Shown: positions 1 through 64,000 of the stretch, in pieces
How positions within the stretch are numbered: the stretch's first letter is position 1
How the letters are laid out: every line of letters starts with the position of its first letter
Assembly: GCA_026545225.1 (NCBI GenBank)
Contig: CM048853.1
Span: forward strand, 45,772,755-45,836,754
Direction: 5' to 3'
DNA: 64,000 bases
Origin: Cornus controversa
Taxonomy: Eukaryota > Streptophyta > Magnoliopsida > Cornales > Cornaceae
Notes under the pieces: model-generated
The model's database searches: none
Seen by the model: the letters and a program-made list of their open reading frames with translations, nothing else
Told to the model about the DNA's origin: nothing
Translations under genes and position numbers: made by a program

Positions 1-568
1 GAGTCGAGTTAAGCATATGACTTTTGAGTTCATCGTATTTTCATACAAATATATTTAAGTGATATCTCCTCAATCTTTTAAAGTGAGAGACAAAAAAATT
101 TTTTAGTAGAAAAAAATAAAATAATAAAACTTGTGTCGATGGTTCTCAATAAATTTGAGTTTAGTTTGTTTGATTTGTTTAAATTTCAAGGGAGTATGAA
201 ATTAAACTCTTACTTAATCAAGATCAATAAGGAAAAAAATTGATGCCAAAATACATCCTCAAATAAAACGCTGTATTGGAATAAATTGTAGTGTCTCACT
301 CACATCTTATAATTGATATTCAAATTGAACTTGAGAATAAGAAGGATCACAAAATCAAATATTAAAAGATGGTAATGGTAATACCATCAAGATATGTGGC
401 CTAGTGATATCTCATTTTCTTTTCAAAAAAAAAGGTGAGAACATTTTAACCTTCTCTAACGAGAAAAAAAAACATGGTAATACCCTTACTATGGATAGGG
501 ATGGCAAGGGAAAAAAATACTTTCCAACATGTCCCAACTTGTTTCGATTGGGAGTCGGGATATATTTT
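1..568. other. AT-rich non-coding stretch
   Basis: I see no coding exon, RNA gene or element ends here. The sequence is AT-rich with short A-runs. The only open frame, starting near 404, has no recognisable content. Confidence 0.5.
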
Positions 569-1095
569 AGGAGCAGTGCTACACATCTCGAATTTAATTT
601 GAGTTATGTATCTCAAATATGACATTATGATATTAATATTTAAGTATATTATGTGTTTATCTAATTATTCACACATGTAGATAGTGGAGAAAATTAGAGT
701 TTTTATTCAAGATAAAGAGTTCCAAGCTTATGTTAAAGAAATCATGGAAAAAAAAATTATATTTCCTAATCTCAATTATTTAAAGTTTAATGAAAATGGT
801 CTTTCAAGTAAGATATAGACAACAAATTTAATTTGAATTCTAAGTTATTGAGTTGTGGAAGGATTTAAATTCTATAATGACAAGTTTTGCTATTTTTTCT
901 CTTTTTCCTTTTTAAATTATTCTCTCAAAATAATTACTTTTAAAATATAAAAAGTTACCAAATAATCACCCATTCTTCTAATTAACAATGATTACAATAT
1001 AATATTGGGTAGTGCCAAATAATCAACCACCTAATTTGAGATACTAATTCATGAATTATATTCGTGAAGTTTAACATTTTCCTATATTTTAGTCT
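569..1095 (+). repeat. Dispersed repeat, copy 1 (inverted relative to 46.1-46.8 kb)
   Basis: This stretch is recognisably the reverse complement of 46112-46830. Shared blocks include the segment around a TACTAATTCATGAATTATA motif near 1050 and the GCAGTGCTACACATCTCG block near 575. The other copy is about 200 bp longer in the middle. Terminal inverted repeats are not obvious, so the transposon class is unknown. Confidence 0.55.
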
Positions 1096-1235
1096 TTTTA
1101 CAATTTTGAAAGAGAAATTTATACATTCTTGTAAAAATTATGAATACAAATAAATATTTAAAAATTCCTTGATTTTGTAGTTAAAAATGTAAAATATGTT
1201 GAAAAATAATGAAATTAAAAATCTAAAATTAAAAT

Positions 1236-3745
1236 TGCTACCCAAGAATTGTCCCTAGAGGGGGGGGGGGTAAATAGGGACAATAAGCAAATGATGAAAC
1301 TTTTTCAATTTATCTCATTTTGACAAAAATAGACTTGTTTGAACTTTTATCAAACACTTAGTGAAGTTATGTATTCAACAAGTGAGAATGAGAAAGCTCT
1401 ATCTATTATGCACTTAAATGATCTAGTGGATACAATAAATGTAAGTGCAACTTATCATGGTTGTAGTATATGGAAATGTTAATTGTGCATTTGTCAAATA
1501 CATGGTATGAAAATTGATTGGTAAAAAAATATTCAAATAACTACTCAATCAATTAATACTATGATCAATTTCACAACTCAACCAATATACTCCAAGCATT
1601 CGTCCCATCCTCCTCATATGAATAAAAACTTTTAAACTTATAGTATTCATATATAAAACATATGAAATTTAAACAAATGAAATGCTATCAAATAAAGGAG
1701 TTTAGGGATAGAGAAATGCAAACCAAGTGACACCATATTTTTTACATGGTTTGGCCCCTCTTGCCTACATCCATGCCTCAAGAGAAATTCTTGAGGTTTT
1801 CACTATAGAGCCTTCCTTAATGGTGGAAAGCAAATCGTACAATTGCCAAGTGAATCACTTGGGTTTCTTTACTCCGGTGAAGACCTCACCAAGACTTCTT
1901 TACCAAACTCATGACTTGGACTTCCTTACTCAATGAAAACTTCACCAAGACTTCTTTGCCAAGCTCATGACTTGGGCTTTCTTGCCAAGTGCATTACTTG
2001 GTTTTCCTCTCAAAGGTAGATAAGAAATTATAATACAATTACAAAAATATTCCTCAATGAATAGATATTCAATACACGCTCAAATCTTAGAGTTATATAT
2101 GAAGATTTCAAATAAAAAGCTCAACTCTAGATATGTAAGATGAACCACAATGAATGATATGAAAGATGAGACTCAATAGTGGTTCCTAAGAGATTTTCTA
2201 CCAAGTGTTTCTCTCTAGCTTTCTTGCTCTCTTCTCCACTCTCGACTCTACATTGCACTATCTCTCACTTGTTTAAATTTCCCCAATACAAATGGGTATA
2301 TATAGAGTCTCAAGAGAAAATAACCGTTTGAGGTTCAAAACTAGCGTTATTTTGAATCTGGGAAAAAGCAGTCGACTTTCTACTTGAAGCAGTCGACTTT
2401 AATTGAGCCTTCAAAGAGTCAGATTCAAGCTGCTTAAAAGAGTCGACTTTCTCTAATGCATAAGACGACTATTTTATCAAATCTCATAAACTAAAATAAA
2501 AAGAAAGTCTTTTATATGATTTGAGATAGTCTTCTATCTTAATGCTCTAGAAATGATATTTTTCATAAAAGTTCATAAACGAAAATAGAAAGATAGTCTT
2601 ATATATGATTTGAGATACTCTTCTATCTTACTACTCCAGAAAAAAAAAATTCACAAAAGTTCATAAACTAAAATAGAAAGATAGTCTTCTATATAAAATG
2701 ACATAATCTTCTATCTTAGTACTTCAGAAATGCCAAAAATATACTACTTGAAAAAGTCGACTATATAGTTCAACTAAGTCAACTGTTTCTGAAATTCATT
2801 TGAAATACAACTCTGTTAAAGCATAAATGAGCCTAAAACCTCAAGGACTAATGAAAATAAATTTCATTAAATTCAAGTCCTATTATAAAATGCTAAGAAC
2901 CAATCATAGATACTAAAATGAGATGCATGTGGTCTTAGAATCAATTTTAGATTATGAGTTGGGTTCTTTCAATATTTGAACCTCCTCAAAATCAACTATG
3001 ACCTTATAAAATAAATCAATTTGATCCAAGGTCTTTGACTTCACAATTTCACTAAATATGAATATTGAGAATTAAAATATTTTCAATTAAAAATTATCTC
3101 AATATTACCTAAGGTTTTTCAAAATTTAAACATATAAGTTCAAAGCCTCATTCAATCTATCTAAGAACCATAAATGATATTTCCTAATTCAAGTATAAGT
3201 TCTAGAATTTGTTTACTCAAGAATTGAGTTCATTCAAAGCTAAACATAAGCTTGAATTAACTCAATCTCAATAAAGGCCTTCAAGATAATTAAATGAAGT
3301 TTATGGCCTAATTCTAAGTGTCCAAGGAATCATGATATGATATGAATGATATGCATTGATCCTAAGGTCCACTAGGTCAATAGATGAGCTTTCAAAAAAA
3401 GTTACTTCATAAATAACTTTACATTAAATCTAGCACTCACCCAAGACTAGCCTACCCATGTCTTTTGATCTTCAAATCTTTAAGCTTTTGGGTTCCTTCA
3501 TCATGTGGCTTGGATTCACTTCAACTTCGCCATTGATCTTGATTATTGACCTTTGAGTTCCATGATCATGTGGCTTCATACATCTTCTTGTAATTCATTT
3601 TAAAGTCCAATATTTTTAAGATACTTGAGATCATATAATATCTTCTAAGTTGCACACTCAAGTAAACTTATTAAATCTACACTACAATAGGTTGTTATCA
3701 TCAAAATCACCCAAGTAACTTAGGGTTGAAACTTTAAGGTCAACA
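1236..3745 (-). mobile_element. LTR of a Sirevirus-like Ty1/copia element (3' LTR, minus orientation)
   Basis: A 2.5-kb block with TG...CA ends (begins TGCTACCC, ends GGTCAACA). It is homologous along its length to the solo LTR at 38459-40733: both begin with a G-tract motif (CCCTAGAGGGGG) about 20 bp in, and both end with matching text before the terminal CAACA. What follows at 3746 reads in reverse complement as a purine-rich tract ending GAGGAGAT directly before the LTR, the expected polypurine tract of an element on the minus strand. No open coding region. A variable internal segment near 2360-2460 carries repeated AGTCGACTTT words. The partner 5' LTR was not found. Confidence 0.75.
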
Positions 3746-3854
3746 ATCTCCTCATTTTTTATGATGACAAACTATTAATGTGTTTTATAACATAAATGAC
3801 ATAAATCATATAATCAATGTAAGTAAATTCATTTATGTAAGCATATCACATATT

Positions 3855-4512
3855 TCTCCCCCTTTGACATTATCAAAAAGATCAATAAAATAAAAGCTTA
3901 GGGGATAGTGATCAATAAGTACAATATATGAATGATAAAGATATAGAAATCATAATATTCGTCCTTAAGTATGAAAATTGAGGTGACCCCCCCTATCAAT
4001 ATGCATATTCTAACAAGTTAAGATTTTTCCCCTATGTAAACCATAATATGCATATACTTTCAAAAAAAAAAAGGATTACTCCTATTATCCATATGCATCA
4101 AAAGATAAAATCAATTAAGCATTTGCATATATTCATGAGTTTTATCAGTGAAAATTCTCCCCCTATCAACATGCTTTAAAGAAATTTAAAATAAAAGCAT
4201 ATAACATGTGATACATGTTCTAAAGCAAGTATATTTACTCATGTCAAAAGATTTATGCATGAAATCAAATAATGAATTAACATCATGCTTTGAGCCAAAT
4301 ATGATTATGGTATTAAAATAAGAATAAAAAATCAACACATAATCATTTAAGGTATATGCTTTCTCATCAATATGCATTAAAGAAATAAGTAAGGCATTAA
4401 GCACATGCATATAAATGAAAAATCTCCCCTTATCATCATGTTTTCTATAAATATAGAGACATATAAGTGCAAGCATGTGAATATGATACATATCATATAA
4501 CTTATCCCCTTT
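3855..4512 (-). other. Array of polypurine tracts next to the LTR
   Basis: On the plus strand, CTCCCC-type pyrimidine runs recur at about 3855, 3987, 4025, 4156, 4423 and 4503, most followed by a short TATCAACATGC-like word. In the element's own orientation these are AGGGGGAG-like purine tracts upstream of the 3' LTR. Multiple polypurine tracts are a described trait of Sireviruses, so this supports that lineage. The spacing is irregular and several copies are degraded. Confidence 0.6.
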
Positions 4513-5399
4513 TCTCATCAACAAAAGGCATAGGGAGCCAAGTATGCAATCTCAACATCCTAGTAATCTAGAAAATATTTCAACTAACTCTTGGAAGTTA
4601 AAAGAATTTAAAATTGTAAGTGCATGCCCAATAAAATGTAATGTGTCAAAAAAATAAATATCAATGGTGCCCAAAAAATGTAATGTTACATTAAGTACAA
4701 TGTGGGCCAAACCATGAATGATGAAGACTATAAAAGACACCAAATGATAAAATCTATTATCTTAGGTCTTTTCTTCCTCTTTTCATGAGGGGAAAATAGG
4801 TCTTGATACAAAAAAAATGATATTGACTAATCCAAAGATTATGATGCATTTAATTGAAGATCATACGACCTTAAAAGGTCAAATCAAGCATTAAAAACTC
4901 AAGATGTCAACCTCATCATCTTTTTTTTTTCTCCCTTTTAATATTTTTCTCCCTTTTGATATCCAAAAAAAATATGGAAACAATAAAATTCATGGAGAGA
5001 TTCATCACATAATATCATATCTTTCTCCTTTTTGTCAAAATAAAAAGTAAGCTTAAGGTAAGGTAACATATGTGAGATACTACACATGTCATATCATTTA
5101 AATCACATATTTCATATAATTAACATAATCAATCTGAAATAACAAGTTATGCAAGGTTATGTTAAGCAATCCAAAAAAAAAATACATAAGCATCAAATTA
5201 CACATGAATACACAAAAACGCAAGTAAGCATGTTCAATCAATATCATAAATCTTATTAATGCATATTTCTCTTCTAATAGCTCAAAGTCAATCTCATCTA
5301 AGCACGTGAACTCTTAAGAAGTGACTAGGGGTATCTAAAAATTTCCTAAGATACTATAATCCTAAACAAAAATGTCTAACAAAAATCTAAAACATCTTT

Positions 5400-5990
5400 C
5401 TATGATACTTAGAAGGGATTCAATCCTAAAAAGAAAAGGAGTTTACCCATGATGCTCAAATCACATTCATCTTGCATGCTTTTGAAAAACTCTTCGCAAA
5501 ATTTCTCATTTGTTAATTCAAGAATGATATCATCCAAATAAATGAGCATAATCAACAAATCATCATCATTGGTTTTGACAAAAGAAATATCATCAAATTT
5601 GTTTCTATCAAAATCATTTTCTACGAGAGAACCACTAAGCCTTTCATGTCAAGTTATTTGAAACTCATTTAAAATCATATAGGCTTTTGAAAATTTTAAA
5701 CACATGGTTTAAAACTTTATGCACTTCAAATCGGAGTGGTTGATCTATATAGACTTTCTTCAATATAAAGATAATCAAGAATGCATTTAAAAAATATATA
5801 TTTCATGCAAAAACATATAGCATTCTTATTGCCTCTATTCTAGATACATGTGCAAAGTTTCTTTCATGGTCATCTTTTCTTCTCGGTTGAAACCTTGGGT
5901 CACAAATCTAACTTAGTTTCTAATGATTACACCCAACTCATCTTCTAAATTTGTATGTGCCTATCAAGGTGTGATTATGTGGTCTAAAAA
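5400..5990 (-). pseudogene. Degenerate Ty1/copia reverse transcriptase
   Basis: The minus strand encodes scattered RT blocks in several frames. Near 5900-5960 is a stretch like the VIRN-ARLVAQGYNQEE motif (here RFVTQGFNREE). Next is EAIRML near 5820, then a KVYIDQPLRFEVHK-like block near 5730. Near 5530-5560 is the catalytic YVDD box, seen as LIYLDDII, followed by a block like CKEF..LMQ.EFEMS.MGEL. The order matches copia RT. Stops and frameshifts between the blocks show the gene is dead. Confidence 0.75.
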
Positions 5991-8580
5991 CTAAGTTCTA
6001 AGCAAAAAATATTCATTCAACATGAATTTGTTCTTTTCCAATTGCCAAGATCTAAGAACTTAAAATTTTTGGCCTCATTGATTTTCATCTAGAGAAACAA
6101 GAGCCAAATAATTTCAACTATTTTAAAGCAAGGATCTTATGCAACTATCTTTAGAATGTTCACGTAGGAAAGATCAATTTGGAGGAGGTGAACCATGTTT
6201 CAACATATGAAAAGATCTTTATGAAAATCATTTTGGATGCTATCTTTCTAGGATTTTTTTGATTTTCTTTGAGATTTCTAATGTGGACTCATTTGAAATG
6301 TCTATAATCTCAAGTCTATCTATATATTTTGGATAAAAGAGTCTCAAATATTTGCACAAGATGTTGATTAAAAGATGATAAACATATGTTTGTATAATCA
6401 ACATATTTCTATGCATGATTTTGATGAAAAGATTCATAACAAATGTTATTCCAATCAAAACCAATAATCATGATATAATCACATAAATTTTCACAAACAG
6501 AAGGATTAGAGTTTTAGCTCAAGGATTGAAATTTCATATCCTTTAAGTTTAGGTGATTATATAACATGATACTCATAGATATAAGACTGTAATCTCTATG
6601 CCCTCTTGACACTTTATCAAATCAAATTAAACATTCTTAATATTTCTATGAATATTCAATGTGCAAAGATTTCTTTCAAGAACACTTTGATAATAATAAG
6701 CTTGCCATTAGCTTACTAAATATGTACATGTCTTATGAGTTATAAACTTGCCACTAGCTTATATAGGTTTTCTCATAAGCCTTTTTCAACATGTTTCACA
6801 TTGCCTCAAAGTTGTTTTGAGAATAATAAGTATGCCACTAACTTATTAAATATGAGCATGTTTTATGAAATATAAGCTTGCCACTAGCTTATATGGATTT
6901 TCATAAACCACTTTCAAAGCATTTTCTATATTTAAAGATTTTGCCCTATAAAACATTCTTGCAAATTCTTTGCACAACTCCTTAATTGTTGATTTAGAGA
7001 TTTGATATATCTAGCATAATCAACAATTTCATCATGTATGAATTTGATATAAAAGATTACATCCCACTTAATTTCTTAATCAAAATCATTGTTTATAAGA
7101 CAACCATAAGTTTGAATGAAAAGATTATTTTCCACCTAATATTTTAATCAAAATATAGCAAAAGAGATCAAGAACTTTTGAGCTTAAATGGTTGCATCAA
7201 ATAAACAATACTCAAGTATAAGAATGCTATAATTACATAAACGATGTACATATACCAAGTAAGCACAAGCAATATTCTTATCACTTAAGTATCATGGAAT
7301 GTGCAAAAGTGAGTTGAAAAGATTTTAAAGATTTTCAATATTAATGGATCACTTTTAAGAAATTTATAAAAACTTTGCACAAGTTATTGATTCAAATATA
7401 AGATCATTAACATATACTTAAAGAATTAACACTTCTTTTCTATGGTCTTGAAGATCAAGGGACTAAGTCTTGACTAAAATCAAGTGTTCATGATATATTC
7501 ACATAAACAAACCATCGGTTCGGATTTGCATCTTTAATCATTGAGTGATCATATATCATGATTTTATGGCGAAGTCTCCCCATTTCAATTCAATCCAAGT
7601 GTGCAAAGACTTGTTTAACTTTTTGAGATTCAACTTTAAACATTTAGATTCTTTTACAATTTATTTATTGAATCTTTGGAGTTTTCTATTGAGGAAATAT
7701 TTTCACTTAATCATATGCAATTTGCATAGATTCATGCTTTGCTATTCAAAAGAATAGTCTAGAAAAACATCTATGCCACTTAGGATGTTTTAAGCATTTA
7801 GATCATAGCATGTGTACCCAAGAAAAGCAACATTTAACAAAGGGTCTCTTAGTATTTCCTTTTTAAAAAAACTCTTTCTTTTTAAAGCTTAAGTCTTTTA
7901 ATCCTAAGAGATTGAGGTTCTTTAAGATTCTTCTCAGAAAGGAATACTAAAAAGAGAATTTCAATATGAATCATTCTCGTAATCTTATGAGTTATGAGCT
8001 TGCCACTTAACTCAAGAGTCCTCATAGATTATTTCAAGATGTCCCATCTCTCCTAGTTGATATGCATTTCGAAGCATTTCGAGAGTTCATATGAATTAAA
8101 TGCATAATAAAAGATGCTCATAGCCAAAGCATTGAGCTAAGATAATTTCGAATTATATGCATTCAATTTATAATCTTCCTTTGGGACTTGTACTCCTACA
8201 AATTTTGATGTTCATTCCCAATGAATAGTCACATTCTATAATTTTTGGATTGAATTAAAAACTTCATTCTTTGCTTCCAATGAATTCAAAAAAAGAAAGT
8301 AAAATAAATTTAAACAAATAAAAAATAAAAAAGAAAGTAAAATAATTTTAAACAAATAAAAAAATCAATATAAAAATACATATTTCACATTTCTCTCTAT
8401 ACACACACACATATGCTTGCATGTGTTGGAATGAAATTTGAGATTCTATTATCATTATTGAAACTAATAAAATAATATCCATCCAACAAATAAATCAATA
8501 AAAATAAGTTAACATAATAATAATTATTAATATCCCTAATATTTAGATCTGAACCTTAGGGGGGAAAAAATCTATTACAT

Positions 8581-9385
8581 CCTTTCTAAATTTTTCAATA
8601 TTGAGAACATGTAATGGTTACTTCAAAAAGAAGTGCTACAACATGTAACATCTATTTTTGACTGTCATGTATAATGACTAAAGAAATGTCATAGAAACAT
8701 ATGTAAAAATTAAATTTCCTTGTTCTTGTGACTTCCTCGCTTCCTTCTCTGATTCAAGCTCGAGTGTCTAATATTTCAGACAATTTTTCTTTTATATTTT
8801 TTACATTCCTAAATAATATGACTTGATGAATATCTAATGACCATAATAATTTAAGGTTATTATTAACAGTAGCAGAAAAAAAAACAAAAACCAAAACATC
8901 TTTCTATCAAACTTCATTCACAAATCCAGATGATCTTGTATATTGAGTAGATTCATATAACAAAAAAAAGAATACAAATTAGAATGTGAAGTACTAGCTT
9001 GTATTTTGTGGGTTCATTACAATAAACAGGAATCGGGGTTGCATATTCAAAAAAATAGCCACCAAAAAAAGTTTTAAACTAAAAATTAACAATTTACACA
9101 AGATAAGTCACTTACATTGAATCTGAGTAAAAAAGAAATTATGAATGTCAAACCAACACTAAATTCATCAAATATTTAAAATTAAATCCTTCATGAAAAT
9201 GCTTGTGATGAAACTCATAAAACAAATGTATATTTTAAATATATATATATATATATAGTATAGATTAGTATTAATATTTATAATCAAAGTATATAAAACT
9301 CAGAAAATATAAAAAATAAAATAAGAATTTATTGAAAAAAAGAGCACCGAGTAAAATTAAACTCAAAAACTCTATTTAAACAAAA
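8581..9385. other. AT-rich stretch with a short (AT)n microsatellite
   Basis: No gene or element ends recognised. A dinucleotide AT run lies at about 9237-9257. Immediately to the left, 8285-8365 has a small direct duplication of an AAAGAAAGTAAAATAA word. Confidence 0.5.
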
Positions 9386-10225
9386 GGAAAAATTATATTT
9401 TGATGACCAAAATTGAAAAAAATGTTTTACAATGACCTTAAACTCAATAAAAAGTAAATAGTGACAAAACCTAAAAACTAATATCCAACAAGTGACCGTT
9501 CAATTTTAATGTCCAAAATACCCTTCATTCTATATAGAGATTCCCAATCATTTATTTGTTTTCTCCAACCACACCCCCAAATATCATAAGCATTAGAAGT
9601 TATAATATTAATTTACGTTGTTATTATGATAGGCGAAAATTGATCAATGACTTCACAAAATGGTGAACCCATTTTTTTGGCTCCTGACCGATAGAATAGA
9701 GCTGTTTTTGAACACTTGAGTTCCTCGTTTGATCGAAGTGTCTCTAGATCTCCAAATGAAAATAAGTCCATACAATTAAAAGTGAAATTATTCATCGTCA
9801 TCTAGTGGATACTGTAGGTTCCATAGTTTCATTTAGCAAGGTTTGATAGCTATGATTGTCCAAAGTTGATGTCCAAAGTTAATAATCAGATCAAACATGA
9901 ACCAGTTTGAACAGTAAGCTTGCTCGGAGATGATGACGACCCGTTATATAAAAATTCACTAAATGGAAACCAATGGCAATGGCGTGTGACCATCATGTGA
10001 TTAATATCATAGCCCACTGCTACACCCATTCCCATTTTTTCCTTCTAAGACCTAATTTTAATTCTCTCATGTCAAAAGCCATAATTAATATCATAATTAT
10101 GGCTTTTAAAACTTCTATATTTGAGAGTGGGGTTGGCGAAGAAGAAGAAGAGATTGGTAATTGAGTTTAAGGTCACTCTAAAACAATTTTAATTCAATTT
10201 TGCTCACTAAAATCTAATTTTTTTC
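9386..10225. mobile_element. Short MULE-like TIR element with perfect 9-bp target duplication
   Basis: The element is flanked by an exact 9-bp duplication, TAAACAAAA, at 9377-9385 and 10226-10234, the length typical of the Mutator superfamily. Its ends are long imperfect inverted repeats: left begins GGAAAAATTATATTTTG, and the right end in reverse complement begins GAAAAAAATTAGATTTTAG. Both continue to a shared GACCTTAAACTCAA block about 60 bp in. At about 840 bp it has no transposase, so it is non-autonomous. A minus-strand open frame at 9613-9801 in its middle has no recognised homology and could be captured sequence. Confidence 0.75.
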
Positions 10226-10481
10226 TAAACAAAATCTCTTTAATTGTGAAGAAGAGATCCAATTGATGCAATTTATAATTTTTTAATAAAAATCTATTAA
10301 TAATCTCTTTAGTTGTAAAGACAGATTTAAACAAAATTAGCAATTTGCTTTCCTAAACAAAATCTCTTTAGTTGTGAAGAAGAGATCCAATTGATGCAAT
10401 TTATAATTTCTCAATAAAAATCTATTAATAATCTCTTTAGTTGTAAAGACAAATTTAAACAAAATTAACAATTTGCTTTTC
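10225..10481 (+). repeat. Two-copy tandem duplication, period about 128 bp
   Basis: Two nearly identical units start at 10225 and 10353. Each contains AAAATCTCTTTA, GAAGAGATCCAATTGATG and an AATTTGCTTTTC-like end. The duplication starts right at the right target duplication of the MULE at 9386-10225. The original host site may have been inside this repeat. Confidence 0.85.
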
Positions 10482-12399
10482 TATCTCCTCTCTCTAAAAC
10501 TCTTTCTCTCTAAAACTCTTTCTATTTTACCTTTGTTATACGTAACCCAAAACATGATTACAGATTACTCCTTTAAGTTCTCCATCAATATAATTAGATT
10601 AATTTTTATTACATTTTAAATATTATGGTATGAATCCGATTCAATTATTATAAGCATTTCTGTTTAGGAGTTATGCTTTGCATTTAACATCTAGTTGGTA
10701 GATATGAAAGTAACTTTAATCTCCATATGAAATAATACTAAATTTTTATTGATAATTTAATTTTTATTTAAAAAAGAACTTGATCCAATGGACTATAAAA
10801 GATAATACACATAAATGAAGAAATATTAAAGTATATAAATACATAAAGAAAGAAAGAAAACTAACCTTATTGGGTTATAAAAGTAAATAGTTGAGTTAAC
10901 TTAGTTCTCACGTTTTTCTTCTGCAAGTAAATACAACATTTTAATTTTTAAAATAAAATTAATTTTTAGAAAGAATTTTTACAGAAGCATAAAAAGGTAC
11001 AAGTTCTCCTTATATTCTTTCTTTTGCAAGTACACTGATTTCTAAAAAAGGAAAATAAATAAAATAATTCTTTTACCGAAATATAATAAGCACCAGTGAA
11101 TCAAGAGACATAATTATAATAATCAAAATTATTATTGGTGGACATATATGATCATAGCTGGAACCACTGGATTTGTATTACAACCCATAGCAATAACATA
11201 TGACTATTATAAGTCCATCAAGTTATCCATTAAACAGATATTATACAATTTAAAATATATATTAAGAACTTTAAGCATTCAATAAAATACCTTAAGTTCA
11301 CAATAAAATACTTAAGTTCATTAAACTCATTCACACATAAGTATATCATGCATGCACCATTGCAAATCTACGAATGTGATATTAGATGTGACTTGTATTT
11401 TGGAGTCCCTAATAGAATTATTTTATAGAGTTTGTATTTAAAATGATATTTGTCAATATTTTAAAATTAGAATTGTATTTAAGTGTATTGGAATTCAAGA
11501 GAAATTTATTAATAAAAGACTTTTTATAGAATTAAATAATTTGAAACAACTTGTACTTTTAATAATAGTACAGATATACACACATACTCCTATACATACA
11601 TATAAAATTCAACAAAATATCTCCACACAAAAAATTGAAGCGTGCGAGAGAGGAAGACATGGTGGATTGATGCAATTGCCCAGAATAAGACGCGATTCTG
11701 GTGGTCGTGGTGGGCAGGGAAACTTGGTGGGGTGTTTTCTGTGGAAAATATGGTGGATGTATGGTGGATGACCGTGGTGGCTTTGTTGTTTTCAGTGTTT
11801 TTAATAAAATAGATTTTATTAGATATACTTTATATAATTTGATTAATTATACGTATTCAATAATAAATTACTGTATTTAGTATTATAATAAAAAAAATAT
11901 TAATTATTAATTATTTGTAACTGTAATCAATAAAGTGGTAATGTTCTTTTGTCTAAAATTTTAAGGTTAAAATGGTTATTTCATATAATTATTAAAGTTA
12001 ATTTTATCATTTTACAATTCATAAGGGTAATTTTGATATTTTAATTTATATATTTAACTGATTATTAAATGACTAACGGTCAACTAACGACATAAAGGTA
12101 TGGGTAAAGTCAAACAAACCTCAAAAGAGGTTGATCAAAAAAATTTAACAAGTTTAATCTGCTGGTAATTTAAGTAAACTTTAAGGGTGGTCAGAGTAAT
12201 TTAACTTATTTTCATTTTATCATATAAATCGCATGAATTGAAAATAATTATGTTTGGTGCTAAAATAACAATAATAATCATGTGTCATTTGACATAAGGA
12301 GGTGATATTGGCACTCCCATTTTTTAATTTTATACTTCCATCTTAAATGCAATGATATTTCTAACTCTAATTTTATAAGTGAATGATTATCTTTTTTTT
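10482..12399. other. AT-rich intergenic DNA
   Basis: No exon, RNA gene or clear element ends identified. Short ORFs here (for example 11541-11771) have no family signature. A few GTGGTGG-rich words occur near 11690-11780. Confidence 0.5.
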
Positions 12400-12960
12400 C
12401 AAATTACACAAATACTCTTTCAGATATCTCCTCTCTTTTGATTTCTTTTGACAGAATAAAAAAAAATATATAAAAAAAAGTTATTTCTTTTGACAAATTC
12501 AAAAAATAAAACATTATTTATATTGAATAAATTTGAGGATCCAACAAAAAAAAGTACTAAAAAGAATTTATCTCTATTGAATAAACTATCTTTTTTGACA
12601 CGAATGAAAAAAAATACTCTGAAAAAAAGTTATCTTTATTGAATAAATTATCTCTTTTCACAGGATAAAAAAAAGTATACAATGCAAAAGGAAAAAAAGG
12701 ACCCAATTTTTTTAATCTTAATTATCTCTTTTGATACGGCCCAAAAATAAGTTATATCTTTAGAATAAATTATCTCCTTTGATAGGATCCAAAAAAAAAT
12801 TATAGTACACAAAAAAATAAATAAAAGGCCCAAAATTTTTGTATATCTATCGAATAAATTATATCTTTTGACACGACCCAAAAAAAGTTATTTCTGTTTA
12901 ATAAATTATCTCCTTTGATAGGACAAAAAAAAATTATCTTTTTTAACAGGACCACAGAAA
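12400..12960 (+). repeat. Degenerate tandem array, unit about 60 bp
   Basis: A motif of the form GAATAAATTATCTCTTTTGACA, followed by a short GC-containing word (GGACCC or CGACCC) and an A-run then GTTAT, recurs roughly every 55-65 bp for about nine divergent units. It sits about 0.4 kb upstream of the folate-receptor-like gene. It looks like an old minisatellite; the minus-strand ORF at 12648-12881 is a by-product of the repeat. Confidence 0.7.
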
Positions 12961-13215
12961 AAGAAGTACCAAAGGAAGTAAAGAATATAAAAAAAGTTAA
13001 AGTTTTTAATTTAAAGAATAGTTATGGTATTATAAAATTAGAAATAATGCACCAGTGAATTTAGAAACTTTTTGTCATTTTATTTAAAAGAAAAAGAAGA
13101 ATGCAAATATAGCTATTTGAATTATGTGGCATAAACTACAATAAAGCGAATAAATCTGACAATAAAATTTACACACAAATATATACCTATACATATTATC
13201 TTTTTTTCGGAAATT

Positions 13216-13246
<31 letters not shown>

Positions 13247-13378
13247 CATTTTATTTTCGTTTCCACTGTATAGGAGTCTTATAAATGGTGACGTGGCAAG
13301 ATCATAGAGACGGGTTCAAGTTCAACCCACGGTCAACACTGTGTTCGGAAGCAAACGTTTGCGAGTGCGGAGAGGACG
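12961..13378. other. 5' flank of the folate-receptor-like gene
   Basis: The presumed promoter and 5' UTR. It contains an (AT)n run followed by a (GT)n run at about 13217-13246. No TATA box or transcription start can be assigned with confidence. Confidence 0.4.
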
Positions 13379-16300
13379 ATGAGATTGGTTAACCATGTCC
13401 TCATTCTGCTACTATTGCTCACATCCTTCATTCTGCTCGTTACATATGCCTCTGGTACATCTCTCTCTCTCTCTCTCTCTCCCTATATATATATATATAT
13501 AATATCTGGTGTATATATATTATGTCTCTTAATTAGGGTTTTCGCGTGCTTGAGCTTATGTGTTTATTCTACTGATTCGTTTATTCCTCACCTCAATCGA
13601 TTTTTCTCTCAGGATGTGTATGTATATGTGTGGGATATGATTATCTAACTGATACGGCCCGTAATAAGAAACACAATAAATGAAGTAAAATTTCATATTT
13701 AGGGGAGGAGACCCTCTTTTTGGTAACAGAATTTAAATATTTCTTAGTAATTCACAATCTGAGTCCACACGTTTATTCATAAGTGACTTCCTAGAGTCAG
13801 ATGGAGTAATTCTTAATCAATGATAAACTCAATTAATTAAATTTAAAACTGAATCCTAAATATAAGATAAGAATTAACAACTCAATCAAATTGAGGGAAG
13901 GAAAGAGGAGTTAGTGATTACTCATAGTGTCTTTATATATATGTATATGTATGTGTGTGTAACAAGCATTTCCTGTTTTACTGACGTGTTTAAGTGGGAT
14001 TTAATAATAAATTGTTTTGAATTCTCGCACTTGAGTGATTAGGGAAAGGAATTCTGAAATTTCTCGAGAGATTTGAGGAAGGAGTTAGAAAATAGTTGGA
14101 AAAGAGAATCCATGTGGCCGACCCCATTTGTATGGGATAAAGGCAAGGATGATGATGATTTGAGGGAAGGAGTTGGAGGGCGTTATTCTTATGTTAAAAT
14201 TTATCTTGGGAGGCACAACAACACTGTTTTTTTGCTCTCTCTAGATCACCACCATGCTTAGCATCACCCTATTTTGCTTCTGCTCTACCACCATTACTTA
14301 TAGTATCACTACTATTGTGATTGCCACTGCCATCATAGTTCTCCCGTAGCCAGTGTCTGATGTAGGAGGTGAATGAAGAAGGGAAGAGAATACTGAGGCA
14401 AGAGGAGAAGAGAACAGAGAGAGAAAAACAGATTGTAAAGAGAAAATCTGTAGTCATGTTAATTTCTTCTCATTGGCCAACCCTATTTGCTTGGGATAAA
14501 GGATAGGATGATGATGAATTTCTTCTCATTACATAAGGGCCGTATATAGGCAAACCCAAAGCAAGAAAATTGCAAAAGATCGATGCCAAATAAATTAGAA
14601 GATAGATAAGTACCAAGTGATTAAATCCCTAAAAATTCAAAGAAATATGAAAAGAATTTCTAATTTTTATTCCTTGTGTCTACACCCTGCATTGGTGTGA
14701 TCATGCATGGAATGTGGGGTGCATGTTGATCCCATCAATTCTTCTTGGCTAATAAAAAACCCATATTTGTAGAGTTATGGCGATGATACTGCTCCAAAAT
14801 ATGAAGATTAATGCAACTAAAATCATCCTTTGTAGTCCATGTGGAATTTGTATTTGGAAGGTTCCTTCGTCTAACAAGAGAGCTCTGGTAACCTTCTCGC
14901 AGAGAAGCAACAATGTGATGCTTTGATTTCGGTTGATGTAAGAGGAAATACAATAAGAGAATGAGAAAAAGAGATGAGAAAGAGAAAAGGTAGAAGAGAA
15001 GAACAGGGAAAAGGGGAGAGGAGAATATAGAGAGAGAAGAAAGCCATTCTAAAGAAGAAGTTGGCTCAACTGGATAAAGAACTTGGCCTAGTGCCTAGCA
15101 AGCATTAGGTCTAAGGATCAAGTCCTCTTGGGTGCAAACAATTCTTTGGGGGTGGCTGTGTGTGTACCAACTAGGAAAAAAAAAGAGGAAAAATTCATAT
15201 TAATTTCTTCAACATATTTTCTTTCCATTACAAAAAACTTTATATAAGCAAACCCAAAGCAAGAAAATAGCAAGTATTAAGTACCAAATAAATCAAAAGA
15301 TAGATGAATACCAAATAATTAAATCTCTAAAAAGAAGAAACAAGAAAATTATTCCTAAAAAATATCTCTTGCACCTATGTTTAGCATAGGTTGTGACTCG
15401 TGCATGGCATGTTGCTCCCATCCTGATCTTATCACTGCTGTTGCGTCCACTGTCATTGCCGCTATGACAATTGTGTTCTACACCACCACCCCTATTGTTG
15501 CCTTTACTGCCCCTACTGTCCATGTTGCTACCACCATAACATTACTATCACAACCACCATTACCACATAAACTGCCATGTCTACTATTTACATGCTACTT
15601 CCATTAATTTTTACCTCTATGCATAAATGCAAGCGCTTCTTTAGGGTCCTGAACACTGCATGTAAAAAGGTGCCAAATGAAAGCATTATGGGGCTGCCAA
15701 ACTGCAACACCAAATGGGCGCTAAGCATAAGCTAAAGCAGGACTGTAATTCAACCCTCTTACATATTCTTATATACGTATGAATTTTATTTTATTTCCTT
15801 TTTTTATTTTACATAGATGAAAGGAAAAGTTATTTTAAATGGTTGAATCGTCAGAGTTTGTGATAAATTTTATTCAGCTGATGTTGCAATGAAAGTAATA
15901 ATTAGTTTTCTCATTGTAAATCTGATTTGTTATATTGTATGGCATTTAAAATGCTTTGAGTCTATGTCAATGCAGGAAAATCTAGTGGAGTTTGCATTTC
16001 TCAGGGTGGCCGTTTTCCCCCATTCTCAAATGAAGGGAAACCCCCAAGAAAAGCAAGGAAGGGACCCAGAGATTTGACCCTTTGTAGGGTATTCCGCAGG
16101 AAGACATGTTGTGATGTAGCCCAGACTCATCCTGCATTTCTGTCTATTAGAAGGCTAGCTTCAACAGGGGAAGCAAGCCAAGACTGCTTGCAATTGTGGG
16201 AATTGTTGGAATGCTCCATCTGTGATCCACGTGTTGGTGTACAGCCTGGTCCCCCTGTCATATGTGCTAGTCTTTGTGATCGAATATACCAGGCCTGCTC

Positions 16301-18243
16301 TAGTGCATACTTCTCTATGGATGCAATTACACAGGTTTGTGGTAATTCAAGTTCTTATAAATTTGGGATTCCATTAAAGGATCATGAAGATATGGTTCAG
16401 TTGATATAAATGCAAGGGAAACATTGGATGCCATTATATATATACTCACCCACCTTGGAGATTGTACTGTATAAAGGACTCTAATTAGATTATGGTGTCC
16501 ATGCTTAATGGCATACTTCTGCACTGAAAATTTTCTCGGAGATAGAGAGAATGGTCAAGTTATGGATGATTCCTTGTTGTCCAATAAGGTTCAGGGCTCT
16601 TATTTTGGACGGGGAATAAATTATTCACGATATATGGGATATATACATCAATATATTCATATTTTGATGACATTGAGATATATTCAATGTTATTTTATAT
16701 TTAATTTTTATTTTCCTGAGAATGAAATTGATATCTAGCGATATGTTGATGTTTCTGGGGTTGCAATATATGGATATCTTCAATGTTATTTTATATTTAA
16801 TTTTTATTTTCCTGAGAATGAAATTGATATCTAGCGATATCTTGATGTTTCTGGGTTGCAATGTTATGTACTTACTATCTTACACATATTACATTCCTTA
16901 ATTTAGATTCATAAATCAATTGCCCTACCTCCCTTGATGTTTTCTGTAGATAGTAATGATTTTACGAAGATTGCCTACATTTTCTGAATTGAGTACATTA
17001 GTTTTCCTCATCAATGCTTAACAAACTCCATTCTCTGATTAGATGTTACATGTCAGGTTCTAGCACCGTGTGGAGTAGGTGACTTTGTCTGTGGTAGAGC
17101 CTCAGAATGGATCTCTAATGGCACAGAGCTTTGCCAAGTTGCAGGTTTTTCTGTTACGCCATCTGATCAGATTGAAGAAACATCTTGCTATGGTGGGAAG
17201 GCCAGTCTAGATTCCATTGCTGATTCATGGAGTGCCGTGCAATCTGGGATGCCACAGAAAGCTGAGAACTCTGGAGTTCTGGAAGATTTTCAGCAGTGGC
17301 TGAGGGAAAGTCCATTTAGTGAAAGAGTTTCCTGGGCAGTAGGTGGAATGGTTCTAACTGCAGGACTTCTGTTTGCCAGGTTAGATTACTCTCTTATTGT
17401 CACTTCTATATTCTCATAGTTTTTAAATTTTATTTGCTGAATTTTTTATTTGCATGCTTTTTGCTGAACCTTGTTTTCTTCCTTCATGTTTCATCATCTC
17501 AACCTTTGGTCTATTTTCCCTTTCATGAGCCTGCAAAGCTTTGTGAAACTAAAATTCTATTATTTTCTGTTTAGTTTACTGTCAACAAAATATAAAATAA
17601 GAAAGAGCAACTTTACTGGGGGACTGTGCTAGAGAAAAAATTGTAATTGTATAGATTATTGGCATCTCAAATGCTGAGGACTAGCTTGCTCATGGAGTCA
17701 TTGTGAACGCAACCTGTGTTCCTACTGCAGGCAGTATCCTGTCCTTTGTTCAGTTTCAGTTATTTCCTGGATGTGCTCATCTGCCTTCTTGTGTCTCTGA
17801 CTTTCTTTCAGCTTCTATACTTCTAGTTTTTGAAGCTTTTGTTGTTAGCTGTAGAATGTTCATCTCAGTTTGGCCAAATGGAAACGGGGCTTTATCATTT
17901 ATGGTTCTGCCATCACTTATATTAGGATTATTTCTCTGTTAATACTTCTTTTAATCTTTTCCACATAAAAGAGACTACAATTCTCCTGTATTAATGTAGT
18001 TTATCATTGTCATCTTTGTGTTTACACATTTTCAATTAATCTGTCTTTCTTCATAGTTTGCTCTCGTTGCAGTAGTATATTTTTATTTATTTGTGTGAAC
18101 TTGTTGGAGCGTGCAGTAAAAGGAAGAGCCATAGTCAGCGCCAGAAGCAAGCAGCTATTCAACGCACTGCAAGGAAAGTGGAAGTGAAGATGAACCCGAA
18201 GTCCCATGCTAATCAAGGACATAGGAAGGGAGGTAGAAAATAG
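13379..18243 (+). CDS. Folate-receptor-domain membrane protein (AT5G27830-like)
   Basis: Four exons: 13379-13454, 15976-16334, 17057-17379 and 18117-18243, all with GT-AG borders and matching phases, giving 294 aa. Residues 1-25 are a hydrophobic signal peptide. Residues about 32-215 form a cysteine-rich domain including CRVFRRKTCCD, the CLQLWELLECSICDP block and CASLCDRIYQACSSAYF, characteristic of the plant folate-receptor/riboflavin-binding-like family. Residues about 236-252 (VSWAVGGMVLTAGLLFA) are one transmembrane helix, followed by a basic tail rich in K and R. This predicts a type I membrane protein with the Cys-rich part in the lumen or apoplast. The biochemical role in plants is not established, and folate binding is inferred only from the domain name. 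Intron 1 is 2.5 kb and holds SINE-like insertions. The gene converges on the PP1 gene at 20293-23359. Confidence 0.9.
14097..14516 (+). repeat. Two retroposon-tail-like GGGATAAAGG...GATGATGAT segments in intron 1
   Basis: Near 14097-14160 and 14475-14516 the same kind of text occurs: GGCCRACCCYATTTG, then GGGATAAAGG, then a GATGATGAT repeat. This resembles the 3' ends of Au-like SINEs, which finish in short trinucleotide repeats. Target duplications were not identified, so these are likely fragments. Confidence 0.4.
14519..15420 (+). repeat. Diverged direct repeats in intron 1
   Basis: Segments at about 14519-14745 and 15205-15420 share an ordered series of words: GCAAACCCAAAGCAAGAAAA, ACCAAATAAAT, a GATAGAT..TACCAA block, AATTAAATC.CTAAA and a GTG...CATGCATGG-like end. 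This indicates an old duplication or two copies of one element within the intron of the folate-receptor-like gene. Confidence 0.55.
15051..15184 (+). mobile_element. tRNA-derived SINE in intron 1
   Basis: It contains an A-box-like TGGCTCAACTGGATAAAG near 15062 and a B-box-like GGATCAAGTCC near 15116. The typical body GGTGGCTGTGTGTG and CCAACTAGG follows, ending in an A-rich tail. The flanks AAAGAAGAA and AAAGAGGAA look like an imperfect target duplication. Confidence 0.65.
16683..16861 (+). repeat. Tandem duplication in intron 2, period 96 bp
   Basis: Two almost identical units start at 16683 and 16779, each with TTCAATGTTATTTTATATTT and GATATCTAGCGATAT. The second is slightly shorter. They lie in the intron between exons 2 and 3 of the folate-receptor-like gene. 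Open frames across this region are intronic. Confidence 0.85.
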
Positions 18244-20292
18244 ATGCTGTTTTGTCTGTGATCATATATTTACCCGTTTATTACTAATTGTTCATGCAAA
18301 TATTGCTATAATTCCCATCCTTGGTGTTCTTTCCTGCCAAGAAAATGACGTGTTATAGTTAGCTTTGCAAGATGTTGGTCCTTAATTATAGCATTGAATT
18401 ACGCTATAGCAGGTAGGCTTACTGTTTTTGCACATTTTTGACAACAGAAATGACAGCAAAGTTCTTAGGATGATAGATGATGGATTCACTGCCTGTGCCT
18501 CTATAGTCATAGTAAGTATCTGGTCCCTAATTATAGCTTTGAACCGTCTCTGTTCGTCATTGCTCTTGTAGTTTGTGAACAAAATAAGAGTACGTCATTT
18601 GAACCTTCAGCAATCAAGAAATTTGGTTACTTTTATGGCTTTTTAAGAATTAAAAGAGCTCCCATCATCAAATCTACCACCAAGTCCCCCAAACTGGTAA
18701 ATCAGCTGAATGAGCTAGTACTGTGGGCTAATTTCTACAGAAGTCGATTTCTCCTTTTACTTGACACTGGATATTGCTGAGGAAGTGATTTAAGGGATTA
18801 TGATATATTGTATTTGTACCATTGAAGAATTTGCTGTAGAACAGGGCAGTTTGTGTCCGGTCTGGTACCCTTTTAAGTAGGGTTCCAAGAATAAAAACAA
18901 AGCCAGTATTTGTTTTCCTGCAAGTGATGTAAAATTTTACTTACCAAAAAAAAAAAACGATGTAAAACTTTTGTAACAAATAAAGAACTCTTTCTATGAT
19001 GTAAATGTAGTAATGGTAATTCTGGGGTAACAATGGGAGGTACGGGTAAGTGGTTGGTGAATGAAATTTCTGGGCTGGGATCTACTTTCCCATAGACAAT
19101 GTGCAGCCTTGCTTAGGTACAACCTCCCTTTCCTCAAAGAGGAGGGGAGGGGTTAGAGCCCCAGATGGGCAAAAGTGTGTCCTCCAACTAGGGAAAAAAA
19201 AAGTGCAGCCTTGCTTTAATTTGAAACGAGTTTTGAATTTAAAATTTACAATCTCGAATTTCCTATAATCTGTGGAAAAAATGAGGAAAGCTAAAGAACC
19301 ATCGGATATGATCACACTAGAGAATCGATATGAAAGAAACAAATTGTTGCAGGGATGATTAATTCTTTTGTGGTGGAATCATTTGAAATTTGATATCTGA
19401 TTGTAGAAATATATGAAGCAATCTGAATATTGAATTTGAAGGTGAGAAAAGGCAAGTGAAAAGCGAAGTTCCGGCAATCAATTTATTTTTTCTTGAATTA
19501 GTGGGCATGATTCAAGACTTCAAGTAGTGTTCACTTTAATCATTTGGCGATAATTTGATGATTTTGTCAATGTGCCTTGGTTATTTATTAGGTGGTACCT
19601 TCCATGAACTTTTTAATCTTTTAGTGCAGAGAATGATATTAACTGGGTAGTTTTAAGGCTAAGATTCTTAACCCATACCCCAGCTTTAGAGTGAGTTTTT
19701 GAATCTAAAGCAGGTGGTAGCTTCCATTATCAGCTATGGCTTCCAAAATGACATTCTAACTTCCTAAAGCTGCTCTTTATCTCTGCACAAAGTTAAATCA
19801 GAAAGTCACTCATTTTTGAAGTTAATTCTAAGCAACTCAGAGGAGTGAGTTGTTAATAGAGGGTGTAACAGTACATGAGCAGATACATTAAGCAATAAGC
19901 TCCGCAGAACAAACAAGGGGGAATCACATTTGATATACAAAAGACTATATCAAAAACTATGGTGGCCTGACTCATCCTCAATCAACACTTTCAAATTTCA
20001 ATGCCAATTATCGGATACAACACGGTGTCTAAAGCAAGCAAAGTGAAATCTAAGTTCCTGTGCAGAAGATATCATGTTTGATGATTTACAGATCTTTCCC
20101 ATAATCTCCACAGCAATCAGATTATCGGCAAGCTTCAAAATCATGATAGATCTGAATTTACATGGGGTTTAAGGATGACTTCTCCGTAATAAATGCTCGT
20201 CATCTATCGACAGAAAATTCATAACTAGCAAGAATTGAGCTTGCACTTCTTCACTATTGACCGCAAGAAATCCTCAAAATACTCGTCATATA
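18244..20292. other. 3' intergenic region between two convergent genes
   Basis: This 2-kb stretch separates the stop codons of the folate-receptor-like gene (+) and the PP1 gene (-) and must hold both 3' UTRs and poly(A) sites. AATAAA-like words occur at about 18891 and 18978. A SINE lies at 19115-19202. No other gene is seen. Confidence 0.5.
19115..19202 (+). mobile_element. Short 5'-truncated SINE with perfect 14-bp target duplication
   Basis: The body is flanked by an exact duplication, GTGCAGCCTTGCTT, at 19101-19114 and 19203-19216. It has a B-box-like GGTTAGAGCCCC, the CCTCCAACTAGGG segment also seen in the SINE at 15051, and a terminal A-run. The A box is missing, so it is a truncated insertion that used target-primed reverse transcription. 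Confidence 0.85.
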
Positions 20293-23085
20293 TCAGGCCT
20301 TTCCAATTTTAGGGGGCTGCTCAAAATGAAGAAGGAAGAAAAACGAGCCATAAGATTCTTTTGTATAATCATCAAGAGTTGAAATTAAAGGTGAAAAAAC
20401 AAGAAGAAAAAGAGAAAGGAGAACATTTAGTTCTAGAGTCTAAAATCCATTAAAAAAAACGCACACAACTTGACAAAGGAAGAACCATGTAAATGCAAAT
20501 ATACCTTTTTAAGAGGCAACTTTGAACTGCTTGGTTTATAATCAACCGGTTTCAATATCTCAAAAGAACATACTAGAGCATCGTCAACACTCAATAGAGC
20601 ACCTGCATTGTCAAACTCCCCACCATAGTTTGGAGCTGAAAATATCGTGACAAGTCTTCTCTTAGCAAAGAATTCATATCCATCCTCCACCACCTGCAAT
20701 TTAACTTATATTTAACTCATTGCCCGGACTTCTTTAATCACATAACTATCAGTCTGCTGCAGGTAAATATGACAAAAGAAAAAAAATACGTGGCTGCATG
20801 TCACACGTCAAATGATAAATAAACTCACCATGCGGTGTAAGGTTCAATGTGCTAGATAAAAATGGATAAAGAAAAAGGTCGCTCAGAGGTTATGAAGGCT
20901 TTGCCATCAAATTATCTTAAACACATCGATGGCCATCCGAATACTTAAAACAATTTGTAGATGATGCATAAACTCACCATGAAGTGCAAAGGACAGTCTA
21001 TTAGTAGTAACAAGAGAGAAAAGAAAAAGGTTCGGTCACAGTCGTGAAGGCTTTACCATCATTTACCTTAAGCATGTCAACGGCCATCAGAATGCTTAAA
21101 ACCATTTGCAGAATATTTAAATTAGAACATAAATCCAAAGATGGGCTAGGAAAGAAATTATAAATATAAACTTTAAAAAAAACACTTAAAACAGTGGAAA
21201 GTAATGTAATAGGCTAACAGCATAAGTTGTAATGGCAGCACTATTTCTAAAGAACAACATAACAGTGCACAGATGCTTGCTTAACTATTTCTGAAGAACA
21301 CAACAGCATATAGATATTTGTTTCACACTGATCATTTTTTGAGACCATCATCTTATGTTCTCTTTTTGGGGGCTAAGTTATCATCTAATGTTTAACCGCT
21401 AGACGACCTCCTATAATTGAATTGAATTGGGTTGAATCATACCATTAAACCTATTGACTATTTTAAGCAGGTAGGAAGAACAATATAGGAATGCACAAGA
21501 AGGCTAAAATTTTGCCATCCTTGTGTATATGCCATTGATAAATGGTATTTGAGCTTGCTCAATGAAAACTTGAGTACCTGATGACCACGGCAAATGAGGT
21601 CTAGATCATGCTTATCCAAAAATTCAGCTACTTTGTCAGGTCCAAAAGTACATGACACACCTCGATCACTATCTGACCATCCCTCAACCCTAGGATCAGG
21701 ATCAGCCCAAAGCAAATCACATAGAAGACCAGTATCTGGAATATCAGTGGGCCTCTGAACGTCCTTTATTTGATCAAAATTTTCCAACTCTGGAGAAAGT
21801 CCCCCATGCATACAAAATATTTTTTCATCAATGAGTGCAGCAACAGGCAAGCAGTTAAAGCAGTCGGTGAATATTTTCCACAACCGAACATTAAATCTCC
21901 TTTTACATTCGTCGTAAAAACCATATATCCGATTGATTTTTGCATCTTCATGGTTTCCCCTCAAAAGAAAAACTTTGTCAGGATATCTTATTTTATAGGC
22001 CAATAGCAAACATATTGTTTCCAAGCTTTGCTTGCCTCGATCTACATAATCCCCAAGAAAGAGGTAGTTTGCAGCAGGAGGGTAACCACCGTATTCAAAA
22101 AGCCTCAATAGGTCCTGGTATTGTCCATGTATATCACCTGTAGAACACTTGTATATTAGTCGGGCCATAGAAATAGAGGCAACAAAAGGTATACTAATAT
22201 ATAAAATTAGCTGAACAGTTTAGTAATGCGGCATCTCTGGTATGCATCTCATGCAAATTAGCAAAAAAGCCCAAGGATTGAATTTGGATTGAACCACCAC
22301 AGATTGGTGGTGTATCAGAAAAGACAGATGAAAGTGTTCTAGAGCTGAAGCAGGTGGTAGAAACCTAAAAACTGCTTGTTACTACCGAGCCAATTCGTTC
22401 GTATTAATATTCAATATTGCCGAGGCCTGTATCATTATCTACCTTGGCATTCAGTGGGGGAAAAAAAAGAAGAAAGAAAATTATCATAATGTTGAACTTT
22501 TAGGTCTAGAACTTCTCTGTTGGAAGTTTATAAGCTTTAGTGATAATCATTTCCCGGAAGAAAATTAATATTTAAGAGTGAACTCAAAAAAGGAAAAACT
22601 ATTTTCAATCAGTGATAAATGATAATCTTCCCACAAGTCAATTTTATGTTGTTTAGCGAACAATTCTTAAACTAATTTCAATTAGTGATAAATGATGATC
22701 TTTCCACAAGATGTCATTTTTATGTTGTTTAGCGAACAATTCTTAAGAATTTTGATCTACACATAATAAAACTGCAACCATTTTACAGGACCCATTTGCA
22801 TCTACACATAATCAATTCATCCAATCAACAGAACAATATACAATCTAACCGACCTCCCATTCCCGAAAAAATTATACATATAAAAAATAAAAAATAAATC
22901 CTTCACACCCAAATTGAGAGAAACCTAAAGTTCATCTACAAATCAACCAAATGTAAAATTTAACATTATAATCCTCTATTTTGAAATTAAAAATACATCA
23001 TTTGTAGAACATAAAACATCATAATCTTTCTTTCGGTAAATCATAAAACATCATAATCTTGAAAGAATATAATTACTATTCAAGA

Positions 23086-23158
<73 letters not shown>

Positions 23159-23359
23159 CTGACCACAGATCCTCATGGGTGCATGTAGCTTAAGAAGATT
23201 GGGCTGAGAGAGAAAGATTTGGCGAGCGTTGACGCAGAGCTGACGGATCTCACCCTCCGAGAGCTGTACCTGTTTGCCTCCTTTACCATCCAACAACCTC
23301 CGAATTATATCATCCAAAACCGCCTGATCCATCATACCCTCCATCGTCATCATATTCAT
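20293..23359 (-). CDS. TOPP8: Type-1 serine/threonine protein phosphatase catalytic subunit (TOPP8/9-like)
   Basis: Four exons on the minus strand: 23164-23359, 21578-22137, 20505-20693 and 20293-20316. Borders are GT-AG and phases match; 322 aa. The metallophosphatase motifs are present: GDIHGQ (residues 66-71), GDYVDRG (94-100) and RGNHE (125-129), plus the second-half histidine region ending CRGHQ (248-252) and [14 protein letters not shown] (271 onward). The last exon encodes only PPKIGKA. PP1 dephosphorylates Ser/Thr on many substrates chosen by regulatory subunits. Three positions differ from most PP1: Asp130 after RGNHE (usually Cys), Gly250 in CRGHQ (usually Ala), and Gly276 in NYGGE (usually Cys). 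I recall the same residues in Arabidopsis TOPP8/9, so they mark a subgroup rather than decay. Confidence 0.93.
20818..21116 (-). repeat. Imperfect tandem duplication in PP1 intron 2
   Basis: Two units of about 150 bp share AAACTCACCATG, GAAGGCTTT.CCATCA and TTAAGCATGTCAACGGCCATC-like words. They lie between exons 2 and 3 and look like an old local duplication. Confidence 0.7.
22600..22745 (-). repeat. Tandem duplication in PP1 intron 1
   Basis: Two units of about 70 bp share AGTGATAAATGATRATCTT and GTTGTTTAGCGAACAATTCT. The location is the intron between exons 1 and 2. Confidence 0.8.
23089..23157. repeat. Compound (AT)n(AG)n microsatellite at the start of PP1 intron 1
   Basis: An AT dinucleotide run is followed directly by an AG run that ends 6 bp from the exon 1 splice donor. 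In transcript sense this is a long pyrimidine (CU)n tract right after the 5' splice site. Confidence 0.95.
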
Positions 23360-23778
23360 CTTCTTCCGATCAAATCAAACAATATAAAAAAAAAACCCCA
23401 ATTTTTTGCACGCTTCTAGAGAGAGAAAAAAAAAGCTAGGGAAAGAGAGAGAGAAAAAAAAAACCCTAATTTTCGGATTAGATGAAAAGGTTATTCTGAG
23501 AAGATATAGTTGGAGGGGCATGTCATTGTCTCCATGATGCCTGTCTCTTGTTTGTTTGTTTGTTTCTCTCTCTAAAAAATCTCATTTTCTCTCTCTACTC
23601 TTCCCTTCTGCCAACTGCCTGGAAGATTGAATACGGTTGAAACCTTCAAAAAGCGAAATTGGACTTTTGACTAAAAAGCGCGGGGGCGCACGATAAGCCA
23701 AGCGAGTGTAATGTACACATGGAGACTCGTGGAGTCACGGTCACGCCGCTCATAAGCAAAACCGCGTAATTTGAATAC
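23360..23778. other. 5' flank of the PP1 gene
   Basis: The presumed 5' UTR and promoter of the minus-strand PP1 gene, rich in GAGAGA and A-runs. No further gene is seen. Confidence 0.45.
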
Positions 23779-23787
23779 TTATTGGAT

Positions 23788-23898
23788 ACCACCGGCCTTC
23801 GTGGCCAAGTGGTATCTACCTGCCTTTCCATAGGAAAGGTCCAGGTACGAATCTTCTTAGGTGAAAAGTTTGCTATGCAAAAAGAAAAAAAAAAAAAT
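23788..23898 (+). mobile_element. tRNA-derived SINE with 9-bp target duplication
   Basis: Flanked by an exact TTATTGGAT at 23779-23787 and 23899-23907. It contains an A-box-like GTGGCCAAGTGGTATCTACC, a B-box-like GGTACGAATCTTC, and a terminal A-run. The tRNA-like part is short and does not fold as a full functional tRNA by inspection. Confidence 0.8.
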
Positions 23899-24311
23899 TT
23901 ATTGGATGACATGCATACATACACATATTTGTGCACATGACTCCATATAATATCTATATTTGACAACTTACATATTTCAAAATAGGAGAAATACCAAATA
24001 ATATTGGTGTACAAAATCCACTTTAAGACAATGTAATTATGTACGTGACAACTTTAAATCTCATAATTTCGTACTTGAAAATTTTTCGTGCTCATTTTTC
24101 ATACTTTAGTTCAAATTATCTCTTTTTGTACAAATTTTATTTGGACAAATTACATTTTGACTCCCTGAGGTATGTCCACATATGTCAATCTGACCTCCCC
24201 ACGTTTGCAAATCTTTATTTTCACCCCTGTAGTTTTGGTTGACTTTGGTCAATAAGATGCTAAATGACTAAACTACCCTACTTATATACAGTAAATTACA
24301 TTTTGATGTTG

Positions 24312-25760
24312 CCCCGAATCTTCCAACTAACTTGAGAGCTCTGCTCTTGGAGCATGCCAAGCCGGCCATCATCGTGGCAACCGGCACTGGTACCATCCCC
24401 GCCATCGCCATGTCCGTCGGTGAAACCCTCAAAATCCCTACCACCTCCTTCGCCACCGCCCAAGATGGTGACCCCACTAAAAATAAACGAAAGCGTCCTG
24501 CAAACAGCAAGTACGTTAACGTCAATAATGACATAGTCTCGATCGCCTTCGGTCTGGCACCAATTGGAGCAATGACACCACCCCAAACACTCGTACCCAT
24601 GTGGGCCATACCATCAAATACAACTCCAACATTTTGGATGATCTTAGGGATGGCAATTTTGTCCGCCCCGGCGGGTTTCTGTTCCGTCCCGCCCTATTTA
24701 GGACGGGTATGTGAGTCATTTTTTTTCCGTAGGGGCGGGTTTGGAAAAAAAATCAAAACCTGACGCGGGTACGAGGCGGGTTTGGGATTCTATAATAACC
24801 TGTCCCGTACCCGCCCCGCCTCGCCCCGCTTATATATTTTATTATTATAAATATATTTATATATATATATATATATATATGTATACAAATTATAATTTTA
24901 CTTTTGGTTGTATTAAGACTTATGTTTTCATTTTATCTTTTTGTTGTATTAACACTTCTTTAATTGTTGGATTAAACTTGTTACTAAGTTATTTAGTTAT
25001 GAAATATATTTTCTGTAATAAGCTATTTAATTGTGGAATCTTGTCATTTTACTTCTTAAACATGGGTTATACTATTTTGAATTTAATAGTATCAAACTTG
25101 GTACTACTCACTAGGCTCGTATTTTTTGAAAAAATCAATTTTTATTGATGTTTGATGTGGTTACAATTTTGTGGGGAGGGGCTCCGTCTCATCCCGCCCC
25201 TTTTGAAATTTTAAACGGGACGGGGCAGGCGAGGATGGGGTGGGGTTTCTCCCAACGGGGCGGGGATGTGTTTTAAAATTTCGTCCCGTTTCAAACCCGC
25301 GGCGGGTTTGGTAATAGTGTTGAAGGCAGCGGGGCGGGGACGGGTTTAGGCAAACCCGTGCTGTACTCGCCCCGTTGCCATCCTTAATGATTCCATCGGC
25401 AACCGCCATTGCTGGGCCTTTAAATCAACCCCAATTTTGGACATTTTCGACCAATGCAACGTCGATGATCAACCTATCAGCAAGACCCATCTCATCTTTT
25501 GTACCTTCAATACAACCAACCATCAATATCAGTACAGTAACACCATTAGAGCTTCAAGCTTTGCCAACCTCAGTCACTGTAAGTTCCAGAGTCGGTGCCA
25601 AAATTAAAAGAGCAGTTTTAACTAATGCCCCAAGTTCAACTTCTTCTGCTAAATCTCTAATGTTCAGAGACTTTTCGTTAGAGATTTATGATAAACAGGA
25701 GCTTTAGTTCATGGGATCACGCAAGTGCTTCTGCAAGTTTGAGGTTGTTTTGTTGAACAA
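24312..25760 (+). pseudogene. Captured class I TCP (TCP9/TCP19-like) transcription factor fragment
   Basis: Translation starts inside the TCP domain: RIFQLT then a stop, where an Arg codon is expected. About a dozen codons (the LGHKSDGETIRW segment) are missing with a frame change. It then reads LLLEHAKPAII.ATGTGTIPAIAMSVG, the hallmark end of the class I TCP domain, then TLKIPTT, KRKRPANSKY and LVPMWAIPS. After the MITE at 24645-25386 the homology resumes with QFWTFSTNATSMINLSARP and ends RDFSLEIYDKQEL, followed by TAG where Gln is expected. The N-terminal basic region of the TCP domain is absent. It cannot encode a working factor; any role would be as RNA. Confidence 0.85.
24645..25386. mobile_element. 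hAT-type MITE inserted in the TCP fragment
   Basis: It begins TAGGGATGGCAA and ends TTGCCATCCTTA, inverted ends shared with the element at 53429-53888. Interior arms are rich in CCCGCCCCG-type words, a familiar plant hAT MITE style. The flanking 8 bases (GATGATCT and ATGATTCC) are an imperfect duplication around the TGGATGATTCC expected in the TCP gene. It contains an (AT)n run near 24858. Confidence 0.8.
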
Positions 25761-25769
25761 CCAATTTGC

Positions 25770-26265
25770 TTAAGAAACACCACAACCACCACCACCATCC
25801 ATACCTACAACCACATCCACCACCATGCCCACACCAATTTCACTAATTTTCTCACTTTCTCGATGATCTCAAGAACAGTTTGCTTAAGAAACTCCACAAC
25901 CACCACCGCCATTCATACCCACAACCACTTCCACCACCATGCCCACACCCCAATCACCACTGCATATTTCGGGCGAATGAACCTGTGACCATGGTGGTCG
26001 CTAGCCTCAAATACCACAATCTGTTGCATCACAACCACCATCCTCAACCCCCACCCCCAAAATGAAACCACCATCCCTACCTCCACAACCACCACTGCCT
26101 CTCGCTTTCCAACTCAGCAGTAGCGCTGCCACCATCCCCACTCCCATCCCCACCACCACCACCATCCCGACCTCCATAACCACCACCGCCATCCATACCT
26201 ACAACCACAACCACCACCATGCCCACACCACAATCACCACTGCGTATTCCGACGAATGAACCGGT
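25770..26265 (+). repeat. CCACCA-rich imperfect repeats inside the Pack-MULE
   Basis: Units containing TTGCTTAAGAAAC.CCACAACC and CATACC.ACAACCAC followed by CCACCACCATGCCCACACC recur about three times. In both directions this yields long open frames of skewed composition (Pro/His-rich or Gly/Val-rich), which are repeat artefacts rather than genes. Confidence 0.7.
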
Positions 26266-26586
26266 AACCACAATCTGTTGCATCACAACCTGCTGTCGAC
26301 GATAATCTATATATATATATATGTATGTATGTAGTTATATATGTATGTATATGAATATATTTTCCTCAATCTGTAAATTAAGAGTCACACATATAAATGA
26401 TTGGGACTACATTGTAGGATATTTTGCATATTTTTTAGTTACCGTTTGCATGATGTAACTAATATGACAAAGTGATGTATAATTTCAAATCTCAAGGATG
26501 AAAATGGCTGAGGTAAGGGAGGGGGACATATTAACGTATGAACAAATTTCAGGGAATATTCCAAATGTAATTTACCCATTTTATCT

Positions 26587-27096
26587 TTGTATCCATCGAC
26601 AAACCCATCTTCTTCGGTGACACTCGGACAAACCCACCTCTCAGACAATCCACTTACTAATACTAAAGTGAAAATTTTATTTTACAATTGTGACGCTTTT
26701 AGTGCACGAACTTAAAATTTTTATTGCATGATTGTCAAAGTTTTACTTCACACCAGACTTTTTAGTGTCGAGCGCTGCACGAAGGTAAAAAATTTGCTTC
26801 ACAATTGTGTCAATTTTTGCAAATTCACCTGTTCATACAAACTGTAGTACTGGTACTTATTTTCAAAACTGATCAGACACAACCACTGATCAGACCTAGG
26901 AATCCTTACATAAATCTACAAACACTTGTTCACTGAGTACTGGTTATATATAACAATTGTAGAGACAGATTCTCTTTCTATATCTAAATCATCCCTCAAG
27001 CTTAAACGAAGCCAGAATTTGCAAAACCCAAAACAAAAAGTTGAGAAAAAAAATCAAACAACCTTTATATAAAGTATATAACCACAATGTTTAGTC

Positions 27097-27129
<33 letters not shown>

Positions 27130-27792
27130 GAGTTTTGGGCCTTCTTGTCATTTCATTTAAAAGAAAAAGATAAATGGATTGTAAACGTAAAAAAGTGGAG
27201 CGCAAATATCGCCTCCCTTTCTATATATATATATATATATATAATGTTTCCAACTAAGAGTGTAGTCTACAATCAATTCAAGAACATCAAACTAAAACCT
27301 TTCAAAAAAAAAAAAAAATCTATCAAACCAGACAAACTGCAAGTGGAGAAAAAAATTTCTTCCAGCTATTATTTGCATATCCATTACTTAAATAATACAA
27401 AATTGTAGAGATGTGACTTTTTTGCAATTACAATCCATCCAACATATATCAATTTTTAGTGTCAAGGTAAGAAATACATTTTCAACTTGATTTTTTGAGT
27501 GCTTTTACAAGACATTTTCAGATTCACCATTTATTAGAAGAGGTTTGCTATGGGCGATTGAACCCAACGTGTTGGATTTTTTTTTTCTTTTTTTAAATCA
27601 ATCCTATCACGTGTCTTTTGTTACTATAAAATATAATATAAATATGATTGGAGTTGTACTAAATGTAAAATTTGTAAGTAAAAGATCGGGACTCTCTGTC
27701 AATGTAGTAATCTTTTGAAGATGTTTTATTTAAAAAATAATAATCAACAACGCGTGTTGATTTTGATGTCTAATTAGATGGACAATTGTGTA
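26587..27792. other. Non-coding stretch with (AT)n microsatellites
   Basis: AT dinucleotide runs lie at about 27101-27126 and 27222-27242. The text around 27150 resembles that near 13075 (a CATTTCATTTAAAAGAAAAAG word), a minor dispersed repeat. No gene is seen. Confidence 0.5.
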
Positions 27793-28075
27793 GTGACAAA
27801 CTTTTTTTTATGGAGGTTAGAATTATATATAGTTTTATTCCATCCACAATCTATGAAGCATATACTTTCATCACAATCTAGAAAGCAAATACTTTTATAT
27901 GAGTAACGTATCCAATGTCTAATCATACATTGTTTGCATATCCATTACTTAATCATACAAGTTTGTGTAATAGCAAACTTTTTTATGGAGGTTAGAATTG
28001 TATATAACTTTGTTCCACACACAATCGTCACAATCTGGGAAACCCACGTACTTTTATATGAGCAAGGTATTTGTA
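27793..28075 (+). repeat. Imperfect tandem duplication, about 170 bp apart
   Basis: Words such as CAAACTTTTTTATGGAGGTTAGAATT, TTCCA..CACAATC and ACTTTTATATGAG occur in the same order twice. A third partial match (GCATATCCATTACTTAA) lies at 27377 and again near 27937. Confidence 0.65.
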
Positions 28076-28218
28076 TTGTATCCATATTAAATATCGACAC
28101 TTTTTTATTTTACTTCTCAGATACTTCGACCACGTATACGATAATTATCACATATTTCACAACACATTTTTAATAAGACTTGAACATTAAAATATAATTT
28201 TTTCAACAATAATATCAT

Positions 28219-28340
28219 AGTATATATATAAATAAAGTGTTGCCCCATTTTTGGTATGTAATATTTTTGTACCTTTCCTTTTCACACACACATATATATA
28301 TATACCAAAAATGGGGCAGCACTTTATTTATATATATAGT
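28219..28340. mobile_element. Small hairpin MITE
   Basis: A near-perfect inverted repeat: the left arm at about 28220-28256 contains AAAGTGTTGCCCCATTTTTG, and the right arm at about 28303-28338 contains CAAAAATGGGGCAGCACTTT. The loop is about 46 bp. It would fold into a long stem if transcribed. Arms end in AT dinucleotides, so a TA target duplication cannot be resolved. Confidence 0.8.
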
Positions 28341-28594
28341 AATATCAGGTTTGTCAAATTATTTCTGCATTTTTGGAAGAAAAAAAGAACAAAAAATCGA
28401 GACTAAAGTGCTAATAATACTGAAAATTTTAAGGGCTGAAAACTGAAAATTTTAAGCCAATAGGGACAACTGTCTTCATTTTATCTTGGCCTGCCGCATG
28501 TCATCATCAACCACAAGCCATCTCAATTGCTCATAACCGACCACACATGCCCATCTCTGACTGGGAATGTAATCACATAACATCATAGATCATA

Positions 28595-29045
28595 GGGACA
28601 TCGGGGAAAAATGCCCACTGATGTGCAACCTAGCTATGCCCAGCACATAGCTAGTGTCAGTGGGTGCCATGGCCTTAGCCATGCCCCCAAAGGCCATGCA
28701 CTACCAAGCTTTGCTATGGCCTTAGCCATGCCCCCAAAGGCCATGCGGCCCATGCACTACCAAAAGCTTTGCCCATTGAAAGTGTCACCAACCTTAAGCC
28801 ATGCACCACCAACAATTGCCTTGCTATACCCACACGTGGTGCCAAGCACCAAGCCAAACCGCGCCCAGAAAGTGTGCCAACTGAAAGTTACAAGGTGCCA
28901 AGCATTAGCATGTCTTGCTCACAAAGTACCCAGCACGCCCCATGTGTTGTGCGGCATGTGCTGCCACCATCAGTCATAACCTGCCTTAGTAACCGGAATC
29001 TGCCCACAACCTTGCAAAGGCATGCCTTGGGACAACTATCAAGGG
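28595..29045. repeat. GC-rich island of CCATGC/GCCAAG-type repeats
   Basis: Composition is clearly richer in G and C than the surroundings. A 47-bp unit (ATGGCCTTAGCCATGCCCCC, then AAAGGCCATGC) is repeated in tandem from 28672 to about 28771, and similar GTGCCAAGC words continue. Open frames here (28611-28979 and 28769-29098) overlap in different phases and show no domain. Likely transposon-derived. Confidence 0.55.
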
Positions 29046-29288
29046 GGCTGACAATTGTAATGCATTATAAATTTATAACCGTCCATGAAACGTCGTAACT
29101 ATCGAAGATATTTTGGTTGAGTACTGTAAAAAGTTTATTAAGCACACTCAAAAGATGGAATGTACGCCATGACAATGGTATTATCATTGAAAACGTGAAA
29201 TGCTATCCAGTTATATGGCATGTGGTCTTGCCTTCTGCTCCAGTCCCTAACGAAAGAATTGAAGTTCCAATGATATTCAATTCAGTTG

Positions 29289-29416
29289 CATGCTTGTAAA
29301 CTCTTTTTCATCTATAATTTCTTATACGAGTTAACTCTTAATTTCCATGCTTGTAAACTCTTTTTCATCTATAATTTCTTATACGAGTTAACTCTTAATT
29401 TCCATGCTTGTAAATC
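29289..29416 (+). repeat. 57-bp minisatellite, 2.2 copies
   Basis: The unit begins CATGCTTGTAAACTC and ends TTAACTCTTAATTTC. Copies start at 29289, 29346 and 29403 (partial). The first two are identical. Confidence 0.95.
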
Positions 29417-29859
29417 AATAAATATGTGATTTTTTTTTTCACTGGAATATATGCATGGTCATAGGAACAGCCAAATTTTATCTCAAATTATAGTAGACAA
29501 GCATTCACATATAAAATCGCAAGCTCCAAGGAATGCAATTATTATATTTGTAGCTGATCAACCAAAAGACTCTTTTTACTCATTTGGAACTAGGAATCTG
29601 ATTGGTTTTTCTTTAATTAAATTGGACTTCAATCATAACTTAAAGATTAATAAAGCATCTAGCCTTCAGACATTCTTCCAACTAGTGAACATAGAAACCA
29701 GTTAATACTTCCACAAATATCACTATTCATGATCCTAAATAAGTCCTAAAATGCATCCTCATGCAGATTTAAAATAACAGAAAAAGACTTCTATAAAAAA
29801 AACCGCCACGAACCAACCACAATCACGAAACACGACAGAAAATAAAACAAACACCACAT

Positions 29860-30110
29860 AGAATACAAGAATATACGTGGTTCGGCAATATATTTACGAC
29901 GACGACGAAGATCCGGCGAAAGTTTTCACAAAATCAAGAGATTACAAGTTTCAACTCCAAACCCTACCTCTCGCTCTCTCTCTCTTTCTGCGATTTTCAG
30001 TATTTTCTCTCAATCAGTTGCGACCCAGGCCAAGACAAAATTTGCACCAAAACATAACAGCCAGAAAAACGCTGTTTCTCCATTACTGACATGAAGTTCA
30101 TTCTCAAGGA
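29860..30110 (+). mobile_element. Possible LTR fragment
   Basis: The word TACGTGGTTCGGCAA near 29874 and the following text, reading as AATCAAGAGATTACAAG then a CTCTCTCT run, resemble segments common inside plant copia LTRs. A related TACATGGTTCGGCAA occurs in the solo LTR near 39173. No ends or target duplication found. Confidence 0.3.
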
Positions 30111-30387
30111 TGAAACAACAATGGCGGAGGAAATTCAATTACAGGTACCATTCAGCGAAATACTTGCATCCCATGATATTAGACTATATTCTTAAAACGA
30201 TTAAGCTGCACAAACTATGTCTTACTGCACAATGATAGAGTTCAAAATAGACAACTATTTAGTCTATCCTTCACCAGAATGTTAAAAGCTATGCTTCCAG
30301 TGTATAGACTATAGAACACAAAAAATCAAACTTTGATAACCACCCCTTCCCTGTGCATGCATTTGAGAAAATGGAAAATAACAAATT

Positions 30388-30575
30388 CTATAACCCTCCC
30401 AAGAAAAAAAAAAGGTATCATCTTTAGTAAGAATCAAGCAGATAAGTTTACTATTCATGAATTCCTTATAATCTATAAAGACTATATCTATAACCCTCCT
30501 AAGAAAAAAAAAAAGGTATCATCTTTAATTAGAATCCACTAGATAAGTTTACTATTCATGACTTCCTCATACCAT
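30388..30575 (+). repeat. Tandem duplication, period about 105 bp
   Basis: Two units share CTATAACCCTCC.AAGAAAA, GGTATCATCTTTA and AGATAAGTTTACTATTCATGA. The flanks up to 31138 are ordinary AT-rich 3' flank of the DUF538 gene with no other feature seen. Confidence 0.85.
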
Positions 30576-31138
30576 AATAGCAAATACTTCACATATAGTG
30601 CTTATGTCAAAAGGGTTAGGGTGGTGCAGTACATGCCTAATTCAACAGTATGAAAACCTTTTTTTACCAATTCTCACTAAGCCTATGGAAAGAGTAAAAG
30701 ACCAAGACAACAGAGCACAAATGAAAAGCTTTAAACTTTTTTCCCTTTAAATAGAATTCTTAAATGCACTAACAAAAATACTATTGGAAGCAAAACCCCA
30801 AATTGATTGAACTGGTCATGTACAATAATTTAGCTAAATAAACCAAGCCTGTATCTGAATTCAAACAAGAACCCATCTTTGGAATTCCAATAATTGCCTC
30901 TCTAATTCAGTTCCCCTAAACAAAAAGAAACAAAGATTTCCCACTATTGCCAATTCAATGGTAGGCATTGGGCAATTATAAATCATTGAAGTCAATAAAC
31001 AAAGTCAAGCAAATCAATTAAAATACCAACAATTTCACCAAAGAAAGTGCCACCCACTTGGATTAATCACAATCAAACAACAACCCAACATTTTAAAATT
31101 TTCAACACAAATGTTTTCCATTCCATCACAGAATTCAT

Positions 31139-31657
31139 CTAATAAGAAGAAACACCAAATGGGTTTGTTCTAAGCTTGCTTACTTGTCCATTGTCACAAT
31201 TGAATCCACAGCCACATTGAGGGCACTCCTCAAAATTGTCAACCGAGAACCCGGCCGACGCGATCCCCACCGAGAATTCCAGGTCATCTCCGCTCCGATC
31301 GACCTCGACGATGTTAACCCACAAGAAAAGCAGCTTTACTTTGACACCCTCCAAGCTTGAGAGCTTTCCTTTGGATATATAGCCTTTGATTGTGGACTTG
31401 TAGCTCAATTGGTATGAACCCTCGATAGAAAAGCCACAATTTTTATCCAGATATGCAGAGAATTTTCCTGTGGATTCGTCTAAATCGAAGCCTGTGACAC
31501 CTTTGGGTAATATACCTTTGGGAAAGTTGTAGTCTTCGAGGACCTCGTAGGCCGTTGGCTTGTCGCCGGCGGAATTTGCCGGCGATGAGAAGATGAGAAT
31601 GATGCAAGTGATTGTTGTTAGGGTTTTGAAGCTTTGGGCGTAACTCACGAAACCCAT
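31139..31657 (-). CDS. DUF538 family secreted protein
   Basis: A single-exon gene of 172 aa. Residues 1-30 are a signal peptide with hydrophobic core and a likely cleavage after ANSA. The mature part is a DUF538 domain: TAYEVLEDYNFPKGILPKGV near residues 35-54, then GKFSAYLDKNCGFSIEG, YKSTIKGYISKGKLSSLEGVKVK, FLWVNIVEV and FSVGIASAGFSVDNFEECPQCGCGFNC. This is the full order typical of the family, with normal length. The family is plant-specific, small and soluble; some members are reported as stress- or trichome-associated, but no biochemical activity is settled. The start was chosen because it gives the signal peptide. No intron is needed. Confidence 0.93.
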   Translation of the reverse strand: MGFVSYAQSFKTLTTITCIILIFSSPANSAGDKPTAYEVLEDYNFPKGILPKGVTGFDLDESTGKFSAYLDKNCGFSIEGSYQLSYKSTIKGYISKGKLSSLEGVKVKLLFLWVNIVEVDRSGDDLEFSVGIASAGFSVDNFEECPQCGCGFNCDNGQVSKLRTNPFGVSSY

Positions 31658-33080
31658 CTCTCTCTCTCTCTATCCTACTACTCGTCTATCGGTTTCCCTC
31701 TTCCCTCTTTACCTCTTGACTTCCTTTCTCTTCTCTCCCTATGGCGGAGAGAGGAATGGTAGTTGAGGTCTTACCTCCTCATTCAACAACATTCAAATAT
31801 TCTTTAATTTGTCCACGTGTCATTGTTGAAATTTTTTTTCTAAATCTCACTAAATAAATCTGAGGCTTCTTTGTCAATGGGCTTCAAGTTAAACCAATTT
31901 AGCCCGCTATCCCAAAGCCAGTTTTAAGCCCATACCCGGACATATTTCAAGCCCACAGCCAGCTATCCCAGAGTACAAAGACTGGGCTTGGGTTTCTTAG
32001 AAAGCCTTTAGACTCGGCCTATTAAACAGTTAAAGCCGGGTGGGCTAAACCCTGGGCTCTCAAACCACGAGTCGAACTGGTCTGGCCCGTAACGCACCCT
32101 TTTCTTCAACCAATTTCTCTAACCGGAGCCCAATCCACGTTGAAAAGTTTCAATTCAGGTTGAACTCAAGTTAGAGAAATCAGTGAAAATCGGATTGTTT
32201 TTGGGTCAGTTTAAAGCTATATTAAATTATGTAAATTTCTAAAAAATGTACAAACAAATTCCAAGAAAATTAATTCTCTAAAATATTAATATACAATAAA
32301 TTAAGATTTAAGCAAAGAAAGTTGAAAAGAAAAAATTGATGACAATTTGAGATATATATATAATATTTAAAATTTTAAATACATATAAAAATTATAATTT
32401 GAGTTCGAGTTCGAGTTCGAGTTCGAGTTGAATTTGGATTGCTAACACCTCGACCCAACTTAACCTTGATTGTAAAAATATTAAAAATAATTGTCCCAAC
32501 TTGTGAAGTATCAAACCGGACTCAAATTAGCATGTTCAAGTTACAACTATAGTCATGATTGTCCAATCTTAATCATTAGGTGTTGTGGATATAAATAAGA
32601 AGTGTTTTTAGCTTAATATATATGAATGTTGTAATTTGACATTGATTTTTTTAGCCCATCTTGTTATCAAGCTTGAACTTAGGAACGAGTTTGAGTTTGT
32701 GCAGAAATTCAAAAGTAAATGAGCCAACTGATTGAGTTCTAGCTGAGTGAGCAGTCATTGAGCTGAGCTCCAATTCTTATTCCTAATTTCAATTCAATCT
32801 AAATTTGAAAAAGAAAAAAAAACATCAATTTAATGAAGTCAAAGAGGAATGGGCCAAAGGCCCATGTGAACAAAACATGAGAAAGGGGGGCATACCAACC
32901 GAAACATGAGAAAGCAAGACCCCAACCTAGAAATAGGCCCAATACCATAACGAAAATCCAAGCCCAAATCAAAATTAGGCCCAAGCCTACTCCTTTATTG
33001 ATTGTTACTCTGATTTTGTACAAAATCTGATAGGTTTGTTGAATCTCTCTTAAATGTACCCCCATAAAATGTTACTAGCA
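31658..33080. other. 5' flank of the DUF538 gene and repeat-rich DNA
   Basis: The region just upstream of the ATG is pyrimidine-rich on the sense strand's complement (GAGAGA in sense). Farther out there is a (GAGTTC)n run at about 32400-32429. Text around 31880-32100 and 32870-33000 is rich in GGCCCA/GGGCTT words, typical of degenerate transposon sequence. No gene seen. Confidence 0.5.
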
Positions 33081-33542
33081 CTGCAAATGAACTGAATTTA
33101 GCCAAGCTTGAGCCTGTTCAAGTTCGGGCTTATTTGTTTGTGGGCTTAGCTTGGGCTCGTGATGAGCTCAAAAAGTTGAGTTCAGACTCAGCTCATCATT
33201 ATTTTGAGAAACTCGGGTTCGGATTGGGCTCAGCTCATTTAGTAAAAAAATTCATTTGAATTTGTGTTCAAGATTATTTTAGCTCGTTCATAAACGTACA
33301 TGAGCCTACATAAGCCTATGTCCATAAACATGTTCACGAGCTTACAAGTTTTGTTCGTGAACATAAACGAACCTAAAATAAGTTCATATTCACGAGTTTA
33401 AACGAGCTGAGCCCAATACCGTTCGAGATTGGCTCATTTAATAAACAAGCCTAAAAACTGAACTCGAACTTGGCTCATTTTCTTAACCAACGAGTTTGAG
33501 CCAAGCTCGAGTCTGTTCGTGAACAGTTCAGTTCATTTGCAG
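33081..33542. mobile_element. MITE with 16-bp perfect terminal inverted repeats
   Basis: Left end CTGCAAATGAACTGAA and right end TTCAGTTCATTTGCAG are exact reverse complements. The interior has long imperfectly complementary arms (AGCTTGAGCCTGTTC on the left, CTCGAGTCTGTTCGTGAACA on the right). The true ends may extend a few bases further. A clean target duplication is not visible. Confidence 0.7.
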
Positions 33543-33632
33543 CCTTAAATGGTATCCTTCCTATCAAGATATTCGACTAACATTGAATTGATTCAATGGC
33601 AACATAACAAATTTATATGATAAATGTAGTTA

Positions 33633-33759
33633 ATTACAAAGGTTGTATCTCAATGGTATTTTCTCCAAGTAGAAGCTTGAGGGTTAAGTCTCAATGGAGA
33701 ACAAAAAAAAAAAGGGCTGCGTGAGTTTCTTCCCGTGGTAAAAAAAAAGAAAAAAAAAG
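33633..33759 (+). mobile_element. tRNA-derived SINE with 8-bp target duplication
   Basis: Flanked by TGTAGTTA at 33625-33632 and 33760-33767. It contains A-box-like GGTTGTATCTCAATGG, B-box-like GGGTTAAGTCTC, a short body with TTTCTTCCCGTGG, and A-rich stretches in the middle and at the end. Confidence 0.75.
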
Positions 33760-34161
33760 TGTAGTTATAGTACTTATGAATCAACTTTGCCAAGTTACAA
33801 GTGACCTCAGTGAGTTCAGAAAACATGGCTTAATTACAGCAATCCAAACAAATTTTCACACATTGTAATATATAACACAAACAACCCCTCCTCTTCTTCA
33901 CATATAAATAAATTAACAAAAGAATAGATATAAAACTACCCTTGGTGGGCTCTTCTTGGTCCCCCCTAATAATCCAGTGGGCCTCTACTCTTGGTTCATG
34001 TTGTGGATTGGGCTGGAGGATGAGAGGAGGTGCTCTCTCTGGCCTCCAAACTCCAAGTCATCGGCGATAGTTTTGGTGGATAGGGATGGTTTCGATTTAC
34101 AGTAAATTGCATAGAGAACCAGCTGAGCAGTTCCAAGGAGTAACCCACTCCCATTTGGTAC

Positions 34162-35749
34162 CCATTTATGAGAGGGACACCATCTAGTCGTCAACATGTT
34201 ATGTGATGAGAAAGTACTAGTTTGGTACATAACCCTTTACATATTCAACCGATAGTAAATTAATATTTTTTATAATTAAAGATAATGGAGAGTTTTCTTT
34301 CGTTATATGTGTAAGGATTATAATATTTCTAGAGTATTCAATAATTTCTCGTTATATGAGACTTTATATATATGTGCATGTGTGTTTTGTATATATGTGT
34401 ATGACTAATAACATGATGTGCCCATATGAATTTGATGAATTTGCACAAAAATACACACACGTGTTAGTAATCTTGTATGGCATGACACACACAAGAATTC
34501 CAGTTAATTTTGTATGGTGGACAATTAATATTAAGATAATGATTTTTCATTTGAATTCGACTATTTTTGAATGCGGGTTTTTGAGTGGGGTGGAGGGTCC
34601 CACTACATGATGTCATCATGAGAACGAAATGATCTATTTTAGTTCATGAAAAGAGCGTTATAGCTCCGGCTCCAATGAGGATTGCTCTCTAACCAGTCTC
34701 GCAATCACTCCTATATGTTGAGTAATGACTCGAAAACTTGTCTAGCAAAATTCAGAATTGTCTTCGTCAGTTGTGGCAGGTTGAAAATGAGGGTCTTATC
34801 ATTGGATTGTGGTCTAGATAGATTTAGATGCTCATCAATTAATCTCCCTTGCTAGGTTGGGGTGCTTGCTTAGACTCATGATATTATGTAGTGTAACCCT
34901 CCACTCCATTCACATAAATAACTTTCAAAAACGGCCGAATTCAACATCTACTTCGTTACTGTTAATATTATTCTTAATTTACTCAAAATTCTATTCTTCT
35001 ATGACTTCAGAATTTATTTGTTTAATCTTTCATTATAAAGGATGTTTACTTTGTTTGCAACATCTTTCTTTTTATTTTCATGCATCAAAATGTCTACCAA
35101 AAAAATATGACCCTAGATATTAAAATTTTAAAAGAAAAAGAGAAAAATAGATGAATTAATTCAATCTCAAAAAGAAAACTATTGATAAAATAAATTAATT
35201 AAAAAAAGAGCTCTTAAAAATTTGTTATTTCTAACAATTAAAATATAACAAAAAAAAAATCAAGTGAAACATTTAATAAAATGGACAAGCAAGTAATCTA
35301 AAAGAATTGTAACACAAGGGAATATTGCAACAAAAAGATAATAGTAACACGATTCATAGTTACATAGTCATAGTCAAATATAATTCTTGATGAAAAAAAT
35401 AAATTATTAATATTATGTATTAATAGATTAAATATCAAAAAGCCATATTTAGATTTTTGCCTTGGGCCCCAAAATAAACAGAGCCAGCCCTACCCACGGC
35501 CAGCATTTCAGCCATTGTATATTTCTCGATTTATAAAACTTATACTTATATATCAAATGAAATTATAAAAAAAAAAAACTGAAGATGACAAATATAATAT
35601 AGACATAGCATTTAATATTATTCGAATTTTAAATTCAACATTTTACTATTCCATCAGCCATTGACTTCTAAATGGTTGAACACTTGCACCTTCTGACCTT
35701 CCTACATGTGTCCGTGACACTTGAAATGGAGTTAAGAACACTGAGCATG
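34162..35749. other. Part of the long last intron of the SWEET pseudogene
   Basis: AT-rich DNA with no exon seen. A CTCCACTCCATTCACATAAATA word near 34899 resembles CTCTACTCTATTCACATAAAT near 43179, a degenerate repeat present on both sides of the LTR element. Confidence 0.45.
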
Positions 35750-35757
35750 GTCTTAAT

Positions 35758-36001
35758 TAGAAGTGCACAAAAAATCGTTGAAACTGAAATCGAAACCAAA
35801 ATCGAGGGGAACCGTACTTGAACCGTACCGAACCGTTAGCTACGGTTCCAGTTTCAGTTCCTAAAATTAGGAACCGTTACCAACGGTTCCAGTTTCGGTT
35901 CCAGGGCCAGTGAAACCGTACCGTACTAGAACCGTTGGGGGTAATGGTTACTTGGAACCGAACTGGAATAGAAATCGTTAACCGGAACTGTTCTATATTA
36001 A

Positions 36002-36050
<49 letters not shown>

Positions 36051-36355
36051 TATTATATATATATAGGGTGCCATTTTTATATTGTAGGTCTCACATTTAT
36101 TCAATGAATAGGGTATTTTGTATTTTCAAGCTTCATTGAACCATTTATAAAATAAATAAAAAAAGTTTGAGGAACTGCGGTTCGGAACCGGAACCGAACC
36201 GAGAACCGCGGTTTGGTTCCTCACGATTCCAACCCTTAACAGTTCCGATTCAGGTTCCAAAAATTAGGAACCATTGGTAACGGTTCGGGTTCCGGTTCGG
36301 GTTCCGATTCCGATTCCACTAAGAACCGTGAAGAACCGTACCATGTGCACCCCTA
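35758..36355. mobile_element. hAT-type MITE of GGAACC-rich style
   Basis: Ends are TAGAAGTGCAC on the left and GTGCACCCCTA on the right. The 8-bp flanks are GTCTTAAT (35750-35757) and ATCTTAAT (36356-36363), one mismatch. The arms are packed with GGAACCG/CGGTTCC words on both strands, and an (AT)n run lies at 36008-36048. A fragment of the same style is at about 55866-55985. Confidence 0.8.
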
Positions 36356-36700
36356 ATCTTAATCACACTAGATGTTGGGCCAACATATGATACGGAGCAA
36401 TTTTCTCTTAGACTTGTCTGTTTTATTTTAAATATAAGAAATAAAAAGTTAACACTTCTTTTTCTTTTTACATATTTAAAATTTAAGATAATACCTCACC
36501 AATTTGAAAGAAATTCTTCCTTATTAGTGTGGAGACAAGTATTGTTAGACTTTTCTTTTGAAAAGTACCGAATTACACCAAACGAATAGTGTTGTTTGAC
36601 TCCTAATTGTGCAATTTTTCTTAATACAGTCTTACTTTTTCATTAAATGAACAAATAACGATATATAGTTTGAATGAGATTTATGTGAGTGGGATGGTGG

Positions 36701-37478
36701 TGTTGGAAAAATATATGCGTATATGTTACTATTTAAGATATAAAGCAATTATACTAACATGTTAAATCACATAAACATAATAGAAAATCTCTTACCATTT
36801 CACAATATATAAAAACCTTCTATAAGTTTCTATATCAAGTAAGATTATAACACATGTAATAATCTAGACTACTGAACTCATGTACAGTACATATATCATA
36901 TGTTATATAAACCATAAAAATATAACAGAACTTAAAATATATATAAATACTGAAGAACCTGTAGATCGAGGCTAGAGTTAGACTCTATGTCCTTAAGACA
37001 ATTATCGCCCCGCAATGGTGTTGAACGGACTCTTGGCGACTATCTCCCAGGATACAACGATCTTCATCTCAATCAGTAGCAACACTACAAACCAACTGAG
37101 CTTCTGCGAACCACCTGTGTGTTTGTACTCTCTTGGACTTGACTTTCTTAACCCGTTGGTTCAGACCAAACTACTTAGACTTAGACGTGGAGAGAAGAAG
37201 TAGTATTGAAAACATATATTACAAATGAAAGTAAATGGCCTATTTATAGGCATACTAGTACCCTTTCAAAAGTACTTGAATAGGCATGGGACACGTCCCC
37301 TTTCAAAAGTACCCGAATAGGCATGGGACACGTCTTTTGGTGCAAAAGGTTGCAACTCGTACTGTTTCAATTTTAAACAATACTAATTGTGTCTATTCGA
37401 TACTAACAGACACTTTTGGTGTCTATTCAGTGTGAATCGCACTGTTTCACATTTAATTTTCATTCAAATTTTCTAACA
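36701..37478 (-). repeat. Left LTR (3' LTR in element orientation)
   Basis: Begins TGTTGG, ends CTAACA. It pairs with 42347-43126 almost base for base, starting right after the GGTGG target duplication. Confidence 0.93.
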
Positions 37479-38458
37479 ATCCCCCACATGAATGAAAATT
37501 AATATAATTTAAAAAATAGACTTTGACTTCCACTAAGAGAGTACAGTTGGAAAGTTATTGCATCGAGATAGATAGCTTTTGGCCTTGAATCTTCCCTAGT
37601 GTAATACTATCGGATTTACTGGGCTAACTAGTGACATAAAGTCTTGAACTATTCAGCCGTTTGTGTAAAACCAGACAATAGTATACACACAATACCTTTC
37701 CGCACAAAGCTGGTTCTTTCGGTTGTGTTCATTTTGGCCCTGAACAAATCTTGGTATTCATGAGTGCTCTAGAGAATTTAGCCTTTCATTCCCATAGAAG
37801 AGGCCCACTTCACACTCATATAGGTGATTCTCTATTAAGAGTATCCTGCCATACTCCACTTGAATTTCCAAGATATAGGAATCACTAAAAGCTTTTACTT
37901 AACCTGATACCCACGACAGGCAGCACTGTGTCATCATAGGAATAGGTAGAAGATAAAATCTTCCAGTGCTATTGGTGAATCACTCAAAATTTCAGTTGTC
38001 CCTTTGAATCTAGATCTTGGGATCTCCAGTCAGCTAGATAGGGTTTCCATTAAGGTGACTCGTTAGTTTTAGGCTTTAAGCCTATTCCCCTCAATGACAT
38101 TATCACTTACTCTCTAATTCAACCTTTCATATATGTGGCCACCAAGTTGTTCTTTGATCTATACACTCTATAGAGATTTTCTCATTTGAGAGCAGTGGCA
38201 TAGGTGTTAGCCAGTTTTGAATATCCTTTAAGAATTTTTACCACTTCTTAATCATTCTTGCTTTATTTAAAGCAACTAACTTATATTCCATGCATGACAA
38301 CACCTTTAATATTAAAGACATGTCCATTCGTGAATATAAAGTCTTTTATATCCCTTAATACCAATGTCAATCCTTGATAAATACAATCATTAATTTCAAG
38401 ATGGATCTCAACCACCTCAATACAGTTAATATTTTCTCGGATTGCTTGTATATCAAGT

Positions 38459-40733
38459 TGTTACCCAAGATTTGTCCCTAGAGGGGGGGTGAATAGGGAC
38501 AATAGGCAAACGATGAAACTTTTTCGATTGAGCTCATTTTGACAAAAGAAATGTTCATGAAAGTGCAACGTATCATGCTTGTAGTGTGTGGAAATGTTGA
38601 TTGTGTGTTTAATCAAAACCATGATATGCAAATTGATTGACAAAAAGGTGATCAAATAAATACTCAATCAATTTATAATACAATCAATTCCACAACTCAA
38701 CCAATATATTCCAAGCATACATCCCATCCTCCTCATATGAAGTATTTAAATAACATTCATTAAATAAACAGTTATAAAACAAATGCTAACAAAATAAAGG
38801 AGAAAACCTATCAAAAGGGTACTTGAGCAATTATCTATGAATATGATGTAAAGAATAAAACTCACATAGACAATTAATCAAGCACTTGGAGTGCTACTCA
38901 TTCATTCATAAAATGGTTTATTGGATAATGAATGAAATGAGCTAAGTAAGTATATGTCTACCAATGCTAAAATGGAATTAAAGCTCATAGAGACATTTTG
39001 TCAAACATATGGTGTGCAACTTAATTGGAGATGAAAAATCAAATAAGTACTCAATCAATCAACATACTCCAAGCATTCATATATAAAGCATAATGAAGTT
39101 AAATATATAAAATGCTATTAAGTAAAGGAGTTAAGGGTTAGAGAAATGCAAACCAAGCAACACCACGATATTTACATGGTTCGGCAACTCCGGCCTACGT
39201 CCATGCCTCAAGAGCTCATCTTGAGGTATCCACTATGAAGCTTCCCTTAAGGGTGGAAAGCAAACCTCTACAATTGCCAAGTCCAACACTTGGTCTTCTT
39301 TGCTCCGGTGAACACTTCACCAAGACTTTATTGCCAAGCGCATAACTTGGTCTTCCATTCACTTTTGATGGCTCAAGTGAGAACCTTTACAAGCTTCCAT
39401 GAAGCAATCCCTTTTTGCCAAGAGCACATCTTGGACTTCCTCTCAAATAGGATGAATAGGAGTTTGAGTACAATAGAAAATATCCCTCAATGGATAGATA
39501 CACAAATGATAGCTCACATACCTAGAGTTATAATTGATGAATCAATATAAAAGCTCAACTCTAGATGAATATGAAAGATGAACAATAGATATGCAATGTA
39601 AGTTCACTCTTTCTCTTTTTCTTACAAGAGAGTTTCTACCAATTGATATGAGATGAATGATTCATGGTAGAACTCACTCACAATATGTATAAACTAAATG
39701 CACAAGGTGAGTTTCTCTCTTGGTCTCTTCCCTCTCTTAGCTAAAAACAGCCCCAAACACATATATATAGAGTCTTTGAAAAAATATAGCTGTTGGAGGG
39801 TAGTTGTGAGCATTAAATGCACCAAACTAGCCGTTAGATTCAGATCCAGCAACTTTCAGTCGGTTGAAAATGATGTTTCAGTCAGCTGAAAATAATGTTT
39901 CAATCATTCAAACTTACTGTTACTTTCAGTCGGCTGAAACTGCATTTTCAGTCGGCTGAAAGTGCATTTTCAGCAAGCTGAAACTCAACTTTCAGCAATC
40001 TGAAAGTGCATTTTCAGCAAGCTGAAACTCAACTTTCAGCAAGCTCAAACTGGGTTTGAAGTTCATTGACTAAATGAGAATATTGAGTATTTAAGATATT
40101 TCCAATTGGAGATCATCTCAATATTACATAAGGCTTTTTATGATTTAAACATATAAGTTCAAAGCCTTATTGCTCTAATTCCTAGAGACCATTCCAAATG
40201 ATATGATTGAAATACATGGTCCTAGTTATGACTTAATAATTGAGTTCTTCCAAAGCTTATGAAGGCTTGAACTAACTCAACCTTTAGAAAAGGCCTCATG
40301 ATTCTATAAATGAAGTTCATGGCCTATTGTTTATACTCTAAGGACTTATGAATGATATGAATTATATGCATTGGTCCTAGAGCTTTCATGTGAGTGCATC
40401 AAAGTAACTTTACAATAAATATAAGCACTCACCCAAGACTATCCTACCCAAGTCTTTTGATCTTCAAATCTTTAAGCTCTTGGGTTCCTTCATCATGTGG
40501 CTTCACTTCAACTTCGCCATTGATCTTTGATTATTGATCTTTGAGCTCTATGATCATGTGGCTTCATATATCTTCTTGTAAGTTCCTTTGAAGTCCAAAG
40601 CCTTTAAGATACTTGAGATAATTTGATACCTTGTAAATTATACACTCAAGTAAACTTATTAGATCTACACTACAATAGATTGTTATCATCAAAATCACTC
40701 AAATAACCTTTGGTTGAAACCTTGAGGTCAACA
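38459..40733 (-). mobile_element. Nested solo LTR of the Sirevirus-like family
   Basis: Begins TGTTACCC and ends GGTCAACA, with an exact 5-bp duplication CAAGT at 38454-38458 and 40734-40738. It is homologous to the LTR at 1236-3745 and in the same orientation. No internal retroelement sequence follows, so it is a solo LTR left by recombination between two LTRs. It lies inside the interior of the element at 36701-43126. Confidence 0.88.
39854..40047 (+). repeat. Array of palindromic TTTCAGTCGGCTGAAA-type units
   Basis: About nine units spaced roughly 20-23 bp apart. Each is a self-complementary word such as TTTCAGTCGGCTGAAA or TTTCAGCAAGCTGAAA. At the matching place in the other LTR (near 2360-2460) the repeated word is AGTCGACTTT instead. 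This is a fast-changing palindromic region of the LTR. Confidence 0.85.
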
Positions 40734-42346
40734 CAAGTTATTTGCAACTTGTCATTTGGATCACAACAACATAGTTAGAAAACATATCCATCTAGAGTAT
40801 CTTTAGCATGCATCATACTCATTGACATGTAACCAACTAACCTATGTGATTGATTTAGTGTTTGTTCCAATTTACATATAGATTTTTTAAGTTTGCACAT
40901 TCTCTTTTCATAATTTAAAACTATGAACCCTCATTGATTATTTCAAATCAATTTTCCATTAATAGAACCTTCCTCTATATTCTTGAATTATACACAAGAT
41001 ATGTTCCATTAATATCCTAATAATTTTAGGATTGTCACATTATGTAGACACCCCCACATTTCAAAATATTTATAGAAAGATATAAGGTCTTTCTATATAT
41101 CATTCAACAGGTGTCTTAATAATTTTCTTAATGAGGTATAAGACTTAAATTTGAGAATAGTTGAGCTTCCCTCACAACTTCTGGATAATCCAGAATTTAT
41201 CTACAAATCATTTGTACTTTAGGGTGCTTGCATTTTAGCAATATCATTTCAATTAAATTGCTAAATTGGCTCTTAACCTCATTCTCAAAAATTTATTTCA
41301 CATTATCTTGTGTAATTCCTATCAAAGTATTAAATAATTTTTCCATCTCTCATGTGCACAGATATTAAGTCACATATATCATTGTGATTTAACGCTAGAG
41401 ATACAACACTCTTTTGTATGAGTGAAAATAAACTCTAGTTAATTTCCTTTCACATGTGCCAAATTAGAGTTAGGACATTCACACAAGTAGAAAAATTAAC
41501 TTGATTCCAGGTTTACACACCCTTAGATTTAATACACATGAACTCATTGAAGAACGAGTTCTCTCACTAAGGTTATTTCTAATATAACCTTATTTTGATA
41601 GTAGAGGATTTTCTTAAGAAGATTTAACCTTCATATTTGATAAATAATACAATCCTCTTATCAGAGCAGATATGATGAGAAATATCGATTCATCACCCTC
41701 TGATTTGACGACTAGATTCATTTTAGAAATCATGATAAACACCATTTATCATATGTACTCTCAATGGTCTTATATGGTGTATATTTCTTTCATACCCATT
41801 ATTCCTTTAACACAACATGTGCCTTGGAGAATGTCTCAAAATTTCTCCTTACTCTCGACAAGAATAATTATCTCTATTATACTTGTCATTCTTCACATTA
41901 TAAAAATATTAGTAAATACAACACTAATTTAAATGTAACAGTAGATCAATATTTTATAAAAATTGAATAACATGAATCATACTTAAATTTATCACCAAGA
42001 TATAAGTATATTACATGCGCATCATAAAAATACCAATTATGTAATATCAAGTTCAACTTAAATCGTATGATTTATATATATTTGAATTTACAAAAGAATA
42101 AAATGCATATTCAATATCACACCAATATTGAATTAAGGCATATCACAAACTTGACCAATTAATATTATATCACAAATATTGAATTTCACAAAATAAATAA
42201 TACTTTATGTGTTACTGATTTAACTAATATTGAACTCATCAATATTTTATACTTCATATAAAATCAGTATCTTAAATAGTACCATATATACAATAGCAGA
42301 GCACTTAATTGTCTTAAGATTGTTGAAAAAATAATTGTCTTAAGAT

Positions 42347-43126
42347 TGTTGGAAAAATATATGCGTATATGTGTTACTATTTAAGATATAAAGCAATTAT
42401 ACCAACATGTTAAATCACATAAACATAATAGAAAATCTCTTACCATTTCACAATATATAAAAACCTTCTATAAGTTTCTATATCAAGTAAGATTATAACA
42501 CATGTAATAATCTAGACTACTGAACTCATGTACAGTACATATATCATATGTTATATAAACCATAAAAATATAACAGAACTTAAAATATATATAACTACTG
42601 AAGAACCTGTAGATCGAGGCTAGAGTTAGACTCTATGTCCTTAAGACAATTATCGCCCCGCAATGGTGTTGAACGGACTCTTGGCGACTGTCTCCCAGGA
42701 TACAACGATCTTCATCTCAATCAGTAGCAACACTACAAACCAACTGAGCTTCTGCGAACCACCTGTGTGTTTGTACTCTCTTGGACTTGACTTTCTTAAC
42801 TCGTTGGTTCAGACCAAACTACTCAGACTTAGACGTGGAGAGAAGAAGTAGTATTGAAAACATATATTACAAATGAAAGTAAATGGCCTATTTATAGGCA
42901 TACTAGTACCCTTTCAAAAATACTTGAATAGGCATGGGACACGTCCCCTTTTAAAAGTACCCGAATAGGCATGGGACACGTCTTTTGGTGCAAAAGGTTG
43001 CAACTCGTACTGTTTCAATTTTAAACAATACTAATTGTGTCTATTCGATACTAACAGACACTTTTGGTGTCTATTCAGTGTGAATCGCACTGTTTCACAT
43101 TTAATTTTCATTCAAATTTTCTAACA
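42347..43126 (-). repeat. Right LTR (5' LTR in element orientation)
   Basis: Mate of 36701-37478. It ends in CTAACA before GGTGG. Just left of it, a TAATTGTCTTAAGATTGTTG segment is present twice in a row (about 42306-42350), partly duplicating the LTR edge. Confidence 0.93.
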
Positions 43127-43131
43127 GGTGG

Positions 43132-44553
43132 TGCCCATCAGATGACATCACCATGATATCATGTGACGATGCCCACCCCTCTACTCTATTCACATAAATT
43201 TTTTTCAAACATCTCAAATTCGGACCATATATTATCACTCTAAACGAATATAGGCAAAAACTTTTAGTCATTCAAAGTCGAAATTGATAAATAATTAAAA
43301 CGTTGTCATATATCTACCGAATTGTCGAATGACTCTCATATCACCCCCATTCCGCAACGGTCGAATTTCAGAGGATTAATCATTAATCATAATTAAATGT
43401 AGTCCTATAGTTGGAAACAGTAATCCTCTAACAAACCCCAACCTCCATGACTCATGAGAATCTCTTTTTCATCCATTTCCAACATAAAGAAGTAATAACA
43501 AGAGGTTGTGTATGGATGGATGTGATAGTTAAGCTTCCTTTTCAATTTTATTTATTTGTTTTTGAATTAGATAATTAATCTAGGTTGAATAGTCTCAAAG
43601 ATTGCATTCATTGTAAAATTACTTATATCCATTGAGTTTTGAATTTCTTATTTTCTACATTTGCATGCTTAATTAATTTGAAAGAGAACACTAAAATATG
43701 GCATGTGGAAAATTTGGAATTGCTTTACCTATTAAACAAAAAATAAAATAAAAAAATTCCATCAATTCATATGATGTGAGAGAACTTTCTAAGTGGAAGA
43801 AAAAAATCATACAAGACAAAACCTATATATAGGGCTGTCTATTGTGATATTCAGTACAATTAATCATATAAAGAATGACGGTGATGGAAGAAAAATTGCT
43901 CGAAGCTAGTAACCTAAGAAGCATGGATACCATGATCGGATAAATTTAAAAAAAATAAGATATAAATACGATGAGAATACGACTATAAAATAATACTATA
44001 ATATATTAATATGTATTAATTATTTAACAAAAAATACTACATTACAGAAATACTTCAGTTTATCATCAAACAATTATGAACCAAACAAATTTATAAACAA
44101 AAATAGACAAATAGATTAAAGAACGAGACTTATTTAGTCATTTACATATATTTTGCTTAAATTTTTAATCACAACTTAGTCGCATATAATTTTCTTTTGA
44201 AATACTTGAATATATATCATTGTTACGAAGTGTTCGACAAGTATTCGAAAAGTATCCGAGAAGTGTCCTAAAAAAAAAAATGTCAGGACATGTCCGAAGA
44301 GTATTCAAATATTTGACACAGTGTTCAAGTATCTGACACGAATACGACACTCTCGGTAAAGTGTACGTACTTTCTACTTAGAAACTCATATATATGATAT
44401 GAGAGAATATCCTTGCAAGTGAAAAAAATAATAAAATACATTCCTTTATATATATATATAGATATATATGTGGGGCTTTCATATGTCATACTCATAATAA
44501 TCATACAAATTATATAATATTTTTGTGACAATGAAAAAGATTTGAGATCTTAC
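43132..44553. other. Remaining part of the last intron of the SWEET pseudogene
   Basis: AT-rich. No coding exon or element ends recognised. Confidence 0.45.
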
Positions 44554-46111
44554 CCCAAGAAACCAGTCTTGTACAAGCAAGGCATAGAAAGTCCAAATCC
44601 CTCCATTTAAGAAAAGGAAAAATGAGAGAAGGAATGGCATGTACTCCACGCTTTTAGTTGTCACCACCGTTTTCTGGCATTTTAATACATAATATATACG
44701 GTATATCAATATATATCTACAGCTAATCATCATCAACTTGAATTTCTACAAGGTTGTCCACATGAGAATTGATTACAGGAGTTGACAACAGCTATATATA
44801 AATGTCCAAAGAAGAAGAAAAAGATTATAAGAATCTAAATCCTCTGGTACATTTGTGTTTACCGTATTTTTCTGCAGTCCAATCTCGTCATATTTACTTT
44901 GAAATTTTATCATTTTAAATGGTGAACTTAGTAGTATAGTGGTAAAATTTTACCAAGTAAAATTTATCACTAAAAGTGGTGAAATTTAAAATAGGAAGTG
45001 ATGTGATTTTGATAAATAAGTGACGGTGACACATCTGTGGGTCACTGAATTTGCAATACCGCGTAGGATGCCCCCACTGAAGAGGATTCGGTTCCATTGT
45101 GGTAAAGACACAAGACAAATAACTGAAGAAAAACATATACACAAAATATATATAAACACACACAATTACACATATATCATGTACAATCAGTTAATGATGA
45201 TGATGATTAGTGACAAAATTATAAAGAAACTTAGGTATTGAAACTTGAAAGAAGACTTCTATAATTCTCTTTCTTCCTACAGTAGAACTTCAATAAATAA
45301 ATATTTGATAAATTAATAATTGTTTAAGTAATAAAATCTTCTGATTCTAACTTGCGTCAGTGTACTAAATTAATAACCTCGCTAAATGCATAAGATAATA
45401 AAAAAAATTTAGAAATTACATAAAAGAATAGCAAATAAAAATTCATAATACAATATTGAATAACTTTTTACTTGACAAATTCTATTTTCTCAATTCAATT
45501 GTTTTTCAAAATATGTATGTAAAGTTGTTTGCATTTTCTTTGTACCTAAACTGAACTCAACCTCATCCTTAATTTTTTTTGCAATACATACACCATCTCT
45601 AGAGTTTAAGAGTCTAAAACTAATGATTATTTATAGAGTTTATCTTCTATATACTTACTTGAAACATCTTTATATTTTTCTTGAAATTTCTTTATCTTAT
45701 ACGACTTTAGTCTTGACACTACATCTCTTCCTTTCCGGAGTCTTTCTATCTTCTACAATTAATCGTCTCTTCTATTTTAGAGTCTCTTGGACTTCTATAT
45801 ATTAACTTTTGACTGCATCAATTGTTTTTGGATTTATAAGTCATACATGTACAAGTAGTAGAAACATAATACATAATAATTTCTTTTGGTCCAAAGAGTA
45901 TTACTTTATATGGATTTTATTGTATTTGTATTGGAAAAAATATTGAGAGAGGAGAGAGAGAGATAGGTGACAAATAAAGTGAAGGAGATGGATGTGAGTT
46001 ATGGAAAAGTGATTTGAAAAGAGGGTGTATGAGAGAAAAATAACAACTAATAAAGGAAGATTTTTTTTCCACTGATAATAACATTGATGGAGATGATGAT
46101 GTTGATGCTAT

Positions 46112-46830
46112 GTATATGGAAAATGTTGAATATAATTCATGAATTAGTATCTCGAATTAGGTGGCTTATTATTTGGCATTAGGTGGTTGATTATTTCACA
46201 ACTTTCTATATTTTAAAAGTAATTATTTCGAAAGAAAAAGAGAAAAAATAGCAAAACTTATAATTATAGAATCTAAATCCTAACCTAACTCAATAATTTA
46301 GAATTCAAATTAAATTTTGTGCTCATATCTTTCTTTTAAAAGACTATTTTCATTAAATCTTTAAATAATTGAGACTAGAAACTACCAAAAAAATTCTATG
46401 ATTTATTTAACATAAGTTTGGAACTCTTTCTCTTGAATAAAAACTCTAATTTTCTTCACTATCTGTATGTAAATAATTAGATAAACACATAATATACTTA
46501 GAGATTCTTATAATTTATTTTGATTTGGTATTTTCAATCATAACTGAATTTTAAAGAAAGACCTAGTAAAGATGGAGAAAAGTCGAGAAAGTGCAAAAGA
46601 ATATATATATATAATAAATTATATATATAAAGAGAAAAAAATGAGAGAGAGAGAAACCCAGTTTGATTATAGTTCTGACTTTCTCATTTCGATGTGATTC
46701 CTTTAGTTTAATAAAATATTAAAACTTAAGAAAAATATAATATGCATCAAAGTAAAGGATATTTATGTCTTTTTAATATCACCATGTCATGTTCGATATA
46801 TACGATCTTGAATTTTATTCGAGATGTGCA
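46112..46830 (-). repeat. Dispersed repeat, copy 2 (intron 4 of the SWEET pseudogene)
   Basis: Reverse-complement partner of 569-1095, longer because of an additional segment at about 46510-46790 with an (AT)n run near 46602. It lies in the 2.4-kb intron between exons 4 and 5. Confidence 0.55.
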
Positions 46831-47688
46831 GTGCTGCTCATGTATATAACATAAGGATATCTTCGGTGTTAGAGAGGATCCGAACTTTATCAAGGGCGGA
46901 CATTGACTATTAGGTAGGACTCACTTATGATAGTCAACCACTACTATTACTTAGTAATGCAATCTCCTACTCTTGATGGAGCACGGGACCTCTCGCACTG
47001 AAGAGGATCCAAGACCATGCATATATGTGTTGTTGATTAAATTTGTACTAAATAAGTCTCTTACCATAGCTGCAAGAGGTGAACCATACATGACAATGTT
47101 TAGGCCTGCACACATGAAACCTATTACATCAATCCGAAGATCTCCATGAATTGCCGAGTGGGTGACCAAAAGTGCTGCTGCTAGGAACCCTACATCTAAA
47201 ATTCCAGCAAGTATGGCAGTTTTAGCCTGAAATAACATCCCAAGTTCTTATTACCATATTCATATTCATATGAATATGAATATTCAAATTGAGAATATAT
47301 AACTTACCCTGATTCTTGGAGGTGCATATATAAGGAACAAAGATAGATATATAATTTCCACCACGACGCCGAAACCGTTAACTGTGGCCACCAGGTAGCT
47401 TCCTGGCTTTGAAATTCCATAGTAAGTCCACAAAGATGAACTCAGTAATGTGCAAATGTAAGGAAGGCTCTCAAAATTCTCAGTTGAGCGATGCGTAACA
47501 ATCCGCCAGAATGTCCCTCTGCATAACAACAATTATATTCATATATATATATATATATATAGACACACACTTGCATATCATTAATGGCAAATTACAACAT
47601 TAAGAGACTCATAAGAGAAATGATAAGGATATAGGACCTTATTACATGCAAAAAAAACAACTAATCACTCTCTCTCATATATATATGT

Positions 47689-47691
<3 letters not shown>

Positions 47692-47739
<48 letters not shown>
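47692..47739. repeat. (TA)n microsatellite
   Basis: About 23 TA units, ending nine bases from the exon 2 donor of the SWEET pseudogene. Confidence 0.95.
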
Positions 47740-47741
<2 letters not shown>

Positions 47742-47926
47742 ATCTTACATGGGAGAAAGAAAGACAAGCATTCAGATGATGTTGCCTGAAACAAGTATAA
47801 CCAAAAAAGAACCGTTAAGAGTCTTCTTATATGATCGAATTCAAAAACCTTAGTATACAGAAAGAAAATAAAACAACATAAAATGGAGTAACCTATCACT
47901 CCAACAAAGAAACTCAAATTTTCCAT

Positions 47927-50612
47927 TTCTGGACAAAAATCTAGATTGGAAAGAAAGGCTTGATTTTGGATTGGAGAGAAGATGAAGCTTTAACAACTTT
48001 GGCTTTAAGTTTAGATGATTTTGTTTGGGTCATCGATCCAACAATAAAGTTGCCGATAATTATTTTGTAGTTGTTTATTGGCCTACCACACTCCAATATA
48101 TGGTCTACATTTGAATACTTTAAAAGAAAAGACATAAACAATGAGCACACACGTCACACACACACACACACAAACACATATATATATATATCATGCCTTG
48201 CATGACTAACAAAAGTTTGTATAGTTTTTACTCGTTGCTAGCTTGTCTATTCTATCACGTTACAATTCATTCAATTTTTTATTTTTTTATTTATATTCAT
48301 AAATTGTACAATTATAACTTGTAAACCACTATAAACACCTACTCAAAAAATTTCATTCATATTAAATAACCAGAATTTTAGAATCTTAGGTGTTATTTCA
48401 TGGTGGACTACAGAATTTATGTCAAAGTAAAGTCATTTATAATTTTTTAAATAAAAAAATGACGCAACTTGCATTCCATAAGTTGCTCGAGTTTACATGA
48501 TTTTTAATAATTTTCAGGCATAACTAAAGTGTTTGTAGTTAATTTTTTTGAGCAATGCTATTCGCATTTATTAAAAAATGTGAAATAAAAGTATATATAT
48601 ATATATTTTGGGGTCACACGATGTCATTTTATCATTATTTACTCACAAACTGTTTCCAATAATATTTAGTCGGTCAATTTTTCATTATAAAAGAAAAAAT
48701 ATTTTTTATTATGATTGATAGTATATTTATTTATTAGAAATATAACTTTTTGCTAAAATAGAGCCCGAATTATTAACCCATATATTGACCGGATAGAGTT
48801 GGGCAGTTTTTTGTGAAATGATTAGGTCACACTTTGTGAGGGTCAATAAAGTCATTTCACTTTATGGTGAGTGGATTCATTTGGTTGAAATGGCCAAAAT
48901 AAGGAAAACGACATTTTCACACTATGAACGTGAATCATGTGGAGGCTTTTTATTATGTAAACTTTTGTAATATTGTGCATAGTATTATTAGTTTATTGGT
49001 AATGGAGAAAACCCTCAAGTGATGTATTTGCCAAAATTTTTAAATACTAGTACTTTTATTTTTTATTTTTTCGAAGAGTTGACAATAAATCTTTCCTTCT
49101 TTTTTTTTTTTTAGCTATTCTTTTTTAATTCTTTGTTAAAAAATATTTTAATGTTTTCGTATTGAAGACTAAATCATGAAAATGGCCCACTAAGATCTGA
49201 TCACGAAATTTTATTTATTTATTTATTTTTTCCTTTTCAAACTTTATGAAGTGTTTATCATATCATATCATATCATATCTTGAACTTCGACCATTTGTTT
49301 CATATTGCAAAGAAGAGAAGAAAGAAAAACAAAGAGAAATAATAGGATAAAGTCAAATAAAAAAAAAGAGGGAGAAAATAAAAACATGGAAATTCCATTC
49401 CTTTCTTTATGGAGAAGATCGATATTGAGAAAAATGAAGGGAAAGTAAATGGCGGACTCACTCACGCATGTTTTCTTTAAACTGAATTGACGGACTCAAA
49501 AAATTATGTTAGTGGGGACAAATTGAGTTACATTTATAATTGTGGGGCTAATTTAAATAAAAAAACATATATGTAGGGGCATAGTTGTATATAGTGAAAT
49601 TTTTACGCAATTTCAATGGGGAAAAAATATAATTTTAATGGAATATTTTCATAATTTTCATAAAATTATAGGCGTATAATACAAAAAATAAAATCTTCAA
49701 ACTTGCACGTAGGTTCGTGCTTGAGACGAGAATCCTCTTCAATGTCACTCATTGTCATTGGTCCATCCGGTGAACAACATTACGCTATGCCAGTAATAAA
49801 AAGTAAAAATTGACGATTATTCAATAATGAAAATTAGTAATTAATAGAAAATATCATCATTCTTTGAAGTGATAGTTTCTACTAACCTAAGAAGATATTA
49901 AAACAACAACAATCAATCAATCCTGTTTTTCAAATATTTGAAATTAATTACATGAATTCTATATTTTCATTATGCTCTAATAATTAAGATATTAATTATC
50001 TTTTAATTAGTCAATTTATCTAATTTTCTCATACCATGAAATGGGATGAATATTTCTTTGCTTCTCTTCAACCTTTACCAATTGAGGTCGTTGACAATGA
50101 CATGATTTTTGGGATAAAATAGTGTAATTAAAGTATTCATATGGAATTTGAGTGCAAAATGATGGCTTCACTATTATTATTATATTTTATATTCAAAATC
50201 ATTTCTTTTATTGGTGGGGTGGGTGCAAAAGTAGGTCTCCTCTCATTTCTCTTCTATTATTTTAAAACCTAACAAAAATATTTAATTGAAATTGTAGAAT
50301 TAAAATAACCAATTCGAAACACTGGCATAATAATGTGTTTTTATACTAGGTCTTTTGCGCATTTGATTTTTATGAAATATATTTCTGAAAAAAAAAAAAA
50401 ACTCTCAAGTTAGCTATTGTTTAATGATTTGAGGACTTAATATAATATTCAAAAAAATTAATGGGTTGAAACATGATTAACTTAAGAATGAAATTATGAA
50501 TAATCATCAGCAAACATGATAGGTTTAGTCACGTCGTAACCCTATACAACAGATAGGTTTATTGATTGGTGTGATCTAAACACGTGAGACGGTCAAAGAG
50601 ATTATTTTATAC
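47927..50612. other. 5' flank of the SWEET pseudogene and intergenic DNA
   Basis: It contains (CA)n and (AT)n runs near 48156-48191 and a short TCATA pentamer array near 49257-49278. No gene or clear element ends. Confidence 0.5.
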
Positions 50613-50868
50613 TAAAAATTGGGATAAAGTACATAAAATTCTCTTATAATTTGAAAAATATAAAAAAAAAAAAAAATTGTCCACTGTACTTACCATTTCA
50701 CCGTTATAATTACCACTATGCTTCCAAAATTTTAGCACAAAATGTGAAAAAGACTAAAATGTCTGTCTCTCTCCTCACCAACTCTCTTTCCACCCAACAT
50801 CATTCTCTCTCCACAACGGTGGATGACGTATGGGGCAGTGGTCTGGCATGGTGATGATAGTGATGGTT

Positions 50869-50895
50869 GGGGGGGGGGGGGGGGGGGGGGGGGGG
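50869..50895 (+). repeat. Run of 27 consecutive G
   Basis: An unbroken homopolymer of G, preceded by GGTT. It is compatible with G-quadruplex formation, or could reflect an assembly or sequencing length error. Confidence 0.9.
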
Positions 50896-51077
50896 TGATT
50901 TCGGTTTGGCGGCGGCATAGCCGTGAAGCACTTGTGGGTCTCCTTTGTGCCTGTATGTGTGTGTGTGTATATATATTATATATATAGACAAAAACAAATA
51001 GATAGTGATTGGAATTGAAGAGAGAAAGTGAGATTGAAGAGAGAGAGCCGGTGGGAAGATAGAGGAGAGAGAAAGAG

Positions 51078-51269
51078 AGAAGAAAAAAAGAAAAGAAGAA
51101 AAGTACAAAAGAGAGAGAGTGAGAAGAAAAAAAGAAGAAGAAAAGTACAAAAAGAAAAAAGTGAGAAGAAAAAAAGAAAAGAAGAAAAGTACAAAAGAGA
51201 GAGAGTGAGAAGAAAAAAAGAAGAAGAAAAGTACAAAAAGAAAAAAGTGAGAAGAAAAAAAGAAAAGTA
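51078..51269 (+). repeat. Polypurine minisatellite, period 86 bp
   Basis: Units start at about 51119 and 51205 (GTGAGAAG then a purine run, then AAAAGTAC). Nearly all bases are purines on the plus strand apart from the regular GTAC. The long open frames on both strands here are artefacts of composition. Confidence 0.85.
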
Positions 51270-51579
51270 CATAAAATAATTAATATATATATATATATGT
51301 GAGGTTGGAGAGAGAGGGAGAGAGAGAAAAAAAAATAAATAAAAGATAATTTGGACATTTGGGTCTTTTCATATTAAAAAAATGGTATTTTTTGTGCTAA
51401 AAATTTGAGGGTATAGTGGTAATTTTATCATTCAAAAGAGTTTATTTGCACAAAAGACAAACTACAGGAGGCAAAGTGAATATGATGGATTTTTTTTTGC
51501 AAATTTTTCAAACTATAAGGGGTTTTATGCACTTTATCCCTAAAAATTGTGAACTTGTAAGAACTCATGGTAATTAATA

Positions 51580-52893
51580 GGGTAAATATCTTTAATCTCC
51601 TCTGAGATTTATCGAAATAACACATACCTCCTCTTTAAATTTCATAATCCCACTTATTTTCCTTGAGATTTTGATCCGTGTAACACACATCCCCCTCCCG
51701 TTACGGTAGCTGACGTAGTTATAGAGAATTACTGATGTCACCCACAGTAAACAGATAAAAAGTCTATTTTGCCCCTCTGACGCATGAAATGACTTTTTAA
51801 CCTTTTGAGAAAATAAATATTACTTATTTACCATCATACATATTTACCACAATGTCCTTACTTTTGTTACACGTATACCTAACCTACAAATCCATTTGGC
51901 CATTTTCTCTCTCTTTCTTTCTAAAACTCCACTCTAACCCTCTCTACCGTCTAAATCCACACACACACTCTCTCTCTTCAATCTTCTCTTCCTCGACAGT
52001 GACTATGGTAGCGAAAATCAAAAGGCAATGGTTGTCATAGTGGGCAGGTTGTTTGATATTTGAAGGCACTGTCATAGAGCTTCGTGGGTCTTCAATGGTG
52101 TTTCTCGACGAGGAAGACGACTCGACGATGGAAACTGTGCTCCGATGAATTTCACGACAGTGGTTTGGCAGAGCTTAGAGCATATCGAAATGGGTCTCTT
52201 TGCATAGTGTTTTGCCTCTGTTGGATGTTAGGCAATGAAGTCTTTGGTGGTGGCAACTGTAGTTGAGCTTTTGTTGGAGATGGGAGATTGAGCTTCAGTT
52301 GGTCATGTAACACAAACTTTATGCACAAGGAAGCCTACTGCTGACCACCACCAAGCTCCCACTATGTGAAGACCCACTTCTCAATGCACGTCGTTCATGG
52401 CAAGTGGGAGAGTAATGGTTAGATTAGAGAGAGAAAGAGGATTGTGAGAGAGATTGGGGAGAGAGAAATAATAAAATAAAATAAGAATATATATATTTAT
52501 ATATAAATATAATCTAAAAGGGTGAGAGAGAGCCGAGAAAAGAAGAGAGGTGGTTAGATTAGAGAGAGAAAGAGGATTGTGAGAGAGACTGAGGAGAGAG
52601 AAAGAATAAAATAAATAATCTAAAAGTGGAGAGAGAGAGCTGAGAGAAGAAGAGAGGCTAAAGTGAGAGAAAGATGGGATAGAAAAAAAAGCTAAAAAAA
52701 GGAGGTATGTGGGCCCCATATATTCTCTGAGAAGGAGAAAGAGAAAAACAAATGAGCATAATGGTAAAATCACATACCACCGTTACTCACTTTAAAGGCC
52801 ATTACTGACAGGGGAGGTGGGTGGGATTATGAAACTAGAGGAGAGGTATGTGTTATTTTGACAAATCTTAGGAAAGGTCAAAGATATTATCCC
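51580..52893. mobile_element. MULE-like element with perfect 9-bp target duplication
   Basis: Exact TAATTAATA at 51571-51579 and 52894-52902. The ends are inverted: left GGGTAAATATCTTTAATC, right in reverse complement GGGATAATATCTTTGACC, both leading to AAATAACACATACCTC. The 1.3-kb interior has no transposase. It contains a duplicated GATTAGAGAGAGAAAGAGGA block (about 52420 and 52556) and mildly GC-richer text at 52010-52380 that could be captured genic DNA but was not recognised. Confidence 0.85.
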
Positions 52894-53261
52894 TAATTAA
52901 TAAGAGTATTTATATAATACTACTACATATTTATATATACAGACATGATCTGAAACAACTATTTTGTACAATTATGTCAAAAATTCACAAAGGACTTTAT
53001 TCTAATATTATCTAATATGCTTCTAAATTAGATAGTTGAGGGTTTAGTACTAACATAGTAGAAGTTGTTTATTGGATAATACAATTGCTAACAACCATTT
53101 ACTATAAAAGCTTAAATTTTTTTAAAAATATAAACTTTAATATTTAAATCTATCAACACGTCCTCTCATGCGTGACCTTCTTTTCGTCCAACACGTGCTT
53201 CAATTTAATTTGAACACAAAACCTTGCCTACTTTGATATCATGTAAACTTTTAGAGAAGGT

Positions 53262-53945
53262 GTAACTTAAGTCACATAGAACAGGAGCGAGTGCAGAAAA
53301 GCGACAAATTTTTAAAGAATGTGTAACCTAAGTCACATAGAGCAGAAATGAGAGCTAAAGTGGGAGCACGAAAGCGACAAATTTTACATCTAGAGAGAGT
53401 GATGAACCTAGAAAGCACTCGAAGCGCCTAGGGATGGCAATTTGCCCCGCCCCGTTTAAAACTCGTTTACGGAACCGTTTAAGGAAACGGGGTGGGGATG
53501 GGGTTAAAAAAAATAACCCGCGTTTAAACGGGGCGGGGACGGGGGTAAGACCCTATCTCGACGGGTACCCGCCCCGTTTAAGTATATATATATTTATACT
53601 TATATATGTAATATATAGAGAAAATATTAATAATGTATAAAGAAAATATTAATATTGTATATATCATACAACTATACAAATTTATTATATCAATAATGGA
53701 TGACTCAATATTATCTATTGTGTTGCAAGTACCTAAATGTGTGTTTTTGGTGTATATGTATCAAAATATCAGATTTATTATTATAAAAAAATTTGCATTA
53801 AAAAAAAAAGGTATAAACGGTGCGGGGCGGGGAAAGTTAAACAGTTTTGGTTATGGAGAAGGCAAAACCCGCCCCGTTGTCATCCCTAGAAGCGCCACAG
53901 TGGCACCCATTTAAACGAATTATGTGACTTAAAAGTATAACTTTA
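53262..53945. mobile_element. MITE (GTAAC...AAGTCAYA family) interrupted by a hAT MITE
   Basis: Left side has GTGTAACTTAAGTCACATAGA; right side ends AATTATGTGACTTAAAAGTATAAC, an inverted match. The left part is itself duplicated (about 53262 and 53319). Text such as AGCGACAAATTTTA and AGAGAGTGATGAACC matches the repeats at 61774-62050, so this is the same family. The hAT MITE at 53429-53888 is nested inside. Confidence 0.55.
53429..53888. mobile_element. hAT-type MITE with perfect 8-bp target duplication
   Basis: Ends TAGGGATGGCAA and TTGTCATCCCTA; exact GAAGCGCC at 53421-53428 and 53889-53896. Same family as 24645-25386, with CCCCGCCCCG-type arms. Confidence 0.93.
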
Positions 53946-54136
53946 ATATTTAAATCATTCAACAACAATTAAAAAAAAAAAAAACACTAGTAAAAGATTT
54001 TTACATATTGTCATGATTTTTCCATGTTCGGTCAATAACAAGACATCAGTGTAGTCATGCTGGTTACAAAATCATCACATTCCTCAATATTTCACGAGTA
54101 TGCTTTCACTGTGATTATTAGTTGCCACAAAGGGCG

Positions 54137-54143
54137 CGCGCGC

Positions 54144-54194
<51 letters not shown>
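54137..54194. repeat. Compound (GC)n(TA)n microsatellite
   Basis: A short GCGCGCGCG run passes into about 23 TA units. It lies just past the 3' end of the SWEET gene. Confidence 0.9.
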
Positions 54195-54198
<4 letters not shown>

Positions 54199-54326
54199 GT
54201 GACAAGATTAACTCCGAAATACATTCATTTGACGAGACTGCCACTGGCCCACAGGACAAGGCTCATATATCCAAATATAAGTTCATGTGAAAGAGGCGCA
54301 TTGTTTTGTTAAAATTTGGTTTGGGG

Positions 54327-55818
54327 CTAAGGGTGATCCAAAGAAAGTGTCTTAACGACTTTTTGGACGCTGAATTTCCGAGATAAAGTAGGCATGGGAA
54401 GGCTTCGTCCTTTGTTGAGGCTTCGATTCTTCAATTGGGCTTCTTTGTCATCATCAAGGCCTTGCATTTCAATAGCCCTTTCTTTAACCTGATGGGCCGA
54501 GCCCTCTTCTTCCTTGGCCTCTGATGATTTTCCTGACGATGACTTGTACATCATGTAGATAATTAGCTGGGCCGAGCCCAATACAAACCCAATTGCATTT
54601 GGCACCTGGAAATCATCCAATTATTCTAAATCATTCCTGCTAATTTATCTTAGAGAAACACTGAGATGCTATTCAATAACTCAATATCAATTTGAGAGAC
54701 TCATAACTAAATAAATAAAATGAATTTGAAAGGATCATATAAATGCTATCAACTATCATTTTTCTTTGTTTTATTTGTAAAAACACCTTACTATTTAGTC
54801 TGAGCATAAGTTTATAGGCACAACCACACGGTGAGCCCCACCCCACAATTGTGCCGAGTGAATATTCGGTGAGTCGGACATATCACGTGATTGATATGTC
54901 CGACGAATGAAAATAGACTACTTCAATTTATTGAGAGCAATTTTTAAAAACTGCTTTCATATATTATGAAAATTTATTTTCGTAAATTTTCATATATAGA
55001 GAGTAGTTTTTATAAATTTTCATATATTATGAAAACTGCTCTTAGTAAATTGAAATAATACATTTTCATTGGTTGGACAAATTAATGACGTGATTATGAA
55101 AACTGTTCGCAATAAATTGAAATAGTGTATTTTCATTGGCTGGACATACTAATGACGTGGTACGCCTGGTTTACCAAATATCTACTCGGTCGTGCCCATC
55201 AAGTTAAGGCCACTTTGACCTGCAAAGAAATATTCTATGGAAAACGAATAAACCCTCTCAATTAATAAATTCTCCTATTAGGCACTCTTCCATTCGTAGC
55301 ATGTTGTACTATAAGAACTTGAATGATTACATAAATTTTGCTTTGTCATAAGAAAAAAGAACTTTAAAAAGTAAAGATACTTAGTTCTGTGATATCTGTA
55401 CCTTTCACCCCTTTTTATAAGAACCAATCTCAAAATAATTGAAACAAATGGCTCGTTTGGTAACCGTTTATGTTTAGTGTTTATTGTTTAAGTGTTTATA
55501 TAAACAGTGTTTATGTTACGCTTTTGTTTATCCATAAACATGAGTGTTGTTTGATAACGAAAAAACGTTTGGCTTATTTTTAAAATCATAAACAAAAAAA
55601 TATTTTTGTTAATCTTAAACTGTTTTTTTTTTATAAAAAAAATCAACATAATAAACTGCATAAAAAGTCAAGTTTATGCTATAACAAATCTATACAGCAA
55701 TAAATATAATAGAGCAAAAAATATATATAATATATATATATATAATAACATTTTGTTATGTAAAAAATTTTAAACAATGAAGTTATTATAACTATTATAA
55801 GGTTAAACTCTTATAATG

Positions 55819-55869
<51 letters not shown>

Positions 55870-57273
55870 CGATTTCAGTTCCTGTTCCAAGGCTTGGAAC
55901 CAGAATCGTAGTGAACGGTTCCTAAAATTTAGAGTCGGAACCGGAACCGAAACCGTAATGAACGGTTCGGTTCGGTCCAATTTTATGGACTGAGCAGAGG
56001 GATTTGGAGGGCATACTCTTTCTCTTGAACTTCTTATGCTACTACTTTCTTTTTCATTTTTTTGATTTCTATTTTTCTTTCAACATTGAAATTGAATGAA
56101 TGATATGAGTACAAGTAACTAAGTATGGGTGTCCCTAAGTAACTATCTTTTTAATTCTGTCCACACTTGATAATTCTAATATTTTTATCGTTATATTAAA
56201 CAATAGCCTTTTATAATTTTTTTTCTTTTCATTTTCTCACTTTTAGTTTTAATTTTTAATTAAAATAATATAATCACCATTTTAGATAAAAAATTAAAAA
56301 AAAGTTTTTTTTTTTAATAAACATAAACAATAAACATCATTTTGATGTTTAGGATTTGAAGGCTTAGGAACAGTGTTATTTTAAAAGCGTTTTGACAATT
56401 TATAAACAAAACAAAAATTATCAAACATGTTTATCGTAAAAATTTGTTTTTATAAACAATAAACACCAAACATAAACGGTTACCAAACGGGCCCAAAGTT
56501 TATGCAAAATCTTATTATTAGTCCCTTTTTTTTTTTTTTTCCTTATTAAGCTTTTAAGAATAAGAAGAAAAAAACTAGGGCATGTTTGGTTTATCACCCA
56601 GGACTGCTTGATTTGTCATTAAAAATCAATTTTCAAGAATTCAGAAATCAGAAAACTGTTTTCAAAGAACTATAAAAGACATGAAAGAGACCTTTTTTTA
56701 ACCAAGTTTTCATAAAATATTTTTTAAAAACTATCAACCAAACAATTTTTGTACAGTTTCTGAAAAGAGATTTTTTTTAAACTAAGTTTTTATTAAACAC
56801 TTTCAGAAACTGCCAACTAAACAGTTTTTGTACAATTTTTTAATTTTCAGTTATCAGAAAACAGAGAAAATTGAAACTAAACCAACATACCCTAATATTC
56901 TTGACCCTAATATTATTTAGCATAAAGATCCACCCAAATTAATGATACATGAAATCTATGGTTTATACAAATTGAAAAGAAAATGGAAGAAAGATCGGAA
57001 TTTGAAAACTTACTCCGATGTAGAAATCTTTGACAAGCACAGCATAAGTTGACCAAACACCCCCATTGAGGAACAAGAAAAATGAGAGGAAAAAGGGCAT
57101 GTACTCCACACTCTTTGTCTTAACCACATTTCTCTGTCATGCATATATAATTGAAGCTGCATCAGTTGCCATAGTTTATGCATGCTAACCATAAAGGCTT
57201 ATGTTTTTATTGTTGTTGCTACTTAGTTGCACTAACAAACTGTTTCTAAGCTTGTCAATATATATGTCTTTGT

Positions 57274-57324
<51 letters not shown>

Positions 57325-59173
57325 TTCTACCAATTAGATTAGTATCATGGTTTTTCTCTTAATTCATCATATATTGAGAATGGAATATAATGCACTAGTC
57401 ACAGTATGAAGGTTTTTCTTACTTCATGAAGTGGAAAGACTCACCATGGCTGTTAAAGGTGCTGCATACATGCCTATAGTTAATCCTGCACATACAAATC
57501 CCACAAAGGCAAGCCTAGCATTTTCATGGATTGCGAGAAGAGCTATTGCTATCACCAACCCAAGAAATCCAACGTCGAATATTGCTACTAACTTCATAGC
57601 TTTAACCTGAAAAACATGAGCAAATTAGACTTGCTATATATGATGAGCTACAAAATTTTACCAGCATTGATCAAACCATTTTAGGATAAAGCAAGCACTC
57701 AACTTCAATGTTGTCTAAACTTAAACCATAATGATTCAGCTTTTAATTTTGTAAAATGATAGAGAAGTGTCACTCTAATCTTTCTATGAACTATAGATTG
57801 TTAAACACTTTGATTAATTGAGGCTAATGAGCTTGTGGTGACCTATGTTGACTCTGTCCGACACGCATTATTTAGACGTTAGTATAAGATATGTGTGTGA
57901 CATTTTAGTTGGATGTGCGCATAAAAAAACATATCCAATAATTTCATTTTATTATATTATTACTTTAAATGAGTGAAATGCCTATATTGGTCGCTATGTT
58001 ACATAAAAACCACTATTTTACTCTAAAAATTAAATAAAATGAGTATTTAATAATGTCCATGTGTCATTCTGTTCGGAAATTTGACACGTCTAATGAGTTT
58101 TATGCATTTATACATGCCTGTACCGATTGCATGTATGTAGGTGGTGACTAGTGTTTGGATCAACTCTATAAAGAAAAAGCATGTATGATATATGAATGTG
58201 TTAAAGATATAAGAAGATGAATTATTATCACCTTTTTTTCCTTGGGAGAATAGATGAGAAACAGAGTGACATAGATGAGCTGCAAGAAGGCACCCGCGCC
58301 ATTGATTGTTACCACAAGCAAACCTCCTGGCTTAAGAAGTCCATAGAAACACCACAAACATGTGCTCATCAGAGTAGTTATATATGGAAGTCCTTTGTAA
58401 TTCTCAGTTGATTTCTTCTTCACCACTCTCCAAAATGTCGCTCTGTAACATATAATTTTGTATCAACATTACAAAACTTTCTATAAAGATCCGAAAATTA
58501 GAAGATGATGGATTGGTTTAGCTCACTTGCACCTAATTCTAACACAAGACTAGTTTAAAATTGGCCAAAAATTCTATTTACCAAACTTGAATAGTTCTAG
58601 TTATATCAAATTCAATGAAATCCATACTCTGATTTGGTAGTAGTTTTGGCTAGGTCATTCATTACTATTTTACTGCCCTTAATAACTTTGAGATACAAAG
58701 TGAGTACTAACTTTATGCCAACTTCATGATTAATTAATAAATATTAAATTTGATTCTACATCATTCATTCCATATGCTTACTATATATGAGTTTTAAATG
58801 CTTTCAACTTCATGATTAATATACATTAAATCTGAATATAAATACATCAATCCATATGATGTTTACTACAAGTTCTAAGAGGTTTCAACATCATAATAGT
58901 AAAGAAAGAAGTATGACCGTTTTATTATTCTAATTAAGGTTGTACTTACATGGGAGAAGAAAAAACTAGTAAGGAGATCACGTTGCCTACAACAAAAAAT
59001 CATAGTAATTCACAATTAGGAACAATACATTCACACATATATATTTACATATACATATACATACACATACATATAATAAAGAAATAAGAGATTCAAAGTT
59101 AAATAGGAGGAAAAAAAGAAAGAAAAAAAAAAGACTCACCGATTATGCCAATGACAAAGCTCAAGCTAGCCAT
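54327..59173 (-). CDS. SWEET17: SWEET sugar transporter, clade IV (SWEET16/17-like)
   Basis: Six exons: 59140-59173, 58950-58986, 58232-58442, 57445-57606, 57014-57133 and 54327-54605, all GT-AG, in frame; 280 aa. Two MtN3/SWEET three-helix repeats are joined by a linker helix, seven membrane spans in all. The conserved sugar-site asparagines are Asn71 in TINGAG and Asn191 in VPNAIG. Membrane prolines include Pro23 (SSP) and Pro144 (YAAP), and KTKSVEYMPFFLSFFLFLNGG is the family signature of repeat 2. The C-terminal tail of about 65 residues is charged and ends NRSLNKGRSLPMPTLSRKFS..., a style I associate with SWEET16/17. Clade IV members are bidirectional hexose (fructose) carriers of the vacuolar membrane; substrate here is inferred. 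It is a tandem partner of the pseudogene at 33985-47926. Intron 5 (2.4 kb) holds several MITEs. Confidence 0.92.
54851..55197. mobile_element. MITE-like inverted repeat in SWEET intron 5
   Basis: Left GTGCCGAGTGAATATTCGGT and right ATCTACTCGGTCGTGCCC are imperfect inverted ends. Inner arms with GACATATCACGTGATTGATA and TGGACATACTAATGACGTGG also pair. Related text occurs near 61120-61200, so it is a small family. Confidence 0.55.
55450..56493. mobile_element. TIR element with about 45-bp ends in SWEET intron 5
   Basis: Left GGCTCGTTTGGTAACCGTTT and right AAACGGTTACCAAACGGGCC are inverted, and the match continues through ATGTTTAGTGTTTATTGTTT. A clean target duplication was not found. Inside are an (AT)n run (about 55821-55864) and a GGAACC-rich fragment (about 55866-55985) related to the MITE at 35758-36355, suggesting nesting. 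Confidence 0.7.
56577..56894. mobile_element. MITE in SWEET intron 5
   Basis: Left AGGGCATGTTTGGTTTA and right TAAACCAACATACCCT are inverted with one gap. It contains long complementary arms of CAGAAATCAGAAAAC-like text. Target duplication unresolved. Confidence 0.6.
57278..57321. repeat. (AT)n microsatellite in SWEET intron 4
   Basis: About 22 AT units between exons 4 and 5. Confidence 0.95.
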
Positions 59174-59240
59174 GGTTGTTGAGGGAATAATGTACAAGCA
59201 TGTATAGGAGAAGGCAAAGGGGTGGGCGGTTGTGGTGAAA

Positions 59241-59332
59241 TGATGAGGTTTGATATAGCTTTAAATCATGATTGTGATCGGGGAATGACGAGGTTTGATA
59301 TAGCCTTAAATCATGTTTGTGATCTATATGAA
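59241..59332 (-). repeat. 45-bp tandem repeat just upstream of the SWEET start codon
   Basis: Two units, starting about 59245 and 59290, share GAGGTTTGATATAG.TTAAATCATG.TTGTGATC. They lie 70-160 bp upstream of the ATG (in the 5' UTR or core promoter). No defined regulatory factor site is claimed. Confidence 0.8.
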
Positions 59333-59366
59333 TAGGACAATGCTGAGGTGAAGTTAGCCTGTGTCC

Positions 59367-60080
59367 AAAAAAATTAAAAACAATTAGACCCGTTTATTAA
59401 CTGCTTAACCGAGTCTTATGATTTAACTCATTTGAAAAATAACGTCTCTCTCTCCATAATCCCAGCAAAATCACGATCACTTTTCTCTCTTGATCTCAAG
59501 CAAAATCACAATTATTGTCCACTTTCGTGTTCAATGTCACATCATCTCCGTTGTTTTGCAGAGCAAAATCATATTTGTTCGCTTCATCCATCGCCAAATA
59601 GATTTGTAATAATAATAAGGTTTAGGGTTTGCCGATTTCAACATCCCATCAATTGATACACCAGAACACCGTGACATTGTAACATCACTTTTCCAACCGC
59701 CTTCAACTTCTTCTACTTGGGCATGAAGCTATTGATAAATCTGAAGTCACCATCGACGTTTTGAATAAATATCTTCCCATCCTTTGAAATCATTAACACA
59801 TCTTTGAATGTTTTGCAACTCAAACAACCCACCTCTAAAACAGAGAATATGAGTTGATGGGTTAATTTATACTCTTTGATTTTGTGACTCGTTTTTTTTT
59901 TGTATTTGCATGTGGGCGATTCTGTGGTGGTGATTGAAGAGAGGTGGATAGTGCAATGGTGGTGGCTGACGTTTGGTAGCATAGGGCTTTGAATGCAGGC
60001 ATGCATGTAGATTTGTTTTTTGTTTCAGATTGATTCTATTCTTTAACCCATGAAAACGGATCTAATTTATTGGACATGTG
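59367..60080. mobile_element. Probable TIR element in the SWEET promoter region
   Basis: Left text TGTCC...AATTAGACCCGTTTATTAAC and right text, in reverse complement TGTCCAATAAATTAGATCCGTTTTCATGG, look like imperfect inverted ends. The interior has no known gene; ORFs at 59432-59656 and 59713-60006 are unrecognised. Borders are approximate. Confidence 0.45.
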
Positions 60081-60389
60081 TTGAATTTTCGTTCATCCAC
60101 GTCACCCAGCAGATGAACATCTAGGACGGACCCAAGTTCATATGAATATCCACCGTTGGATGGTTGCCACAGTCTCATTTATGGTAGCTTGTATGTTCTT
60201 GTTAGTCAGTGTCATGTGGACCACCTTTTCTTCATACATGATGTTTTTTGTTTTGGCCTTTGCATGCTTTTTTGTCTTAGTGTTGAAGACTAGATTAAAT
60301 TATACATAAACATGGAAAAGAGAAGGCAAGATGGCTTTCATCTAGATTGGTCAAAACTGTAATGAGGTCACGGATAACAAATTCTTTTA

Positions 60390-60863
60390 GGCTATGTTTG
60401 GTAGAGTGGAAAAGAAAAGAAAAGAAAGGATAATATTATTAAGGAGAGAAAAAAAAAAATAAGGATAGTGTTAAATTTTTATTTTATTTGGTTGATTAGT
60501 AAAAAAAAAAAAAAAGAAAGGATAGATAACATGTTTGGAAAAGAAAGGAAATGAAATAATTTAAAAAATTTATCATTATACCCTTTTATATTTAAAAGAA
60601 CAAATTTTAGTTTTTATCAAAATAAGGACAAAGTTGGTATTAATAAAGTTTTATTAAAAAATGTAGTCTTTCTTTCCCTTTCCTTCCATTTCTTCTCATT
60701 TTTGGAAGGATAACAAAAGCTATTATTCACTCTTAATTTATCCCTCCAAATCCTTTCATTTTCTTTCCATTCCTTTAAAAATTTCATACCAAACACACAA
60801 AATCATAACCCTTCAAATCCTTTCTTTTCTTTTTCTTCTATTTCTTTCCTACCAAACTGAGCC
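60390..60863. mobile_element. PIF/Harbinger-type MITE with TTA target duplication
   Basis: Left GGCTATGTTTGGTAGAGTGG and right TCCTACCAAACTGAGCC are inverted ends. TTA flanks both sides (60387-60389 and 60864-60866), the target preferred by PIF/Harbinger elements. The arms are purine-rich on the left and pyrimidine-rich on the right, as expected for a folded MITE. Confidence 0.75.
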
Positions 60864-60866
60864 TTA

Positions 60867-61773
60867 GTATTATGTGCCATGTTTGCGCAGAAGATTATCT
60901 TTCTAAACTACATCATTCAAACATGCCGACAAAAATAGAATATCAATCTCGATAGCATGAACATTAATTCAAAAATAACTTGTCTATATTCGTGCTCTCT
61001 AACATATATTTAACACGGAGGATAACAAATTTTTATTCAGCTCTCTCTTTTGATCAAGTATTTAGTACTATGTGCCATAAAAATGTATCACTCAATAAAA
61101 ATAATTTTACTTAGCATATAAAAATTGCTCTCAATAAAATTAAAATTATGTATTTTCATTAACAAAACATATCAACAACGTGGTATATTTAACTCACCGA
61201 AATATCTGCGCATCTTTTAAACTATATAATGATCAATATGCTGACAAGAATAATATGATAATGAATAGTATGAAAATCTAGGAAGTAGAACATTTGTTTA
61301 AAAATGACGTGTAAGATGGCTATTACTTATTTGACTCTCTCTTTTGATACTTTATGGATACTCTCTATTGACTTTCTCTTTTGATATTTTATCTTCGAAT
61401 AGAGTATCAGCGCTCAATTTTTAATAATATCAATCTTTTATGAGTTATATTTGTATTGTGTGGATACAAGGGTTCGGTTCCAAACTTGCTCAATTAAAGA
61501 TTCAACAAAAAAGCAAGAGGCGAGAATGGAAGACCTTTCTCATGGGAAATCACGTGATTCTGTGTGATCAGTGAATATGTGGAAATAAATACATATAAAC
61601 TAGAGAATAATTAAGGAGGAGATTCGTGATCATGTGCCTTTTGAAAATGATATATATTCTTGAATGGCAATAAAAGTATAAATTTAAAACAAATGTCAAA
61701 GGGCATAAATTAATATGCATTCGTGGCCATTTGTTTGCAAGTTTGAGGTGAGGCATCTTTTGAAAGAAGAGCT
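60867..61773. other. AT-rich intergenic DNA
   Basis: No gene recognised. Text near 61120-61200 matches the MITE family at 54851-55197. Confidence 0.45.
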
Positions 61774-62050
61774 GTAACATAAGTCATACGGAGTGTGAGA
61801 GCGTACGAAAATAACAAATTTTATATCATATACAGAAAGTGACGAAACATAATATAAGTATGAGCATAGCAAAAGAACAACACTCGTTTAAAAAAATTAT
61901 ATGACTTAGAAGTTGTAACATAAGTTATACGGAGTGTGAGAGCGTGTGAAAATAACAAATTTTATATCATATACAGAAAGTGACAAAACATAATATAAGT
62001 ATGAGCATAGCAAAAGAACAACACTATATGACTTATAAGTTGTAACCATA
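61774..62050 (+). repeat. Tandem pair of a MITE-like unit, period 141 bp
   Basis: Two units starting at 61774 and 61915 are almost identical: GTAACATAAGT.ATACGGAGTG, then AATAACAAATTTTATATCAT, then GAACAACACT, ending with an inverted TATATGACTTA.AAGTTGTAAC. The same family occurs, interrupted, at 53262-53945. Confidence 0.8.
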
Positions 62051-63508
62051 GTCTCTCATTTTATTTGAATTAGTGATTTAACTTGACAAAATATGTCAAA
62101 CATTGTTTCATGTGATTGATGAAACATAATACAAAAAAGATGGATTGTGGTAGAAGTTAAAGCCTCCATTCTTGTTTATGTGGCTGTCTTTCAAAGCCTA
62201 CAAATAATTGGGACTGCTAATTGAAAAAAGACAAAATACATTAAAGTTATTCCTACTTTTCATTCTTTCTCTTTCTCTCTCTCTCTCTCTCACACACGGG
62301 GGAGAGAGAAGATTTTCTTCTATTGATTTTTTAATATTTGTTATTTCATTTTGAATTCTAGTGGATTTTAAATGTTCTTCTATTTTTTATGTTTTAATTC
62401 TTCTTGGAATGATTCTGTGTTTTTGTTTTCCGATATTTGATTGGTCACTGATTCCTTGAAAATAGATAATTATCATATTTATATTTTAAAAAGTTTTTAA
62501 AGTTATGATAAGTTGAATTTTTCTTGTATTGCCATGTGTCATTTCTTTTGTATCTATGACTTCAAAGCCACCACATCACTATTTTAAAAAAATAACCCAA
62601 AACTATGTAATTTTGAAGGCAAATTCATCTCATATCAAACTCGGATAACTGAGTTTCTATCTCTTAAGGCCTATTTTTCTCTCCATTATTCTTATTTGTC
62701 GTAATCTTTATTTCCCAGTAAACTCTAACTTACTCTTAGTACAAAGCTTAAATTCCAAAAGCATTATTTTCCTTTGACAAAGCATATATTGATCTAAAAA
62801 AGCCTAGATTGATTTAGAGAAAGAGATCGGATGAAAAAAATAAACAAAAGAGTGAACTCCAAACATAAACAAGCATTGTTTTTCTTTGGTATATATATTT
62901 TTATTTTTGTGATAGTTAGTGTTTAGTGATGGTGGACGATGAAGGGAGAGAAAAGGTGTAATATGGTGGCGATGGCATCGAAAAGAAGTGGTTTGTGATA
63001 AAGTAGATGATTGATACTTTTATATACGTTGGGACACTCAATTTACTAAATTTGGTAAGTTTTGAATTTTTATCTATAAGTTGTTGTTGATTCACAAAAT
63101 ATCAAACGTGTCAATACAATATAAACTCAACTTACGATAATACAGAGAACTTTTAACTTAGAGAATTATTGTTTTACAATTATAGGCCTGTTTAAGTCTT
63201 TGACTAATAAAAAGAAGGTTTAAAAGTATTGTCTTCTAACAAAAAACTTGAATTGATTTTTCTGTTTTGATGTGAGAATTTCTTCATAGCAATCTTTACC
63301 CGAAAGAAAGTTCGAAAAAAAGCTTGCACATTTTCTCCTTTTCTAACACCAAAAAATATTTTGGCATTTTGCCAACATTACAGGTTGAGAGAGAGAGAAT
63401 TTTTTTCTACTTCATTTTACTTCTCACTATTGCAAAAGTAATTCCAAGTAATCTAGCAATATTGCTTTGGACATGATGTTTCTCTCATGTAATGAAATAG
63501 AATCTAGG
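62051..63508. other. AT-rich intergenic DNA
   Basis: A (CT)n run is at about 62271-62292. No gene, RNA gene or complete element recognised. Confidence 0.45.
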
Positions 63509-64000
63509 GTAAATTACACCGACACCCTTTGACTCCTTTGAGGTTTGCTTTAATGACTCATAGATATAACTTATCATTTCTCCGGTTTCATAACTTGGTC
63601 CGGGTTTAGGTTGGGTATCGGGCTTGTGACTTAACAACTTGAGTCCGACCTGGAATAGATTTGGATACTGAAATCCCAACCCGAGCCTAGACTCAATATT
63701 TACTGCCCAAGCCTAATAATTTTTGGGTTGGGTTCGGGTTTGGTTGAGTTGGACTTGCCCGAGTTGTAACCCTACCTTTGAGGTTTGCCTTAATTACACG
63801 TATATATAATTTGTCATGCGTGCTGCTAATTATCCCTTGAGGTTTGCTCCGTATTTTACTACCAACTCATCTTGCCAAAATTACATTATGTCAGTGCATT
63901 TTTTATGATAAAATGACTTGATTACCTTTTAAATTCTGAAATGACTCTTTTGAATATTGAATTTACCAATTTAACCCTTTGTAATGGACCAAAATAACCC
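63509..64000. mobile_element. Left end of a further MULE-like element, with nested insertion, cut by the window edge
   Basis: It starts with TAGGGTAAATTACACCGACA and CCTTTGAGGTTTGC, the same style as the terminal repeat of the Pack-MULE at 24143. The phrase TTTGAGGTTTGCYTTAAT occurs at about 63537 and again at 63776. Between them, a GGGTTCGGGTTTGG/CCAACCCGAGCC-rich block (about 63595-63770) looks like an inserted MITE. The right end is outside the window. Confidence 0.45.

Follow-up and report, generated by a model that had tools for sequence, protein, structure and literature searches.

Pack-MULEs of rice are said to have been described by Jiang et al. 2004. As an element type Pack-MULEs are already well known, and the presence of pieces of one gene in both orientations within a single family is a useful natural record of gene uptake. 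Among the families whose published descriptions we compared, the nearest to the one reported here is tomato PM-ZIBP, a tandem-TIR Pack-MULE family with 14 copies, 13 of which carry tandem TIRs at both ends (PMC3310237). In the passages of that article on tandem-TIR elements, its authors see no evidence of gene acquisition, and the mechanism by which Pack-MULEs take up genes is called still to be understood (PMC3310237). A literature search over titles and abstract openings, with subscription journals mostly outside it, named no TCP capture by a Pack-MULE. Where the excerpts of other articles mention Pack-MULE and TCP together, TCP stands for tricellular pollen or for a binding site.

The locus studied here lies in a 64-kb window, meaning the whole stretch of DNA analysed (C9:45772755-45836754), in an assembly that was searched over 771.7 Mb and 61 contigs. 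Positions 24143-26577 of the window are confirmed as a non-autonomous Mutator-like element of the Pack-MULE class. Its termini read GGACAAATTACATTTTGAC from 24143 and GGGTAAATTACATTTGG from 26577 inward, and it is bordered by ATTTTATTT (24134-24142) and ATTTTATCT (26578-26586), identical at 8 of 9 positions, that is, a 9-bp target duplication with one mismatch. Taken by itself this AT-rich duplication would be weak evidence; the same ends recur at other loci with perfect 9-bp duplications (ATCTCTAAT on C6, TTAAAATTA on C1, TATTATCTA on C7 and ATTAAATTA on C5), which bears out the Mutator-style inverted ends and imperfect duplication described in an earlier sequence-only reading of this DNA. 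Duplications were scored as the best over shifts of up to 3 bases and lengths of 8-10, a scoring in which part of the matches may be chance, and the 16 TCP-bearing elements of the family then comprise four with a perfect 9-bp duplication, three with one mismatch (the window, C6b and C9b, the pairing in C9b being doubtful), one with a perfect 8-bp duplication, six that are poorer and two without an end pair in the locus examined. For 12 TCP-less elements the counts are five perfect 9-bp duplications (two of them almost all A), one perfect 8-bp duplication, two with one mismatch, one poorer and three without a pair. The inverted ends are long: the left end can be aligned over positions 1 to ~80-95 with right ends from several copies (71-80%), and in the window element 32 nt of the left and right ends are alignable at 75%.

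The left end of the window element (24143-24289, plus strand), made up of the outer TIR and a subterminal region, is common to other family members and leads into a second, inner TIR tip of 17 bp (AGTAAATTACATTTTGA, 24290-24306, plus strand), which lies immediately 5' of the TCP piece. On the opposite side, a CCACCA-rich, minisatellite-like interior (25762-26300) that is common to TCP-less family members is followed by the right end (26301-26577, minus strand). This right part (25760-26577) has at least 114 matches in the genome, with 40 of 294 candidates scored, and the ends together with the CCACCA-rich interior recur widely. In agreement with what had been stated earlier, no transposase domain was found: zero Pfam matches at E 0.1 came from the 8 ORFs scanned in the window element. 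The MULE domain PF10551 has at least 150 matches in the genome (150 of 886 candidates scored), none of which could be tied to the family ends as an autonomous partner, and we suppose that the element would have been moved by a transposase provided in trans. The same window holds two minus-strand ORFs, one at 21458-22219, ~2 kb from the element, whose resemblance is presumably to an exon of serine/threonine phosphatase PP1, and one at 31139-31669, which we take to resemble a plant DUF538 protein.

A genome search for the parental TCP gene found, as the best match outside the MULE family, an intact and uninterrupted ORF of 381 codons on a different contig (C7:53387142-53388287). Its TCP domain (PF03634, Pfam E 1.3e-26) spans residues 117-195, and we take both the parent and the window fragment to be class I TCP, TCP9/TCP19-like. 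Aligned to this parent, the TCP sequence of the window consists of two plus-strand pieces, 24307-24644 (parent CDS ~412-780) and 25387-25722 (CDS 775-1110), matched in three alignments, CDS 419-447, 485-779 and 775-1110, at 90-93% identity; the start at ~24307, CDS ~412, was placed by eye, and the blast matches start at CDS 419. Since the captured piece starts near parent residue 138, inside the TCP domain, the basic part of the domain is missing, in agreement with the sequence-only reading. The lesions which that reading listed were also recovered, namely a nonsense codon (CGA>TGA, 24333-24335), an internal deletion of 31 bp between 24341 and 24342 and a terminal Gln-to-stop change (CAG>TAG, 25705-25707). 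The TAG is found in the C6 copy too, and neither the TGA nor the 31-bp deletion was seen there. The fragment had been placed at 24312-24644 and 25387-25760, which stands as far as the presence of two TCP pieces is concerned; TCP homology stops at 25722, and the adjoining 25723-25761 (minus strand) reads VQQNNLKLAEAL, ~12 codons that are DELLA-derived. This stretch is what remains of a second captured gene, DELLA/GRAS, and its DNA matches (92-94% over 32-36 bp) the DELLA cargo carried by the sister elements L050, L066 and L070; neither C6 nor the reversed-orientation loci compared, some of which are partial, showed it. Because the TCP piece adjoins the DELLA remnant, the window element is chimeric.

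The TCP piece of the window copy is moreover interrupted by a 742-bp insert (TAGGGATGGCAA...TTGCCATCCTTA, 24645-25386, plus strand), a non-autonomous element from a high-copy family of ~745 bp with at least 39 other long copies that are 89-91% identical (40 of 1330 candidates scored). Copies elsewhere have short inverted tips and a perfect 8-bp target duplication in all seven cases examined, and the imperfect duplication of the window insert (GATGATCT / ATGATTCC) is read as decay plus one missing base. Presumably the insert belongs to the hAT family; its likeness to non-autonomous hAT elements consists of the short inverted tips TAGGGATGGCAA and the 8-bp target duplications. An assignment to PIF/Harbinger with a TTA duplication was dropped in view of the perfect 8-bp duplications in 7/7 other copies. 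The insert is a passenger of the window copy and unconnected with gene uptake. The hAT insert splitting the TCP piece, the DELLA remnant and the opposite TCP orientations within the family are additions to the sequence-only reading.

With 28 of 28 candidates scored, the genome search with the parent CDS returned 51 matches, which correspond to the parent, the 16 family elements (the window included) and 11 more diverged places with 70-81% identity to the parent CDS. Translation of two of these diverged places showed full TCP ORFs; the remaining ones are presumed paralogs. Besides the parent itself, all matches of at least 86% fall within the 16 elements, and no match to a captured piece lies outside CDS 210-1110 in this search. 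The 16 elements share the same TIRs and occupy dispersed sites, some with perfect target duplications of their own, and 13 TCP-less elements were present in the same family comparison. The copy at C6:61249 has the same orientation, left joint and TAG as the window together with its own perfect 9-bp duplication, which indicates that element and cargo moved together. Two TCP-bearing elements on C2 (24480683-24483788 and 24917079-24920184), 436 kb apart, have identical bases just outside both ends and probably represent a segmental duplication rather than two insertions.

We are highly confident that a Pack-MULE captured a piece of the TCP gene, which later decayed, a judgement that leaves the number of captures aside. 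A decayed resident TCP gene that chanced to sit between two transposon ends would likewise show a broken, pseudogene-like reading frame, but in this genome the TCP homology stops within the element, inside its ends; a further 15 loci have TCP pieces enclosed by the same ends, in some cases with target duplications; and no full TCP gene adjoins the element, the parent being located on another contig. On these grounds we rejected the resident gene as scarcely credible. Highly improbable, too, is an mRNA-derived, retroposed TCP copy that was later mobilised with the element. The piece does lack introns, as had been pointed out from the sequence, but this is uninformative, since the parent ORF has no interruption either, and the matched pieces all lie within CDS 210-1110, with no UTR and no poly(A).

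Under the favoured capture by a Pack-MULE, ~CDS 412-1110 of the TCP gene would have been taken up at the inner edge of the element's left end, beside the DELLA remnant. TCP runs along the left-end direction, (+), in two elements (the window and C6:61249) and is reversed, (-), in the other 14. The (+) piece covers ~CDS 412-1110 in the window; that of C6 is a little shorter at its far joint. The (-) joints lie at CDS 1099 (C5:53657 and C4:44382), at CDS 1042 (C4:40791, C4:75925 and C8:31446) and at CDS ~860-882 (nine elements); away from the left end the (-) pieces extend as far as CDS 210. None goes above 1099, and no single (-) element spans 210-1099. One (-) element, L033 (C4:44381482-44384716), is a two-gene chimera of TCP and an Isy1-family fragment; Pfam E values for Isy1 in the C4:44382 (-) element are 1.5e-11 and 7e-14.

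In TCP-bearing elements the cargo is preceded by the inner 17-bp TIR tip or by a variant form: C2c and C7b have it twice over, and its sequence is altered in C6b, C4c and the 1042 group. The (+) joint of the window and C6 and the (-) 1099 joint fall at the same left-end base, just behind this inner tip. A genome pattern search for the tip, with up to 2 mismatches, gave 50 places, against 2 for a reversed control pattern, and 30 of the 50 were taken as loci, 13 of them TCP elements and 17 others. Eight of these 17 (L049, L050, L053, L054, L061, L066, L068 and L073) combine the family left end and the inner tip with other cargo; L071 has the same cargo, with the left end represented by its inner part only; in L070 and L074 the outer TIR is directly followed by a second, fuller one, from which the 17-bp inner tip may derive; and the other six look unrelated to this arrangement. 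Most other-cargo loci have ~14 bp (CTATGTACAACCAC or similar) between tip and cargo, so their exact joining base differs from that of the TCP elements. The cargo of L050 is GRAS (Pfam E 5e-7 and 3e-11) and matches the DELLA protein RGA at E 9e-17, and that of L049 is a fatty acid hydroxylase (Pfam E 5e-8), presumably a sterol-methyl-oxidase (SMO-like). L050, L053, L054, L061, L066 and L071 have common cargo near ATGAGAAAAGGCAGAGG, which gave no Pfam match in the two frames scanned.

At the ~882 joints, nine in all, the sequence is ATTTTGA-ACTGA-GATGGG or nearly so, which resembles the 1099 joint, ATTTTGA-ACTGAAG; the TGA of ACTGA also fits the donor sequence there, and only AC, two bases, is diagnostic of the 1099 joint. 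At the 1042 joints, an ATTT microhomology fits either way. All (-) joints may derive from one (-) capture via deletions, on joint evidence that is thin, and the idea that every (-) joint was its own capture is not favoured. We hypothesise, with considerable reserve, that these MULEs have a reusable capture port in their left end, with gene pieces repeatedly joined just behind the inner tip: the same TCP gene at least twice, in opposite ways and at the same base, and the SMO-like and other cargo ~14 bp further in. The (+) and (-) sets could then potentially give complementary RNAs.

As to the number of captures, we lean slightly towards the same TCP gene having been captured at least twice by the family, once in each orientation, perhaps through template switching in repair beside the internal copy of the TIR tip. 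This reading is favoured because the cargo orientations are opposite, the gene limits are not nested ((+) to CDS 1110, (-) from 210 to 1099), the DELLA remnant stands at the far joint of the window, and the left ends differ at one site (AAACTA vs AAAATA), where the 13 (-) elements that retain the site have A, and C or T is found in (+) ends, in other-cargo ends and in those TCP-less ends that could be aligned. Our confidence was a little higher before the joints and site 879 were rechecked, and was lowered for that reason. Somewhat short of an even chance we place a single capture, in which an ancestral element held CDS 210-1110 or more and a later inversion of the TCP piece in one lineage gave rise to the window and C6 copies. 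The (+) and (-) 1099 joints use the identical left-end base, as a single capture would have it, and 11 bp separate the two outer gene limits (1110 and 1099). A T at 809, outside CG and CHG, is present in the window, C6, C5, C4a and C7a, i.e. in both orientation groups. When the comparison is confined to the 571 sites for which the two (+) elements and one or more (-) elements have sequence, no covering copy agrees with the parent at three of them (804, 879 and 1071, all third positions). At 804 and 1071 the base of the copies is also that of the nearest paralog, which points to changes in the parent, but at 879 the paralog agrees with the parent, and the difference there is possibly a change common to the copy lineage. 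Furthermore, the left ends of the (+) and (-) groups are not separated with support, in a poorly resolved tree with values of 54 for the (-) group and 23-32 around the (+) elements. Two further observations count against two captures: the DELLA remnant is present in the window and absent from C6, and the right-end tree, likewise poorly resolved, leaves window and C6 ungrouped, C6 pairing with a TCP-less element at 93. On the other hand, a single capture requires an inversion with one break precisely at the left joint, and has to accommodate the diagnostic left-end site as well as the far joint of the window with its DELLA remnant, which was not seen in the (-) loci compared.

After its capture, at least twice or once, the window copy accumulated changes of a particular kind. 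We scored 621 sites; the brief match at 419-447 was omitted, as were six sites chosen in advance as likely to have changed in the parent lineage (222, 651, 675, 804, 879 and 1071). The copy differs from the parent at 46 of them, and 39 of the 46 are C>T or G>A. Sorted by context, the differences amount to 16/78 at CG, 15/62 at CHG, 14/187 at CHH and 1/294 at A/T sites (CG+CHG vs A/T, Fisher p 1e-15), and by codon position they are spread 15/15/16. The 16 elements pooled, as copies that are not independent, give 180/961 at CG, 133/765 at CHG, 125/1926 at CHH and 39/2892 at A/T. An excess of C>T and G>A at CG and CHG is expected of long-methylated plant DNA. The window copy is most likely methylated and silenced, a pseudogene now decaying neutrally, and a protein function is disfavoured by its frameshift and stop codons and by the evenness with which the three codon positions are hit. 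The sequence of events would be that the copy became methylated, decayed without constraint, was split by the hAT element and is now silent. It is unlikely, in our view, that the family acts in trans on its parent, with the 2 sense and 14 antisense elements, if transcribed from the same end, pairing to give small RNAs against the TCP mRNA. The opposite orientations could supply both strands, 103 exact 21-mers are common to the window and the parent CDS (the longest exact match is 49 nt), and the 16 elements jointly cover 451 of the 1126 possible 21-mer starts of the parent CDS; captured genes are also described as siRNA reservoirs in maize in passages of a review (PMC13317346). Against such action, the parent has a CpG observed/expected of 1.0, with no CpG loss and without the methylation-type decay of the copies, so that its sequence bears no mark of silencing.

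For the host, captured coding DNA decays at CG and CHG sites and the donor gene remains intact. Moreover, many copies of one donor gene, in both orientations and with readable joints, open the acquisition step to study from sequence. Like rice Pack-MULEs as characterised in parts of PMC13317346, the elements are non-autonomous MULEs with internal host-gene fragments and cargo from more than one gene; as a possible difference, the Cornus family of 16 TCP-bearing elements holds pieces of one gene in both orientations. Animal Pack-TIR elements, for which the excerpted text of PMC8277862 gives gap filling or replication-fork switching, likewise show microhomology at joints and amplification by later transposition; those are animal elements, whereas for the Cornus family the repair model is only proposed. 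With tomato PM-ZIBP, as its published description in PMC3310237 goes, the Cornus family has in common that it is a multi-copy Pack-MULE family with extra internal TIR sequence and one captured gene, and it bears on the remark made there about tandem-TIR elements and gene acquisition. It differs from PM-ZIBP in having a 17-bp inner TIR tip at the left end, followed by several kinds of cargo, and cargo that runs both ways.
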